From Magnetospira sp. QH-2 (GTDB lineage Bacteria > Pseudomonadota > Alphaproteobacteria > Rhodospirillales > Magnetospiraceae), in NCBI RefSeq assembly GCF_000968135.1, contig NZ_FO538765.1:2802001-2866000 (forward strand): 64,000 nt of DNA, written 5' to 3'. This document shows, one piece after another, positions 1-64,000 of the stretch. Numbering within the stretch: the stretch's first letter is position 1; every line of letters starts with the position of its first letter. A program made the translations under genes and the position numbers. The notes below the pieces were generated by a model that saw only the letters and a program-made list of their open reading frames with translations, had not been told where the DNA came from and did not search any database.

Positions 1-4894
<4,894 letters not shown>

Positions 4895-5178
4895 GGAGGC
4901 TCCTCGCCTGGCAGGTTACACGTCCGGGTTTCGGTCCCGACCGCCGTTGTCGGACACCGTGACCCAGAGGGTCCTTTGCGGACAGGTCGGCCCCGATTAA
5001 TCGGCTTTCCTGTCCATCCCCATCCGGCCTCCCGGCCTCGGCGCGGCCAATCCTGCCCGGATAGGGTTGAAGAATTTCTAAACCAATAGCCGGAGGTCGG
5101 TGCCCGCCTTGGAACACCACCCTCCGGAATTTGATGTTTCGGCTGCCAGGCAGCCGATGGTCACAGGGAAAACCCTGC
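4895..5178 (-). other. rplL-rpoB intergenic region with hairpin
   Basis: This 284-base gap has no credible gene. It contains a short stem (CGGCTG/CAGCCG, five-base loop) at about 5141-5155 in the transcript just after rplL, without a T tract. In other bacteria the rplL-rpoB gap carries a partial attenuator or RNase III site that lowers rpoB relative to L7/L12; that role is inferred here only from position. Confidence 0.4.
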
Positions 5179-5559
5179 TTACTTGACTTCGACGCCAGCG
5201 CCAGCTGCTTCGAGCTTCTTCTTCAGCTCTTCGGCTTCGTCCTTGGGCACGCCTTCCTTGACGGGCTTCGGGGCGCCTTCGACCAGGTCCTTGGCTTCTT
5301 TCAGGCCAAGACCGGTGATGGCCCGGACTTCCTTGATGACATTGATCTTCTTCTCACCAGCAGAAGTCAGGATGACATCAAACTCGGTCTTTTCCTCGGC
5401 GGCTTCGCCACCACCGGCGGCACCGGGCATGGCGGCCACGGCCACCGGAGCAGCGGCGGCGGACACGCCCCACTTGTCTTCCAGCAGCTTGGACAATTCG
5501 GCGGCTTCCAGCACGGTCAGTGCGGACAGTTCTTCGGCAATTTTCTCAAGATCGGCCAT
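5179..5559 (-). CDS. rplL: 50S ribosomal protein L7/L12
   Basis: The 126-residue acidic, alanine-rich stalk protein that recruits translation factors to the ribosome. It has the N-terminal dimerisation helix ([20 protein letters not shown]), the Ala/Gly-rich hinge around residues 35-55, and the C-terminal domain with the factor-binding stretch [20 protein letters not shown]. It lies 51 bases after rplJ in the same transcript. Length and domain order are typical. Confidence 0.98.
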
Positions 5560-5610
5560 TACAAAACACTCCTATTGGCATGGCTTGGACTATAAGTACG
5601 TCTCAATCGG

Positions 5611-6129
5611 TCAGGCAGCTTCACCCTTTTCACCGTATGCACCGAAAACACGCGCCAGTTGCCCGGCGGGAGCTTGCAGTACACCAGCCACCTTGGTGGC
5701 CGGGGCGGCGAGAAGGCCGACGAGCTTGCCGCGCAGTTCGTCCAAAGACGGCAGCGAGGCCAGGGCTTTCACCCCATCGGAATCGAGGAGCTGGTTTCCC
5801 AGCGAGCCACCGAGAACAACGAGCTTGTCGTTCTTCTTGGCGAACTCCACAGCGACCTTGGCCGCGGCTACCGGATCTTCCGAGTAAGCCATGGCGGTGG
5901 GGCCGGTGAACATGTCCTTCAATCCCTCGTAGTCGGTTCCTTCGAGGGCGAGACGGGTGAGCCGATTTTTCGTCACTTGGAATTGGGCGCCCGCTTCACG
6001 CATCTTCGCGCGGAGGTCGGTCAACTCGCTCACCGTCATCCCTGTAAAGTGGGTGACGACGACGAGGGACGTATCCCCGAACGTCTGATGCATTGAAGCG
6101 ACCAGTTCCTGCTTCTCAGTGCGGTCCAC
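5611..6129 (-). CDS. rplJ: 50S ribosomal protein L10
   Basis: L10 anchors the L7/L12 dimers to 23S rRNA and usually represses its own operon through the leader. I take the GTG at 6127-6129 as start: it gives VDRTEKQELVASMHQ, matching family N termini, and has GGAG seven bases upstream. An in-frame GTG at 6145-6147 with GGAAGGG upstream would add six residues and cannot be excluded. Conserved VVTHFTGMTVSELTDLR and the L12-binding C-terminal helix are present. Length is 172 residues from the chosen start. Confidence 0.96.
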   Translation of the reverse strand: MDRTEKQELVASMHQTFGDTSLVVVTHFTGMTVSELTDLRAKMREAGAQFQVTKNRLTRLALEGTDYEGLKDMFTGPTAMAYSEDPVAAAKVAVEFAKKNDKLVVLGGSLGNQLLDSDGVKALASLPSLDELRGKLVGLLAAPATKVAGVLQAPAGQLARVFGAYGEKGEAA

Positions 6130-6434
6130 GGTTCGTCTCCGTTGCACGGTGTCCCTTCCGGCCGAAACCTTCGGGGACGTTTAGGACTTAAGGTTCCCCC
6201 GTTGCCGGAGGAGCCCGGTTCATCCTGTCCAGAGCAGCAGTCCAAGCCGTTTCAAGGGGCGGCGAAGCGCGATCCTGTCAACGGTTTGCTCTCTGTCTGC
6301 GTGGGCTCTGCGAGGATTAAGCCTCCAGGCAAACGGGCCCTTCGGCACCCACGGTCTCGGACAGGTCGGATCCTCGAAAGAGGATCCTGACACCGCCGGA
6401 AACCTCCGGCGGCGCATTCGGATTTCCGTCCCGG
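6130..6434 (-). promoter_or_regulatory. rplJL leader (putative L10 leader RNA)
   Basis: The roughly 300 untranslated bases between rplA and rplJ hold two strong hairpins: an eight-pair stem with a four-base loop at 6368-6387 (GGATCCTC/GAGGATCC) and an eight-pair stem at 6393-6412 (CCGCCGGA/TCCGGCGG). A long leader here fits the autoregulatory L10 leader known from many bacteria, in which L10-(L12)4 binds and represses rplJL. The hairpins are visible; the L10 binding role is inferred from position. Confidence 0.55.
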
Positions 6435-7130
6435 TCAGGCAACCAGGTTGGAGATGTTCAACTTGACGCCCGGCCCCTGAGAAGAGCTCAAGGTGGCGCG
6501 CAGGAAATAAGATCCCTTGGCGCCCGAGGGCTTGGCCTTGCTCAGCGCGTTGACCAGGGCCTGGGCATTTTCCAGGATCTGAGCCTCGGTGAAGCTGGCT
6601 TTGCCGATCCCGGCATGGATGATGCCCGCCTTCTCGACCCGGAACTCGATCTGTCCGCCTTTGGCCGCTTTCACGGCTTCGGCCACATTGGGGGTCACGG
6701 TGCCCAGCTTGGGGTTCGGCATCAGACCGCGCGGGCCGAGGATTTTTCCCAGACGACCAACCACCGGCATCATGTCCGGGGTGGCGATGCAGCGATCGAA
6801 ATCAGCCTCGCCCTTTTGGATTTTCTCGGCCAGGTCCTCGGCGCCGACCAAGTCGGCGCCAGCACCAGTAGCCTCCTCGGCCTTGGCGTCTTTGGCGAAT
6901 ACCGCCACGCGGACGGTCTTGCCGGTGCCGTTGGGCAGGGCGATCATGCCCCGGACCATCTGGTCGGCGTGACGCGGATCGACGCCCAGGCAAACCGCCA
7001 TTTCCACGGTTTCGTCGAATTTGGCAGTGGCCCGTTCCTTGACCATCTTCACCGCATCGGCGAGATCATAATGCTGATTGCGGTCCAGGCCTTCGGCCGC
7101 ACTGCGCAAACGCTTTCCTTTTTTCGCCAT
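6435..7130 (-). CDS. rplA: 50S ribosomal protein L1
   Basis: L1 of the ribosomal L1 stalk, which also acts as translational repressor of the L11 operon in many bacteria. I chose the ATG at 7128-7130 ([14 protein letters not shown]), seven residues inside the longest frame, because it matches family N termini and starts five bases after rplK stops. It is 231 residues. The signature GxxMPNPKxGTV ([16 protein letters not shown]) and the [15 protein letters not shown] block are clear. Confidence 0.97.
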
Positions 7131-7134
7131 CGTA

Positions 7135-7563
7135 CTACTCCGATACCTCAATGCCCATGGAGCGAGCGGTCCCGGCCAGCATGGCCACGGCGCCTTCCAC
7201 GTCGTTGGAGTTCAGGTCGGCTTTCTTCTGCTCGGCAATTTCGCGGAGCTGCTCGACCGTGACTGTTCCGTTGAGTTCCACACCCGGGTTGCTGGATCCC
7301 TTCGAGAGTCCGGCAGCCTTTTTGATGAAGAAGCTCGCGGGCGGCGATTTGGTAACGAATGTAAACGACTTGTCGGCATAGACCGTAATCACCACGGGAA
7401 TGGGCATGCCCTGTTCCATCTGCTGGGTAGAGGCGTTGAACGCCTTGCAGAATTCCATGATGTTCACGCCGGCCTGACCGAGCGCGGGGCCGACCGGCGG
7501 CGAAGGATTCGCCTGACCGGCAGCAATTTGCAGCTTGATATAGCCGCTGATCTTCTTTGCCAT
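7135..7563 (-). CDS. rplK: 50S ribosomal protein L11
   Basis: The 142-residue protein of the GTPase-associated centre. The N-terminal [26 protein letters not shown] motif region is intact, as is the rRNA-binding C-terminal domain ending TARSMGIEV. It is followed four bases later by rplA, the usual L11 operon pair, and lies about 100 bases after nusG. Confidence 0.98.
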
Positions 7564-7664
7564 TATCTGTCCTCAGTTCCTGTGGTCACTGGGTTCGCGG
7601 TACGGCCATGGCGGGCCTCCCGCGGCTTGACCGCCCGGCATGCCGCCGAACGGAATTCAAAATC

Positions 7665-8198
7665 CTATAGCTTCTCGACCTGAGCGTATTCCAGGTCCAC
7701 CGGAGTCGAGCGGCCAAAGATGGAAACCGCGACCTTGAGCCGGGCCTTTTCCTCGTCCACTTCCTCGACCACGCCGTTAAACGAGGTAAAGGGACCGTCG
7801 CTGACTCGAACCTGCTCGCCCACCTCGAAGGTGATGGAGGGCTTGGGCCGCTCAATGCCTTCTTGCACCTGGTTGAGGATCCGTTGGGCCTCTTTCTCGC
7901 TGATCGGGATCGGTCGAACGCCGCCGCCGCCCAGGAAGCCGGTTACCTTCGGAGTCTCCTTGACCAAATGCCAGGATTCGTCGGTCATCTCCATCTTGGC
8001 CAGCACGTAGCCGGGGAAGAACTTGCGCTCGGCGTTGACTTTCGCCCCGCGGCGCATTTCCACCACTTCCTCGGTCGGTACCAGCACTTGCTCAAACAGG
8101 TCTTCCATGCCCTTTTGGCGGATCTGTTCCTCGATGGACTGGGCCACCTTCTTTTCGAAGCCCGAATAAACGTGAATCACATACCAACGGTAGGCCAT
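7665..8198 (-). CDS. nusG: Transcription termination/antitermination factor NusG
   Basis: NusG binds RNA polymerase and couples it to Rho or to ribosomal protein S10. The start [17 protein letters not shown] at 8196-8198 is chosen over a longer in-frame extension by homology; it lies four bases after secE. The NGN domain holds [12 protein letters not shown] and the C-terminal KOW domain holds [19 protein letters not shown]. It is 177 residues, typical length. Confidence 0.97.
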
Positions 8199-8202
8199 GA
8201 CG

Positions 8203-8400
8203 TCAGCCCCCCAGACCGAAGATGAACTTGACGCCGCTCGACAGCGCCCAGTCAACGACCAGGAAAAACAGCGCGGCCAAAATCACCATGACAAATACCA
8301 TGCCGGTGGTGATGCTGGTTTCCTTGCGCGACGGCCAAGTTACCTTGGCTCCTTCCTGGCGCACCTCGCGCAAGAACTGCGACGGATTGGTCTTGGCCAT
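8203..8400 (-). CDS. secE: Preprotein translocase subunit SecE
   Basis: Short single-span SecE of 65 residues, the form found in most alphaproteobacteria. It stabilises SecY in the inner-membrane SecYEG channel. The start [17 protein letters not shown] (ATG 8398-8400) matches the family. The conserved amphipathic stretch KVTWPSRKE is followed by one hydrophobic span of about 20 residues. It forms an operon with nusG, four bases downstream. Confidence 0.95.
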
Positions 8401-8469
8401 GTTCGGTCTTCTCGTCCTCTGATGGGGCAACCACCCCGGATCTCCGGCCAGAGCCGAAAATCATGAAAA

Positions 8470-8545
8470 TGGCAGGGGCACCAGGGTTCGAACCCGGGAC
8501 CTGCGGTTTTGGAGACCGCCGCTCTACCAGCTGAGCTATACCCCT
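8470..8545 (-). tRNA. tRNA-Trp (anticodon CCA)
   Basis: Seventy-six bases with encoded CCA end. The acceptor stem AGGGGTA pairs with TGCCCCT, the D arm is GCTCAGCTGGTAGAGC, the anticodon loop is CTCCAAA and the T arm contains GGTTCGAACC. The gene sits between tuf and secE, a common alphaproteobacterial arrangement. Confidence 0.97.
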
Positions 8546-8557
8546 ACAACTGCTTCA

Positions 8558-8581
8558 CCCCGGATCGCGAACGGTCCGGGG
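8558..8581 (-). other. Hairpin between tuf and tRNA-Trp
   Basis: A perfect seven-pair GC-rich stem (CCCCGGA/TCCGGGG) with a ten-base loop in the tuf to tRNA-Trp spacer. No T tract follows in the minus direction, so it is more likely a processing or pausing structure than an intrinsic terminator. Confidence 0.4.
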
Positions 8582-8653
8582 AGCACGGGCGGTTGGATCT
8601 CGAAATCGGATCCATCCGCCCTATATAACCGCGAATGCGGCACCCGCCAAGCG

Positions 8654-9844
<1,191 letters not shown>

Positions 9845-9919
9845 CGTCGCGCCTCTCGTTCCCTGGCCCTAAAAAAAACGTCCAAACTTCAATTCGTCCG
9901 TATGTCCCGGCGGGGCGGA

Positions 9920-9994
<75 letters not shown>

Positions 9995-10047
9995 CACCAA
10001 ACCTGCCGCCCGTCGGCACCCGGTTCCAAAACGATGCCCCAAAGCGA

Positions 10048-10132
10048 TGGTGGAGGGGGTTGGATTCGAACCAACGTAGGCATAGCCAACGGGTTTACAG
10101 CCCGTCCCCTTTAGCCACTCGGGCACCCCTCC
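10048..10132 (-). tRNA. tRNA-Tyr (anticodon GTA)
   Basis: Eighty-five bases with encoded CCA and the long variable arm expected for tRNA-Tyr. The acceptor stem GGAGGGG pairs with CCCCTCC, the anticodon loop is CTGTAAA, and the T loop is GTTCGAATC. It is the first gene of the tRNA-tuf transcript. Its promoter should lie in the gap 10,133-10,295 that separates it from the divergent rlmB. Confidence 0.97.
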
Positions 10133-10295
10133 GGTACCGATCTGGGACATGCGGTTTCCCGCACCCGGTCAAACGGAAGCCCGGTCTATGGGATAGGAGG
10201 GGGGCTTGTCAACTCCAAACGCCGCGAAACGCACAATTTTTAGCGTTTTCGCGACCCCCTCCCCCAACCCCGCCGGACATGCTAAAAGAAGCGCC

Positions 10296-11171
10296 ATGAG
10301 CAAACGTCCCCGCCCTCCCCGTTCGGCCTCCCGGAATCAATCTGGCAAGTCCCCAGGTAAGTCCCTTGGCAAGCCGTCTGGCAAGCCCTTGGGCACGCCT
10401 TCGCCACCTCGCAGGGCGGAGCGCCGCAAACCGGCATCTTCCATGGCGGGGGATGCAACCTGGATTTGGGGCACGCATCCCGTACAGGCGGCTTGGACCA
10501 ACCCGGACCGGCGGTTGCTCCGGCTCATTGGCACCAGCGAAGCGCTCAAGACCCTGACCAGCTTGCCGGATCGACCGCACCCGGAATCCCTGACGCGCGG
10601 AGAGATAACCCAGGTTCTTCCCGAGGGCGCCTTGCATCAGGGATTGGCTGCCCTGATTCGCCCCCTGCCCGAACGTTTCGTGGAAGATCTGGCCGGAGAC
10701 TGCGCCGACGATTCCCAGGCTCTCGTGGTGGTCCTGGATCGGGCCAACGACCCACACAATATCGGGGCTGTGTTGCGCTCGGCCGCGGCATTTGGCGCGC
10801 GCGCTCTGATTCTCCCCCGCCACCACGCACCCGATGTCACCGGAGTCATGGCCAAGGCCGCCTGTGGGGCCCTGGAGCGGGTGCCGCTGATCCAGGTGCC
10901 CAATATCTCCCGCGCCTTAGGGACCTTGAAAGAATCGGGGTTTTGGTGTGTCGGGTTGGATGGCCGGGCGGACTCAGATTTGCCGACCCTTGATCTGAAC
11001 GGGCGCACGGCGCTGGTCATGGGGTCCGAGGGAGATGGCCTGCGGCGGCTGACCCGTGAAACCTGCGACCTGTTGGCCCGCATTCCCATGACCTCCGCGG
11101 TGGAAAGCCTGAACTTGTCCAACGCAGCGGCGATTGCGCTATATGAAATTGCCCGGCGACGAACGGCCTAA
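10296..11171 (+). CDS. rlmB: TrmH/SpoU-family rRNA 2'-O-methyltransferase (RlmB-like)
   Basis: A SPOUT-class methyltransferase, probably for ribose methylation of 23S rRNA G2251. The start MSKRPRPPRSAS at 10,296 is preferred to a longer frame from 10,206. A basic, Pro/Gly/Lys-rich tail of about 50 residues precedes the substrate-binding domain (WIWGTHPVQAAWTNPDRRL). The SPOUT motifs follow: LDRANDPHNIGAVLRSAAAFGA, ALVMGSEGDGLRRLT and MTSAVESLNLSNAAAIALYE. It has 291 residues. The TAA stop overlaps the first bases of a MITE end. The assignment to RlmB rather than another SpoU member rests on overall similarity. Confidence 0.88.
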   Translation: MSKRPRPPRSASRNQSGKSPGKSLGKPSGKPLGTPSPPRRAERRKPASSMAGDATWIWGTHPVQAAWTNPDRRLLRLIGTSEALKTLTSLPDRPHPESLTRGEITQVLPEGALHQGLAALIRPLPERFVEDLAGDCADDSQALVVVLDRANDPHNIGAVLRSAAAFGARALILPRHHAPDVTGVMAKAACGALERVPLIQVPNISRALGTLKESGFWCVGLDGRADSDLPTLDLNGRTALVMGSEGDGLRRLTRETCDLLARIPMTSAVESLNLSNAAAIALYEIARRRTA

Positions 11172-11180
11172 CAGGCTGCT
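11169..11180 (-). repeat. MITE copy 1, terminal fragment (cut by IS110)
   Basis: TAACAGGCTGCT, the outer 12 bases of the MITE terminal inverted repeat. The remainder of this MITE is at 12,571-12,714, beyond the IS110 insertion. The first three bases serve as the stop codon of rlmB. Confidence 0.7.
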
Positions 11181-11182
11181 TC

Positions 11183-11427
11183 TTCTGTAATCGAGTCATT
11201 TGAGTCAAGCTGATTTCCAAGCCGTCGGTTTGAACCTGGGTTATGTGGCGCCCTTTGCTTCTGTCCGCGGTCGACGTCGTCGCCGCATGATGGGGATCAA
11301 GGGGGATCGGGTGCAGCAATCTGAAAAGCGTGGTCTTACGCCACTGCAGCCTGCGCGCTGTCATCCGAGCCCCGCGCGTCGCCACGCGTCCTGGCCGCCC
11401 TTCAGGCGATCTCGGTTTTCGCTGTGT
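11183..11427 (-). ncRNA. Putative seekRNA/bridge RNA of IS110 copy 1
   Basis: The non-coding tract downstream of the transposase, identical in its core to those of copies 2 and 3. It contains the segments CAGGCTGC and TTTTCAG flanking a GTGG/CCAC hairpin (about 11,318-11,350). These match the two halves of the insertion site, one as reverse complement and one directly. RNA ends cannot be set from sequence. See the entry for copy 2 for exact positions of the segments. Confidence 0.5.
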
Positions 11428-12459
11428 TTAGATGGCGGTCTCCTCCTTGCGGTACTGGAAGTCCGTGCCGTCGATCCACATGCGATGCATGATTACGGCG
11501 AGACGCCGGGCAACGGCTACCTTGGCGCGTTTCATCCCGCGCCTTTTGGCGACCGCGAGCCCCCAGTGTTTGAGCCAGGACCAACGGCGGGTTCGAGTGA
11601 GAAGTGCATTGGCGGCCTCGAACAAAAGCCAACGAACCATGGCATCTCCGCACTTGCTGATGGGGCCGCTTCGGTCCTGCTCTCCCGAGGCGTATCTGCG
11701 TGGGACAAGCCCGAAGTGGGCGCCGACCATGACCGACTTTTGAAACCGTTCCGGCACGTCGAGTCCTGTCCTGAAAGCGAGGGCGGTAACCGGGCCGACG
11801 CCGGGAACGGTCATCAGGCGCCGGCAAACGCTATCATCGCGCGCAGCGGCATGAACCTGCCGGTCGAGCTTGTCGAGTTGTTCGAGCAAGGCTTGGCGCG
11901 CAAGCAAGAGCGGCTCGGCGGCTGCGCTGAGGTGCGGGTTATCAGCCGTCAATTCCCGAACCCGCGCCGCGAAAAGGCGTCCGCGCGCCATACCGACCTT
12001 GAGGCCGAAAGCTTTCAATGTTCCTCGTACCGTATTGGACAACTGACGGACCTGATGAACCAGGGTCTCCCGATGGGTCAGCACCATCCGGAGCTCCTGA
12101 CTGCGCGCGGTCTTGACGTGGGTCGCGCGGTACAAACCGGTCCGCATCGCCTGGCTGATCAAGCGGGCGTCGCGACGGTCCGTCTTGACTGGGCTGGCGC
12201 TGGCAAAGGCCTTCATTTGCCGGGTCTCGATACAAATCACAGGGAGGCCCCGACTGGACAGTCCTGCGGGCAGCCAAGGCGCCAGAGGGCCAGCTTCCAA
12301 CCCAATTCGCGCAAAGCCACGCCCGCTTTCCTCGAGCCAAGTGGCGACCGCCTCGGGTGTGCTTGACACCTTGCCTTCGCGAATGACGGTTCCCTTTGCA
12401 TCAATCTCACAGATCGAAATGCTTGCCATCGATACGTCCATTCCAACAAAATACTCCAT
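11428..12459 (-). CDS. IS110-family transposase (copy 1)
   Basis: DEDD-type transposase of 343 residues from MEYFVGMDVSMAS, whose ATG has GAGGAG upstream. The N-terminal RuvC-like domain has the first Asp in GMDVSMASISICEID and further acidic residues in VKTDRRDARL. The C-terminal Transposase_20 domain has VPGVGPVTALAFRTG and the conserved serine region YASGEQDRSGPISKCGDAMVRWLL. It differs from the other copies by single residues (for example LPAG where they have LYAG). A long antisense frame over it is a shadow. Confidence 0.93.
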   Translation of the reverse strand: MEYFVGMDVSMASISICEIDAKGTVIREGKVSSTPEAVATWLEESGRGFARIGLEAGPLAPWLPAGLSSRGLPVICIETRQMKAFASASPVKTDRRDARLISQAMRTGLYRATHVKTARSQELRMVLTHRETLVHQVRQLSNTVRGTLKAFGLKVGMARGRLFAARVRELTADNPHLSAAAEPLLLARQALLEQLDKLDRQVHAAARDDSVCRRLMTVPGVGPVTALAFRTGLDVPERFQKSVMVGAHFGLVPRRYASGEQDRSGPISKCGDAMVRWLLFEAANALLTRTRRWSWLKHWGLAVAKRRGMKRAKVAVARRLAVIMHRMWIDGTDFQYRKEETAI

Positions 12460-12570
12460 AGCTGGTCTCCTCTGTTCCATGTCCAGGAATTGACCCGGAT
12501 ACTTGATCAAGACCGAGTGTGGAGACCAGCTGACTGTTTAGGCAATCCCTGACTGCTCGATTACCGCCAT

Positions 12571-12714
12571 CTGAAAAAGTGTTGCCCTACGGCCCGCCTC
12601 GCCCTTCGACAAGCTCAGGGTGAGGCTAACATGTTGAAAGGTCAAAGGCTCTCATGCTGAGCGTGTCGAAGCATGTGTCGCCAGACGCTCGAAATCGGAC
12701 TTCTTCTGCAGCCT
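12571..12714 (-). repeat. MITE copy 1, main body
   Basis: Non-coding palindromic repeat of about 150 bp with terminal inverted repeats of the type TAACAGGCTGCTGAAAAAGT. Internal arms contain CTTCGACAAGCTCAG and its near complement, so the single strand can fold into a long hairpin. This copy is in the opposite orientation to those at 57.3 and 63.6 kb, and its far end is degenerate (CTTCTTCTGCAGCCT). It was separated from its outer 12 bases by IS110 insertion. Confidence 0.75.
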
Positions 12715-12782
12715 TTCGCCTGTCGGATCCGGTCGGACCCGGTGGACAGGCGCGACTATACTGGCATTAAACACGACGAGAT

Positions 12783-13280
12783 CTATTCGATGGTCATCCG
12801 GCGATCGGGTCCGGTGCGCTTGGGGTCATTGGAGCGGCGCCGGTTGGGGCCGAAATAGGTGGCCGAGCGCACAAAAGGCCGAGGTTTCATGATGACCTTG
12901 ACCACCGCATTATAAAGAGACAGGGGCGAAACCGGCTTGGCCAGGATCTCGTTGATGCCGCTGTCTCGGGCGCCTTCGATAACGGCAATCCGCGACCAGG
13001 ACGTAATCATGATAATCGGGATATAGGCATTGGCGGTGATGCCCCGGGTGCGCACCTGCTTTGTGAAGTCGCTGCCATTCATGTTGGGCAACAACCAATC
13101 GACGAGCAGAATGTCGGGCTGAAATCCGGATCTCAGCAACGTAATGGCATCCTCGGCACTGGGCACCACTTCGACTCGAGCGACTTTCAGATTCTTGAGA
13201 ATCGACACAGCCAGTCGGGCGGAGAACCGATTGTCCTCAACCAACAGAAAAGTAACATTCTGAAGATTTAACGATTCCAT
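12783..13280 (-). CDS. Single-domain response regulator (CheY-like)
   Basis: A 165-residue receiver protein. The acidic pair (LLVEDNRFS), the phospho-acceptor Asp in ILLVDWLLPNMNG, the switch Thr in IIMITSWS and the Lys in ILAKPVSP are all present, so it should be phosphorylatable. The receiver is followed by a basic tail of about 40 residues with two GPxRR motifs and no output domain. It is divergent from the proline-rich receiver protein at 13,575. No kinase is adjacent; chemotaxis or a diffusible phosphorelay is possible. Confidence 0.88.
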   Translation of the reverse strand: MESLNLQNVTFLLVEDNRFSARLAVSILKNLKVARVEVVPSAEDAITLLRSGFQPDILLVDWLLPNMNGSDFTKQVRTRGITANAYIPIIMITSWSRIAVIEGARDSGINEILAKPVSPLSLYNAVVKVIMKPRPFVRSATYFGPNRRRSNDPKRTGPDRRMTIE

Positions 13281-13574
13281 CTACGTTTCCGGATCACATG
13301 GCACCTCGCTCCCAGTGTATTATTAAAATGATTAACCATTGGTGCCTATTCACCTATAACCAAGATCCCCTTGGCAACGCAATGCTTTTTGACCAACCAA
13401 TCCTGATTGATAGCCTTTTTTGTCGGGATTCATCGTTCATGAACCCTTTGCGGTTAGACTGGTGAACCGGGCTTGAAATCATGGCATACTCAATCGTGGT
13501 CCCTTCCCCCGGCCCAAGGGGGTCAAAAATCCAAACCAGCGGCCCCACCGCCGCCCCAAGGAGTTTCGGGATAA
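13281..13574. promoter_or_regulatory. Divergent intergenic region between two receiver genes
   Basis: These 294 bases separate two divergently read receiver-domain genes and must hold both promoters. The tract is AT-richer than its surroundings around 13,315-13,345. AAGGAG at 13,558-13,563 is the likely ribosome binding site for the GTG at 13,575. I could not pick out unambiguous -35/-10 boxes. Confidence 0.35.
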
Positions 13575-15200
13575 GTGGCAAAACCTCTCATCAAAAAAGA
13601 TGTGCTCTACGCCTGCCCACCGTCGGCCCAGAGCACCTTGTTCCAGGTCAGCATGATCATGCGGGTGGCCGGGGTGGAAGAAGTCACCCAGGCCAAGCGG
13701 ATCCCCGAGGCGCAGGCTTTGTTCCGCAAGGACCACTTCGATATTATCCTGATCGACGAGTTCTTTCCCAATGCCGAGATCATGCAATTGGTCACGCTGG
13801 CCCGCACGCGCAAGGGCCTCAAATCTCCGGCGATTTTGGTCGTCACCGGGCCGGATTTCAATAACCGCCGGAAGCCGGAACTGACCCAATGCGGCGTACA
13901 GGGATTCCTGGCCAAGCCGGTGGACGGTGAAAAGATGCTCGAGATGCTGGGCAACATCTTTGAACAGCGGCGCCAAGCCCAGGTCGTCGCCAAGGATGCC
14001 GGGGCTTCGGCTGCCCGTAAAGTGGAAGTCAGCCGCAAGTCCGCCAATATCCTCGACCCAGAGGAATCCGCTCGTCAGGACGCCGCGCGCAAGGCCGAGC
14101 GCGAGGCCAAACGGCAAAAGGAGCAAGCCGCGGCCAAGGCCCGGGAGGCCGCCGCCGCGCCCAAATCCGCCACCACCGCCGAAGCCAAGAAAGACCCTGC
14201 CCGCAAGCCACGCCCCAAGGCAGCGGCGACACCGAAGGAAACCAAATCCGATCCTGACAAGCTTTACCGCCAGCGGCCCCGTGATCTTTCCGCCAAGGAA
14301 ACGCTGCCGCACAAACCGGCCCGCGTGATTCCGTTGAAGGGGAACGAGGGGCCGCAGGAACCGCCCGCCGCCGCGCCGCCACCGCAGACCGCGCCACCAC
14401 CGGCTGCCCCTCAGTATGCGGCCCCGCCACCACCGGCAGCCCCTCAGTATGCGGCCCCGCCTCCGTCTCAGGATCAATTGCTGAGCCAGTTGGGGGGGGC
14501 CTATGCCCCACCGCCGCCTCCGCCGCCCATGGCGCCGCCGGTGATGCCGCAGACTGCGCCGCCACCGCAGACTCAAAATGACCTGCTCGCCCAATTGGGC
14601 TTGGGCCAAGGTGCGCCTCAAGCGGCTCCCGTGGCACCCCAACCCGCGCCCCCGCAACCTGCTGCCAACCAACCCCAATCCCAAGAAGACCTGATGTCGC
14701 AATTAATGGGGATGATGGGGACCATGATGCAGGGCGGTATGCAACAACCTGGGCAACAACCTGGGCCGCAACCTGCCCCACAACCTGACCCACAACCTGG
14801 GCCATCGCCGACTCCGGTACCGGAATCCGCAGCGGCGCCCCAGGCCATGCCACCGGAAGCCACACAACCGGCGCCCGCCGCACCGCCGCCCTTGGCCGCG
14901 TCCCCCGAGGAAATACTAGCGGCGCAACCGGCCCCCCAGGCCGCACCCCAGGGCGCACCTCAGGGCGCACCTCAGGGCGCACCTCAGGGCGCACCTCAGG
15001 CCGCACCTCAGGCCGCTCCCGCAGCGGCCGCGCCGGAGCAACCTGCCAGTCCCGCGTCGTTCTTAAGCGGCAATTCGGAAATTCCCGAGCCGCCGCCGCC
15101 CGCGCCCAAGGCGCCGGATAGCGACGAGAGCGTGTCCCAAGACGAACTGTTGCAACAATTGGCCAACATGCTTGGCGGATCGTCACCGGGAAAGAGCTAG
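13575..15200 (+). CDS. Pseudo-receiver protein with long Pro/Gln/Ala-rich tail and repeated SQDxLLxQL motifs
   Basis: A 541-residue protein with a GTG start. Residues 1-130 resemble a receiver domain, with Asp61 (ILIDEFF), Thr in LVVTGPD and Lys in GFLAKPVD, but the N-terminal acidic pair is absent (LYACPPSAQS). Residues 150-250 are charged and Ala/Lys-rich; the rest is disordered Pro/Gln/Ala sequence. Embedded in it are four copies of one motif: SQDQLLSQL (298), TQNDLLAQL (333), SQEDLMSQL (369) and SQDELLQQL (521). A GAPQ tetrapeptide repeat lies near residue 460. It is divergent from a CheY-like gene. A scaffold that binds a CheY-like partner is my inference; no function is established. Confidence 0.75.
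   Translation: MAKPLIKKDVLYACPPSAQSTLFQVSMIMRVAGVEEVTQAKRIPEAQALFRKDHFDIILIDEFFPNAEIMQLVTLARTRKGLKSPAILVVTGPDFNNRRKPELTQCGVQGFLAKPVDGEKMLEMLGNIFEQRRQAQVVAKDAGASAARKVEVSRKSANILDPEESARQDAARKAEREAKRQKEQAAAKAREAAAAPKSATTAEAKKDPARKPRPKAAATPKETKSDPDKLYRQRPRDLSAKETLPHKPARVIPLKGNEGPQEPPAAAPPPQTAPPPAAPQYAAPPPPAAPQYAAPPPSQDQLLSQLGGAYAPPPPPPPMAPPVMPQTAPPPQTQNDLLAQLGLGQGAPQAAPVAPQPAPPQPAANQPQSQEDLMSQLMGMMGTMMQGGMQQPGQQPGPQPAPQPDPQPGPSPTPVPESAAAPQAMPPEATQPAPAAPPPLAASPEEILAAQPAPQAAPQGAPQGAPQGAPQGAPQAAPQAAPAAAAPEQPASPASFLSGNSEIPEPPPPAPKAPDSDESVSQDELLQQLANMLGGSSPGKS
14940..15023 (+). repeat. 12-bp tandem repeat inside the Pro/Gln-rich gene
   Basis: About seven in-frame copies of a GGCGCACCTCAG-type unit, each encoding GAPQ or AAPQ. 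The inner four units are nearly identical, suggesting recent slippage and likely length variation between strains. Confidence 0.85.
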
Positions 15201-15202
15201 AG

Positions 15203-15657
15203 GCTTTAGGGTATTCGCCAAGCATAGCCGCCAGGCAGGGGTCACCTTGCGCCAGTTAATGCACGAGATTCAGGCCGACTTCGGGGCGGCCCTGACCGGC
15301 ATCTTGTTCTCCCGCGAACTACATGTGGAAAATGAGACCCTGCGCCGCTGCTTTGTCGGCCTCATCCAGACCTATGCCGGCCATCTGACCCAAGCCGCCA
15401 CCGAGGCCCAACGGGCAGGAACCTTAAACGACAGTCTCTCCCCCGCCGACGTGGCGGCGTTGGTCACGGGCATCGTGCAAAGCTTGGCCCTGCGCTGGTC
15501 CATCAGCGAGCGGTCGATTCATCTTCTTGACCGGGGTCGCCACCGGGACTACTCCTTTGCCGCACCGCAACAAGGAGAGCGCCATGTCCCTGTCCAAGCC
15601 TGCCCCGCGCCGATTGATGCATACCCGCGAAATCGATTGCCGGGGCTATGCGCGTGA
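15203..15657 (+). pseudogene. TetR-family regulator remnant (C-terminal domain only)
   Basis: The reading frame contains a ligand-binding-type TetR C-terminal domain (FGAALTGILFSRELHVENETLRRC through VAALVTGIVQSLALRWSIS). The N-terminal helix-turn-helix is missing, and upstream sequence is occupied by the end of the previous gene. The frame also runs into the start of the next gene without a normal terminus. The simplest reading is a decayed regulator that lost its DNA-binding part by deletion. The assignment to TetR is by pattern recognition only. Confidence 0.5.
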
Positions 15658-16135
15658 CGACGGTCTATGGGACATCGAGGCGCGGCTGCTGGATATCAAG
15701 TCTTACTCGTTCCCCAATCACGACCGGGGCGGCATCCATGCCGGTGAACCCATCCATCTGATGCGCGTGCGGGTGACTCTGGACGAAGACCTGACCATCC
15801 ACGATATCGAGGCGGTGACCGAGGAAGCGCCCTTTACCCTTTGCCCGGATATCGCCGGCGATTATCGCAAGCTGAAGGGGGAAAACATTGGTCCGGGTTG
15901 GATCCGCAAAGTGCGCGAGCTGGTAGGTAAACACAAGGGCTGTACCCATCTGACCGACATTCTCACAGGCCCCATCGCCACAACGGCCTTTCAAACCATT
16001 GTCGCCACCAGCCGCAACAAGGAAGCGCCGGAAGATGAAAAGGGCCGCCCCCGGGTGGTTGATACCTGTCACGCCCTGGCCGCCGACGGCCCGGTCGTCG
16101 CCCGACTTTGGCCCAATTTGACCGCTGGCGATTGA
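15584..16135 (+). CDS. DUF2889 domain protein
   Basis: A 183-residue protein starting MSLSKPAPRRLMHTRE, with AAGGAGA eleven bases upstream. It matches the DUF2889 pattern: CRGYARDDGLWDIEARLLD, then MRVRVTLDEDLTIHDIEAVTEEAPF and GCTHLTDIL. The biochemical function of the family is unknown. The stop abuts the end of the convergent gene at 16,136. The remnant TetR frame upstream may once have regulated it. Confidence 0.85.
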   Translation: MSLSKPAPRRLMHTREIDCRGYARDDGLWDIEARLLDIKSYSFPNHDRGGIHAGEPIHLMRVRVTLDEDLTIHDIEAVTEEAPFTLCPDIAGDYRKLKGENIGPGWIRKVRELVGKHKGCTHLTDILTGPIATTAFQTIVATSRNKEAPEDEKGRPRVVDTCHALAADGPVVARLWPNLTAGD

Positions 16136-16453
16136 CTATTGATCTCGGCTGAAATCAGGCGGTGGCAAGGCCGCGAGCATGCCCCGACGGCGCGACAAAT
16201 ACGAGGGACAGGCGTTCCCGGAAACGGCTGCTTGCCCCCTCGTCGCCATGGAATGGTACTCTTCCATGAGATGAATGTGCAGGGTTACCGGCCCATTGAA
16301 AACGACCCGAGTGTCCGGACCATGGGCGGATCCCGGGGCGGGAACTTGGCCAGGAACGGGGCCAGGAACGGGGCCAGGAACGGGGGCTTGATTGTCGTTA
16401 CCACCCGCCGCTTCCGCCAGCACACGGCGCACGATATTCAAATCGTCCATCAT
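16136..16453 (-). CDS. Hypothetical protein with PVPG repeats
   Basis: Unrecognised protein of 105 residues if it starts at MMDDLNIVRRVLAEAAGG, which has AGGGA seven bases upstream. The middle consists of PVPGPVPGPVPG-type repeats from a short GC-rich tandem repeat (about 16,350-16,385). The C-terminal half contains VVFNGPVTLHIHLMEEYHS. It lies downstream of the HTH gene on the same strand after 78 bases and may be co-transcribed. Confidence 0.5.
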   Translation of the reverse strand: MMDDLNIVRRVLAEAAGGNDNQAPVPGPVPGPVPGQVPAPGSAHGPDTRVVFNGPVTLHIHLMEEYHSMATRGQAAVSGNACPSYLSRRRGMLAALPPPDFSRDQ

Positions 16454-16531
16454 CCGATCTTCCCTGCCGCCATCACCAATGGAAAGCAAGGATTTCATAT
16501 CCCGTTATGATTATCAATAATAAAGATTGAA

Positions 16532-16990
16532 TCAGGCGCTCAAACGCACCAGGTCGTTGAGCGTATCCGCATCCAGAACGGAAGCGGGATCGGCGCCGCC
16601 TTCCCGCGCCCGCAGCGCCATTCGATAGACCGCCAGCATCAAGATCCCCTTTGCGGATGGCTCAAGCCCCAATCCCCGGGCCTGCAAAAAACGCTCGCAC
16701 TCCACGATCACGATTTCCATCAGACCCTGATCAAGGGGGGGGTCGGTTGGCGCCTCGGCCATGATGGCGCCCTGCCCCATGGCCAGCCAATCCAGGCGAA
16801 CACCCGTGGCATGTGCCAGACGCACCATGGCTCGAAATCCCGGCTGCGACTCGCCGCCCAGATATCGCTTGAATTGGGAAAGAGAGACTCCGGCGGCGGC
16901 GGCGGCGCGCGCCTGGGAGCCCGCCAAGGAGACCAGACGCTCCAGCCGCCCCGACAAACCGTCACCCGACTCCGTCGTCCCGGAATCCAT
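16532..16990 (-). CDS. Helix-turn-helix regulator (phage-repressor-like)
   Basis: A 152-residue protein whose residues 10-60 form an XRE-like HTH. The recognition region is ARAAAAAGVSLSQFKRYLGGESQPGFRAMVRLAHATGVRLDWLAMGQG, the pattern of CI/Cro-like repressors. The C-terminal 80 residues are helical without a known domain. A 19-bp perfect dyad lies 74 bases upstream and could be its own operator. The target genes are unknown; it may control the small gene downstream. Confidence 0.75.
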   Translation of the reverse strand: MDSGTTESGDGLSGRLERLVSLAGSQARAAAAAGVSLSQFKRYLGGESQPGFRAMVRLAHATGVRLDWLAMGQGAIMAEAPTDPPLDQGLMEIVIVECERFLQARGLGLEPSAKGILMLAVYRMALRAREGGADPASVLDADTLNDLVRLSA

Positions 16991-17063
16991 GCGTCACCCT
17001 ACCTTCAGCACTGAAATATATCTCTTCCCATCGGACCTCATGCTCTCCCCCCTTGACAAGAGG

Positions 17064-17082
17064 TCAAATATGGACTATTTGA
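17064..17082. promoter_or_regulatory. Dyad operator candidate upstream of the HTH gene
   Basis: Perfect inverted repeat TCAAATA-N5-TATTTGA, 74 bases upstream of the HTH start. Dimeric XRE-type repressors bind such 7-5-7 dyads. A TTGACA (17,053-17,058) lies 17 bases from the TATTTG of the right arm, so a plus-strand promoter overlapping the dyad is also conceivable. Confidence 0.45.
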
Positions 17083-17367
17083 TCCTTATATGACCCACGA
17101 AGGCCGGTTATCCCGCGAACCTGCTTACTGGGGCAGAAGCGACTTGGTCCGCATACGGCCCAGGCAACGGCACCCGACTTTCGGGGACGAGACGAAGGAC
17201 TGTGTGCTAGAGCTGGCCTGAGTGCCGGAACTGGGCTAGGTGCTAGAACTGGCCTGGGCGCTAGACGCTGGCCTGGCTGCGAGCCTATGGGAATGTCAGG
17301 CTGGGCCATTGCTGCGGCCAAGGCGCCGCCCTCATCTTGGCGCCAGGCCACATCTTGGCGCTAGGCC
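17083..17367. repeat. Gene-poor stretch with degenerate short repeats
   Basis: No credible gene. From about 17,205 to 17,285 there are imperfect copies of a GTGCTAGAACTGGCCTG-like unit. From about 17,330 to 17,383 there are three copies of an 18-bp CATCTTGGCGCCAGGC-type unit that run into the 3' end of the RHH gene. Open frames here encode only repeat peptide (RPHLGA) and are rejected. Confidence 0.5.
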
Positions 17368-17724
17368 TCATCTTGGCGCCAGGAGTGCCTTCAGGCGGTC
17401 CGAGCCACGATCAATGGCGCTGTTTGCCGTTGGCCGAGTGTCGGTCACAACGTCCGACAATTGCTGTAGGTCGTGCAGAGCCTGACGAAAATAAGAGATG
17501 ATGAAAGCCCGCACCGTCGATGTGCGCGTGGGCGCCGTTGCGGTTTCACTGGCCACATCGGTATCCCGCAGGTCGTCTACAAGGCTGCAAATCTCATGAA
17601 GGGAAAGCCCTTCCCAGCGGCAGATATCCTCTAGAGCTTTCCAGTTTTCCGGTTCCAGCTTCATACTGGTTCGACGCCCGTTGACCGTCACATTTTGGGT
17701 GATTCCCTTATCGACAATACTCAT
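17368..17724 (-). CDS. Ribbon-helix-helix domain protein
   Basis: A 118-residue protein with an RHH_4-type domain at residues 10-55: NGRRTSMKLEPENWKALEDICRWEGLSLHEICSLVD. The later TSTVRAFIISYFRQAL completes the fold. RHH_4 proteins are common, poorly studied alphaproteobacterial proteins presumed to bind DNA. The last residues overlap a short tandem repeat, so the C terminus (DRLKALLAPR) may have been reshaped by it. Confidence 0.75.
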   Translation of the reverse strand: MSIVDKGITQNVTVNGRRTSMKLEPENWKALEDICRWEGLSLHEICSLVDDLRDTDVASETATAPTRTSTVRAFIISYFRQALHDLQQLSDVVTDTRPTANSAIDRGSDRLKALLAPR

Positions 17725-17999
17725 GATCTATGCCGCATTCCCCATTCCCAGTCCTTGACTCGGCGCCAAATCATTTTGTGTCACGGTGGTGCCCACTAAC
17801 CTGACATACCCGCATATGCCATCCCCGCATAACACTTTATGTTGACACGAATTCAATCGATTTACTATTAAAGTTGTACCCAAAACCAAGGATAATGCAA
17901 CCGCAAAAGTAATTATGCAGTGTGTTTCCACCTTATCGTTCTCGGAGACGAGCCCGGGGCGGCTGGGTATTGCGGCCCGCCCCTTGGCTCACAATCGGA

Positions 18000-19508
18000 T
18001 TATTTCCATATTTTTTGCCCGCTCCCGGGCAACCCAAGGCGCGACCAAAGGCCATCGACCTTCTCGATGACCGAAGCATCCATGCGGATTTTCTCGCCCC
18101 ATTCGCGCTTGGTTTCCGGGGGCCATTTGTTGGTGGCGTCAAAACCGATCTTGCCGCCCAGTCCGGATTCCGGGGAGGCGAAATCCAGATAGTCGATGGG
18201 GGTGTTTTCCACCGTATGGGTATCGCGCACCGGGTCCATGCGGGTGGACAAAGCCCACATGACGTCCTTCCAGTCCCGCGCATCGATGTCGTCATCCACA
18301 ATGATCAGCCACTTGGTGTACATGAACTGCCGCAGGTACGACCAGGCCCCCATCATCACCCGCTTGGCATGGCCTGGATAAGCCTTCTTCATGGAGATGA
18401 CGGCAATGCGGTAGGAGCACCCCTCGGGCGGCAGCCAGAAATCGACGATTTCTGGAAACTGCTGCTGCAATAGGGGGATGAATACCTCGTTCAGCGCCTC
18501 GCCCAGCACGCTCGGCTCATCCGGCGGGCGACCGGTGAAAGTGGAAAGATAGATGGGTTTTTGCCGCAGGGTAATGGCGCTGATCTCGAATACCGGGAAG
18601 CGCTCCACCGAATTGTAGTAACCGGTATGGTCGCCATAGGGTCCTTCATCCACCTCCTCATCCAGCAGCACATGGCCTTCCAGAACGATCTCCGCCGTTG
18701 CCGGGACCTTCAACGGAATGGTCTTGCAGTCCACCAGATCCACTTTTTTGCCGCGCAGCAGCCCGGCGAACTGATATTCGGACAGGGTATCGGGGACCGG
18801 CGTCACGGCGGCCAATATCGTCCCGGGATCGGCACCAATGACCACGGCGGCGGGAAACGGCCCCCGGCCCGCCGCTTTCCAACGGGCAAAGTGTTGCGCG
18901 CCCCCGCGATGCTTGAGCCAACGCATGATGCAGCGATTCTTGCCCAGCACCTGCATGCGGTAAATGCCCAGGTTGAAACTATCGGTACGGCCCTCGCCCG
19001 GGCCATGGGTGACCACCAGCGGCCAGGTAATCAGCGGGGCAGGCTCACCGGGCCAACAGGTCTGCACCGGCAGCTTGGCCAGGTCGATATCGTCTCCGGT
19101 CAGCACCACTTCCTGACAAGGGGCGCGGGACACCGTTTTGGGCTTCATGGACAGCACGGTCTTGACCATGGGCAGCAGCCCGATGGCCTCCTTCAATCCG
19201 CCGGGCGGTTCCGGTTGTCGCAGGAATGCCAGGGTTTCCCCGACCTCGCGCAGTTCGGCGGGCTCACGGTTCATGCCCCAGGCCACCCTTTCCACGGTAC
19301 CAAACAGATTGATCAAAACCGGGGTATCGTAAGGTGTGCCATCCTCTTGTACCGGATTCTCGAACAACACCGCCGGACCGCCTTCGGCCAACAACCGAGT
19401 CTGAATTTCGGTCATCTCCAGATGCGGCGAAACCGGTTCGGTGACGCGCACCAGACGGCCTTGCTGTTCCAGAATATCGATGAAGTCGCGCAGGCTTTGG
19501 TAGGGCAT
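18000..19508 (-). CDS. ubiD: UbiD-family 4-hydroxy-3-polyprenylbenzoate decarboxylase
   Basis: The prenylated-FMN-dependent decarboxylase of ubiquinone biosynthesis, about 502 residues from [18 protein letters not shown] prefer this ATG to one two codons upstream because GGA lies six bases before it. The conserved pattern is plain: [23 protein letters not shown] and a [19 protein letters not shown] stretch carrying catalytic acidic residues. The 276-base gap to the RHH gene start side holds no recognised gene. Partner UbiX is not in the window. Confidence 0.95.
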
Positions 19509-19608
19509 GGTCATTCCGTTCTAGAGAGGCGGCCGCAATGGAGTATGCCACAGCTGGCGTGCCGAAAAAGCCGTTTCGAGACTCGCCGGGAAGTGGTAGC
19601 GTTCTCCC

Positions 19609-19893
19609 ATGATCCCGTTACCCATGGCCCGCATCGTTCTCGACCGCCTGCATTCCGAATTGACCGACGAATCCGGGGCGCCTGCCTTGTCGCGGTTGAC
19701 CGACAATGCCTGGATCGATGGCCGGATCAAAACCTACCGCGAGGTTCTCGACGGCCTGCCGCCCGAATTCGAACGCTTGCGGGTGATGGCCGACGAAGAC
19801 AGGGATTTAGGCGCTCTGATGGCGGAAACCCGTCTCAAAACCCTCATTGAGCATTGCCGGGTGACCCTGGGTGTGATGAAGTCCAAAGGCTAA
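19609..19893 (+). CDS. Conserved hypothetical protein
   Basis: A 94-residue protein (or 89 from a second Met at 19,624), rich in charged residues and predicted helical. It has no signal peptide and no domain I recognise. It lies upstream of the HD-GYP gene with an 88-base gap. Codon use resembles the neighbours, so it is probably a real gene. Confidence 0.55.
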   Translation: MIPLPMARIVLDRLHSELTDESGAPALSRLTDNAWIDGRIKTYREVLDGLPPEFERLRVMADEDRDLGALMAETRLKTLIEHCRVTLGVMKSKG

Positions 19894-19981
19894 ATAGCAG
19901 CCCGACGGTTCGCTTGTATTGAATTGAACCGCTGGGGGCTATACTTTTTCAGACGACGACGCTCTTTCGCAAGGACCAACC

Positions 19982-21778
19982 ATGAGCCCCGATGCCTCGC
20001 CACCTGGCGGCCCTCAAATGGAATGGTACCAGAGGCTTCTGGATACCGGCATCGCCCTGTCGTCCGAACGCAATCACGATAAACTGATGGAATTGATCCT
20101 CCACGAGGCCAAGGACCTGTGCCACGCGGATGGCGGAACCCTGTACCTACGTACTGAAAAAGACACTCTGAAGTTCGTCATCATGCTCAACGATTCGTTG
20201 AACATCGCCATGGGCGGTACCACAGGCAAGGATATCCCCTTCCCACCGCTGGAGATGTACAGAGAAGACGGGCGCGGCAATCACAACAACGTGGCGACCC
20301 ATGTGGCCATTTCCAAGGAAACCATCAATATCCCCGATGCCTATGAGGCCGAGGACTTTGATTTTTCCGGCACCCGCAAGTTTGATCAGGGCACGGGCTA
20401 CCGCTCCAAATCCTTCCTCACCGTTCCCTTGATGAATCATAAGGAAGAAGTGATCGGGGTTTTGCAGTTGCTCAATTCGCAGAATCCGGAAACCGGCGAG
20501 GTGGTCGAGTTTAGCCAGGAAATTCAACCAATTATCGAGTCCCTGTCGTCACAGGCAGCGGTCGCTCTGGATAACCAGCAACTGATCTCGGCGCAAAAGG
20601 ACCTTTTGGCCTCATTCATTCAGATGATCGCCGGGGCCATTGACGCCAAGTCACCCTATACCGGCGGCCACTGCCAACGGGTGCCGGAACTGACCAAGAT
20701 GCTGGCCCGGGCAGCCTGCGAGTCTTCCCAAGAGCCCTTTGCGGAATTCGACCTGGAAGACGACGGGTGGGAAGAACTGCATATTGCCGCCTGGCTGCAT
20801 GACTGCGGCAAGGTCACGACGCCCGAGGCGGTGGTCGATAAGGCCACCAAGCTTGAATGTATCTATGACCGGATCCACGAAATTCGCATGCGTTTCGAGG
20901 TTCTCAAACGCGATGCCGAACTGGATTTCTACCGCGACCTGAAAGCGGGCAAGGGCAGCGAAAAAGATCTGCAAGCTGCCCTGGATGCGCGTCTGGCTCA
21001 GTTGGACGAAGATTTCGCCTTCGTCGCCGAGTGCAATTTGGGGGGCGAGTTCATGGCCCCGGAAAAGGTGGACCGGTTGAAAGAGATCGCCCAGGAAAAC
21101 TGGACGCGCACCCTCGACGACACCCTCGGACTGGCGCACGAGGAACTGCAGCGCTATGCGGAAGATCATCCCAGGCCGCCGGTGGTCGAACCGCTGTTGG
21201 CGGACCGGCCTCATCACTTGATCGCCCACGACAAGGAACAGAAGGAACAGTTGGTCCATTACAACGAAATGGGCTTCAACATGGTACCGCCGCCGCACAA
21301 GTCCAATCGCGGCGAGTTGCACAACCTGGCCATCGGGCGTGGCACCCTGACCGACGAAGACCGCTTCAAGATCAACGACCACATCGTGCAGACCATCTTC
21401 ATGCTCGGCGCCTTGCCGTTCCCCAAACACCTAAAGAATGTACCGGAATACGCCGGGGGCCATCACGAGAAAATGGATGGCGGCGGCTACCCGCGTGGCC
21501 TGAAGAAAAAGGATATGTCGCTGCCGGCCCGAATCATGGCCATCGCCGATATCTTCGAAGCCCTGACCGCCGCCGATCGACCCTACAAGCAGCCCAAGAA
21601 GCTCAGCGACGCCATCCGGATCATGTCCTTCATGACCAAGGATTCCCACATCGATGCGGACTTGTTCCAGCTGTTCCTGAGCAGCGGGATCTATCAAGAA
21701 TACGCCACCTTGTTCTTGAAGCCCGAACAATTGGATGAAGTGGACATCAGCCAGTATCTCAGCCAGGCCGCTGAATGA
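19982..21778 (+). CDS. GAF plus HD-GYP domain protein (probable cyclic-di-GMP phosphodiesterase)
   Basis: A 598-residue cytoplasmic protein, start ATG with AAGGA upstream. Residues about 20-200 form a GAF sensor domain (KLMELILHEAKDLCHADGGTLYL, then SFLTVPLMNHKEEVIGVLQLLNS). The C-terminal half is an HD-GYP domain with HD at residues 273-274 (AAWLHDCGKVTTPE) and the signature HHEKMDGGGYPRGL, GYP at 502-504. HD-GYP enzymes hydrolyse cyclic di-GMP. An insertion of about 170 residues between the HD and GYP parts (21,000-21,400) is larger than in minimal members. The next gene overlaps it by four bases. Confidence 0.9.
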   Translation: MSPDASPPGGPQMEWYQRLLDTGIALSSERNHDKLMELILHEAKDLCHADGGTLYLRTEKDTLKFVIMLNDSLNIAMGGTTGKDIPFPPLEMYREDGRGNHNNVATHVAISKETINIPDAYEAEDFDFSGTRKFDQGTGYRSKSFLTVPLMNHKEEVIGVLQLLNSQNPETGEVVEFSQEIQPIIESLSSQAAVALDNQQLISAQKDLLASFIQMIAGAIDAKSPYTGGHCQRVPELTKMLARAACESSQEPFAEFDLEDDGWEELHIAAWLHDCGKVTTPEAVVDKATKLECIYDRIHEIRMRFEVLKRDAELDFYRDLKAGKGSEKDLQAALDARLAQLDEDFAFVAECNLGGEFMAPEKVDRLKEIAQENWTRTLDDTLGLAHEELQRYAEDHPRPPVVEPLLADRPHHLIAHDKEQKEQLVHYNEMGFNMVPPPHKSNRGELHNLAIGRGTLTDEDRFKINDHIVQTIFMLGALPFPKHLKNVPEYAGGHHEKMDGGGYPRGLKKKDMSLPARIMAIADIFEALTAADRPYKQPKKLSDAIRIMSFMTKDSHIDADLFQLFLSSGIYQEYATLFLKPEQLDEVDISQYLSQAAE

Positions 21779-22464
21779 ATCCGGTCGAACGGGCGCTGCG
21801 CTACCCCTATGACCAACCCGAATCCTCCTACGTCTTAACCAGCAAGGGACCGAGACCACTTGTCTCCGCGTTGCCCCTGGCCGACCGGATTCCGGTCCTG
21901 GCGGTGGGCTCCAATCAGTCAGCCGAGCGCCTGGCCGACAAGTTTCCCGACCTGAAAGACAGCGAAGCGATCCCGGTGCAAAGAGGAGTCCTGGAGGGAT
22001 TTGATGCAGTCTATTCGGCCCATTTCACGCGGTACGGCGCCATTCCCGCAACTTTGTTTGCCGCCCCGAAAGTGAGATCCCGCCTCTGCATCACCTGGCT
22101 GACCGAGCCCCAATTGACCATCATGCACAACACCGAGGCTTTGGGCCAAAACTACGGGTTCGAACGTCTCGACGATGTCCGCTTCACCTGCGAGCAAGGA
22201 CCGCAAGTGCATACCTTGTTCAGCTATATCTCGTTACGCGGCGCCTGGGCACCGGACGGCGCACCGATCCCTTTGGCCGCGGTGCAGGCAGAAGGACGAC
22301 CACAAGTCGGCCAGTCACAGATGCAGGTGCAAGAAGCTGCCCGTCTGCGGATCGCGCCCCGCATGGGCCTGGCCGAATTCATTGCCGGAACCATCGAAGA
22401 CGCCCCATGCCGCGCCGAACGGACCGCCCGATTGGCCGCGGACGGTCAGCCGGTTACTCTTTGA
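21775..22464 (+). CDS. Conserved hypothetical protein coupled to the HD-GYP gene
   Basis: A 229-residue protein starting in an ATGA overlap with the HD-GYP stop, so translation is probably coupled. It contains LAVGSNQSAERLADKFP near residue 42, reminiscent of the YGSN start of gamma-glutamylcyclotransferase-like folds, and YSAHFTRYGAIPATL. I do not recognise the family well enough to assign a reaction. Its 3' end overlaps the convergent corC gene by 11 bases. Confidence 0.65.
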   Translation: MNPVERALRYPYDQPESSYVLTSKGPRPLVSALPLADRIPVLAVGSNQSAERLADKFPDLKDSEAIPVQRGVLEGFDAVYSAHFTRYGAIPATLFAAPKVRSRLCITWLTEPQLTIMHNTEALGQNYGFERLDDVRFTCEQGPQVHTLFSYISLRGAWAPDGAPIPLAAVQAEGRPQVGQSQMQVQEAARLRIAPRMGLAEFIAGTIEDAPCRAERTARLAADGQPVTL

Positions 22465-23770
22465 CCTCGGGCTCTTGATCAAGAACATCGCCTTCTGGCT
22501 GCGGGGGCACCACGCGCACGAGGGTGATCTGATTGTGCTGCCGTTCCAGGATATCAAAGCGGAACCCATGGAATTTGAACGATTGTCCCACATCCGGAAT
22601 GCGCCGAGATTCGTGGAGCACAAGCCCGGCGAGGGTCGCTGCCTCTTCGTCAGGTAGCCGCCATTCGAACTGCCGGTTCAGGTCGCGGATGGTCACCTCG
22701 CCATCGACCCGGTAAGAGCCGTCGGCTTCCAAGGCAACCCCGCTGAAGGTGATATCATGCTCATCGTCGATGTCCCCGACGATTTCCTCAAGGATATCCT
22801 CCAAGGTGACGATCCCGAGCAGAGCGCCATACTCATCCACCACCAGCGAAAAATGCTCCCGCCGTTTGCGAAAGGCCTGCAACTGGCCGTGCAAGGTGGT
22901 GGTCTCGGGAATGAACCAGGGATCGGCCGCCAAGGCCACCACATCCAATCCATCCAAGCTTTCGAGCCCGCCATCCCGGGCCCGGACGGCCCGCAGCAGC
23001 GCCTTGGCATGCAGCACACCGATGATATTGTCCGGATCATCCCGCCATAGGGGTAGCCGGGTAAAGGGGCTGGACAGCACCGCATCAACGATCTCCGCTG
23101 GCGGCGCGTCGGCATCCAGAGCAATGACATTCTTGCGGTGGATCATGATTTCGCCCACCTCCACGTCCTGAAGCTCCAGCACGGACCGCAGCATGGCCCG
23201 TTCGCGGCGCGTGGTCTCCTCGTCGTCGTCCGCATCGCCTTCGTGCAGTTCGATGGCGCCACGCAGTTCGTCGGCGTTGGCGCCCAGGGAATCGTTGGTA
23301 TCCAGCCGCACTCCAAAAATCAGGAAGGTGCCACGAACAACCCATTGCAAGGCCCCGGTGATCGGTGCCAGCAAAAAGACCAAGGCCCCGATCCAAGGGG
23401 CGATGCCCAGGGCCGCCCCGTTGGCGTTCCGGAAAGCATAGGTCTTGGGAAGGATCTCGGCAAAAATCAGCACCAACAACGTCATTCCCAAAGTGGCATA
23501 GGCGATGCCCGCGGAGCCGAACAATTCGATCAAGAATCCGGTGGCCACCGCCGACGCCATGATGTTGACCAGGTTGTTGCCCAATAGGATGGCCCCGATC
23601 AGCCGGTCTTTGTTTGCATGCAATCGATTGACAATGGCCGCCCGGCGGTCGCCGTCTTGCTCCAGCCGATGCATCAACGGCGGAGACGCCGCGGTTAGAG
23701 CCGTTTCAGATCCGGAAAAGAACGCCGAAATGAGCAATAGGAAAAAGATAATCCCGAGGGATTCAATCAT
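22454..23770 (-). CDS. HlyC/CorC (CNNM-like) transporter-associated protein
   Basis: A 438-residue inner-membrane protein: a DUF21 (CNNM) domain with several hydrophobic segments in residues 1-180 (LLLISAFFSGSETALTAASP), a tandem CBS pair (GEIMIHRKNVIALD and GLDVVALAADPWFIPETTTL) and a C-terminal CorC_HlyC domain (GDIDDEHDITF to the end). The family is linked to Mg2+/Co2+ resistance or efflux. It overlaps aroB by four bases, so it is the last gene of an aroK-aroB-corC operon, an arrangement common in alphaproteobacteria. Confidence 0.92.
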   Translation of the reverse strand: MIESLGIIFFLLLISAFFSGSETALTAASPPLMHRLEQDGDRRAAIVNRLHANKDRLIGAILLGNNLVNIMASAVATGFLIELFGSAGIAYATLGMTLLVLIFAEILPKTYAFRNANGAALGIAPWIGALVFLLAPITGALQWVVRGTFLIFGVRLDTNDSLGANADELRGAIELHEGDADDDEETTRRERAMLRSVLELQDVEVGEIMIHRKNVIALDADAPPAEIVDAVLSSPFTRLPLWRDDPDNIIGVLHAKALLRAVRARDGGLESLDGLDVVALAADPWFIPETTTLHGQLQAFRKRREHFSLVVDEYGALLGIVTLEDILEEIVGDIDDEHDITFSGVALEADGSYRVDGEVTIRDLNRQFEWRLPDEEAATLAGLVLHESRRIPDVGQSFKFHGFRFDILERQHNQITLVRVVPPQPEGDVLDQEPEVKE

Positions 23771-24888
23771 GATTGGTCTCCATTGAGACTGTCCGACAGC
23801 ATTTGTTTGAGCGAGTCGATGGGCACGTCGCGGCTGAGGAACGACTGCCCGATCCCACGGGCCAACACGAAGGTCACGCGACCGTCTTGGACCTTCTTGT
23901 CCGAGGCCATCAGGTCAAGCATGGTTTCCACCGACCAGCTTGAATCCTTGAGATTGCCAATTCCCGTGGGCAACCCGACGACGGTCAGATGCCGCCGCAA
24001 CCGGGTCAAGTCATCGGCGGGACAAAGCCCCAACCGCACCGACAGGTCCAATGCCTGTACCATGCCGACGGCCACGGCCTCGCCATGCAGCAGCCGGTCG
24101 CCATAGCCGCAGAGTTTCTCCAACACATGGCCAAAGGTATGACCCAGGTTCAACAGGGCGCGCTGCCCGGATTCCCGTTCATCGGCGGCCACGACGCGCG
24201 CCTTGGCCCGACAGGATGTGAGCACGGCCTGGCGCCGGGCGGCCCGGTCGCCATCCAATAACGCTCCACCATGGATTTCCAGCCATTGGAAAAAGTCCGG
24301 GTCATCGATCAGGCCGTACTTGAGCACCTCGGCATAGCCGGATCGCAATTGGCGCGGGTCAAGAGTCTCCAATGTCTTCACATCGGCCAGTACCAGACGC
24401 GGCTGATAAAAGGCACCGACCAGGTTCTTGCCTTGGTCGGTGTTGATGCCGGTTTTACCGCCGACGGAACTATCCACCTGGGCCAACAGGGTGGTGGGGA
24501 CCTGGATGAAGGGAAGCCCGCGGAGCACCACCGAGGCGGCAAAGCCCACCAAGTCGCCGATGACACCGCCGCCCAGGGCGACAAGCGTGGTGCCGCGCTC
24601 CACGCGCCGCGCCAACAGGTCATCCACCAGCTTCATTAAATGGGCAAAGTCCTTGGTGCCTTCTCCCGGCTCCAACGGCGGCAACAGGTCGACCGCAATG
24701 CCCGCCGCGCTCAGGGATGACTGGATGGTTGGCGCGTATTGAGCGGTATTCCCATCGGCGACGATTATCGCCCGCTTTTGTGCCAGCACCGGAACCATAT
24801 GGGCGGCGGCATTGGTCAGCAGGCTATCGCCAATCAGAATATCGTAGGAACGATCACCCAGGTCTAAGGGTAGGATCTCGGCGGTCAT
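23767..24888 (-). CDS. aroB: 3-dehydroquinate synthase
   Basis: Second step of the shikimate pathway, 373 residues. NAD-binding and active-site motifs are present: ALGGGVIGDLVGFAASVVLRG, PTTLLAQVDSSVGGKTGIN, and HTFGHVLEKL with metal-binding His residues. The start codon overlaps the aroK stop by four bases (ATGA), and its own stop overlaps the corC start in the same way. This indicates a tightly coupled operon. Confidence 0.98.
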   Translation of the reverse strand: MTAEILPLDLGDRSYDILIGDSLLTNAAAHMVPVLAQKRAIIVADGNTAQYAPTIQSSLSAAGIAVDLLPPLEPGEGTKDFAHLMKLVDDLLARRVERGTTLVALGGGVIGDLVGFAASVVLRGLPFIQVPTTLLAQVDSSVGGKTGINTDQGKNLVGAFYQPRLVLADVKTLETLDPRQLRSGYAEVLKYGLIDDPDFFQWLEIHGGALLDGDRAARRQAVLTSCRAKARVVAADERESGQRALLNLGHTFGHVLEKLCGYGDRLLHGEAVAVGMVQALDLSVRLGLCPADDLTRLRRHLTVVGLPTGIGNLKDSSWSVETMLDLMASDKKVQDGRVTFVLARGIGQSFLSRDVPIDSLKQMLSDSLNGDQS

Positions 24889-25484
24889 GGCGTTGGGGTC
24901 TCTCCTTGGGTGCTACTCAGATAGGCAAACAGGGTATGAATGGCCAGTTCAGTGGTATGGTCGGCGCTTTCCTCGGTGGTATCGACCACAAGATCCGATT
25001 GGCCATAGACAGGGTATCGCTGATTCATCAGGTCTTGCAAAATCTCGGACGGATTGCCGGTGCGCAACAGCGGGCGGGTATCCCGCCGCGAGGTACGCTC
25101 CACCAGGATATGCAATGGCGCGCGCAACCACAAACTCAGGCCTTCCTTTTTAATCACACTTCGGGTCTCGGGATTCATAAAGGCTCCACCGCCGGTAGCC
25201 AGAACCTGTGACGGTTCACCGAGCAGGCGCCGAATCACCCGCCGCTCGCAATCCCGGAAGGCTTCCTCGCCATAGGTCTCGAAGATATCGGCAATGGAAC
25301 AACCCGCTGCTTTCTCGATTTCCGCGTCCGCGTCCACAAAGGGTAGCGAGAGCCGTGCCGCCAGACGGCGCCCAACGGCGGATTTGCCCGCTCCCATCAG
25401 TCCTACCAGCACCACCGAGCGGGGCGCTAAAAGGGTCACGACCTGGCGTAGATTCTCCGAGGTTACCAAATCTAAATCCGTCAT
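24885..25484 (-). CDS. aroK: Shikimate kinase
   Basis: Phosphorylates shikimate, 199 residues. The Walker A motif GLMGAGKSAVGRRLA, substrate-binding DADAEIEKAAG and GGGAFMNPETR, and the lid RRDTRPLL are all visible. An N-terminal extension of about 20 residues precedes the P loop. First gene of the aroK-aroB-corC operon; its promoter lies in the gap before the divergent small membrane gene. Confidence 0.97.
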   Translation of the reverse strand: MTDLDLVTSENLRQVVTLLAPRSVVLVGLMGAGKSAVGRRLAARLSLPFVDADAEIEKAAGCSIADIFETYGEEAFRDCERRVIRRLLGEPSQVLATGGGAFMNPETRSVIKKEGLSLWLRAPLHILVERTSRRDTRPLLRTGNPSEILQDLMNQRYPVYGQSDLVVDTTEESADHTTELAIHTLFAYLSSTQGETPTP

Positions 25485-25642
25485 CTGCCGATACCGGCCT
25501 CCGCGAGCGTTGAAAGGCGAGCGGCCCGTGGGTACACTGCCGCCAATTCGCCATGCTTAGCTTCTAACTAGCACAGGCGGTCGCGTTTGTGCAGGCGGCT
25601 GATTGTTTCGGCGAGAGGGATGGACCCAGGGAGATCGATCGA

Positions 25643-25783
25643 ATGAGGGGGCTTACCAAGTTTCTGTTGCTGCTGATTTTGTTGTTGGTGGTGGGCGGCG
25701 GCGTATTTCTGGTTACCTGGGATATCCCGGCACCGGTCAAAAAGGTCGAAAAGGTCATCCCCAATGATCGCTTCCAGCGCTAA
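25643..25783 (+). CDS. Small single-span membrane protein
   Basis: A 46-residue protein starting MRGLTKFLLLLILLLVV, with GGGAG upstream. One transmembrane helix is followed by a short soluble tail (PAPVKKVEKVIPNDRFQR). The last 20 bases overlap the start of the next gene, which suggests coupling. Similar small proteins occur in this position upstream of a large secreted protein and xerD in Rhodospirillaceae, as far as I recall. Function unknown. Confidence 0.65.
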   Translation: MRGLTKFLLLLILLLVVGGGVFLVTWDIPAPVKKVEKVIPNDRFQR

Positions 25784-27527
25784 GCGAGGGGCGGCGGCCC
25801 TTCTTCTCGCCACCACCGTTGCGACCGGTACCTTGGCCCAAGCCCAAAACTCCGGGCCCATTCGACTGGTCCCCCTGGCCCCGGCAACCGAGCAACAACC
25901 CCAAGGGTCACCGGAATCCCAAGACGGGATTCAGACTCAGGCTCTTGGCGCGGTGGATGTGGATTCCATCGGTTTGCTCAATGCCCGCAACGGCGGCCTC
26001 GGCTTCGACCTTTGGGCGGGAGCCGACCGCACCACCGTGACCCGGCTGATCGGGTTGATTCCCACCCGCGCTGCCTCACCAGCCATGCGCGACCTGATGC
26101 GGCGCCTTCTCCTGACCGCCGCCACCGCCCCCAACGGCAGCAATCCGTCGGGCGCCATGGCCGAAACCCGTATCGCCGCCTTGTTGGCCCTGGGAGATGC
26201 CCAGGGCGCGGCGGATCTGCTGCGTCAACTGCCTCCGGGATCCGGCAGCCCCGTCCTGGCCCAGGCTGAAGTCAACGCCCTGTTCCAGATCGGTCAGGCC
26301 CCGCGTGCCTGTGGCCTGGCGGCGGAAAAGATGGCCTTGCAGGACGATCCCTTTTGGCAAAAAACCTTGGTCTTCTGCCAGGTATTGGCCGGAGAGCCGG
26401 ACAAAGCCGGGTTAAGCATTGGCCTTTTGCAGGAAACCGGCCATCGCGACGATGCATTCTTTATGCTCACCGATGCCATGATTGCCGGCAACGCCGAACC
26501 GTTGGCCAGTCTACCGGGGGCAACACCGTTGCATATGGCCATGGCCGCCGCCGCCAAACTGGCGCCGCCCGCGACCATCACCGACAATCAGGACCCCGGT
26601 GTCCTACGCATGGCGGCGGAGAATCCGTCCCTTGGTCTATTGCAGCGCGTGAAGGCGGCAGAGCGGGCCGAAGCCGCCGGCGCCCTGCCCACCGACGATC
26701 TTCGCGCGCTGTATATGCAGGTGCCCTTTTCGCCTGAAGACATGAGCAATCCGCTCAGCCGGGCGCGCGACATGGATGGCCCGCAAAGCCGCGCCTTGAT
26801 GATTCAGGCCGCCAAGTCCCAAGGTATTGCCGCCGCCCGTGCCGAAGTGATGGCCGAGGCCCTGGACGTGGCCCGCCGGGGTGGCCGCCATGCTCAGGCC
26901 GCACGTTTGTACCTGAATTTGCTCGATGAATTACGACCGACCGGGGACTTGGACTGGTTCGGGCCGGAAGCCGTGCGGGCCTTTCTTGCCGCCGGCCAGC
27001 CTGATCGGGCGGCTCGTTGGCTCTTGTTATTGCGGGCTTCGGCGCGCACCGATCCACAGGCCGAACAGGCGTTGATCGATCTCATGCCCTTGGCGCGTCT
27101 GGCCGGAGGCAGCATCGGCACGTCCTGGACTCCCGCCGATTTGACCCGTTGGCATGGCCGAGCGCTTTCCACGGAGCAAGGATCCGATATTCTGGCCGGG
27201 TTCGAGCGGGGAGCGCTGCTCTTTGCACTTTTGGAAGCGGCTGGGGAAACGGTACCGGACAGCTATTGGCTCGATTTGCTGGCCGCGCCACCGCAGGTGA
27301 TGAGCGCCCCACCCAATACCGCCGCCTGGACTGGCCTGACCCGCGCCACGCAGGCCAAGAAGCGCGGCGAGTCCCTGCTCTATGCGTTGATCTTGCTAAG
27401 CGAGGCGGGGCCGGGTAAAGCCAGCCCTTCTGTGCTCAACAAGGTTGTGGCCGCTCTCAATACAGTGGGACTGCATAGCGAAGCGCGGGCCGTGGCGGTG
27501 GAAGCGGCCATCGCCGGCGGGCTGTGA
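25764..27527 (+). CDS. Exported helical-repeat protein of unknown function
   Basis: A 587-residue protein with a probable signal peptide (MIASSAKRGAAALLLATTVATGTLAQA, cleavage near residue 27). The rest is Ala/Leu-rich and looks like a tetratricopeptide-like solenoid, with repeated helical pairs such as IAALLALGDAQGAADLLRQLP and VRAFLAAGQPDRAARWLLLL. It overlaps the small membrane protein upstream and lies seven bases before xerD. It is likely periplasmic; no function can be assigned from sequence. Confidence 0.75.
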   Translation: MIASSAKRGAAALLLATTVATGTLAQAQNSGPIRLVPLAPATEQQPQGSPESQDGIQTQALGAVDVDSIGLLNARNGGLGFDLWAGADRTTVTRLIGLIPTRAASPAMRDLMRRLLLTAATAPNGSNPSGAMAETRIAALLALGDAQGAADLLRQLPPGSGSPVLAQAEVNALFQIGQAPRACGLAAEKMALQDDPFWQKTLVFCQVLAGEPDKAGLSIGLLQETGHRDDAFFMLTDAMIAGNAEPLASLPGATPLHMAMAAAAKLAPPATITDNQDPGVLRMAAENPSLGLLQRVKAAERAEAAGALPTDDLRALYMQVPFSPEDMSNPLSRARDMDGPQSRALMIQAAKSQGIAAARAEVMAEALDVARRGGRHAQAARLYLNLLDELRPTGDLDWFGPEAVRAFLAAGQPDRAARWLLLLRASARTDPQAEQALIDLMPLARLAGGSIGTSWTPADLTRWHGRALSTEQGSDILAGFERGALLFALLEAAGETVPDSYWLDLLAAPPQVMSAPPNTAAWTGLTRATQAKKRGESLLYALILLSEAGPGKASPSVLNKVVAALNTVGLHSEARAVAVEAAIAGGL

Positions 27528-27534
27528 GGCGCGC

Positions 27535-28482
27535 TTGAGGGGGCGCCCGCCGACCCCAAAACCGCCTTTGTCCCGTGCCGGACAGATGTTTCTCGACATG
27601 ATGGCCGCCGAACGGGGCGCGGCTCAAAACACCTTGGAATCCTATCACCGGGATCTGGGTGACTTCGGCGAGTTTTTGAACGCTCCTCCGGAAAAGGCTT
27701 CGGCCGAGGATATCCGACGCTATCTAAGCCGTATGAATGATCTCGGCCTAGCCCCCCGTACCGCCGCCAGACGATTGTCGGCCCTGCGCCAGTTCTATCG
27801 TTTTTTGTTTGCCGAACGGCTGCGCGGTGATGACCCCAGCAGCGTCATCGACGGCCCGAAACTGGGTCGTCCATTGCCCAAGTACCTGGGTGAGGAGGAA
27901 GTAGATCGACTCCTCGAAACCGCCCGGCTGCGAGACGATCGCGATGGTCTGCGATTGATTGCCATGATGGAGGTTCTCTATGCCACCGGGCTGCGAGTCT
28001 CCGAACTGGTCGGCCTTCCCCTGACCGCCCTCTCCCGGGACGGCCGTGTGCTGGTGGTGCGCGGCAAGGGCGACAAGGAGCGTCTGGTGCCCATAAGCGA
28101 ACCAGCCCGCCAGGCTCTGAGCGCCTATATGGTCGTGCGCGATCAGTTCATGCCCACCGCGGGAAAAAAGGCCCGGTCATTCCTGTTTCCCTCGTCGGCC
28201 AAGCAGGGCCACCTGACTCGCGCCCGATTCGGTCAATTGCTGAAATCTTTGGCCATGGAGGCCGGTCTGGCGCCGTCTCGGGTGTCTCCGCATGTGCTGC
28301 GCCATTCCTTTGCCAGCCACCTGCTGGCCCATGGCGCAGACCTGCGCAGCTTGCAGCGGATGCTCGGCCATGCGGACATTTCCACCACCCAAATCTATAC
28401 CCATGTGCTGGATGAACGTCTGAAAAGGCTGGTCGAGAGCGCGCATCCCCTGGCCCATTTGGGCAAACAGGATATAGAATAG
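27535..28482 (+). CDS. xerD: Tyrosine recombinase XerD-like
   Basis: Site-specific recombinase that, with XerC, resolves chromosome dimers at dif. The SAM-like N domain is AAERGAAQNTLESYHRDLGDF. The catalytic residues are present: Arg in ATGLRVSELVGLPL, HxxR in HVLRHSFASHLL, His in LGHADIS and Tyr in TQIYTHV. I start it at the TTG at 27,535 (315 residues), seven bases after the previous stop; an ATG at 27,586 is an alternative. XerC versus XerD is judged by overall resemblance only. Confidence 0.9.
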   Translation: MRGRPPTPKPPLSRAGQMFLDMMAAERGAAQNTLESYHRDLGDFGEFLNAPPEKASAEDIRRYLSRMNDLGLAPRTAARRLSALRQFYRFLFAERLRGDDPSSVIDGPKLGRPLPKYLGEEEVDRLLETARLRDDRDGLRLIAMMEVLYATGLRVSELVGLPLTALSRDGRVLVVRGKGDKERLVPISEPARQALSAYMVVRDQFMPTAGKKARSFLFPSSAKQGHLTRARFGQLLKSLAMEAGLAPSRVSPHVLRHSFASHLLAHGADLRSLQRMLGHADISTTQIYTHVLDERLKRLVESAHPLAHLGKQDIE

Positions 28483-28503
28483 ACTGGAAACCGGAGCCCC
28501 TTG

Positions 28504-29193
28504 ATGTCCGACAAACCCGCGACCCGACTGTTTGCCGCTGAAAAAGCGCTCTTGAATCACCGTACTGGATTGGATGGGAAGCCCTCGGAAGCCCCCTCTC
28601 CAGCCACGCTGGATCAGGTCATGGCAGAGTTGCGCGCGCTTCGGAGCACCGTCGAACAGCAGTCCGTGGGCGGACAGGGTGACGTGGACCTGTTGCGCGG
28701 CGAACTTTATGACCTGCACCGCTCCATCGAACGGACCAAATCCGAGATCAGCGCCCTGAACACCACCGACCACAATCCGCGGCAACAGCTCGACGCCGTC
28801 ATCGCCGACACGGAAAAAGCCGCCCATCGTATTCTCGAAGCGGCGGAACGAATCAGCGGTGAAGCGGAAAAGATGCTCGAAAAGGCCAAAACCGCGGAGA
28901 TAACCGAGGGATTGGAACATATTGTCGCCGAGACCGTGGCCATCTTCGAAGCCAGTTACTTCCAGGACGTGGGAGGTCAGCGGATCCGCAAGGTCATTGA
29001 TTTCCTGGAATACTTTGATCAGCGACTCGCCACCATGATTCATATCTGGGGAGCCCAGGATTTTGACCAACCGCAACGCCGCGCGAGCGATCGCGCTGGC
29101 GATGACAAAGCGCCCGACGCGGATCTTTTGAACGGCCCACAATTGGATGGCGAGGGCATGAACCAAGAAGATATCGACGCCCTGTTCGATTGA
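28504..29193 (+). CDS. cheZ: Chemotaxis phosphatase CheZ
   Basis: A 229-residue CheZ family protein that dephosphorylates CheY-P. The long coiled-coil hairpin spans residues 40-190 and contains the catalytic signature [21 protein letters not shown] with conserved Asp/Gln. The extreme C terminus [11 protein letters not shown] resembles the CheY-binding tail of CheZ and the FliM N-terminal peptide. The start ATG at 28,504 is preferred to the TTG one codon earlier. No other chemotaxis gene adjoins. Confidence 0.92.
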
Positions 29194-29251
29194 GCCCCAA
29201 AGGTTACTTTTTCGCGTCGCCAACCGCAGGTCTTTGTGCTACCAAACGCTC

Positions 29252-30208
29252 ATGCATACGTTCCTAGACTTTGAAAAACCAATCGCCGAGTTGGAAGGGA
29301 AAATCGCCGAACTGCGACACATGGGCAGTTCGGGCGACCTGGATATTGCCGAAGAGGTCAGTCGCCTCCAAGGCAAGATGGAAAAACTGCTCCGGCAGAC
29401 CTATGCCAAGCTAACACCCTGGCAAAAAACCCAGGTAGCGCGCCATCCGGACCGACCGAAGGCCTTGGACTACATTCAGACTCTCATCGACGATTTTACA
29501 CCATTGGCCGGGGATCGGGCTTTTGCCGATGACCAAGCCATCGTTGGCGGCCTTGGGCGGTTGCGCGGACAGTCGGTGATGGTGATCGGTCAGGAAAAAG
29601 GCCGCGACACCGAATCGCGCGTGCGCCACAATTTCGGCATGCCGCGCCCGGAAGGCTATCGCAAGGCCATGCGGCTGATGCGCATGGCGGATCGCTTTCA
29701 TCTGCCAGTGATTACCTTGGTGGATACACCGGGTGCCTATCCGGGCAAGGAGGCCGAGGAACGGGGGCAGGCCGAGGCCATTGCCCGATCCATCGAAACC
29801 TGCCTGGACCTGCGCGTCCCGCTGATCAGTGTGGTCATTGGCGAAGGCGGCTCGGGTGGCGCCATCGCTCTGGCCTCGGGCAACGCGGTGGTGATGATGG
29901 AACATGCGGTCTATTCGGTGATTTCGCCGGAGGGCTGCGCGTCGATTCTGTGGCGTAGTGGCGAGCAGGCCGAAATCGCCGCCGATGCCCTGCGTCTAAC
30001 CGCCGAGGACTTGCACGAACTCAAGGTCATCGATGCAATTGTCGGCGAACCCCTGGGCGGCGCCCACCGGGAACCGGAAGTGGCCATGGCATCCTTGGGG
30101 GATGCCCTGGAAGGATTGCTGAAGGCCTGGACCGGGATTGAAGGCGGCGTTGTCCGTGCCCGGCGCCGCGAGAAATTCCTGGAAATGGGTAAACAGGGTT
30201 TGGCCTGA
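29252..30208 (+). CDS. accA: Acetyl-CoA carboxylase carboxyltransferase subunit alpha
   Basis: Alpha chain of the carboxyltransferase that makes malonyl-CoA for fatty-acid synthesis; 318 residues from [18 protein letters not shown]. Family motifs include [54 protein letters not shown] and [12 protein letters not shown]. The start lacks a clear Shine-Dalgarno sequence. AccD is not nearby, as usual in alphaproteobacteria. Confidence 0.97.
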
Positions 30209-30223
30209 GGCGATTGCTCCTGA

Positions 30224-30673
30224 TCAGTCGGACACCTTGGTGCTGGCCCGATGCTGAATGAGCCGTGCCTGATCGTCCTCGATATCCAGCAATGGCGCCA
30301 GACGCTGCATGAGACCTTCTTCGAAGTCATGCAGCACGCCGTCGGCATACACCACGTCCCAGATCATTTCGGCCAGCCGTTCGCGCTCGCTGTCGGCCAG
30401 TTCATCCATGATCACCATGGAGCAGCTATATATCCCATGGGGACCGGCCAGCATCTCATCCACTTCCGCCAACAGGGAAACCACCTGTGAGGGGTCCAGA
30501 TTGAACTGCTTTCCAAGCAGCGAGTGAATGGCGTCTTTCTCTTTCTCATGATAAACGGCGTCCGACATGGCGGCCTTGACCAGCAAGGCCCCCACGGCAA
30601 TCTGCAAGGAGGAGAATTCTTCCTTGCCATGGGCATCCACCGGACCGGCAAAAAGGGTTTCGAGCTTGCTCAT
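30224..30673 (-). CDS. TerB-like domain protein, second of a tandem pair
   Basis: A 149-residue, mostly helical protein resembling TerB/COG4103: LQIAVGALLVKAAMSDAVYHEKEKDAI, then MIWDVVYADGVLHDFEEGLMQRLAPLLDI. The acidic positions in the first and last helices match the metal-binding residues of TerB-like folds. It overlaps its upstream paralogue by four bases. Function unknown; the tellurite label comes from the family, not from evidence here. Confidence 0.75.
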   Translation of the reverse strand: MSKLETLFAGPVDAHGKEEFSSLQIAVGALLVKAAMSDAVYHEKEKDAIHSLLGKQFNLDPSQVVSLLAEVDEMLAGPHGIYSCSMVIMDELADSERERLAEMIWDVVYADGVLHDFEEGLMQRLAPLLDIEDDQARLIQHRASTKVSD

Positions 30674-31131
30674 TCGGGCGAGACCTCCATCCGGGACCGG
30701 ACTTCGTCTCTGATCCGCAGGCTGTCTTCTTCCTCAATATCGAGGATGGGGCCGACCCGACGCATCAGGCGCTCTTCGTATTGATGCAGGAAGCCGTCGG
30801 CATACATGATCTCCCAGACCATGGCGAGCAAAGATTCGCGTTCGCTGTCGTCCAATTCGTCGTTCAGCACCATGGAACAGGCGTAGAGACCATTGGATCC
30901 CCCGAGAAATTCCAGAGCCGAGTCGATCAGAGCCGAGGCTTTCTCCGACTCCATCGCAAACCGCTGGCTCAATTGGCCTTGGATCATGGCCCGTTCTTCG
31001 GGCTGAAAGTCATCGTCGGCGGAAGCGGCCTTGATCAATAGCGCACAGACGGCGACCTGCAAGATGGTAAAGGCACCATCCTCGCCCTGCTCCTCGAAGA
31101 CACTGGTCAGTCGTTCGCTCATGTCGGCCAT
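30670..31131 (-). CDS. TerB-like domain protein, first of a tandem pair
   Basis: A 153-residue paralogue of the next gene: LQVAVCALLIKAASADDDFQPEERAMI and MVWEIMYADGFLHQYEERLMRRVGPILDI align with it across the whole length. It starts at 31,131 or three codons later. It lies 33 bases after the HAD gene end and is read in the same direction as secA-HAD, so all four may share a transcript. Confidence 0.75.
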   Translation of the reverse strand: MADMSERLTSVFEEQGEDGAFTILQVAVCALLIKAASADDDFQPEERAMIQGQLSQRFAMESEKASALIDSALEFLGGSNGLYACSMVLNDELDDSERESLLAMVWEIMYADGFLHQYEERLMRRVGPILDIEEEDSLRIRDEVRSRMEVSPE

Positions 31132-31164
31132 TTTGGCGAAGGCCGTTCGTTAGGTCCAGAGATA

Positions 31165-31790
31165 TCACCCTGCCAAAAGACCAAAACTGGCCAATTCGTT
31201 ACGCAAGAGGCTCGCTTCCTTGAAATGGTGTCCCTGCCATCCCTGGCTGCGGGCCCCTTCGACATTTTCGATCCTGTCATCGACAAAAACCAACTGGTGT
31301 GGCGCATACCCGCTGCGCCCCGTGACGATTCGATAGATCTCCGGATCAGGCTTCATCACCTTTTCCCGGGCAGAAACAACCCAATCATCGAACAGATTGA
31401 GGAAGGGATAGGCCTCGCAGGCAGTTTCAAAGGTCTCCTGGGCACAATTGCTAAGCCCTAACAGCGGGACACCCGCTTTTTTGAGGTCCCGTATCAATGA
31501 TTCCGCACCATCAATGGGGCCGGGAACCATCTCGATCCAGCGGCCGTAATAGGCTCGGATGAGGTCTTCGTGCTCGGGGAATTGCGTGACCAAATCATCG
31601 GTGCCATCGGCGGTGCTCCGCCCGGCATCCTGTTGGGCATTCCATTCATCAGTACAGACCGAGCCTAAAAACGCTTCCAGCGCCGTCTCGTCGGGGATCA
31701 GCTTGCGATAAAGGTGACGGGGATCCCACGCCACCAGCACGCCACCCAGATCGAAGACCACCGCTGAGGGCGCGCCCAGGGCCAATGGCA

Positions 31791-31791
<1 letters not shown>
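31165..31791 (-). CDS. HAD-superfamily hydrolase (subfamily IA)
   Basis: A 208-residue protein with the four HAD motifs: VVFDLGGVLVAWDP (nucleophile Asp), LLGLSNC, VMKPDPEIY and VFVDDRIENVEGA. It resembles haloacid dehalogenase-like phosphatases acting on small metabolites; the substrate is unknown. The start at 31,791 shares one base with the secA stop (TGATG), so it is probably translated by coupling to secA. Confidence 0.85.
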
Positions 31792-34553
<2,762 letters not shown>

Positions 34554-34822
34554 GGAAATACCTCGGACTCATTATATGGTGGATGCTTGGGGAATATTCC
34601 GACTGGTCCTCCCCAGGGGCATTCCACGCGGTTGCGAAAGAGATAGAGGGGGCGAAGGCCCCTGTCAACGGCAGCGGCTATTGATCCTCATCCTTGGTCA
34701 TTCCGGGGCTGTACCAAACCACGATCATCTGTTATGATAATCGCGCGGAGCAGTGGCTGTACCAGGGGCAGAAGCCTGGCCCTGCTTTCCGACTGGTAAA
34801 TCCTCAGAAGGAGGCCTTAAGA

Positions 34823-35953
34823 ATGAACGAGAGTAACATCGGGGGACTACCGTCCCAGCAAGTGCCGCAAAAGGGCGATGCCCGCGCGGCCCATCAACAG
34901 CCCGCCGAACGACCGGAATTGGAGCGTCTGCAACAACAGCATGCGGCTGAGCAGAGCAAGCCGGTTTCCAGCGAGCAACAGAATCGATCTGGCAACTCCA
35001 CCCAAGACGGCGGGTCCGGCGTGGTGGTCGATCTCAAGACCATTCCCCGTGCTGCGCTGCCGACGGTCACGGGTGTTTCGCCCGCCCGCGCGCTTTCTTA
35101 TGCCGTGGCTGCCCTGAAGGTGGAGCTGTCCACCCTCTTTGTGGTTCTGGGCCAAACCGGCGACACATCTGCCGGAATTGCCGAAAAGGTGGGGGCGACC
35201 ATTGAGCATGACCTGAGCCTGAACACCGGCGGTGCTTCCGGCGTCGCTCAATCGGTGGGACAGGCTTTGGAAAAATTCAGCCTGCCCCCCATTCCCACCA
35301 CCAGCGGCGCCAGCGTGGCGGCCCTGAGTTCCGTGGATATTTCCATTTCCGTTCAGGATCTTCAGGTCAGTCTTGGCGTGGGTGGCGGAATCGATGTCAG
35401 CTATGCCAGCATCGACGTGGTTACAGAGACCACGGCTGGGCTGGCCCTGGTCGGCGGCGGCGTTCCCAATTTCGCCCAGGATCTGACCGGCAGCGAAGTG
35501 GATCTGCCCGGACTGCAATCCGGAATCGTGTTTGGGCAAGGTACGGAAGACCTACGAGGTCATTCAGCCCGTCTGGGAGCGCGCCCGGAAGTGGAACTGG
35601 AGCTACCCTCCGCGACTCGGTCCAAAGAACCGCCCCGTGTGGCGACCTATGGACCGCAAGCCATTCGCCCCGATGCTCCCCCACAGGAGCAACAGGCCGG
35701 ATTGGACTCCTTACGTCGCCGGGTTGATCAGGCGGTATCCTCTTTGATGCTTGTCAAGGGCGGGTCCCTGCGCGAAGGCGAAGGCGAAAAGAGTCTGACC
35801 TTGGCCAGCCTGGATGTTATTCGCCCGCTGTTTTCGCGGCGGGAAGGACAGGTTCAGTTGGCGTCGGGATTGGTTGAATTCGCTCAAGCGGCGGAACGAG
35901 CCACTCTGGACAAGAATCAGATCGGCACGACCGGTTTCGATTCCAAAGCTTAA
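34823..35953 (+). CDS. Hypothetical protein, low-complexity N terminus
   Basis: A 376-residue protein starting MNESNIGGLPSQQVPQKG, with an excellent AGAAGGAGG ribosome site upstream; this excludes a longer frame from 34,694. Residues 1-80 are Gln/Arg/Ser-rich and probably disordered. The middle part alternates hydrophobic and small residues (LSSVDISISVQDLQVSLGVGGGIDVSY). No signal peptide and no domain I recognise. It lies alone between divergent secA and the parvulin gene. Confidence 0.65.
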   Translation: MNESNIGGLPSQQVPQKGDARAAHQQPAERPELERLQQQHAAEQSKPVSSEQQNRSGNSTQDGGSGVVVDLKTIPRAALPTVTGVSPARALSYAVAALKVELSTLFVVLGQTGDTSAGIAEKVGATIEHDLSLNTGGASGVAQSVGQALEKFSLPPIPTTSGASVAALSSVDISISVQDLQVSLGVGGGIDVSYASIDVVTETTAGLALVGGGVPNFAQDLTGSEVDLPGLQSGIVFGQGTEDLRGHSARLGARPEVELELPSATRSKEPPRVATYGPQAIRPDAPPQEQQAGLDSLRRRVDQAVSSLMLVKGGSLREGEGEKSLTLASLDVIRPLFSRREGQVQLASGLVEFAQAAERATLDKNQIGTTGFDSKA

Positions 35954-36192
35954 GACATGGGTATCCCGGACCGGCCTATCCGGTCCGGTAACAGATCTCA
36001 GTATTGGTGAATCAGGATCCAGGCACCGTGGGCAATCGGCGCCGGGCCTGTTTGCCTGCCCGTGTTTTTCCCGTTGAAGTTCGCAGATAACCAGTCGCAG
36101 CCTCTTGCCGCCTGAGCGCCAATATGCTTCAGTCGCCGCCGGATGGTCGATACTCCATCCGACCCGAAGCTTTAAACCCAAGGATCTTATCC

Positions 36193-37044
36193 ATGCTTGC
36201 ACGCTTTGCCCGATCCGCCGCCGTTTGCCTTGTCGCGGCGACTGCCTTCCATTCCGCCGCCTTGGCCGCTGATCCGACGCCAGAGACGGTAGTGGCGCGT
36301 GTCAACGGTGAAGCCGTGAAGTTCTCCGACATTTTGGTCGCGCGGGAACAATTGCCCGCCAAGTACCGCCAGGTCCCCATCGACCAGGTTTTCGAGATGC
36401 TCCAGGCTGCCTTGATTAACAATAAACTGCTGACTGTCGAGGCTCGCTTGCAAGGTCTACAAGACCTGCCAGCGATCAAGGAACGGGTTCAGCGGGTCGA
36501 AGATCAATTGATTGCCCGCCAGTTGCTTTTGGAGCATGTGAACTCGCAGATCACCGATGCGCTGATGCAGGAGTCCTATCAAAAAGTGGTGGCGCAGAAT
36601 TCCGGGATCGAGGAACTCCATACCCGTCATATTCTGGTCAATGATGAAGCCTTGGCCGCGGACTTGATTGCTCAACTCAACAAGGGCGCGGACTTTGCCG
36701 ATTTGGCGGTCAACAATTCAACAGGCCCGACCGGTCCCAAGGGGGGCGATCTGGGCTGGACCCGTCTGGGCTCACTGGTCCCCGAGTTCGAAGCGGCGGC
36801 CCTGACCTTGCAGAAAGGCAGCCATACCCCTGCTCCGGTCAAGACTCAATTCGGTTGGCATGTGATCAAGATGGAAGACCGTCGACTGGCTCCCGTACCG
36901 ACCTATGAAGAAGCCGAGCCGGCCATTCGCGCCAAGCTTTCCAACGATATCGCCGTGGAACTCACCAAGGAGCTAATGACCCGGTCGCATGTTGAGCGGT
37001 TCAATCTGGATGGCACGCCCATGGCGGCCCCGGCGGCCCAATAG
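36193..37044 (+). CDS. Periplasmic parvulin-type peptidyl-prolyl isomerase
   Basis: A 283-residue protein with a signal peptide (MLARFARSAAVCLVAATAFHSAALAA). An N-terminal SurA-like helical region (VNGEAVKFSDILVAREQLP) is followed by a rotamase domain: HTRHILVNDEALAADLIAQL, GPTGPKGGDLGW and PVKTQFGWHVIKMEDRR. It probably assists folding of exported proteins. Its position between secA and argJ is common in Rhodospirillales. Confidence 0.88.
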   Translation: MLARFARSAAVCLVAATAFHSAALAADPTPETVVARVNGEAVKFSDILVAREQLPAKYRQVPIDQVFEMLQAALINNKLLTVEARLQGLQDLPAIKERVQRVEDQLIARQLLLEHVNSQITDALMQESYQKVVAQNSGIEELHTRHILVNDEALAADLIAQLNKGADFADLAVNNSTGPTGPKGGDLGWTRLGSLVPEFEAAALTLQKGSHTPAPVKTQFGWHVIKMEDRRLAPVPTYEEAEPAIRAKLSNDIAVELTKELMTRSHVERFNLDGTPMAAPAAQ

Positions 37045-37055
37045 ACGGCCCCGCC

Positions 37056-38291
37056 ATGACCGAGGTTTCGCCTTTGGCTCCGGACGCCTTTCCCGATCTC
37101 CCTTCGATCGAGGGGGCTCGGCTGGCCGCTCATGCGGCGGGAATTCGCTACAAGAACCGTAGCGATCTGATGTTGATGCATTTCCCCGACGGGGCGACAG
37201 CGGCAGGAGTCTTTACCCGCTCCAAAACCGCCGCCGAGCCAATTCATTGGTGTCGGCGGGCCCTAAAGAAGAGTGGCGGAAGGGCCATGGCCCTGTTGGT
37301 CAACGCGGGGAACGCCAATGCCTTTACCGGCGAGGCCGGTGTACGGTCCGTGGAGCGCACCGCAGCCCGATGTTCCGCCGTGCTCGGGTGCCCGGAAAGG
37401 ACGATTTATCTGGCGTCTACCGGGACCATTGGCGAGGATCTTCCCGACGAGCGGATTACCGACGCCATGGAAACCATTGCCGCAGGGTTATCCCCGGACC
37501 GCTGGGAGGATGCCGCCCGCGCTTTTATGACCACCGATACCTTTCCCAAGGGTGCGACCCGAACGACCCAGATCGGGCATACAAGAGTCACCTTGAACGG
37601 TATCGCCAAGGGCTCGGGCATGATTGCGCCTGATATGGCGACCATGCTGTCCTATGTGGTCACCGATGCGGACCTGCCCGCCGACGTGCTTCAGTCTTTG
37701 CTGAACGAGGGGGTTACGGGAAGCTTCAACAGCATCACCGTGGATTCCGATACCTCTACCTCCGATACCCTGATGCTCTTTGCCACCGGCAAGGCAGGCA
37801 ACCCGGTACCAGGCCGGTCCACCGATCCGCTGCTCAAGGATTTCAAAAACGCCCTAAACGACTTGCTGCGCGATCTTGCTCATCAGGTGGTCAAGGACGG
37901 CGAAGGCGCCACGAAGTTCATCGAAGTCCGGGTCGCCGGGGCCGAGGACGACGGCGCCGCCAAGCGCATTGCCCTCTCCATCGCCAACTCCCCGTTGGTC
38001 AAGACCGCCATTGCCGGGGAAGACGCCAATTGGGGCCGCATTGTCATGGCCGTGGGCAAGGCAGGCGAAGCTGCCGATCGGGACAAATTGGTCATATCCA
38101 TCGGTGGCGTGCCGGTGGCGACCAAGGGCCGTGCCGTGCCCGACTACGATGAAGGCCCGGTCGCGGCCCATATGAAGGGTCAGGAAATCCTTGTCGACGT
38201 CCATGTGGGCATTGCCGAAGGCCAGGCCACCGTCTGGACCTGCGATCTGACCCATGGTTATATCTCCATCAACGCCGATTACCGGACCTGA
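37056..38291 (+). CDS. argJ: Bifunctional ornithine acetyltransferase/N-acetylglutamate synthase
   Basis: ArgJ recycles the acetyl group in arginine synthesis, 411 residues. The precursor self-cleaves before a conserved Thr, here Thr196 in GMIAPDMATMLSYVVTD, giving alpha and beta chains. Other family blocks include NAGNANAFTGEAG, TGTIGEDLP and VVKDGEGATKFIEVRVAGA. It starts 11 bases after the parvulin gene and is followed eight bases later by mutT. Confidence 0.97.
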   Translation: MTEVSPLAPDAFPDLPSIEGARLAAHAAGIRYKNRSDLMLMHFPDGATAAGVFTRSKTAAEPIHWCRRALKKSGGRAMALLVNAGNANAFTGEAGVRSVERTAARCSAVLGCPERTIYLASTGTIGEDLPDERITDAMETIAAGLSPDRWEDAARAFMTTDTFPKGATRTTQIGHTRVTLNGIAKGSGMIAPDMATMLSYVVTDADLPADVLQSLLNEGVTGSFNSITVDSDTSTSDTLMLFATGKAGNPVPGRSTDPLLKDFKNALNDLLRDLAHQVVKDGEGATKFIEVRVAGAEDDGAAKRIALSIANSPLVKTAIAGEDANWGRIVMAVGKAGEAADRDKLVISIGGVPVATKGRAVPDYDEGPVAAHMKGQEILVDVHVGIAEGQATVWTCDLTHGYISINADYRT

Positions 38292-38299
38292 GGGTCTTT

Positions 38300-38752
38300 A
38301 TGACCACCCCCACCCCCGACGGCTGCTATGCCGCCCAACCGCCCCATCGAGCGCTGCCGATCTTGCTGGTCAGTGCTGTTGCGTTGCTGGATGCGGATAG
38401 TCGAGTGCTGCTGGCGCAACGGCCCGAGGGCAAGGCCATGGCCGGACTTTGGGAGTTTCCCGGTGGCAAGGTACATGAGAATGAAAGCCCCGAGACCGCC
38501 CTGGTGCGGGAGCTGCAAGAAGAGTTGGGTATTGACGTGACCGAGAGCTGTCTGGCGCCGCTGACTTTCGCTTCTCACCAGTACGACGATTTCCACCTGA
38601 TGATGCCGCTTTATGTGTGCCGTACCTGGAAGGGCATGGTAACGCCCCTGGAGGGGCAGGCGTTGAAATGGGTGCGCCCGGCGAAGCTGGCCGAATTCCC
38701 CATGCCGCCCGCCGACTTGCCGCTGATTCCCTTGTTGCGGGACTGGCTCTAG
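38300..38752 (+). CDS. mutT: 8-oxo-dGTP pyrophosphatase MutT-like Nudix hydrolase
   Basis: A 150-residue Nudix protein. The Nudix box is complete: GGKVHENESPETALVRELQEELGI fits GX5EX7REUXEEXGU. The stretch LLAQRPEGKAMAGLWEFPGGK is typical of MutT, which removes oxidised dGTP. It lies directly downstream of argJ, the usual alphaproteobacterial pairing. Confidence 0.9.
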   Translation: MTTPTPDGCYAAQPPHRALPILLVSAVALLDADSRVLLAQRPEGKAMAGLWEFPGGKVHENESPETALVRELQEELGIDVTESCLAPLTFASHQYDDFHLMMPLYVCRTWKGMVTPLEGQALKWVRPAKLAEFPMPPADLPLIPLLRDWL

Positions 38753-38799
38753 ACCATTAGGTTGACCGGCAAATCTCACCGCATGCCGAAGAGGCTGTC

Positions 38800-40206
38800 T
38801 TGAAATATATCTCCACCCGCGGGCAGGCACCGGACCTGCCGTTCGATGACGTGCTGCTGACCGGCCTGGCCCGTGACGGCGGCCTCTACGTGCCCGATCA
38901 ATGGCCGACCTTTAGCGACGATGACTGGCGTGCCATGCGCGGCCTGCCCTATTGGGAAATCGCCGTGCGGGTGATGCAGCCCTATGTGGCCGGGACCATC
39001 CCCGAAGCCGACTTTGCCGACATGGTGCGCGATGCCTATGCCGGGTTCGGCCATCGCGCCGTGGCCCCCATGAAGCAGATGGGCGACAACCTGTGGCTCA
39101 TGGAACTGTTCCATGGCCCCACCCTGGCCTTCAAGGACATGGCCATGCAGATCCTCGGGCGGCTGTTCGACTATGTGCTGACCCAGCGCGGCGAGACGGT
39201 AACCATCGTCGGCGCCACCTCCGGCGATACGGGCTCAGCGGCCATCGAGGCCTGCCGCGACCGGGAAGCCATTGAGTGCTTCATCCTCTATCCCCATGGC
39301 CGGGTTTCCGACGTACAGCGTCGCCAGATGACCACCGTGCCATCGGACAACGTCCATTGCATTGCCCTGGAAGGCACCTTCGATGATTGCCAGGACGCGG
39401 TGAAGGCCATGTTCAATGACATCGCCTTCCGCGACGCCAAGCGCCTGTCGGCGGTCAATTCCATCAACTGGGCCCGCATCATGCCGCAGATCGCCTATTA
39501 CGTGGCGGCGGCGGTCAATCTGGGAGCGCCGGAGCGCAAGGTGTCCTTTGCCGTGCCCACGGGCAACTTCGGCAATATCTTCGCGGCTTACGCGGCGGGC
39601 AAGATGGGCCTGCCCATCGAGCAGTACATCATCGGGTCCAATTCCAACGATATCCTGACCCGGACCCTTGAGACCGGCACCATGAGCATGGTCCCCGTGG
39701 TGCCGACCACCAGCCCGAGCATGGATATCCAAATCTCATCCAACTTCGAGCGGCTGCTGTTCGACCTCTATGGCCGCGACGGAGCGAGCCTGACCGAGGC
39801 CATGACCGCCTTCCGCGCCGAGGGCAGCCTGACCTTCGGCAGCAATCAGTGGGAGCCGATGAAAGCCCAGTTCACCGGCTTCCGCATGGACGATATCCAG
39901 TCCAAGCAGGCCACCAATCAGATCCATCAGCAGACCGGCGAACTGCTCGACCCCCATTCGATCATCGGCCTGAAGGCGGCCGAGGCCTGCCGCGCCAATC
40001 CGTCAGTGCCGGTAGTGGCCATGGCTACGGCCCATCCGGCCAAGTTCCCCGCCGCCGTGGAAGAGGCCACGGGCGTGCATCCGGCCCTGCCGCCCCGCAT
40101 GAGCGACCTGTTCGAGCGTCCGGAACGCTTCACCGTGCAGGCCAACGATCTGGCGGGTCTGCAAAGCCATATCAGCGACGTTCTGACCATGCGGGGCCCG
40201 TCTTGA
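38800..40206 (+). CDS. thrC: Threonine synthase
   Basis: PLP enzyme converting O-phosphohomoserine to threonine, 468 residues. It starts at a TTG (38,800) with GAAGAGG upstream. The PLP lysine is Lys112 in GPTLAFKDMAMQ, and the phosphate-binding segment is GATSGDTGSAAIEA. It belongs to the longer, gram-negative/yeast-type class. The stop overlaps the M16 peptidase start by three bases. Confidence 0.97.
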   Translation: MKYISTRGQAPDLPFDDVLLTGLARDGGLYVPDQWPTFSDDDWRAMRGLPYWEIAVRVMQPYVAGTIPEADFADMVRDAYAGFGHRAVAPMKQMGDNLWLMELFHGPTLAFKDMAMQILGRLFDYVLTQRGETVTIVGATSGDTGSAAIEACRDREAIECFILYPHGRVSDVQRRQMTTVPSDNVHCIALEGTFDDCQDAVKAMFNDIAFRDAKRLSAVNSINWARIMPQIAYYVAAAVNLGAPERKVSFAVPTGNFGNIFAAYAAGKMGLPIEQYIIGSNSNDILTRTLETGTMSMVPVVPTTSPSMDIQISSNFERLLFDLYGRDGASLTEAMTAFRAEGSLTFGSNQWEPMKAQFTGFRMDDIQSKQATNQIHQQTGELLDPHSIIGLKAAEACRANPSVPVVAMATAHPAKFPAAVEEATGVHPALPPRMSDLFERPERFTVQANDLAGLQSHISDVLTMRGPS

Positions 40207-41462
40207 GCACGGTCAAAACCACTACCCTGCCCTCGGGCCTGCGGATTGTCAGCGATTACATGCCGTCGGTGGAGACGGTCTCCCTCGGGACCTGGGTCGA
40301 GGTGGGCACCCGCCACGAAATCCCGGCGCGCAACGGCATTTCCCATCTGCTTGAACATATGGCCTTCAAGGGTACACCGACCCGAGATGCCCGCGCCATC
40401 GCCGAGGAAATCGAAGCCGTGGGCGGTGCCATCAACGCCTATACCTCTCGCGAGCACACCGCCTATTACGCCAAGGTGCTCAAGGAAGACGCCGGGCTGG
40501 CCATGGAGATCCTCGCCGACATCCTGCAAAACTCCGAACTCGACGGTGAGGAACTGGAGCGGGAACGCGCGGTGGTATTGCAGGAAATCCATCAAGCCCA
40601 CGACACCCCCGACGATATCGTCTTTGACTACCTACAGGAAACCGCCTACCCGGATCAGCCCCTGGGACGCCCGGTGCTGGGCACCGCCGACCGGATCAGC
40701 GCCTTGGAGCGTCAAGACCTCATGGATCACATGAGTGACCACTATGGGGCTTCGAGCCTGGTGGTCGCGGCGGCGGGCAAGATCAAGCACGAGGATCTGG
40801 AGGATCTGGCCGAGGAAGCCTTTGCCGGATTGGCGGGCCATGCCACCGCCAAACCTCAGCTGGCGGCCTATCAAGGCGGCGAGCACCGGGCCGAACGCGA
40901 TCTGGAACAGGTCAACATGGTGCTGGCCTTCGACGGCACACCCTATGACCATAAGGACTATTACGCCACCAGCGTGCTCTCGGGGTTGCTTGGCGGTGGC
41001 ATGTCCTCCCGGCTGTTCCAGGAAATCCGAGAAAAGCATGGGCTGGTCTATTCCATCTACAGTTTCTCGTCGAGCTATGCTGATGGCGGCCTGTTCGGCA
41101 TTTATGCGGGCACCGGCGAAGAAGAGGTGGCGCAAGTGGTACCGCTGATCTGTGATCAGATCAAAGGCGTCTGTAACAACTTGACCGACAAAGAGGTCGC
41201 GCGCTCCAAGGCCCAGATCAAGGCGGCCATCCTCATGTCCCTGGAAAGCAGCGGCACGCGCTGCGAACAATTGGCCCGGCAGATGATGATCTTCGGTCGT
41301 CCTTTGCCCATCCCCGAGATCGTTGAACGACTCGACGCGGTGGATACCGCCACCGTCCGCCGCACCGCCCAGCGCATCTTCGCCAGCACGCCAACCCTTG
41401 CCGCCGTGGGGCCGCTGGGGCAGTTGGAGGGGTTGGAAGGCATCGGGGCCCGGCTGGGATAG
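40203..41462 (+). CDS. M16 family zinc peptidase (processing-peptidase-like)
   Basis: A 419-residue protein starting at TTG within a TTGA overlap with the thrC stop. The inverted zinc motif HxxEH is at residues 48-52 (HLLEHMAFKGT), with further family blocks YTSREHTAYYAKVLKEDAG and LLGGGMSSRLFQEIREKHGLVYSIYSF. It is the single-domain form, close to mitochondrial processing peptidase beta, as is usual next to thrC in alphaproteobacteria. Confidence 0.93.
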   Translation: MSTVKTTTLPSGLRIVSDYMPSVETVSLGTWVEVGTRHEIPARNGISHLLEHMAFKGTPTRDARAIAEEIEAVGGAINAYTSREHTAYYAKVLKEDAGLAMEILADILQNSELDGEELERERAVVLQEIHQAHDTPDDIVFDYLQETAYPDQPLGRPVLGTADRISALERQDLMDHMSDHYGASSLVVAAAGKIKHEDLEDLAEEAFAGLAGHATAKPQLAAYQGGEHRAERDLEQVNMVLAFDGTPYDHKDYYATSVLSGLLGGGMSSRLFQEIREKHGLVYSIYSFSSSYADGGLFGIYAGTGEEEVAQVVPLICDQIKGVCNNLTDKEVARSKAQIKAAILMSLESSGTRCEQLARQMMIFGRPLPIPEIVERLDAVDTATVRRTAQRIFASTPTLAAVGPLGQLEGLEGIGARLG

Positions 41463-41759
41463 ATCCGACTGGCCATGGTCGTCCATCAGGCCCTGCTTGA
41501 CACACGTTTTCCATTCGGCATTGTCAACGGTTCTACCGCCTGCGCCGCCGCGTTGCTGTTGGGGCTGGCGGTCTCCCCACCACCCGCGCGATGCTCCCAA
41601 TAGGCCGGCTGGCCACCCGCTCGGCCTCGGGCAAGGATGGTAGGCCTGGGGGTCGGTGGCCATGCCTGCTGGCTGAAGTGACCGCGAAGGATGTGCAGTG
41701 GAGATAATTAGTGGAGTGTCACCGCAACCCAACTTACAGGCGCCGACGAATTGGAGATA
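41463..41759. other. Intergenic region before the accessory island
   Basis: These 297 bases have no convincing gene, RNA or terminator hairpin. Base composition falls towards the Nmad2 gene, whose AT-richer coding sequence marks the start of accessory DNA. Confidence 0.4.
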
Positions 41760-42326
41760 TTAGCAATGTGACTTTCCTCGTTTCAAAAACGCTGAAATAT
41801 CACGCGGCTTTCCATGGACCCCAGGCTCCCAGTTTTTGCGAAGCCATTTTTCTAACTCTATTACATCACCCTCGGCTGCACCATTGACCCTATGCCCACG
41901 GCCATGTGGAGATAAATGCTGTAAGTTTTCGGGCAAACTATTCGGCTGATTGCCAAAATACCATGAAGCGGCAGGGTCAAAAATCAGGACAGGGCCTGAG
42001 AGATCTTTCCTCTTGTGATTTGGGGACGGGTGATATTCTGGCTGTAATCTTGTAAAAGTGTCGTCGGGCTCCTGGCGATAAACTGCGTCACTTCTCCCTC
42101 GATATTTTCTTTCATAGTTTCCGACATCTATAATTGCTTTAACCTTTCCAACATAGGAGAGAAGGCCGCGAGGATGGGGGGACGGGAAGAAGCCCGCGAC
42201 CCAATCACCAGCCATCGCCACACGGCGTATTGTTGGTTTGCAAGTTGCTAAAGTAATTAATCCGTTATCGACGCAAGGTGCCATTCCGTTGTCATAAGCC
42301 AGAATATAACGATAAATTTTAGTCAT
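41760..42326 (-). CDS. Nmad2-like putative nucleotide-modification protein
   Basis: A 188-residue protein that I recognise as resembling Nmad2 (nucleotide modification associated domain 2): YILAYDNGMAPCVDNGLITLATCKP near the start, GDWVAGFFP, and SPVLIFDPAASWYFGNQP-type sequence (here GPVLIFDPAASWYFG). This family was proposed by comparative genomics to act in synthesis or processing of modified bases; no reaction is established. Base composition is AT-richer than the flanking core genes, suggesting transfer. Its start overlaps the Nmad3-like fragment upstream by eight bases. Confidence 0.7.
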   Translation of the reverse strand: MTKIYRYILAYDNGMAPCVDNGLITLATCKPTIRRVAMAGDWVAGFFPSPHPRGLLSYVGKVKAIIDVGNYERKYRGRSDAVYRQEPDDTFTRLQPEYHPSPNHKRKDLSGPVLIFDPAASWYFGNQPNSLPENLQHLSPHGRGHRVNGAAEGDVIELEKWLRKNWEPGVHGKPRDISAFLKRGKSHC

Positions 42327-42641
42327 GATTTATGATCTCAATGATTTTCGACAACCAATGCTTTGCTGCACAATTACTTTCAATGTTTGCTACAAACTCT
42401 TGGCCTCTTGCAACAATATGCAAACGGTCTGGACCCTGCCATCTTTCTTTATTTCCATGATATGACAAACCGGTTTCAAACAACCACTCTGGTATTTTCC
42501 ACGTGCTCGTTGGCCCATCAGTTTGCGTCAGTCGTAATGAAGAGCTTGCGATCTTCGATTCATTTCCTTCCCCTATGTACAGCGTATTATTTGCGTTCCA
42601 TTCGCCAATTGTGTGCGGATGTGATCGCGAAAAGGCTGCTA
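42319..42641 (-). pseudogene. Nmad3-like gene, 3' part only, cut by IS5 insertion
   Basis: About 107 codons of a C-terminal region with LTQTDGPTSTWKIPEWL, GLSYHGNKERWQ and HIVARGQEFVANIE, which look to me like the end of an Nmad3-type protein. The 5' part is missing: the frame enters the IS5-type element at 42,642. The element supplies an in-frame ATG at 42,682-42,684 with AAGGGA before it, so a fusion of 121 residues could still be made. The assignment to Nmad3 is tentative; the truncation is certain. Confidence 0.6.
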
Positions 42642-42688
42642 GGCTCAGGACCCATAAAAGGGATTCCCAATAGTCGGTGGACATGATT

Positions 42689-42714
42689 CCCTTCCCTGGA
42701 ATTTTAGGGAGGGG
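42689..42714 (+). promoter_or_regulatory. Hairpin covering the IS5 transposase ribosome binding site
   Basis: The arms CCCTTCCCT (42,689-42,697) and AGGGAGGGG (42,706-42,714) form a nine-pair stem with one G-U pair and an eight-base loop. The right arm contains the Shine-Dalgarno sequence of orfA, whose ATG is at 42,722. Folding should reduce transposase translation. Confidence 0.55.
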
Positions 42715-42721
42715 AAAGCCG

Positions 42722-43096
42722 ATGCAGAGCCATCATTTCTGGTTGTCCGACAAACAATTCGAACGCCTTCAACCGTTGCTGCCGAACAAAACAAGAGGCG
42801 TCCCGCGCGTCGATGACCGGCGGGTGATCAGCGGCATCATCCATGTTCTTCGCCACGGCTTGATGTGGCGTGACGCGCCCGTCGCCTATGGACCGCACAA
42901 GACCCTGTACAACCGCTTCGTCCGTTGGAGCGAGGCCGGAGTGTTCGGCCGGATCTTCGCCACCCTGGCCGCCGAAAGCACGGCCACCCATACGGTGATG
43001 ATCGACGCCACCCATCTCAAGGCCCACAGGACGGCGGCGAGCCTGCTCAAAAAGGGGCTGTTCCCCGCCGTATCAGGCGCACCAAGGGCGGCCTGA
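42722..43096 (+). CDS. IS5-family transposase, orfA
   Basis: A 124-residue frame, MQSHHFWLSDKQFERLQPLLP, with the DUF4096-type N-terminal domain (GVPRVDDRRVISGIIHVLRHGLMWRDAP) and the first catalytic Asp in MIDATHLKAHRTA. It ends soon after a CAAAAAG tract at 43,049-43,055, a plausible -1 slippage site. The full transposase needs fusion to orfB. Confidence 0.88.
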   Translation: MQSHHFWLSDKQFERLQPLLPNKTRGVPRVDDRRVISGIIHVLRHGLMWRDAPVAYGPHKTLYNRFVRWSEAGVFGRIFATLAAESTATHTVMIDATHLKAHRTAASLLKKGLFPAVSGAPRAA

Positions 43097-43482
43097 ATTC
43101 GAAACTGCATGCCGCCTGCGATGCCGATGGAAAGCCCCTGATCCTGCTGCTGACCGAAGGACAAGTCAGCGACTATCGCGGCGCCGACACCATGCTCCCT
43201 GCATTCCCTGATGCCGACGACCTGATCGCCGACAGGGGATACGACAGCGACCGTTTCCGCCAGGCCCTGCTTGATCTCGGCATCGAGCCCTGCATTCCAG
43301 GTCGCTCGAACCGCGAAGAGGAAATCCTTTACGATAAAGCCCTCTACAAGCAGCGAAACTTGATCGAGCGCATGTTCGGTCGGCTCAAGGACTGGCGGCG
43401 TATCGCCACCCGCTACGACCGTTGCGCCCATACCTTCATGAGCGCAATCTGCATCGCCGCAACCGTCATCTTCTGGTTATGA
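43050..43482 (+). CDS. IS5-family transposase, orfB (read by -1 frameshift)
   Basis: The second part of the DDE transposase in the -1 frame relative to orfA: GGLNSKLHAACDADGKPLILLLTEG, the second Asp in DLIADRGYDSDRFR and the Glu in NLIERMFGRLKDWRRIATRYDR. The start given is the approximate slippage point; the open frame itself extends upstream to 42,925. Not expected to be made on its own. Confidence 0.82.
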
Positions 43483-43501
43483 GTCCTGAGCCTAGACAGT
43501 C

Positions 43502-43573
43502 AGCTGGTCTCCACACTCGGTCTTGATCAAGTATCCGGGTCAATTCCTGGACATGGAACAGAGGAGACCAGCT
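43502..43573 (+). promoter_or_regulatory. Inverted repeat that can mask the IS110 transposase ribosome binding site
   Basis: The perfect 11-bp arms AGCTGGTCTCC (43,502-43,512) and GGAGACCAGCT (43,563-43,573) are separated by 50 bases. The right arm abuts the ATG at 43,574 and contains the Shine-Dalgarno GGAGA. A transcript entering from outside would contain both arms and could fold; one starting inside the loop would not. The same pair occurs in copies 1 and 3. Confidence 0.6.
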
Positions 43574-44605
43574 ATGGAGTATTTTGTTGGAATGGACGTA
43601 TCGATGGCAAGCATTTCGATCTGTGAGATTGATGCAAAGGGAACCGTCATTCGCGAAGGCAAGGTGTCAAGCACACCCGAGGCGGTCGCCACTTGGCTCG
43701 AGGAAAGCGGGCGTGGCTTTGCGCGAATTGGGTTGGAAGCTGGCCCTCTGGCGCCTTGGCTGTACGCAGGACTGTCCAGTCGGGGCCTCCCTGTGATTTG
43801 TATCGAGACCCGGCAAATGAAGGCCTTTGCCAGCGCCAGCCCAGTCAAGACGGACCGTCGCGACGCCCGCTTGATCGGCCAGGCGATGCGGACCGGTTTG
43901 TACCGCGCGACCCACGTCAAGACCGCGCGCAGTCAGGAGCTCCGGATGGTGCTGACCCATCGGGAGACCCTGGTTCATCAGGTCCGTCAGTTGTCCAATA
44001 CGGTACGAGGAACATTGAAAGCTTTCGGCCTCAAGGTCGGTATGGCGCGCGGACGCCTTTTCGCGGCGCGGGTTCGGGAATTGACGGCTGATAACCCGCA
44101 CCTCAGCGCAGCCGCCGAGCCGCTCTTGCTTGCGCGCCAAGCCTTGCTCGAACAACTCGACAAGCTCGACCGGCAGGTTCATGCCGCTGCGCGCGATGAT
44201 AGCGTTTGCCGGCGCCTGATGACCGTTCCCGGCGTCGGCCCGGTTACCGCCCTCGCTTTCAGGACAGGACTCGACGTGCCGGAACGGTTTCAAAAGTCGG
44301 TCATGGTCGGCGCCCACTTCGGGCTTGTCCCACGCAGATACGCCTCGGGAGAGCAGGACCGAAGCGGCCCCATCAGCAAGTGCGGAGATGCCATGGTTCG
44401 TTGGCTTTTGTTCGAGGCCGCCAATGCACTTCTCACTCGAACCCGCCGTTGGTCCTGGCTCAAACACTGGGGGCTCGCGGTCGCCAAAAGGCGCGGGATG
44501 AAACGCGCCAAGGTCGCCGTTGCCCGGCGTCTCGCCGTAATCATGCATCGCATGTGGATCGACGGCACGGACTTCCAGTACCGCAAGGAGGAGACCGCCA
44601 TCTAA
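43574..44605 (+). CDS. IS110-family transposase (copy 2)
   Basis: An intact 343-residue DEDD transposase, nearly identical to copies 1 and 3; one difference is DARLIGQAM where they have DARLISQAM. The RuvC-like domain is at residues 1-150 and the Transposase_20 domain at about 200-290 (TVPGVGPVTALAFRTGLDVPE). The start is fixed by GAGGAG upstream. Confidence 0.93.
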   Translation: MEYFVGMDVSMASISICEIDAKGTVIREGKVSSTPEAVATWLEESGRGFARIGLEAGPLAPWLYAGLSSRGLPVICIETRQMKAFASASPVKTDRRDARLIGQAMRTGLYRATHVKTARSQELRMVLTHRETLVHQVRQLSNTVRGTLKAFGLKVGMARGRLFAARVRELTADNPHLSAAAEPLLLARQALLEQLDKLDRQVHAAARDDSVCRRLMTVPGVGPVTALAFRTGLDVPERFQKSVMVGAHFGLVPRRYASGEQDRSGPISKCGDAMVRWLLFEAANALLTRTRRWSWLKHWGLAVAKRRGMKRAKVAVARRLAVIMHRMWIDGTDFQYRKEETAI

Positions 44606-44852
44606 ACACAGCGAAAACCGAGATCGCCTGAAGGGCGGCCAGGACGCGTGGCGACGCGCGGGGCTCGGATGACAGCGCGCAGGCTGCAGTGGCGTAAGAC
44701 CACGCTTTTCAGATTGCTGCACCCGATCCCCCTTGATCCCCATCATGCGGCGACGACGTCGACCGCGGACAGAAGCAAAGGGCGCCACATACCCCAGGTT
44801 CAAACCGACGGCTTGGAAATCAGCTTGACTCAAATGACTCGATTACAGAAGA
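44606..44852 (+). ncRNA. Putative seekRNA/bridge RNA of IS110 copy 2
   Basis: The 247 non-coding bases downstream of the transposase. Segment 1, CAGGCTGC at 44,680-44,687, lies within a GCAGCCTG-complementary stretch and is the reverse complement of the right half of the insertion target. Segment 2, TTTTCAG at 44,706-44,712, is identical to the left half. Between them is a small hairpin (GTGG 44,689-44,692 with CCAC 44,700-44,703). This is the geometry of a bridge RNA target loop. RNA boundaries and expression are not shown by sequence. Confidence 0.55.
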
Positions 44853-44865
44853 AGCAGCCTGTTAA
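44853..44865 (+). repeat. MITE end fragment at the right edge of IS110 copy 2
   Basis: AGCAGCCTGTTAA, the outer part of a MITE terminal inverted repeat. The matching MITE body, ending in CTTTTTCAG, is found not on the other side of this element but at 63,635-63,804. Confidence 0.7.
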
Positions 44866-45083
44866 AGCCTATCGCGGGTTGGCTATGGGGCGTGACTGAT
44901 AGGGTTTTGTCTTTAGCGCGTGTCGGGTTCCATCGGACCCGTTGGATACGCCCGACCCTATTGCAATCGATCAAGTGGTCACGCAAGGACGAGAGATCAT
45001 TCTCCGCGTCCGGCGCGCCTGCCCGCGGTTCGGGGGGGGCGCCGTGGGTCCATGAAGCCTGTCTACGGACAGGCCGGAGGTTG
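44866..45083. other. Intergenic region downstream of IS110 copy 2
   Basis: About 218 bases with no recognisable gene. A short hairpin (CGGGT/ACCCG) lies near 44,927-44,945 in the direction of transcription leaving the small gene at 45,084, without a clear T tract. Confidence 0.35.
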
Positions 45084-45323
45084 TTACCCCTCACCGCCGT
45101 CCAGGTATTCCTCGATCAGGTCATAGATCACCGGGGCGTCGTCCTCGCCGGTGACGGCCAGATTGGTGCGCTCGCCAAAGGTATTGAGCAAATAGCCCCG
45201 GGCAATGCAGATCTCTTCCAGCGCCGTGACAAAGGGCACCAGCACCCGGTCGTTGAGGGCGTCAGCGGTGTCGCAGGCCTCCATACGGGCCAACAGGTCT
45301 TTGTGGAAATCCTTGGTTTTCAT
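45084..45323 (-). CDS. Conserved hypothetical protein downstream of yqgE
   Basis: A 79-residue acidic protein, MKTKDFHKDLLARMEACDTADALNDRVLVPFVTALEEI, with no domain I recognise. The ATGA overlap with yqgE indicates coupled translation. Soluble; function unknown. Confidence 0.65.
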   Translation of the reverse strand: MKTKDFHKDLLARMEACDTADALNDRVLVPFVTALEEICIARGYLLNTFGERTNLAVTGEDDAPVIYDLIEEYLDGGEG

Positions 45324-45898
45324 GCGTGCCCCGCTTCGCTGGACAGCAACAACGCATCAATGCCCAAACGAGCCAATGCCTGATCCCATTTGTGTTCCTG
45401 GTCGGGGCTGAACACCAAACCCGGATCGCCGGGCAGATTGAGCCAGCCATTGGCCAGGATCTCGCCATCCAATTGCCCCGGCCCCCAACCCGCATAGCCC
45501 AAAGCCAATAGGGACTGGAACGGTCCTTGGCCATCGGCGATGGCGCGCAGGATATCGACGGTGGCGGTCAGGGCGATCTGGTCATCCACCATAAGGCTGG
45601 AATCCTGCAAATAGTCCGAGGAATGAAGGACAAAGCCACGACCGGAATCCACCGGGCCGCCAAAATGGATGCGGATACGGTCGTCGGCGCCCCCGGGATC
45701 GATTTCCAGTTGCTCCAGCAAATCGGGCAGAGTCAGGGATTCCATGAGCCGATTGACCACCAGACCCATGGCGCCCTCGGGCCCATGGGCGCAGATGTAG
45801 ATCACCGCGTGCTCAAAGCGCGGATCGCCGATGCCGGGCATGGCCACGAGGATCTGCCCGGCCAAATTATCCAGATCTAAGGGTTCTTCTATTTTCAT
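45320..45898 (-). CDS. YqgE/AlgH family protein (UPF0301)
   Basis: A 192-residue protein from MKIEEPLDLDNLAGQILVAMPGIGDPRFEHAVIYIC. Family blocks include GAMGLVVNRLMES, FGGPVDSGRGFVLHSSDY and LGYAGWGPGQLDGEI. AlgH was named for a link to alginate regulation in Pseudomonas, but the biochemical role is unknown. I chose the internal start because the upstream 12 residues lack family similarity. Confidence 0.92.
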   Translation of the reverse strand: MKIEEPLDLDNLAGQILVAMPGIGDPRFEHAVIYICAHGPEGAMGLVVNRLMESLTLPDLLEQLEIDPGGADDRIRIHFGGPVDSGRGFVLHSSDYLQDSSLMVDDQIALTATVDILRAIADGQGPFQSLLALGYAGWGPGQLDGEILANGWLNLPGDPGLVFSPDQEHKWDQALARLGIDALLLSSEAGHA

Positions 45899-46028
45899 AG
45901 CTCCATTATCGCATGTACCGGCGCCGCAACCCAATACCCTTGTCGCGGAAATCCGCCGATCCGGTCAAAATACCGTGACAAGGGCCGGCAAGTCTTTTCC
46001 CTACCGCGGAAGAGGCTATATTCACCCC

Positions 46029-48137
46029 ATGATGATTCGCATTCTAATGATGTTCTTGCTGACCCTCGGGATCTTGGCACACAAAGCCCAGGCCGCCGGG
46101 TCCGATTGGATCGACCTGGAGCATGTTTCCCTGCGCCTGATCGCGGCGGACAATGCGCTGCCCGGCGACGAGGCCCGGATCGGCCTGCACTTCAAACTGC
46201 AAGACGAATGGAAAATCTATTGGCGGTCCCCCGGAGATGCCGGATTTCCGCCGCAGGTAAAATGGCAGGGCTCCAAGAATCTGGCCGGAACCGAGAGCCA
46301 TTGGCCCGCCCCTATCCGCTTTTCCACCAGCGGCATCGAGACCATCGGCTACAAGCACGAAGTGGTGCTGCCCATGACCGCCCGCCTGGAAACGGCGGGA
46401 GAGGGCCTATCCCTGCGCGGCAACGTGGATTTTCTGGCTTGCGCCGAGATCTGCATACCTTATCAGACGGATATCTCCTTGGACCTGCCGGGGGGCCAAC
46501 CGACGTCATCGAGTGCCGAAGCTTTTCTAATTGAAGACTACATGGCCCGTGTGCCCGGAGACGGCCGCCAACATGGTCTTTCCATTGAGCCGCTGAGTGG
46601 ATTGACCAGCGGTGAGAAACCCTTGCTGATTGCCTCGGCACAGAGCCAGACTCCGTTCGATGCCCCTGACCTCTATGTGGAAGGCCCACCGGAGCTGATA
46701 TTCGGTAAACCGCAGGCACGCATTGGCGGTGACGGTCGCCTGGTGACCTTCCAAATCCCAGTGGATGGCCTGGCCGACCACCCCACTGGCGGCATCGGTG
46801 CCGAGTTGACCTTGACCCTGGTTGATGGCGAGCGCTCGGCGGAACGCAGCGTCCAACCGGTGCAGAATCTGCAATTGCCAGAAGCCCTGCTGGAAACCTC
46901 GACCGAAAGCGACGTTTCCATTTCCTTTATGTTGCTGATGGCTGTCGTCGGCGGATTGATCCTCAACCTGATGCCCTGTGTGCTGCCGGTTCTGTCCATT
47001 AAGCTGTTGGGAGTCATCGGCCATGGCGGCGGCGATCCACGCACGGTCCGACTGGGCTTCATCGCCTCGGCGGCGGGTATCGTCGCCACCTTCATGGTCT
47101 TGGCCGGAGCCCTGATCGGCCTTAAGCAGGCCGGGGCCGCCATCGGATGGGGAATTCAATTTCAACACCCCTGGTTTCTGACCGGGATGGCCTTGTTGGT
47201 CACTTTGTTCGCCTGCAATCTGTGGGGTTGGTTCGAGATCCGGCTGCCCCAATGGCTCAATGATCTGGGCGCCGGTTCCGGCCCCTCGCATGGCATGGGG
47301 GGGCATTTCCTGACCGGGGCTTTTGCCACCCTGTTGGCCACCCCTTGTTCTGCGCCATTCCTCGGCACGGCTGTCGGCTTTGCCTTGGCCCGGGGCGGCG
47401 GGGAGATCCTGGCCGTATTCATCGCCATCGGCCTGGGCATGGCCCTGCCCTACCTTCTGGTTGCCTTGCGTCCGACCCTGGCCACGCGCCTACCCAAGCC
47501 AGGGCCCTGGATGATCACATTGAAGAAGGTCTTGGCTCTGGCCTTGGCGGCAACGGCGGTCTGGTTGGTAACGGTGATGATCGCCCAGATCGGTCGGGAA
47601 TCGGCCTTGGTTATTGGCCTGATGCTGCTTGCCATGGTCGGGCTATTCGCCCTGCGCGCCCGACTGGGCAAGCTGGATCGTGTCGCCCCCGCCGTGGTGG
47701 TTCTCCTGGCCTTGGGGAGTTTCTGGGTGCCCCGGGGCGAGCCGGAAATCACCCCTCAATCCTATGACGGTCCCTGGAAGCCCTTTGACCTGGCGGCCAT
47801 TCCCGCCCTGATCGCCGAAGGTAAAACCGTGTTCGTGGATGTGACGGCGGATTGGTGCATCACCTGTCAGGTCAACAAGGCGGCGGTGCTGGCCGTGGAC
47901 CCGGTGCATACGCGGCTCGGGAGTCCGGATGTGGTGGCCATGAAAGCCGATTGGACCCGCCCTAGCGATACGATTTCAGCCTACCTGGCTCAGTTCGGTC
48001 GCTTTGGCATTCCGTTCAATGTGGTTTATGGCAAGCGCGCGCCGCTGGGACTTCCGCTACCGGAGTTGCTCACAACGGACCTGGTCATGGAGGCTCTGGA
48101 CAAAGCCGCCGAAAGCCGCATGGAGGCCCGCCAATGA
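46029..48137 (+). CDS. DsbD/ScsB-like thiol:disulfide interchange protein
   Basis: A 702-residue inner-membrane protein moving electrons from cytoplasmic thioredoxin to periplasmic thiols. A signal peptide (MMIRILMMFLLTLGILAHKAQA) precedes a periplasmic DsbC/DsbD-like alpha domain at residues 25-290, with a CAEIC motif. A multi-span beta domain carries one cysteine each in NLMPCVLPVLSIK (Cys317) and LLATPCSAPFLG (Cys440). The C-terminal thioredoxin-like gamma domain has Cys610 and Cys613 in DWCITCQVN. The N-terminal domain type suggests ScsB-like rather than classical DsbD. It overlaps the peroxiredoxin gene by four bases. Confidence 0.92.
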   Translation: MMIRILMMFLLTLGILAHKAQAAGSDWIDLEHVSLRLIAADNALPGDEARIGLHFKLQDEWKIYWRSPGDAGFPPQVKWQGSKNLAGTESHWPAPIRFSTSGIETIGYKHEVVLPMTARLETAGEGLSLRGNVDFLACAEICIPYQTDISLDLPGGQPTSSSAEAFLIEDYMARVPGDGRQHGLSIEPLSGLTSGEKPLLIASAQSQTPFDAPDLYVEGPPELIFGKPQARIGGDGRLVTFQIPVDGLADHPTGGIGAELTLTLVDGERSAERSVQPVQNLQLPEALLETSTESDVSISFMLLMAVVGGLILNLMPCVLPVLSIKLLGVIGHGGGDPRTVRLGFIASAAGIVATFMVLAGALIGLKQAGAAIGWGIQFQHPWFLTGMALLVTLFACNLWGWFEIRLPQWLNDLGAGSGPSHGMGGHFLTGAFATLLATPCSAPFLGTAVGFALARGGGEILAVFIAIGLGMALPYLLVALRPTLATRLPKPGPWMITLKKVLALALAATAVWLVTVMIAQIGRESALVIGLMLLAMVGLFALRARLGKLDRVAPAVVVLLALGSFWVPRGEPEITPQSYDGPWKPFDLAAIPALIAEGKTVFVDVTADWCITCQVNKAAVLAVDPVHTRLGSPDVVAMKADWTRPSDTISAYLAQFGRFGIPFNVVYGKRAPLGLPLPELLTTDLVMEALDKAAESRMEARQ

Positions 48138-48616
48138 TCGCCGTCGGTGACTTGTTTCCGGATGTGACCCTGAAAACCTTCGATGGCGACGGCGCCATGG
48201 TTGATCAGTCCACCGCCACCCTTTTCACCCAAGGACGTTCGGTGTTGTTCGGCCTTCCCGGTGCTTTCACACCCACCTGTTCAACGATGCACCTTCCCGG
48301 CTACGTAAAAGCCCGCGACCGTTTTCAGGCAACCGGCGTTGATTGCCTTGCCTGTCTTTCGGTCAATGACGCCTTTGTCATGCGGGCCTGGGCCGAGAGC
48401 CTGAACGTGCTCGGGACGGTCGCCATGCTCGCCGACGGCAATGGTACCCTGACCCGCGCCCTGGGCCTGGACACCGATGCCTCGGCCTTTGGCATGGGGC
48501 TGCGCGCCCAACGGTTTGCCATGACCTTGGATGCGGGCCGGGTCAGCGGGTTGTTCGTGGAGGCACCAGGAGAATACCGGGTCTCGGACGCGGAATATGT
48601 GCTTCGACAGGTCTGA
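48134..48616 (+). CDS. Peroxiredoxin (Prx5/redoxin type)
   Basis: A 160-residue atypical peroxiredoxin with peroxidatic Cys49 in LPGAFTPTCSTMHLPGY and the helix VNDAFVMRAWAESL. Possible resolving cysteines lie at CLAC near residue 72. It reduces peroxides. Coupled to the DsbD/ScsB gene by an ATGA overlap. No signal peptide, so it should be cytoplasmic although its partner works at the membrane. Confidence 0.92.
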   Translation: MIAVGDLFPDVTLKTFDGDGAMVDQSTATLFTQGRSVLFGLPGAFTPTCSTMHLPGYVKARDRFQATGVDCLACLSVNDAFVMRAWAESLNVLGTVAMLADGNGTLTRALGLDTDASAFGMGLRAQRFAMTLDAGRVSGLFVEAPGEYRVSDAEYVLRQV

Positions 48617-48709
48617 GACCGCGAACTAGGCAAACGAACCTTCAGACTGTACCATGGCGTGAAAAGCCGGTAGCGGCACCCTGTTCCATCGGACATAAGG
48701 TCACCAGCC

Positions 48710-50242
48710 GTGACATCACTGCAGACCCGGTTGATCATTCTAATCGGTAGCTTGATGCTCCTGGCCTTTTCGGCCCTGGAGGGGCTCGCCTACTATCGCG
48801 CCAAGGAAGCGGCGGTGGCTGAAGCTTTTGACAAAGCCGAGCGGTTGCGCGGTGTGCTGATGGCCCTGCGGCGGGTCTATCAACATCAGTTTCTGGAAAG
48901 CGGCATTGCGCTGACACCGCAAACCATCGGGTTTTTGCCTGCCCATTCAATTTCCAGAATATCCAAGGACTTCAAGGACTGGGACCGGTCGGGCGTTTCC
49001 TTCAACAATGTGTCGGACAACCCTCGAAACAAGAACAATCTGGCCGACGGCGTGGAGATGGCGGCCATCGAGTTCTTCCGGGCGAATCGCGACGCCGAGA
49101 AACGGCTGACCACCTATCGATCCGGCCAGGAATCCTACTTCCACTATTCCAGCCCCATTTGGGTCGAGGAATACTGTTTGAAATGTCATGGGCGCAAGCA
49201 AGACGCACCGCCAGCCATTCAGCTATCCTACAACAATGCCTTCGATATGAAGGCTGGTGATCTGAGGGGAATCGTCAGCATCAAGATTCCCGCCGGGGAC
49301 TTGAATGAGAAAATCTGGCATACAGTGAAACAGGACATCGCCGTCCACCTGCTGGTTTTCATCGGGCTATTCACCATCATCATCCTGACCGTACGCCGTT
49401 TTCTGACCCGTCCGGCCATCAAGTTGTCCGAAGGCCTGGATGCCGTGGCCCAGGGCAATCTGAGCTACCGGATCGGCGGATTGGAAGGGGAATTTGCGCA
49501 GATCGGCGACCGCTTCAATCAGATGGGCGAGCAGTTGGCCAAGACCAACAACGAACTGAAGCGCTCCAATGAAGAGTTGAGCCAATTCGCCTATGTTTCT
49601 TCCCACGACCTGCGGGAACCGCTCCGCATGGTGACCAGCTATGTCCAACTACTGGAGCGCAAATGCCACAGCGTGCTGGACGATGAGGGACGCCAGTACA
49701 TTGGCTATGCGGTGGATGGCGCCCTGCGCATGGACAGCCTGATCAACGACCTGCTGGAATTCTCGCGGGTGGAAAGCAAGGGTCAACGCCCCACCGAAGT
49801 GGAAAGCACCGATGTGGTGATGGAGGTGTTGGAAAACCTCCATACCCTGATCGATGAATCCAACGGACGCGTCACCTTTGAGGGCCTCCCGCGCATCTCC
49901 GCCGATTCAGCTCAAATGATCCAACTGTTCCAAAACTTGATATCCAATGCCCTCAAGTATGGCCGTCCCGATGTACCACCGGAAATCCACATCGTGGGTC
50001 AGACCGAGCAGGGGCTGACGACCTTCTCGGTCATTGATAACGGCATTGGTATAGATCCCCGCTATCAAGACAAGATTTTCGTTATTTTCCAGCGCCTGCA
50101 TGCACGGGAAGAATTCAGCGGAACGGGGATTGGCCTGGCCATTTGCAAGCGAATCGTTGAACGCCACGGTGGAACGATCTGGGTGGAAAGCACCCCTGGC
50201 GAGGGATCGACCTTCCACTTCACCTTGCCAACGGCTCCGTAA
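48710..50242 (+). CDS. Sensor histidine kinase with c-type-heme-like DUF3365 sensor domain
   Basis: A 510-residue membrane kinase with GTG start. TM1 is near residues 5-25 and TM2 near 205-225. Between them lies a periplasmic Tll0287/DUF3365-like domain with a CxxCH heme c motif, Cys156-Leu-Lys-Cys159-His160. A HAMP domain follows (RPAIKLSEGLDAVAQGNLSYRIGGLEG), then HisKA with His299 in SSHDLREPLRMV and HATPase_c with NLISNALKYG, DNGIGI and GTGIGLAICKRIVERHGG. A redox or gas sensor is likely. No response regulator is adjacent, so its output is unknown. Confidence 0.9.
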   Translation: MTSLQTRLIILIGSLMLLAFSALEGLAYYRAKEAAVAEAFDKAERLRGVLMALRRVYQHQFLESGIALTPQTIGFLPAHSISRISKDFKDWDRSGVSFNNVSDNPRNKNNLADGVEMAAIEFFRANRDAEKRLTTYRSGQESYFHYSSPIWVEEYCLKCHGRKQDAPPAIQLSYNNAFDMKAGDLRGIVSIKIPAGDLNEKIWHTVKQDIAVHLLVFIGLFTIIILTVRRFLTRPAIKLSEGLDAVAQGNLSYRIGGLEGEFAQIGDRFNQMGEQLAKTNNELKRSNEELSQFAYVSSHDLREPLRMVTSYVQLLERKCHSVLDDEGRQYIGYAVDGALRMDSLINDLLEFSRVESKGQRPTEVESTDVVMEVLENLHTLIDESNGRVTFEGLPRISADSAQMIQLFQNLISNALKYGRPDVPPEIHIVGQTEQGLTTFSVIDNGIGIDPRYQDKIFVIFQRLHAREEFSGTGIGLAICKRIVERHGGTIWVESTPGEGSTFHFTLPTAP

Positions 50243-50245
50243 AAC

Positions 50246-51328
50246 TCAGGAGTCCGAGGCTGACGATCCTGCCGCCACCATGTCTGTGGGAATCATCGTG
50301 TAATCCCCCGCCTCGTCCCGGAACGGGCTTAGATTGTCGATAAACTGTTGCGTGCTGACCGCCCAGGAGAAGGTTTCCGCGTGGGCGCGACAGACATCGG
50401 CCGGAATGCCCAAGGCTTTTTCAACCGCCAACTCCAGGTTTTCGTCCAGCACCCCGGCGGGACTGTCGCCGATGACATCCAACGGACCCGGCACCGGATA
50501 GGCGGCCACCGGCACGCCGGAGGCCAGGGCTTCGATGAGAACCAGCCCAAAAGTATCGGTACGGCTCGGAAACACAAAGACATCGGCGGCGGCATACCAG
50601 GCGGCCAGGTCCGCGCCATGCCGGGCACCGGCGAACAGAACATCGGGATGGGCCTTGCGCAGAGACTCCAGTTGCGGTCCATCGCCCACGACCACCTTCT
50701 GACCGGGATTGCCCAAGGACAAAAAGGCTTCGATATTTTTTTCCACCGCCACCCGGCCCACATAAAGCTGGATGGGCCCCTCGATCCCTTGCAGCTCCTT
50801 GGGGGGGCTATTGCGGTATTGAGGCCGGAACTGGTCGGTATCCACGCCCCGGGTCCAACGGCGAATATCCTTGAACCCACGCTCCTCAAGCGCCTGCTCG
50901 ATGGTTTCCGTCGCCACCATGACCCCCGAGGAGGCGCCATGGAACCATCGCACGAAGGCATAGGACCAGGCCAACGGCAGCCGCGTGCGGGCATGGATGT
51001 ATTCCGGAAAGCGGGTATGATAGGCGGTGGTGAACGGCAGCCCCCGGCGGCGGCAATAACGTCTCGCGGCCAATCCCAGGGGCCCCTCCGTGGCAAGATG
51101 GATGGCACAGGGCTGGGCCGTGTCCAACAGCTTTTTCACCTTTGGTCCGGGGAATAGCGCCAGGCGGATTTCCGGATAAGTGGGACAGGGCGTGGTGCGG
51201 AACTCGTTCGGGGTGATATAGGTCACCTCATGGTTCCGGGCCGTCAGGTGCCGACCCAGGGAATCCAAGGTGCGGACCACTCCGTTGACCTGGGGGTACC
51301 AGGCATCTGTAACAATGACGATATGCAC
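50246..51328 (-). CDS. Glycosyltransferase family 4 (GT-B)
   Basis: A 360-residue GT-B transferase. The start is the GTG at 51,326-51,328 (VHIVIVTDAWYPQVNGVVRTL), preceded by GAAGG, which rejects a 63-residue upstream extension. Donor-binding sequence PSRTDTFGLVLIEALASGVPVAAYPVPGP and acceptor-side HLATEGPLGLAARRYCRRRGLPF are clear. It resembles the family that glycosylates lipids, such as diacylglycerol glucosyl or mannosyl transferases. It is downstream of the LpxH-like gene; a membrane-lipid role is plausible, the sugar unknown. Confidence 0.85.
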   Translation of the reverse strand: MHIVIVTDAWYPQVNGVVRTLDSLGRHLTARNHEVTYITPNEFRTTPCPTYPEIRLALFPGPKVKKLLDTAQPCAIHLATEGPLGLAARRYCRRRGLPFTTAYHTRFPEYIHARTRLPLAWSYAFVRWFHGASSGVMVATETIEQALEERGFKDIRRWTRGVDTDQFRPQYRNSPPKELQGIEGPIQLYVGRVAVEKNIEAFLSLGNPGQKVVVGDGPQLESLRKAHPDVLFAGARHGADLAAWYAAADVFVFPSRTDTFGLVLIEALASGVPVAAYPVPGPLDVIGDSPAGVLDENLELAVEKALGIPADVCRAHAETFSWAVSTQQFIDNLSPFRDEAGDYTMIPTDMVAAGSSASDS

Positions 51329-51342
51329 GGGAACCTTCGGAT

Positions 51343-52197
51343 CTAGGCCGGCTCCGGGATCTTGCCCGGCGCCGCCTTGGTTGAGGGTGTCGCAGGGGCC
51401 GGAGCTATTTCCCGAACCGTCGCGTCGATGGGGGACAGGTCGCGGAGCTTCAGCCAATCGAGAACCTCCAACCGTCCGTCGGGATGCTCGACCAGAGCCG
51501 TGCAGCTTTCCACCCAATCGCCGTCGTTGGCATAGGTGATGCCGTCCATGTCATAGAGTGCCGTGGCATGAATATGGCCGCAGACGACGCCTTCGACGCC
51601 CCGCTTGCGGGCCTCTCCGACCACCGCTTCCTCGTATCGGCTGATATATTCGACGGCATTCTTTACCTTATGTTTCAAATAAGCCGAAAGGGACCAATAC
51701 CTGAATCCCAATTTCCGGCGCGCCAGGTTCAGCCAGTGATTGGTTTCCAGCAGCATCTCGTAGGCCCAGTCCCCGATCAAGGCCAACCACCTGGCATACT
51801 TTACCACCGCATCGAACTGGTCGCCATGGATTACCAGATAGCGCTTTTTATCGGCCGCGGTATGAATGGCCTCGGTCAGAACGGCGACATTACCGAAGCG
51901 TTGTTTGGCGAAATCACGGAAATTCTCATCGTGGTTGCCGGGGATGTAATAGACCTTGGTCCCCTTGCGGGCCTTGCGCAGGATTTTCTGCACCACGTCA
52001 TTATGGCTTTGGGCCCATTCCCATTTGCGGCTCAGGCGCCAGTTGTCGACGATATCGCCGACCAGATAGAGGTAGTCGGATTCCGTGTGCCTGAGGAAAT
52101 CCAGCAGATACTCCGCCTTGCAGCCTTTGGTCCCCAAATGGATATCGGAAATCCAAATGGTCCGGTAGCGTAGTTTGGTGGTCCCCAAGGCGTTCAT
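51343..52197 (-). CDS. UDP-2,3-diacylglucosamine hydrolase-like metallophosphoesterase
   Basis: A 284-residue calcineurin-like phosphoesterase of the LpxH/LpxH2 type. All metal motifs are present: WISDIHLGTKGC, LVGDIVDNWRLSRKW, IPGNHDENF, VIHGDQFD and VCGHIHATAL. The C-terminal 35 residues are Pro/Ala-rich. It lies 14 bases before the glycosyltransferase, a frequent alphaproteobacterial pair, and is divergent from a lipid kinase. Confidence 0.88.
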   Translation of the reverse strand: MNALGTTKLRYRTIWISDIHLGTKGCKAEYLLDFLRHTESDYLYLVGDIVDNWRLSRKWEWAQSHNDVVQKILRKARKGTKVYYIPGNHDENFRDFAKQRFGNVAVLTEAIHTAADKKRYLVIHGDQFDAVVKYARWLALIGDWAYEMLLETNHWLNLARRKLGFRYWSLSAYLKHKVKNAVEYISRYEEAVVGEARKRGVEGVVCGHIHATALYDMDGITYANDGDWVESCTALVEHPDGRLEVLDWLKLRDLSPIDATVREIAPAPATPSTKAAPGKIPEPA

Positions 52198-52458
52198 GGC
52201 GCGGCCCCCAGCCGATGCGCGGCGCTTCGGGGCTTCGCCTATGTTGTGGCAGCCCCAATGATATCTTCAACATTCTGTAGCCACATGGGAGGGTGCTGTC
52301 TAGGTGTCCACCCCCATTTTCACGAAACATTAAAGAATTCGTCGCCGCTTTGTAGTGCTGAAGTTTCACTTCCCATTCCATATTATTTATGTATTGTAAC
52401 TGCAATCAATTATTCACATGTCCTGGTGCAGTATAAACTCAAAACAAGCAAAACAAAT
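52198..52458. promoter_or_regulatory. Divergent promoter region between LpxH-like and lipid kinase genes
   Basis: These 261 bases separate divergent genes. The half next to the kinase gene is AT-rich (about 52,375-52,460) and is the probable promoter site. No clear ribosome binding site precedes the kinase ATG. Confidence 0.35.
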
Positions 52459-53352
52459 ATGATCGATCCCTATCAGAAGACCACCACCCGGCGAATTCTG
52501 GTCATCCACAACCCCATCGCCGGAAAACGTCATGGAGGCCTGTTCCAGCGGGTCATCGACAAGCTCCGTGATTTCGGCTGTATGCTGACCATTCGCGACA
52601 CCACGCGACGGGGCGACGCGGAAACCTTTGCCAGCGAGGCCTCGGCGGATCAGTTCGATGCCCTGGTGGCCGCCGGTGGCGATGGCACCATCAATGAAGT
52701 GATCAACGGATTGGACGATTTTCGGTTGCCTCTGGCCATTGTCCCGCTGGGAACAACCAATGTTTTGGCCCGGGAAATCGGTTTGGCCGTGCAGGCCGAC
52801 GCCATCGCACGGACCATCGCCGAGGGCAACCCGACCCCGATTCATGTGGGACTGGCCAACGATCGCCGCTTTATTCAGATGGCCGGGATCGGCTTCGACG
52901 CCCAAGTGGTGGCGCAGGTCAATCCGTCGATCAAGAAGCTCATCGGCAAGGGAGCCTATGTGGTCGAAACCTTTGCCCAGTTGGTGAAGTACTCCTTCCC
53001 CCGGTATCGGTTGACCCTTGATGGAAAGCCGGAGGAAGCGGCCTCAGCGGTGATATCCAACGGTCGCTACTACGGCGGCAAGTTCGTCTGTACCCCGGAT
53101 GCGCGGCTGGAGAACGGCGATTTTCAAGTCTGCCTGTTCCGCAACTCCGGTCGCTGGAACACCCTGCGCTATGCCTGGGGCTTGGTCACCGGTCGCCTGG
53201 GCGGTTATCGCGACGTGGTGATTATGACGGCACGGGAAATCACTGTTGAGGGCCCCGTGGGCGATCCGGTCCAAGGCGATGGCGACGTGCTGGGGCACCT
53301 CCCAATCACCTTGAGCCTTGAACCCCGTCGGTTGACACTGCTCACCCCGTAA
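52459..53352 (+). CDS. Diacylglycerol/sphingosine kinase-family lipid kinase
   Basis: A 297-residue protein with a DAGK catalytic domain: RRILVIHNPIAGKRHGG, VAAGGDGTINEVINGL, LPLAIVPLGTTNVLARE and the C-terminal DGDVLGHLP-like stretch (QGDGDVLGHLPITLSLEP). It phosphorylates a lipid such as diacylglycerol or ceramide-like substrate. The start MIDPYQKTTTRR is chosen on homology. The neighbours support a membrane lipid module. Confidence 0.88.
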   Translation: MIDPYQKTTTRRILVIHNPIAGKRHGGLFQRVIDKLRDFGCMLTIRDTTRRGDAETFASEASADQFDALVAAGGDGTINEVINGLDDFRLPLAIVPLGTTNVLAREIGLAVQADAIARTIAEGNPTPIHVGLANDRRFIQMAGIGFDAQVVAQVNPSIKKLIGKGAYVVETFAQLVKYSFPRYRLTLDGKPEEAASAVISNGRYYGGKFVCTPDARLENGDFQVCLFRNSGRWNTLRYAWGLVTGRLGGYRDVVIMTAREITVEGPVGDPVQGDGDVLGHLPITLSLEPRRLTLLTP

Positions 53353-53427
53353 TCAGGTTGTCCAGGGCGATCTGGACTGTCATAGTTCCAAGTTCAAAAA
53401 CTTGGCACGGATCGGGGAAAAACCGGC

Positions 53428-54873
53428 ATGGCTGATACGGAAATTCAAACCAACGGTGACGAACGAGACGAATTGGCAAAACTGCGCAAGGAAGCGTCGG
53501 CGCGGATCAGCGAGCTCACTCGAGAACTGGTCACCGTGCTCCGCGAATTGGGTAAACAGTTCGAAGAGCGTGGCAGTCTGCCCAAGGCCAAGGAATGCTA
53601 TCGGCGGGCGTTAAAGCACTTTCCCGGCCATGCCCCGGCCTTGCTGGATCTGGCCCGGTTGCTCAAAAAAGACAATCAACTGGAAGAGGCCCTGCCGGTC
53701 TATCAGCGCCTGGCCAAGCTGCGGCCGGACGATGAAACCGTGGCCAAGGCCATCGCCTCGATCATGGTCGGGCTCGGCCACGAAAACGAAGGCCGAGAGT
53801 CCTTGATGGATTATTACCGCCGCCTGCCCTGGTCGGCCCATCACGTCAATCCGCCAGGTCGGCCGCAGGTGATGATCACCCGCGCCTTCGACAATGCCTA
53901 TTACATGATCGGACGGAAGACCGACGCCAAGGCCCAGACCCGGATGCGTGGCGGCCATTTCAGCACCCGCTACCTGCTTGACTACGGCCACTACGAAACC
54001 TTTACCGCCACCATCGTTGACGACAATATTCTGCGCGGTCCGACGCCGGAACACGCGTTGTTGCTCAATACCATTGCCGATGTGGATCTGGACGCGGAGG
54101 ATCTGCGCACCCTGGCCACCTTCCTGGAACGGCATCCGGATATGCCGGTCATCAACCGCCCCGAAGGCATTTTACAGACGGGACGAGACGAGAATTATCG
54201 CAACTTTGATCCCATCGACGGAGTCCGCTTCCCGCGCACCGAACGGCTGGAAAGGGGCTCCTCCAATGCCCCGGAATTGGCGGAACAGGTAGAATCTAGA
54301 GGCTTTGTCTATCCCGTCATCCTGCGCGAGACCGGATCCCAGACTGGGGATTCCCTGGCCCGGATCGGCACCCACGAAGACATGGTGGAATACTTCGCCG
54401 CCTCCGATGCGGATAGTTTCTATGTCATTGAGTTCATTATCTGCCCGTTCCCGGAAAACGAAAGCTTCTACAACAAAAAGCGCATCTATTGCATTGATGG
54501 CCAGATCTTCCCCGTGTCCTCACACATTGACAAGATCTGGAACGTGCATGGCTTCAATCGACCAGAAGTCATGGCCAAGACCCCTTGGATGATGGCGCAC
54601 GAAGAAGCCTTCTTGAAGGATCCAAGGCAAATCATGGGGGACAAGGCCTGGAACAGTCTGACCGAGGTGACACACGGGATCGGACTGGATTTCTTCGGCA
54701 TTGATTTCATGGTCACCGATGATGGCTCGCTGCTCATATTCGAAATGAACGCCGCCATGCGCCACAGCTTCAAGCATGTGCCCCTGTTTCCCTATATGAA
54801 ACCGTACCTGGAGGCGGTCAGCGCGGCGTTCGAGCGGATGGTGGCAACGCGGTTGGGAGTGGCCGACCAATAA
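53428..54873 (+). CDS. TPR plus ATP-grasp-like protein
   Basis: A 481-residue soluble protein. Residues 30-130 form a coiled segment and tetratricopeptide repeats (AKECYRRALKHFPGHAPALLDLARLLKKDNQLEEALPVYQRL). Residues 150-475 look like an ATP-grasp ligase: VYPVILRETGSQTGDSL for nucleotide binding, and the metal-binding GLDFFGIDFMVTDDGSLLIFEMNAAMRHS with its Asp, Glu and Asn. Such TPR-ATP-grasp proteins probably ligate an amino acid or small molecule to a carboxylate substrate; neither is known. Followed by a strong terminator. Confidence 0.75.
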   Translation: MADTEIQTNGDERDELAKLRKEASARISELTRELVTVLRELGKQFEERGSLPKAKECYRRALKHFPGHAPALLDLARLLKKDNQLEEALPVYQRLAKLRPDDETVAKAIASIMVGLGHENEGRESLMDYYRRLPWSAHHVNPPGRPQVMITRAFDNAYYMIGRKTDAKAQTRMRGGHFSTRYLLDYGHYETFTATIVDDNILRGPTPEHALLLNTIADVDLDAEDLRTLATFLERHPDMPVINRPEGILQTGRDENYRNFDPIDGVRFPRTERLERGSSNAPELAEQVESRGFVYPVILRETGSQTGDSLARIGTHEDMVEYFAASDADSFYVIEFIICPFPENESFYNKKRIYCIDGQIFPVSSHIDKIWNVHGFNRPEVMAKTPWMMAHEEAFLKDPRQIMGDKAWNSLTEVTHGIGLDFFGIDFMVTDDGSLLIFEMNAAMRHSFKHVPLFPYMKPYLEAVSAAFERMVATRLGVADQ

Positions 54874-54875
54874 CC

Positions 54876-54909
54876 GAAAAAACGGCGGTCCAAAGACCAC
54901 CGTTTTTTT
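54876..54909. terminator. Bidirectional intrinsic terminator
   Basis: Stem ACGGcGGTC (54,882-54,890) with GACCaCCGT (54,895-54,903), four-base loop and one mismatch, flanked by A6 on the left and T7 on the right. It lies between the convergent ATP-grasp and PEP-CTERM genes and should terminate both. Confidence 0.9.
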
Positions 54910-54932
54910 GTCACCAGGATTGGGCGTGGGTC

Positions 54933-55601
54933 TCAGGCGGCCTTGCGGCTACGGCGACGGGCGATACCCAGCCCTGCCAATCCAACACCCAGCAGCGCAA
55001 GCGACGCGGGCTCGGGAACAACCGTGGCGGCGGCGCCGACATTGAATCCGTAATAGCTTTCATAGCGGTTGGCGGACCAGCTGATGGATGTCACCGCCCC
55101 GAGGAACTGGATCGCCCCGTTGCCCTCGCGACCGTACAACACATTGCTGGCGGTCTGGATCAAGGGGCCATTACCCCAATTGCCGCCGCCCGTGCTCAGG
55201 AATTCGAAATCCTGGTCGAAGGTGAGGTACAAGCCAGTGCCGCCATTGCCGATACTGAAGAATGTCATGACCGGGTCAATGACCGCCTGGGCAAACGTGA
55301 CCGTGTTCGACCCGGCATAAATCTGGGTTATGGAATCAACCGGGGCGTTGTCGATCACGGTACTGCCGGTGTAGGCGCCGGGGGTGCTGGACTCCCGCCA
55401 CCGGCGGGCATCACTGCTGATACCGGTTCCCGAGGCCCCCGAATAACCGACACCAATCGTTGCCCCATTCTGGCTCAGGATGCCGCTGCCCAGAGAAGTC
55501 CAGTCCGTCCAGCTTATGACGTCCGCCTTGGCCTCTTTAACAACACCGATAGCCACCATGGCGGCAGCCACGAACGAAACCGTTAACGTCTTGCGGATCA
55601 T
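54933..55601 (-). CDS. PEP-CTERM sorting domain protein
   Basis: A 222-residue exported protein: signal peptide MIRKTLTVSFVAAAMVAIGVVKEAKA, a beta-rich middle, and a C-terminal sorting signal with VPEPASLALLGVGLAGLGIARRRSRKAA (PEP motif, hydrophobic span, basic tail). PEP-CTERM proteins are processed by an exosortase and are usually linked to extracellular polysaccharide; the exosortase is not in this window. Stand-alone gene with its own terminator. Confidence 0.9.
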   Translation of the reverse strand: MIRKTLTVSFVAAAMVAIGVVKEAKADVISWTDWTSLGSGILSQNGATIGVGYSGASGTGISSDARRWRESSTPGAYTGSTVIDNAPVDSITQIYAGSNTVTFAQAVIDPVMTFFSIGNGGTGLYLTFDQDFEFLSTGGGNWGNGPLIQTASNVLYGREGNGAIQFLGAVTSISWSANRYESYYGFNVGAAATVVPEPASLALLGVGLAGLGIARRRSRKAA

Positions 55602-55917
55602 GTATTATCTCCTACCAATTCTTAATCAAAAAACCATTCAATGGTCGTTTAAGAAAGAAAGCAATTATCGAGCCAGATAGATTTGGAAAAAAATAACTTA
55701 CTAAAAGATAAGTAGATGCCTCACCTACAGAAAATGCGACTAACTTGCACCCGTGGTTGACCTGTCAAAAATGCGGACAGTTTTGGCTGTTATACCAACC
55801 TGCAATCCAGGCCCGAGCGTGTGTCCGGTCCAATTGGCCCTGTTGTACGCCCGCGACTGTATTGGAATCGATCACGATTTTCGTGTTTGATCGAACCCGG
55901 TCAAATACAACGTAATC
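55602..55917. other. Intergenic region upstream of the PEP-CTERM gene
   Basis: About 316 bases, AT-rich in the first 130 (probable promoter of the PEP-CTERM gene), then mixed. I see no gene or RNA. It ends at the MITE that holds IS110 copy 3. Confidence 0.4.
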
Positions 55918-55929
55918 TAACAGGCTGCT
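55918..55929 (+). repeat. MITE copy 3, terminal fragment (cut by IS110)
   Basis: TAACAGGCTGCT, the outer part of the terminal inverted repeat, separated from its body at 57,317 by IS110 copy 3. Confidence 0.7.
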
Positions 55930-55931
55930 TC

Positions 55932-56173
55932 TGTAATCGAGTCTTTTGAGTCAAGCTGATTTCCAAGCCGTCGGTTTGAACCTGGGTTATGTGGCGCCCT
56001 TTGCTTCTGTCCGCGGTCGACGTCGTCGCCGCATGATGGGGATCAAGGGGGATCGGGTGCAGCAATCTGAAAAGCGTGGTCTTACGCCACTGCAGCCTGC
56101 GCGCTGTCATCCGAGCCCCGCGCGTCGCCACGCGTCCTGGCCGCCCTTCAGGCGATCTCGGTTTTCGTTGTGT
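55932..56173 (-). ncRNA. Putative seekRNA/bridge RNA of IS110 copy 3
   Basis: Same non-coding tract as in copies 1 and 2, with CAGGCTGC and TTTTCAG segments on either side of the GTGG/CCAC hairpin (about 56,064-56,098). Confidence 0.5.
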
Positions 56174-57205
56174 TTAGATGGCGGTCTCCTCCTTGCGGTA
56201 CTGGAAGTCCGTGCCGTCGATCCACATGCGATGCATGATTACGGCGAGACGCCGGGCAACGGCTACCTTGGCGCGTTTCATCCCGCGCCTTTTGGCGACC
56301 GCGAGCCCCCAGTGTTTGAGCCAGGACCAACGGCGGGTTCGAGTGAGAAGTGCATTGGCGGCCTCGAACAAAAGCCAACGAACCATGGCATCTCCGCACT
56401 TGCTGATGGGGCCGCTTCGGTCCTGCTCTCCCGAGGCGTATCTGCGTGGGACAAGCCCGAAGTGGGCGCCGACCATGACCGACTTTTGAAACCGTTCCGG
56501 CACGTCGAGTCCTGTCCTGAAAGCGAGGGCGGTAACCGGGCCGACGCCGGGAACGGTCATCAGGCGCCGGCAAACGCTATCATCGCGCGCAGCGGCATGA
56601 ACCTGCCGGTCGAGCTTGTCGAGTTGTTCGAGCAAGGCTTGGCGCGCAAGCAAGAGCGGCTCGGCGGCTGCGCTGAGGTGCGGGTTATCAGCCGTCAATT
56701 CCCGAACCCGCGCCGCGAAAAGGCGTCCGCGCGCCATACCGACCTTGAGGCCGAAAGCTTTCAATGTTCCTCGTACCGTATTGGACAACTGACGGACCTG
56801 ATGAACCAGGGTCTCCCGATGGGTCAGCACCATCCGGAGCTCCTGACTGCGCGCGGTCTTGACGTGGGTCGCGCGGTACAAACCGGTCCGCATCGCCTGG
56901 CTGATCAAGCGGGCGTCGCGACGGTCCGTCTTGACTGGGCTGGCGCTGGCAAAGGCCTTCATTTGCCGGGTCTCGATACAAATCACAGGGAGGCCCCGAC
57001 TGGACAGTCCTGCGTACAGCCAAGGCGCCAGAGGGCCAGCTTCCAACCCAATTCGCGCAAAGCCACGCCCGCTTTCCTCGAGCCAAGTGGCGACCGCCTC
57101 GGGTGTGCTTGACACCTTGCCTTCGCGAATGACGGTTCCCTTTGCATCAATCTCACAGATCGAAATGCTTGCCATCGATACGTCCATTCCAACAAAATAC
57201 TCCAT
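56174..57205 (-). CDS. IS110-family transposase (copy 3)
   Basis: Intact 343-residue DEDD transposase from MEYFVGMDVSMAS. All DEDD and Transposase_20 features described for copy 1 are present. With intact ends and transposase, this copy is the best candidate for an active element here. Confidence 0.93.
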   Translation of the reverse strand: MEYFVGMDVSMASISICEIDAKGTVIREGKVSSTPEAVATWLEESGRGFARIGLEAGPLAPWLYAGLSSRGLPVICIETRQMKAFASASPVKTDRRDARLISQAMRTGLYRATHVKTARSQELRMVLTHRETLVHQVRQLSNTVRGTLKAFGLKVGMARGRLFAARVRELTADNPHLSAAAEPLLLARQALLEQLDKLDRQVHAAARDDSVCRRLMTVPGVGPVTALAFRTGLDVPERFQKSVMVGAHFGLVPRRYASGEQDRSGPISKCGDAMVRWLLFEAANALLTRTRRWSWLKHWGLAVAKRRGMKRAKVAVARRLAVIMHRMWIDGTDFQYRKEETAI

Positions 57206-57316
57206 AGCTGGTCTCCTCTGTTCCATGTCCAGGAATTGACCCGGATACTTGATCAAGACCGAGTGTGGAGACCAGCTGACTGTCTAGGCAATCCCTGACT
57301 GCTCGATTACCGCCAT

Positions 57317-57465
57317 CTGAAAAAGTCCGATTTCGAGCCTGTGGCGACACATGCTTCGATAAGCTCAGCATGAGGGCCTTTGAATTTTCAATATGTTAGC
57401 CTCACCCTGGGCTTGTCGAAGGGCGAGGCGGGCCGTTGGACAACGATTTTTCAGCAGCCTGTTAA
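57317..57465 (+). repeat. MITE copy 3, main body
   Basis: About 149 bp from CTGAAAAAGTC to CAGCAGCCTGTTAA. Internal inverted segments GCTTCGATAAGCTCAG and its near complement in CCTGGGCTTGTCGAAG can fold into a hairpin. The intact right end shows the uninterrupted target sequence ATTTTTCAGCAGCCTGTTAA. Its final bases contain, on the minus strand, the stop codon of pmbA. Confidence 0.75.
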
Positions 57466-58796
57466 AGCCCCGCCAGCGACATGTCGTCGATGCGGATGGT
57501 CGGGGCGTCGGTGCCGTAGCGGAATTCCAGATCATCCGCTGGGACCATGCGGGCAAACATTTCCAACAGGTTCCCGGCGATGGTAACCTCGCTGACCGGA
57601 TAGGTCAGTTGTCCATTCTCGATGCGGAATCCGGTGGCGCCTCGGCTGTAGTCGCCGGTCACGCCGTTGATGCCGAAACCGATCATCTCGGTGATATAGA
57701 GCCCGTCTTTGATATCGGCCATCAGGTCGGCGGGCGAGACGGTTCCGGCAGCCATATACACATTGGTGGCCGAAGGCGATGGCGGGCCGCCGGTCCCTCG
57801 GGCCGCATGGCCGGTGGGGGTAAGACCCAACTGCCGCGCCGAGCGCAGATCCAGCAGCCAGGTGGTCAGACTCCCGCCGTCGATGATCTTGCGTTGCCGG
57901 GTGGCCAGGCCCTCGGCGTCGAAGCCCTTGGAGCGCAGCCCTCGATTGCGATGGGGGTCTTCGAGGATATCGATACCCGCCTCGCATACGGCCTGCTCCA
58001 TCTTGTCTTTCAGATAGGATGTGCCCCGGGCGATGGAAGGACCGGTAATGGCTGAAATCAGGTGCCCCACCAAGCTGCGCGACACCCGCGGGTCATAGAT
58101 CACAGGCAGGGTGGCCGACGGGATCTTTTGCGGGTTGAGGCGGCGCACCGCCTTTTCCCCCGCCGTGCGGCCGATGTCCTCGGCCCCCCGTAGATCATCC
58201 AGATAGACCGCCGAATCATAGTCATAGTCCCGCTCCATGGCGGTCCCCTCGCCGGCCAGGACCGAGGCCGACAGGCTATGACGGGATTCTGCCCGCTGTC
58301 CGGTGAAGCCGTTGCTCGCCGCAAGGCAGACCTGGGTTCGCTGCCATCCGGCCTCGGCGCCTTCGGAATTGGTCACGCCCGGCACCGCCCGAGCGGCTGC
58401 TTCCGCCTGACGGGCTCGCTCGGTCAGTTTCACCACATCCATATCACCGGGATCGCTGCTGTCGAGGGTTGGCAGTTCGCTGGCCAGCTGGTCCGGATCG
58501 GCAATGCCGCAATAGGGGTCTTCGGGGACCTCGCGGGCCATGGCCACGGCGCGAGTCACAAGTTCGTCCAGGGACTCCTCCGACGGATCGGAGCTGGATA
58601 CGACGGCCTGTCGCCGCCCAACGAACACCCGCAGACCCAGATCCTGGCCCTCGGAGCGCTCCAGCTTTTCCGTTTCGCCCAACCGCATGGCCAGGGACAA
58701 GGACGTGCCCGACACATGCACCGCGTCGGCGGCGTCGGCCCCGGCCTTGCGGGCCTTGGCGATCAGGTCGGTGAGAAGATCAAGGGTTTCGGGCAT
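57462..58796 (-). CDS. pmbA: Metalloprotease-family protein PmbA/TldE
   Basis: A 444-residue TldD/PmbA family protein that usually partners TldD in peptide maturation and breakdown. Family blocks include SEGQDLGLRVFVG, GDYSRGATGFRIENGQLTYPVSEVTIAGNLLEMF and the C terminus RIDDMSLAGL. Like PmbA/TldE in general, it lacks the HExxxH zinc motif of TldD. Its TAA stop is formed by the outer bases of a MITE. Confidence 0.92.
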   Translation of the reverse strand: MPETLDLLTDLIAKARKAGADAADAVHVSGTSLSLAMRLGETEKLERSEGQDLGLRVFVGRRQAVVSSSDPSEESLDELVTRAVAMAREVPEDPYCGIADPDQLASELPTLDSSDPGDMDVVKLTERARQAEAAARAVPGVTNSEGAEAGWQRTQVCLAASNGFTGQRAESRHSLSASVLAGEGTAMERDYDYDSAVYLDDLRGAEDIGRTAGEKAVRRLNPQKIPSATLPVIYDPRVSRSLVGHLISAITGPSIARGTSYLKDKMEQAVCEAGIDILEDPHRNRGLRSKGFDAEGLATRQRKIIDGGSLTTWLLDLRSARQLGLTPTGHAARGTGGPPSPSATNVYMAAGTVSPADLMADIKDGLYITEMIGFGINGVTGDYSRGATGFRIENGQLTYPVSEVTIAGNLLEMFARMVPADDLEFRYGTDAPTIRIDDMSLAGL

Positions 58797-58868
58797 GGGG
58801 CGGTCTTTCTACAGGAAGGAAGGGACTGCATTCACATAAGGGATCGAACCGCCAAATCCAAGGCCGGT

Positions 58869-59795
58869 TTATTCGAACTCCATCTCCATATAGACGTTTT
58901 GGGCATTGCGCTTGGCGATCTGCTCGAACACTTGAAGATAGCTGAAGGCCGATTGATCGATGGCGATGCCTTCCTCGATGGCGCCGCCGCGCTCCAGGAT
59001 CGCCCCGATTTCCTTGCGCAGATAGGCTAGGTAATCATGGGTATCGGCCCGCGCCTTCTCGATGGTGGTGGGGTGACCATGGCCCGGCACCACATGGGCG
59101 GGGTTGAGAGCCTCGACTGCCTTGAATGCTGCGATCCAGGCATCGGTATCGCGCGCCGGGCCGGTGCCCAGGGCCCGCTCGGTGAACACGATATCACCGG
59201 TGAAGACGATCTTTTTCTCCGGCATCCAGATGAAGGCATCACCCGGTGTATGGGCCGCGCCCACATGATAGAGCTCGAAGCTCTCGCCGCCGAAGCTCAG
59301 GTCCAGGCGCTCTTCGAAGGTTTGGTCCGCATGGGTGGGTTCAGTGCCTTCCAGCGTTTCCGCGCCCATCAATTGAGTCAGCATGAAGAACTGGCCTTCG
59401 GTACGGTCTTTCTGATCAGCGACGGCCGCCGCCGAGGCAATGATGCGGGCCCCGCGCTGCTTGAAATAGCCATTGCCCAGCCAGCGGTGATCCTGCCCAC
59501 CACTGTTGATTACAATTTTGACCGGTTGGTCGGTAACTGTACGGATGGCCGCCTCGATGGCCGCCGCCCCCTTGGCACTGCCGCCGGGATCCACCAGCAG
59601 CACCCCCTGATCGGTGACCACGAAACCGAAGGTACAGTTGTTACCCAGGTTGTCGGCGGACCGTTGTTGATGCGGACCAACGATGGCATAGACGTTATCG
59701 GCCACTCTCTCTACCGACAGCCCGGCGGCCTGGGTAGCGGAGGCGATCAACAAAGCGGCGAAGGCAAGAATGAATCGGGTCATTATGGAACTCAC
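58869..59795 (-). CDS. Exported MBL-fold protein with altered metal motif
   Basis: A 308-residue protein with a signal peptide (MTRFILAFAALLIASATQA after a short leader). It has the metallo-beta-lactamase fold: VDPGGSAKGA, HVGAAHTPGDAFIW, GDIVFTE and VVPGHGHPT. Where the first motif should be HxHxDH it has SGGQDH (residues 98-103), so two histidine ligands are absent. The start GTG overlaps the rhodanese stop (GTGA); an ATG at 59,783 is an alternative. Resembles SoxH/quinoprotein-relay relatives; activity is uncertain. Confidence 0.8.
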   Translation of the reverse strand: MSSIMTRFILAFAALLIASATQAAGLSVERVADNVYAIVGPHQQRSADNLGNNCTFGFVVTDQGVLLVDPGGSAKGAAAIEAAIRTVTDQPVKIVINSGGQDHRWLGNGYFKQRGARIIASAAAVADQKDRTEGQFFMLTQLMGAETLEGTEPTHADQTFEERLDLSFGGESFELYHVGAAHTPGDAFIWMPEKKIVFTGDIVFTERALGTGPARDTDAWIAAFKAVEALNPAHVVPGHGHPTTIEKARADTHDYLAYLRKEIGAILERGGAIEEGIAIDQSAFSYLQVFEQIAKRNAQNVYMEMEFE

Positions 59796-60715
59796 AGTTT
59801 GAAGGCGTCATCAAATGGGGTGGTACCCAGTACAACCGGCAGGCTCAGGCGATTGCCCCAATGGCCCCAGCCACCGTTGTAGAGCCTTACGTCGCCATAG
59901 CCCAAGTGCTTGAGCTGCATATAGGCCAGCCCCATGCGGAAGCCGTCGTGGCAATAGGCGTAAACGGTCTTGTCCTTGGGTATGGCCTTGTACATCTCGG
60001 CCAGGGCCGCGTCATCCTTCCACTCACCGTTTGCAGTTCCGGACAGGCTGACCACGTTGATCGCACCGGGTATATGGCCGCCCCGAACCGCATGAACGAT
60101 GTCCTGGCCGCTGTAGTGGCTTTCGGGCCGGGCATCCAGCAGCACCACGGACGGGTCGCGGCTTGAGACCACCCGGTCATAGACCGTTGCCCAATCCACA
60201 TACAGGGAGGCATCGGCCTCTTTCAGAGTCACTGTCCCGGGGGCCACGCTGGGCACGTCCTTGGTCAGGTCGTTGAACCCGCTCCAGGCCCCGACGCCGC
60301 CGTCGAGCACCTTCACCCGGGTCATGTCGAACCCGAACAGTTCCAGCAGAAAATAGACCCGCGAGGCCAGGGCGGTGGCCGAATCATCGTAGATTACAAC
60401 GGTCGACCCGTCATCGATCCCCCAGCGCCGCAAAGTGGCCTGAAAGGCCTCGCGGGAGGGAAACAACATCAGCGGATTGCCGCCATTATCGCCCAGGTCG
60501 CGGAACCGCTGCACCTGCACCGCGCCGGGAATATGGCCGATGGTGTGATAGCGGTGCGGATGATAGCGTACCTCGAGAATCCGCAGGTCCGGATCATCGA
60601 TATGTTCTTCCAGCCATTCCGAGTTCACGAGAAATGCCGGTGCCGCCGGAACGGCGACGGGCAACAGTACGAAGAGGGCCGCCAGCAGGGGCCCCCAGAT
60701 CTTCGATGGTGACAT
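59792..60715 (-). CDS. Exported two-domain rhodanese-like sulfurtransferase
   Basis: A 307-residue periplasmic protein with a signal peptide (GPLLAALFVLLPVAVPAAPA) and tandem rhodanese domains. The N-terminal domain lacks the catalytic loop; the C-terminal domain has Cys255 in YAYCHDGFRMG. The start is the ATG at 60,713-60,715: GGAGGT lies seven bases before it but only one base before the upstream GTG. Coupled to the MBL gene, which suggests joint sulfur chemistry in the periplasm. Confidence 0.85.
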   Translation of the reverse strand: MSPSKIWGPLLAALFVLLPVAVPAAPAFLVNSEWLEEHIDDPDLRILEVRYHPHRYHTIGHIPGAVQVQRFRDLGDNGGNPLMLFPSREAFQATLRRWGIDDGSTVVIYDDSATALASRVYFLLELFGFDMTRVKVLDGGVGAWSGFNDLTKDVPSVAPGTVTLKEADASLYVDWATVYDRVVSSRDPSVVLLDARPESHYSGQDIVHAVRGGHIPGAINVVSLSGTANGEWKDDAALAEMYKAIPKDKTVYAYCHDGFRMGLAYMQLKHLGYGDVRLYNGGWGHWGNRLSLPVVLGTTPFDDAFKL

Positions 60716-60902
60716 AAACACAACCTCCCTAATGGGCCCTTAAGGACCTCATGCGCTTCATTGCCGCCATCATAGTCGGCACTTGGCGCCAATGGCAGAA
60801 AAAAACCGTTTCCGATCCGTAGAGTTCTTTACCTTTCATTTGCAATGTTATAATATCACTTCATTCGCCCTTTCTTGATCACCCGAAACCGGATGGACCG
60901 CC

Positions 60903-61790
60903 ATGTCCCTCGATATCAATCTCGACGTCAATATCGCTCGCCTGATCCACCTGACCTGGGAAGAGCAATTGGAGCATCTGGTTGCCGGACAGGTGGAAAA
61001 GGTCGCCCTGCAATCCCACGAGGATTGCGATCTGGGCGTCTGGATCTATGGATCAGGCCTCCAGAAATACGCCCAGTCCAAGGACATCTGGATCCTCAAG
61101 GAAGTGCACAAAGCCTTCCACAAGGCAGCCGATGCGGTGGCGACCGCCATGGCCGAGGGAAACAAGGACGAGGCGGAACTGCAACTGGCCCAGGTCCGCA
61201 GTCTCTCCAAGGAGATCATTTTTCATCTTACCTCCATGGAACTGTCGGTGATCGAAAGCCAATGGACCCGGGAATTGGCGCGCAGTCCCGGACGCCTGCT
61301 CGGGCGCCTTTTTGGCGGCGGTGATCGTCCTCCGGCCCTCCATATGATGCATACGGAACAAGAATCGGGGATTGGCCCCATTAAACGCCGCAAGACCGAC
61401 ATGGGTGCCATGCTGCTGAATGTGAACATCGCGCGACTGGCCCATATGCGCTGGACCCTGGACTTGGAACGGGCCTTCCGCCGTCATGGCAAGGACGCGG
61501 CCCTACAGCCAGCCGAGCAATGCGAATTGGGAGTCTGGCTGCATAGCGTGGCCCTCAAAAAGTACGAGGAACAAGATACCTTCATCGAGCTGGACCGGGT
61601 GCATAAGCGCTTCCACGAACTGTCCGAACGCACGGTCTCGGCGTTGCATCACGGACGCCTGCGCCAGGCCGATGATTTTTACGAAGAACTCAAGCGCCTC
61701 AGCCGGGAAGTGATCTTTCTTTTGACCCGCATCGAGCGGGATATGGAGAAAACCCCGACCCTGTTCCAGCGGTTACGCTCGATGATGTAA
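60903..61790 (+). CDS. Tandem CZB (chemoreceptor zinc-binding) domain protein
   Basis: A 295-residue soluble protein with two CZB domains and nothing else recognisable. Domain 1 (residues 8-115): IHLTWEEQLEHL, DCDLGVWIYG, EVHKAFHKAA. Domain 2 (about 165-280): AHMRWTLDLERAF, QCELGVWLHS, RVHKRFHELSE. Each keeps the His, Cys, His, His zinc set. CZB usually sits at the end of chemoreceptors or diguanylate cyclases. A stand-alone pair could sense zinc or hypochlorous acid, or buffer zinc; this is inference. A CDF transporter lies nearby. Confidence 0.8.
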   Translation: MSLDINLDVNIARLIHLTWEEQLEHLVAGQVEKVALQSHEDCDLGVWIYGSGLQKYAQSKDIWILKEVHKAFHKAADAVATAMAEGNKDEAELQLAQVRSLSKEIIFHLTSMELSVIESQWTRELARSPGRLLGRLFGGGDRPPALHMMHTEQESGIGPIKRRKTDMGAMLLNVNIARLAHMRWTLDLERAFRRHGKDAALQPAEQCELGVWLHSVALKKYEEQDTFIELDRVHKRFHELSERTVSALHHGRLRQADDFYEELKRLSREVIFLLTRIERDMEKTPTLFQRLRSMM

Positions 61791-61860
61791 CCCGGGTCAG
61801 GCCTGGATCACGTCGCGCCTGTCCAGTGGTTCCGATAGGACCCGGCATGCGCAAGGCCCC

Positions 61861-62427
61861 TTACGCCGGCAAGGCTTCCACTTCATGGGTCAGACCATGG
61901 GTGACGGTGAACGGCAATTTCAGGCGCTTGCCGTCCTGGTTCAGCACCAAACGGCCATGCCGCTGTTCCTGTTTCCAGGTGATGCGGTAGCGGGACATGG
62001 CCCCGGGCGCCACACTGAAACGCAGACGCAGGCTGCGCTCTTCCTCGTGGCCAACCGCCAGTCCCATGCCTTTCTCCAGGCTATGGGAGAGGCCGGCCTC
62101 GACAATCTTGATCAAGCCCTGTTCCAGAAACACGCCGCTGTCGGTTTCCCGGTCTACGCTGAGCTTGCTCGTGGCGGCGCACCTGAAGGAATGCTCGGAG
62201 ACCAAGGTGTCGCTCCCTTGCCGGTTGTCCAACGGAATCTCCTCGCTGGAAATCATGACCCTGTTGGGTTGCTCCAGAGCCCCTATTTCCTGATCCGGGT
62301 CATCCATCTCTATCCCTTCGATGACCTCGCGATCAGGCCCCTTGGACTTCAAGCCCAGCAGCAGCAGAACGAGAGAACCGACCAGTGCGGCCAGTCCACT
62401 GGCAAGAACAAAAGGAATGATTGGCAT
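61861..62427 (-). CDS. Hypothetical membrane-anchored protein
   Basis: A 188-residue protein with one N-terminal membrane span (PFVLASGLAALVGSLVLLLLGL) and a soluble remainder containing LRLRFSVAPGAMSRYRITWKQEQRHGRLVL. I do not recognise the family. It lies 17 bases downstream of the CDF gene and is probably co-transcribed with it. Confidence 0.6.
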   Translation of the reverse strand: MPIIPFVLASGLAALVGSLVLLLLGLKSKGPDREVIEGIEMDDPDQEIGALEQPNRVMISSEEIPLDNRQGSDTLVSEHSFRCAATSKLSVDRETDSGVFLEQGLIKIVEAGLSHSLEKGMGLAVGHEEERSLRLRFSVAPGAMSRYRITWKQEQRHGRLVLNQDGKRLKLPFTVTHGLTHEVEALPA

Positions 62428-62444
62428 GGCTCAGGTCCTCCAAT

Positions 62445-63464
62445 TCACTGGGTCGCGTCATGATGACCATCGTGCGCGGAGCGGTGCGACGAACCGCCGC
62501 CGCACCAGGAGCGGTCACGGGGCAGACCGACCGGCTCTTGATGAATCTGGGTATCGGCATTGGGAAAGACTCGGGCGACGGCTTCGATAACCGCTTCGGA
62601 TATGTCGTGGGCCTGAGCCAAGGTCAGATCGCCGTCCAACTCCAGGTGCAATTGCACGAAGATGTGCGAACCGGAACTGCGCGTGCGCAAGTCATGAACA
62701 TTGGCCACCTGCGGGAAAGCGAGCACAAGCTGGCGGATCTTCTTGCGGTCTTCCTCCGGGATTTCCTTGTCTACCAGGATGGCCAAGGCATCGGCGGCGA
62801 TGGTGCGGGCATTCCACATGAGGAAAACCGCGATCCCGATGGTGGCCACGGGATCAATCCAAGAGGCGGTCAGCCAATGGGACAAGGCCAATGATGCAAT
62901 GATGCTCAGGTGCATCATGACATCGGCCTGATAATGTATGGAATCGGCCCGCACCACCAGCGACCCGGTGCAGCGCACCACATGACGCTGATAGATGATC
63001 ATGCCGATCATCATCACGGTGGCCAGAACCATGGCGCCGATGCCCATGTCGGCATTGACCAGCGCCACCGGGTGCCGCAGGCGGTCGATGGATTCCACGA
63101 TCACCGCCAGCCCGATCCCGAAAATAAAGGCCGCTTGCATCAAACCCGCCAAGGGTTCCAGCTTGCCGAAGCCAAAGCGATAGGACCGGCTGGCCGGTTT
63201 CAGGGCCTGACGCACAGCCATGAAATTGACCACCGCAATCCCGTTATCGAGCACGGAATCCAACGCCGCAGTCAGAATCGACGTGGCCCCGGTCATCATC
63301 CAGGCCGCCCCCTTGAGACCCAGGATGGTCAATCCGACCACCAAGGCCAGCATGGTGGCGCGCTTTTTCAGTCTGCCCTGTTCTTCCGGCGACAGCATTG
63401 CCTCGGCTTTTTGACGAGACCGGGAGAGCGAGGCTAATTCTGAATTGGCGGTGAGAGCTTGCAC
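62445..63464 (-). CDS. Cation diffusion facilitator family metal transporter
   Basis: A 339-residue CDF protein with about six membrane spans. The zinc/iron site is formed by DSVLDNG (DxxxD) in TM2 and HYQADVMMH in TM5. The C-terminal cytoplasmic domain is at residues 230-315 (VANVHDLRTRSSGSHIFVQLHLELD), followed by a His-rich tail (SSHRSAHDGHHDATQ). It exports divalent metal such as Zn2+ or Fe2+. It resembles FieF-type exporters; nothing ties it to magnetosome MamB/MamM. Confidence 0.9.
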   Translation of the reverse strand: MQALTANSELASLSRSRQKAEAMLSPEEQGRLKKRATMLALVVGLTILGLKGAAWMMTGATSILTAALDSVLDNGIAVVNFMAVRQALKPASRSYRFGFGKLEPLAGLMQAAFIFGIGLAVIVESIDRLRHPVALVNADMGIGAMVLATVMMIGMIIYQRHVVRCTGSLVVRADSIHYQADVMMHLSIIASLALSHWLTASWIDPVATIGIAVFLMWNARTIAADALAILVDKEIPEEDRKKIRQLVLAFPQVANVHDLRTRSSGSHIFVQLHLELDGDLTLAQAHDISEAVIEAVARVFPNADTQIHQEPVGLPRDRSWCGGGSSHRSAHDGHHDATQ

Positions 63465-63634
63465 GACGCACCTGCCTTACAAAAGTTATACTATAACAAT
63501 ACAGGGTCTGGCGCTGAAGCGCAAGGGGCAAGGTCAAAGGCCTGGCGATTTCAACGGAGCGGGCGACCAAATGGGGAAGCGGCGGGTGGAGGGGCGTGGG
63601 ACAGCGGGAACGCGCAGGCCGTGGTCGCTGGCTT
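63465..63634. other. Intergenic region upstream of the CDF gene
   Basis: About 170 bases. The AT-rich part just upstream of the CDF start (63,478-63,500) is the likely promoter. No gene is visible. Confidence 0.35.
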
Positions 63635-63804
63635 TAGCAGACTGCTGAAAACGTCTGATTTCGAGCCTGTGGCGACACATGCTTCGACAAGCTCAGCATG
63701 AGGGCCTTTGAACTTTCAACCTGTTAGCCTCACCCTGAGCTTCCTCATCCCGAGCTTGTCGAGGGACGAAGGGCGAGGCGGGCCGTAGAACAACACTTTT
63801 TCAG
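63635..63804 (+). repeat. MITE copy 2, main body
   Basis: About 170 bp, starting TAGCAGACTGCTGAAAA and ending ACTTTTTCAG. It carries the same hairpin arms as the other MITEs plus an extra stretch of about 20 bases near 63,743-63,765 that partly duplicates GAGCTTGTCGA. Its outer right end is missing here because IS110 begins; the missing end is at 44,853-44,865. Confidence 0.75.
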
Positions 63805-63836
63805 ATGGCGGTAATCGAGCAGTCAGGGATTGCCTA
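63805..63836 (+). mobile_element. IS110 left-end stub
   Basis: Thirty-two bases, ATGGCG followed by the subterminal repeat GTAATCGAG (63,811-63,819) and sequence ending GATTGCCTA. They match the outer left ends of copies 1 and 3 and stop at the TA where IS5 begins. They are exactly the part missing from copy 2. Confidence 0.85.
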
Positions 63837-64000
63837 GGCTCAGGACCCATAAAAGGGATTCCCAATAGTCGGTGGACATGATTCCCTTCCCTGGAATTTT
63901 AGGGAGGGGAAAGCCGATGCAGAGCCATCATTTCTGGTTGTCCGACAAACAATTCGAACGCCTTCAACCGTTGCTGCCGAACAAAACAAGAGGCGTCCCG
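63837..64000 (+). mobile_element. IS5-family (IS427-type) insertion sequence, copy 2 (runs off window)
   Basis: Begins with GGCTCAGGAC after a TA at 63,835-63,836. The 164 visible bases are identical by eye to the start of copy 1, including the ribosome-site hairpin (63,884-63,909). Same orientation as copy 1. Confidence 0.9.
63917..64000 (+). CDS. IS5-family transposase orfA (5' end, copy 2)
   Basis: Starts MQSHHFWLSDKQFERLQP as in copy 1; only 28 codons lie in the window. Confidence 0.85.
   Translation, partial: MQSHHFWLSDKQFERLQPLLPNKTRGVP

Follow-up and report, generated by a model that had tools for sequence, protein, structure and literature searches.

In E. coli, the C-terminal peptide of CheZ binds a receiver. 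The N-terminal peptide of FliM, which also docks on CheY, is given as LSQxEIDALL (PMC6700473) or LSQxEIDxLL (PMC5677366), and its contact residues are Q8, I11, D12 and L14/L15, with D12 forming a salt bridge to CheY K119 (PMC3774744 Table 3). The peptide prefers an active receiver (PMC7355467). Cle proteins bind c-di-GMP. In these proteins the receiver is followed by a tandem [YF]xGP[DE][RK]R extension rich in Arg; two of them, CleA and CleD, bind the FliM N-terminal peptide, and in a Caulobacter two-hybrid assay FliM altered at both residues of its Ile/Asp pair no longer bound CleA (PMC5677366). The statements on FliM and on Cle extensions and binding to FliM follow excerpts of these four papers.

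Here we examined a gene of Magnetospira sp. QH-2 that encodes a receiver followed by a tail with four copies of a short motif. The gene lies in a 64-kb stretch of DNA, referred to below as the window. An earlier note on this stretch had suggested that the protein is a multivalent scaffold for a CheY-like protein, possibly the one encoded divergently beside it. Our own reading, which is tentative, retains part of that suggestion.

The motif gene and its product

The four motifs of the SQDxLLxQL type are present in the translation at exactly the residues where the earlier note had placed them, and the Pro/Gln/Ala-rich surroundings that it described are borne out (Table 1). The tail is about 290 aa long, with P/Q/A-rich repeats, including a GAPQ run, flanking the motifs. 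When the tail (residues 251-541) was searched by a procedure blind to the motif, the same four copies emerged as the top set of similar 9-mers, with a set score of 46.7 versus a mean of 31.8 (s.d. 1.5, maximum 37.2) for 385 shuffles. The strict motif pattern occurred in none of 20,000 shuffled tails, and the four-copy array is far above chance expectation. Across all six reading frames of the window, a loose version of the pattern matched these four copies and nothing else. Silent positions vary among the copies (Ser TCT/TCC, Gln CAG/CAA, Leu TTG/CTG/CTC/TTA), and the copies therefore do not derive from recent copy-paste events. The tail segment SPEEILAAQ was considered as a fifth, degenerate copy and rejected, as its score of 1.2 on the FliM-type profile described below is at chance level.

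Table 1. Features of the motif gene and of the divergent receiver gene, in window coordinates.
Feature	Position	Strand	Basis
Likely ribosome-binding site AAGGAG	13558..13563	+	Sequence read; 11 nt upstream of GTG start
Receiver protein with motif tail, 541 aa, GTG start, stop included	13575..15200	+	Translation
Degenerate receiver domain, residues 25-125	13647..13949	+	PF00072 E 2.6e-7; Foldseek list headed by receiver structures
Long charged K/R/E/A helix, residues 162-194	14058..14156	+	AlphaFold helix; block mean pLDDT 91-95 at residues 171-190
Motif copy 1 SQDQLLSQL, residues 298-306	14466..14492	+	Translation and motif-blind search; predicted helix 299-305
Motif copy 2 TQNDLLAQL, residues 333-341	14571..14597	+	Translation and motif-blind search; no predicted helix
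Motif copy 3 SQEDLMSQL, residues 369-377	14679..14705	+	Translation and motif-blind search; predicted helix 370-384, block pLDDT 81
Motif copy 4 SQDELLQQL, residues 521-529, close to C terminus	15135..15161	+	Translation and motif-blind search; predicted helix 522-533, block pLDDT 74
Cle-like receiver, 165 aa, Arg-rich C-terminal extension YFGPNRRR...TGPDRR; candidate partner	12783..13280	-	PF00072 E 3e-18

The AlphaFold model of the 541-aa protein (32 sequences; mean pLDDT 64, pTM 0.43) consists of the receiver, the long charged helix and a mostly low-confidence tail. Beyond residue 194, helices of at least four residues were predicted only at copies 1, 3 and 4, the helix of copy 4 being not fully independent of the Cle-type proteins with FliM-like tails that the fold alignment includes. 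Block pLDDT is 70 at copy 1, beside which a polyproline block reaches 73, and 43 at copy 2. A comparison model of L115, a Cle-type protein with a true FliM-like end, has a terminal helix at residues 180-188 and a pLDDT of 72 in its last block. One fold alignment comprised 30 of 80 named Cle-type loci together with two window proteins, and another comprised 27 of the 80.

Two other regions of the window were noted in passing. An ORF at 15172-15657 overlaps the 3' end of the motif gene and has a weak TetR-like C-terminal match (PF17926, E 8e-4, below the cut-off) and no helix-turn-helix match; judging from its sequence, it looks like the remnant of a 5'-truncated regulator. Farther downstream, an adjacent pair of TerB-domain genes (PF05099) lies at 30224-31131 (-), between accA and the secA region.

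The receiver, its relatives and the divergent neighbour

The receiver domain falls within PF00072 by a narrow score (31.2 bits for a cut-off of 30.2). Read by eye, it retains the beta3 Asp (ILIDEF), the beta4 Thr (VVTG) and the beta5 Lys (AKP), and in comparison with Cle-like relatives it has VLYACPPS where the beta1 acid pair should stand. Of the residues of a phosphorylatable receiver (acid pair, Asp, Thr/Ser and Lys), only the acid pair is thus missing, and because it has been replaced, the domain has probably lost phosphorylation. The Arg-rich [YF]xGP[DE][RK]R extension of the Cle proteins is absent from the 541-aa protein.

Searched alone, the window receiver had a match in 53 of 60 relatives. 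The best was the second receiver of L003 (31% identity, E 1e-14), a two-receiver protein from another family than that of the host (G052:C44:12128-13999, minus strand); the ordinary receivers L004, L006 and L005 followed, slightly ahead of L009, the first of the Cle type. A profile built from the window receiver and both L003 receivers had a match in 312 of the 317 Rhodospirillales genomes, and its best rows apart from L003 and the window were short receivers, many of them coinciding with the positions of Cle-like matches; L003 weighs heavily in this profile, and its second receiver shares up to 47% identity with short receivers of its own family, mostly of Cle length. Two trees of 31 chosen receivers each were calculated. 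In the first, built from Cle-type and own receivers, the receiver of the window protein grouped with those of L003 and L281 (G081) at 97/95. In the tree to which 11 other receivers had been added, and which lost one of its 32 members because the profile found no domain in it, the window receiver stood outside the L003/L281 group, among ordinary receivers at 90/84. The two trees disagree, and the kinship of the window receiver beyond L003 appears unsettled. Since the second tree removed it from the L003/L281 group, our confidence in the docking function proposed below was lowered.

Close orthologues of the full 541-aa protein were not found in the named genome contigs, where 76 stretches matched a pattern and none was a relative; these genome searches covered at most one genome per species, and many of the assemblies are fragmented. 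Within the family of the host, three genomes from two genera were searched, the host included, and a clear homologue was not found in the other two (93% and 81% complete, in many contigs). The search of plasmids with the 541-aa protein returned one weak match, in Photobacterium (13% covered, E 2e-3).

The 165-aa receiver is indeed encoded divergently from the motif gene, as had been claimed. It is 39-45% identical to 22 Cle-like relatives, its extension is a degenerate version (YFGPNRR and RTGPDRR), and no FliM-like peptide was found at its end. It has Ala125 at a nearly invariant Arg of the family, which corresponds to CheY K119, the residue contacted by FliM D12. The proposal that this neighbour is the partner of the motif tail is therefore weakened by the Ala, and gene position, the sole pointer to it, makes it a plausible partner and not a certain one. 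The lost Arg of the neighbour beside an array with a lost D12 site is a notable coincidence, but it gives no covariation signal: the Arg is retained (by eye) in L222 (described below) and in the second L003 receiver, and the motifs of these two proteins likewise have no Asp. Beside the Cle-like gene lies a transposase-like ORF of 360 aa, 11428-12510 (-), equal in length to another at 56174-57256 (-); the former we take to be an IS110-type transposase.

Named loci of Cle-like relatives include those of the Rhodospirillales Roseospira, Novispirillum and Magnetovibrio. From a scan with at least 490 confirmed relatives, the best 80 named Cle-type loci were taken, in two of which the locus end truncates the ORF. 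A strict pattern finds an SQ-type FliM-like motif C-terminal to the receiver in 17 of the 80, a relaxed pattern adds 6, and neither pattern matches in the other 57. Most of the aligned SQ-type loci read LSQ[DAS]E[IV]xALLxG at the very end, a position that the motif does not always occupy in the 17 strict-pattern loci. Near their ends, the Rhodospirillales Cle-type receivers L115, L119, L122, L123, L131, L139, L157, L163, L166, L186 and others carry an almost perfect copy of the FliM N-terminal peptide (LSQ[DA]E[IV]xALLxG). Such an end could act as a self-docking element or as a competitor of FliM, if its sequence is a guide. Among the matches listed from the open-licence PMC literature, the excerpts contained no description of a FliM-like peptide near the ends of Cle-type receivers.

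FliM-type peptides and motif tails in other proteins

The FliM of the same genome has LNQDEIDSLL (peptide VLNQDEIDSLLG), and a CheY-like protein of this genome is L223 (G000:C1:2270883-2271251). The CheZ of the window (28501-29193; PF04344 E 5.8e-12) ends in NQEDIDALF, in agreement with what had been reported. A similar sequence, SQDDLDALF, occurs in an acidic EPEP linker of a PopZ-family protein of the host (L075 1587-2333 (+), G000:C1 about 1,548,590-1,549,330), which was assigned by NF052660 (E 7.5e-32, below its cut-off) and PF10691 (E 1.4e-23). With this FliM/CheZ-like linker sequence, a polar organiser might be able to dock a CheY-like protein.

Measured by the FliM contacts, the window copies keep the Gln at the Q8 site and have a Leu at the I11 site. 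All four lack the Asp of the D12 site, where they carry Leu or Met, and in the plain register they also lack the Leu of the L14 site, where they carry Gln; no Leu precedes the Ser. For a quantitative comparison we used a FliM-type profile of 24 hand-picked instances, 18 of them distinct, each score being the better of the plain register and a register with one inserted residue. True FliM-type instances scored 23.2-34.7 bits in-sample and 17.2-33.7 bits on leave-one-out (18 distinct). The window copies scored 12.9 (copies 3 and 4 each, both fitting better with one inserted residue), 8.3 (copy 1) and -0.8 bits (copy 2), so that every copy is below all true instances, leave-one-out included. The best place in each of 1,000 shuffled window tails scored 1.2 on average (s.d. 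2.8, 99% point 10.2, maximum 14.6), and at least one shuffle thus outscores copies 3 and 4. The array is at best a divergent version of the FliM-type peptide.

Similar tails were found in three other proteins. L222, of the same genome as the 541-aa protein (498 aa from a GTG; G000:C1:1342412-1343908, minus), combines a divergent receiver with an Arg-rich extension and a long P/A-rich tail, which contains two motif copies, SQKDLLNALLNG (copy 1) and SQQDLLATL (copy 2). The idea that within the host genome the motif is confined to the window protein is ruled out by L222. A first, narrower pattern had given four matches in that genome, three in the window and one in a short unrelated frame, and had missed L222 because it was too narrow at the third and eighth residues. 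When the receiver and extension of L222 were searched in the 317 genomes, no orthologue was found, the next best among the matches listed being receivers of about Cle length at 39%. The ORF of L222 overlaps by 4 nt, on the same strand, that of L219, a protein of 266 aa, and because of this overlap the two (together L246 7616-9909 (-)) are probably translated together. The L219 receiver, by eye, has neither the acid pair nor the beta3 Asp; an Arg-rich extension and a P/A/K tail follow, and the protein ends in MSQEELANMLGKNKKGG, which has ANMLG in common with window copy 4 (SQDELLQQLANMLGG).

L003 resembles the 541-aa protein in its second receiver, in its P/A/Q-rich tail and in the C-terminal TQETLLAALL of its end, TQETLLAALLKPSK, but differs in having two receivers, both without the beta3 Asp (by eye), and a single motif copy. 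In about a dozen ORFs of relatives that were read, the LL-type tail motif was shared with L003 only; L278 has no motif, and the contigs of L281 and L279 end before the C terminus is reached. The last of the three proteins, L319 (G244, family f19), is represented by the last 174 aa of an ORF whose start is cut by the contig start, so that its N terminus, with any receiver, lies off the contig. Its P/A/Q-rich tail holds SQEALLAAL, SQNDVLAAL and SQEELLAAL. The segment SQNDVLAALGL resembles the window TQNDLLAQLGL, and the two tails did not align past one motif (E 0.76).

A single pattern, written once all copies were known and wider than the strict one, finds four copies in the window tail, three in L319, two in L222 and one in L003. 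Among 20,000 shuffles of each tail, one copy appeared in 20 (window), 4 (L319), 9 (L222) and 1 (L003), and two copies in none. A receiver, a P/A/Q-rich tail and at least one copy of [ST]QxxL[LM]x[AQT]L are found together in the 541-aa protein, L222 and L003. At the DNA level, a pattern for the LL-type motif had 64 rows in 54 of the 317 genomes, with no overall excess in Rhodospirillales over a reversed control (about 70 matches); the pattern undercounts, as it misses both copies in L222 and all but one of the three in L319. Of these rows, 30 were examined as loci, giving 21 lines that include the window and L319, and none of the other 19 lies within a P-rich tail as judged on 50 residues each. 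Tails with one to four copies are, on these sequences, patchy in the Rhodospirillales, and in at least two cases the receiver in front belongs to, or lies near, the Cle group.

Some of these motifs come closer to FliM than the window copies do. Copy 1 of L222 (LNALLNG, one inserted residue) reaches 22.8 bits, within the leave-one-out range, and is by its profile score a bridge between the LL-type motif and the FliM-like type. The remaining scores are 15.9, 15.6 and 11.5 bits for L319, 15.0 for L219 (SQEELANMLG), 5.7 for L222 copy 2 and 5.6 for L003. A link of the LL-type motif to the FliM-type peptide is supported by such bridging forms.

Possible functions of the array

We tentatively favour the interpretation that the 541-aa protein is a receiver hub, probably dead for phosphorylation, with four weak, helical docking sites for receivers that are either related to FliM or convergent on it, although this reading could well prove wrong. 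The receiver and the disordered tail would together form a signalling hub, in which four short amphipathic helices of the form [ST]Q[DEN]xL[LM]xQL may represent a variant of, or a convergence on, the FliM-type CheY-docking peptide seen near the ends of many Cle-type receivers. For each copy the target would be the alpha4-beta5-alpha5 face of a receiver, bound weakly; this receiver might be a CheY, a Cle protein, the protein's own receiver or a sister pseudo-receiver, and the four copies could gather or titrate several regulators at once. The protein may have a role in motility. The original idea of a multivalent CheY scaffold therefore survives in part. In its favour are the recurrence of like motifs in L222, L003 and L319, the FliM-like peptides that follow the Arg-rich extension in Cle-type receivers, and the binding of the FliM peptide by CleA and CleD in the excerpts of PMC5677366, whereas the D12 and L14 departures of all four copies and their low profile scores speak against it.

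The same departures would also be expected if the motifs bound a partner other than a receiver, such as a polar hub or some other protein of the motor or divisome, with the likeness to FliM reduced to a helix-capping SQ[DE] and leucines. The self-consistent core [LV][LM]x[QAT]L, shared by 10 copies of four proteins, and the second tree, in which the window receiver may be unrelated to Cle, fit a partner of this sort. The bridging forms of the same genome, L222 copy 1 and the L219 end, sit on Cle-type receivers, however, and we regard a non-receiver partner as somewhat unlikely. Docking in cis or between like molecules, on the protein's own receiver or on sister pseudo-receivers, would lead to auto-inhibition or self-assembly and not to the capture of CheY or Cle proteins. 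Motif and receiver do occur as a pair in L222, L003 and the window protein, and the loss of the acid pair may have left the receiver as a structural adaptor, but the FliM peptide prefers an active receiver (PMC7355467, in excerpt) and that of the window looks non-activatable; we consider this arrangement unlikely. It is more improbable still that the tail is merely fast-evolving, low-complexity sequence and its copies functionless internal duplications. The P/Q/A-rich repeats around the motifs, the patchy distribution and the lack of a clear match in the two same-family genomes are what neutral duplication would leave behind, yet the pattern has been kept while silent positions diverged, and the motif recurs in three other proteins.

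A broader version of the favoured docking-hub interpretation is that in some Rhodospirillales CheY/Cle-like receivers have turned into phosphorylation-dead multivalent hubs, whose FliM-mimic tails capture or cluster CheY/Cle regulators off or beside the flagellar switch. In this general form we think that it probably does not hold. If it were true, capture by FliM-mimic tails would add to motor control a layer of titration or condensate formation. On the docking-hub interpretation, docking of the FliM/CheZ type would extend from single terminal peptides to multi-copy arrays on receivers, and the variable C-terminal regions of Cle-type proteins would gain a testable role. A prior description of a receiver-borne motif array was not found among the matches listed from the open-licence PMC literature, as far as their excerpts go.

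Compared with the described systems, the window copies share with the FliM peptide a short amphipathic helix that starts with SQ[DE] and lies in a disordered region, but they differ in forming an array of four. The CheZ peptide is likewise a terminal motif, on a chemotaxis protein, and keeps an I-D-A-L-F core that the array does not have. In the host, L222 and L219 resemble the Cle proteins in their receiver and Arg-rich extension, and carry a motif tail as well. The 541-aa protein, in contrast, departs from the Cle proteins in lacking the [YF]xGP[DE][RK]R extension, in its degenerate pocket and in its long tail with four motifs.
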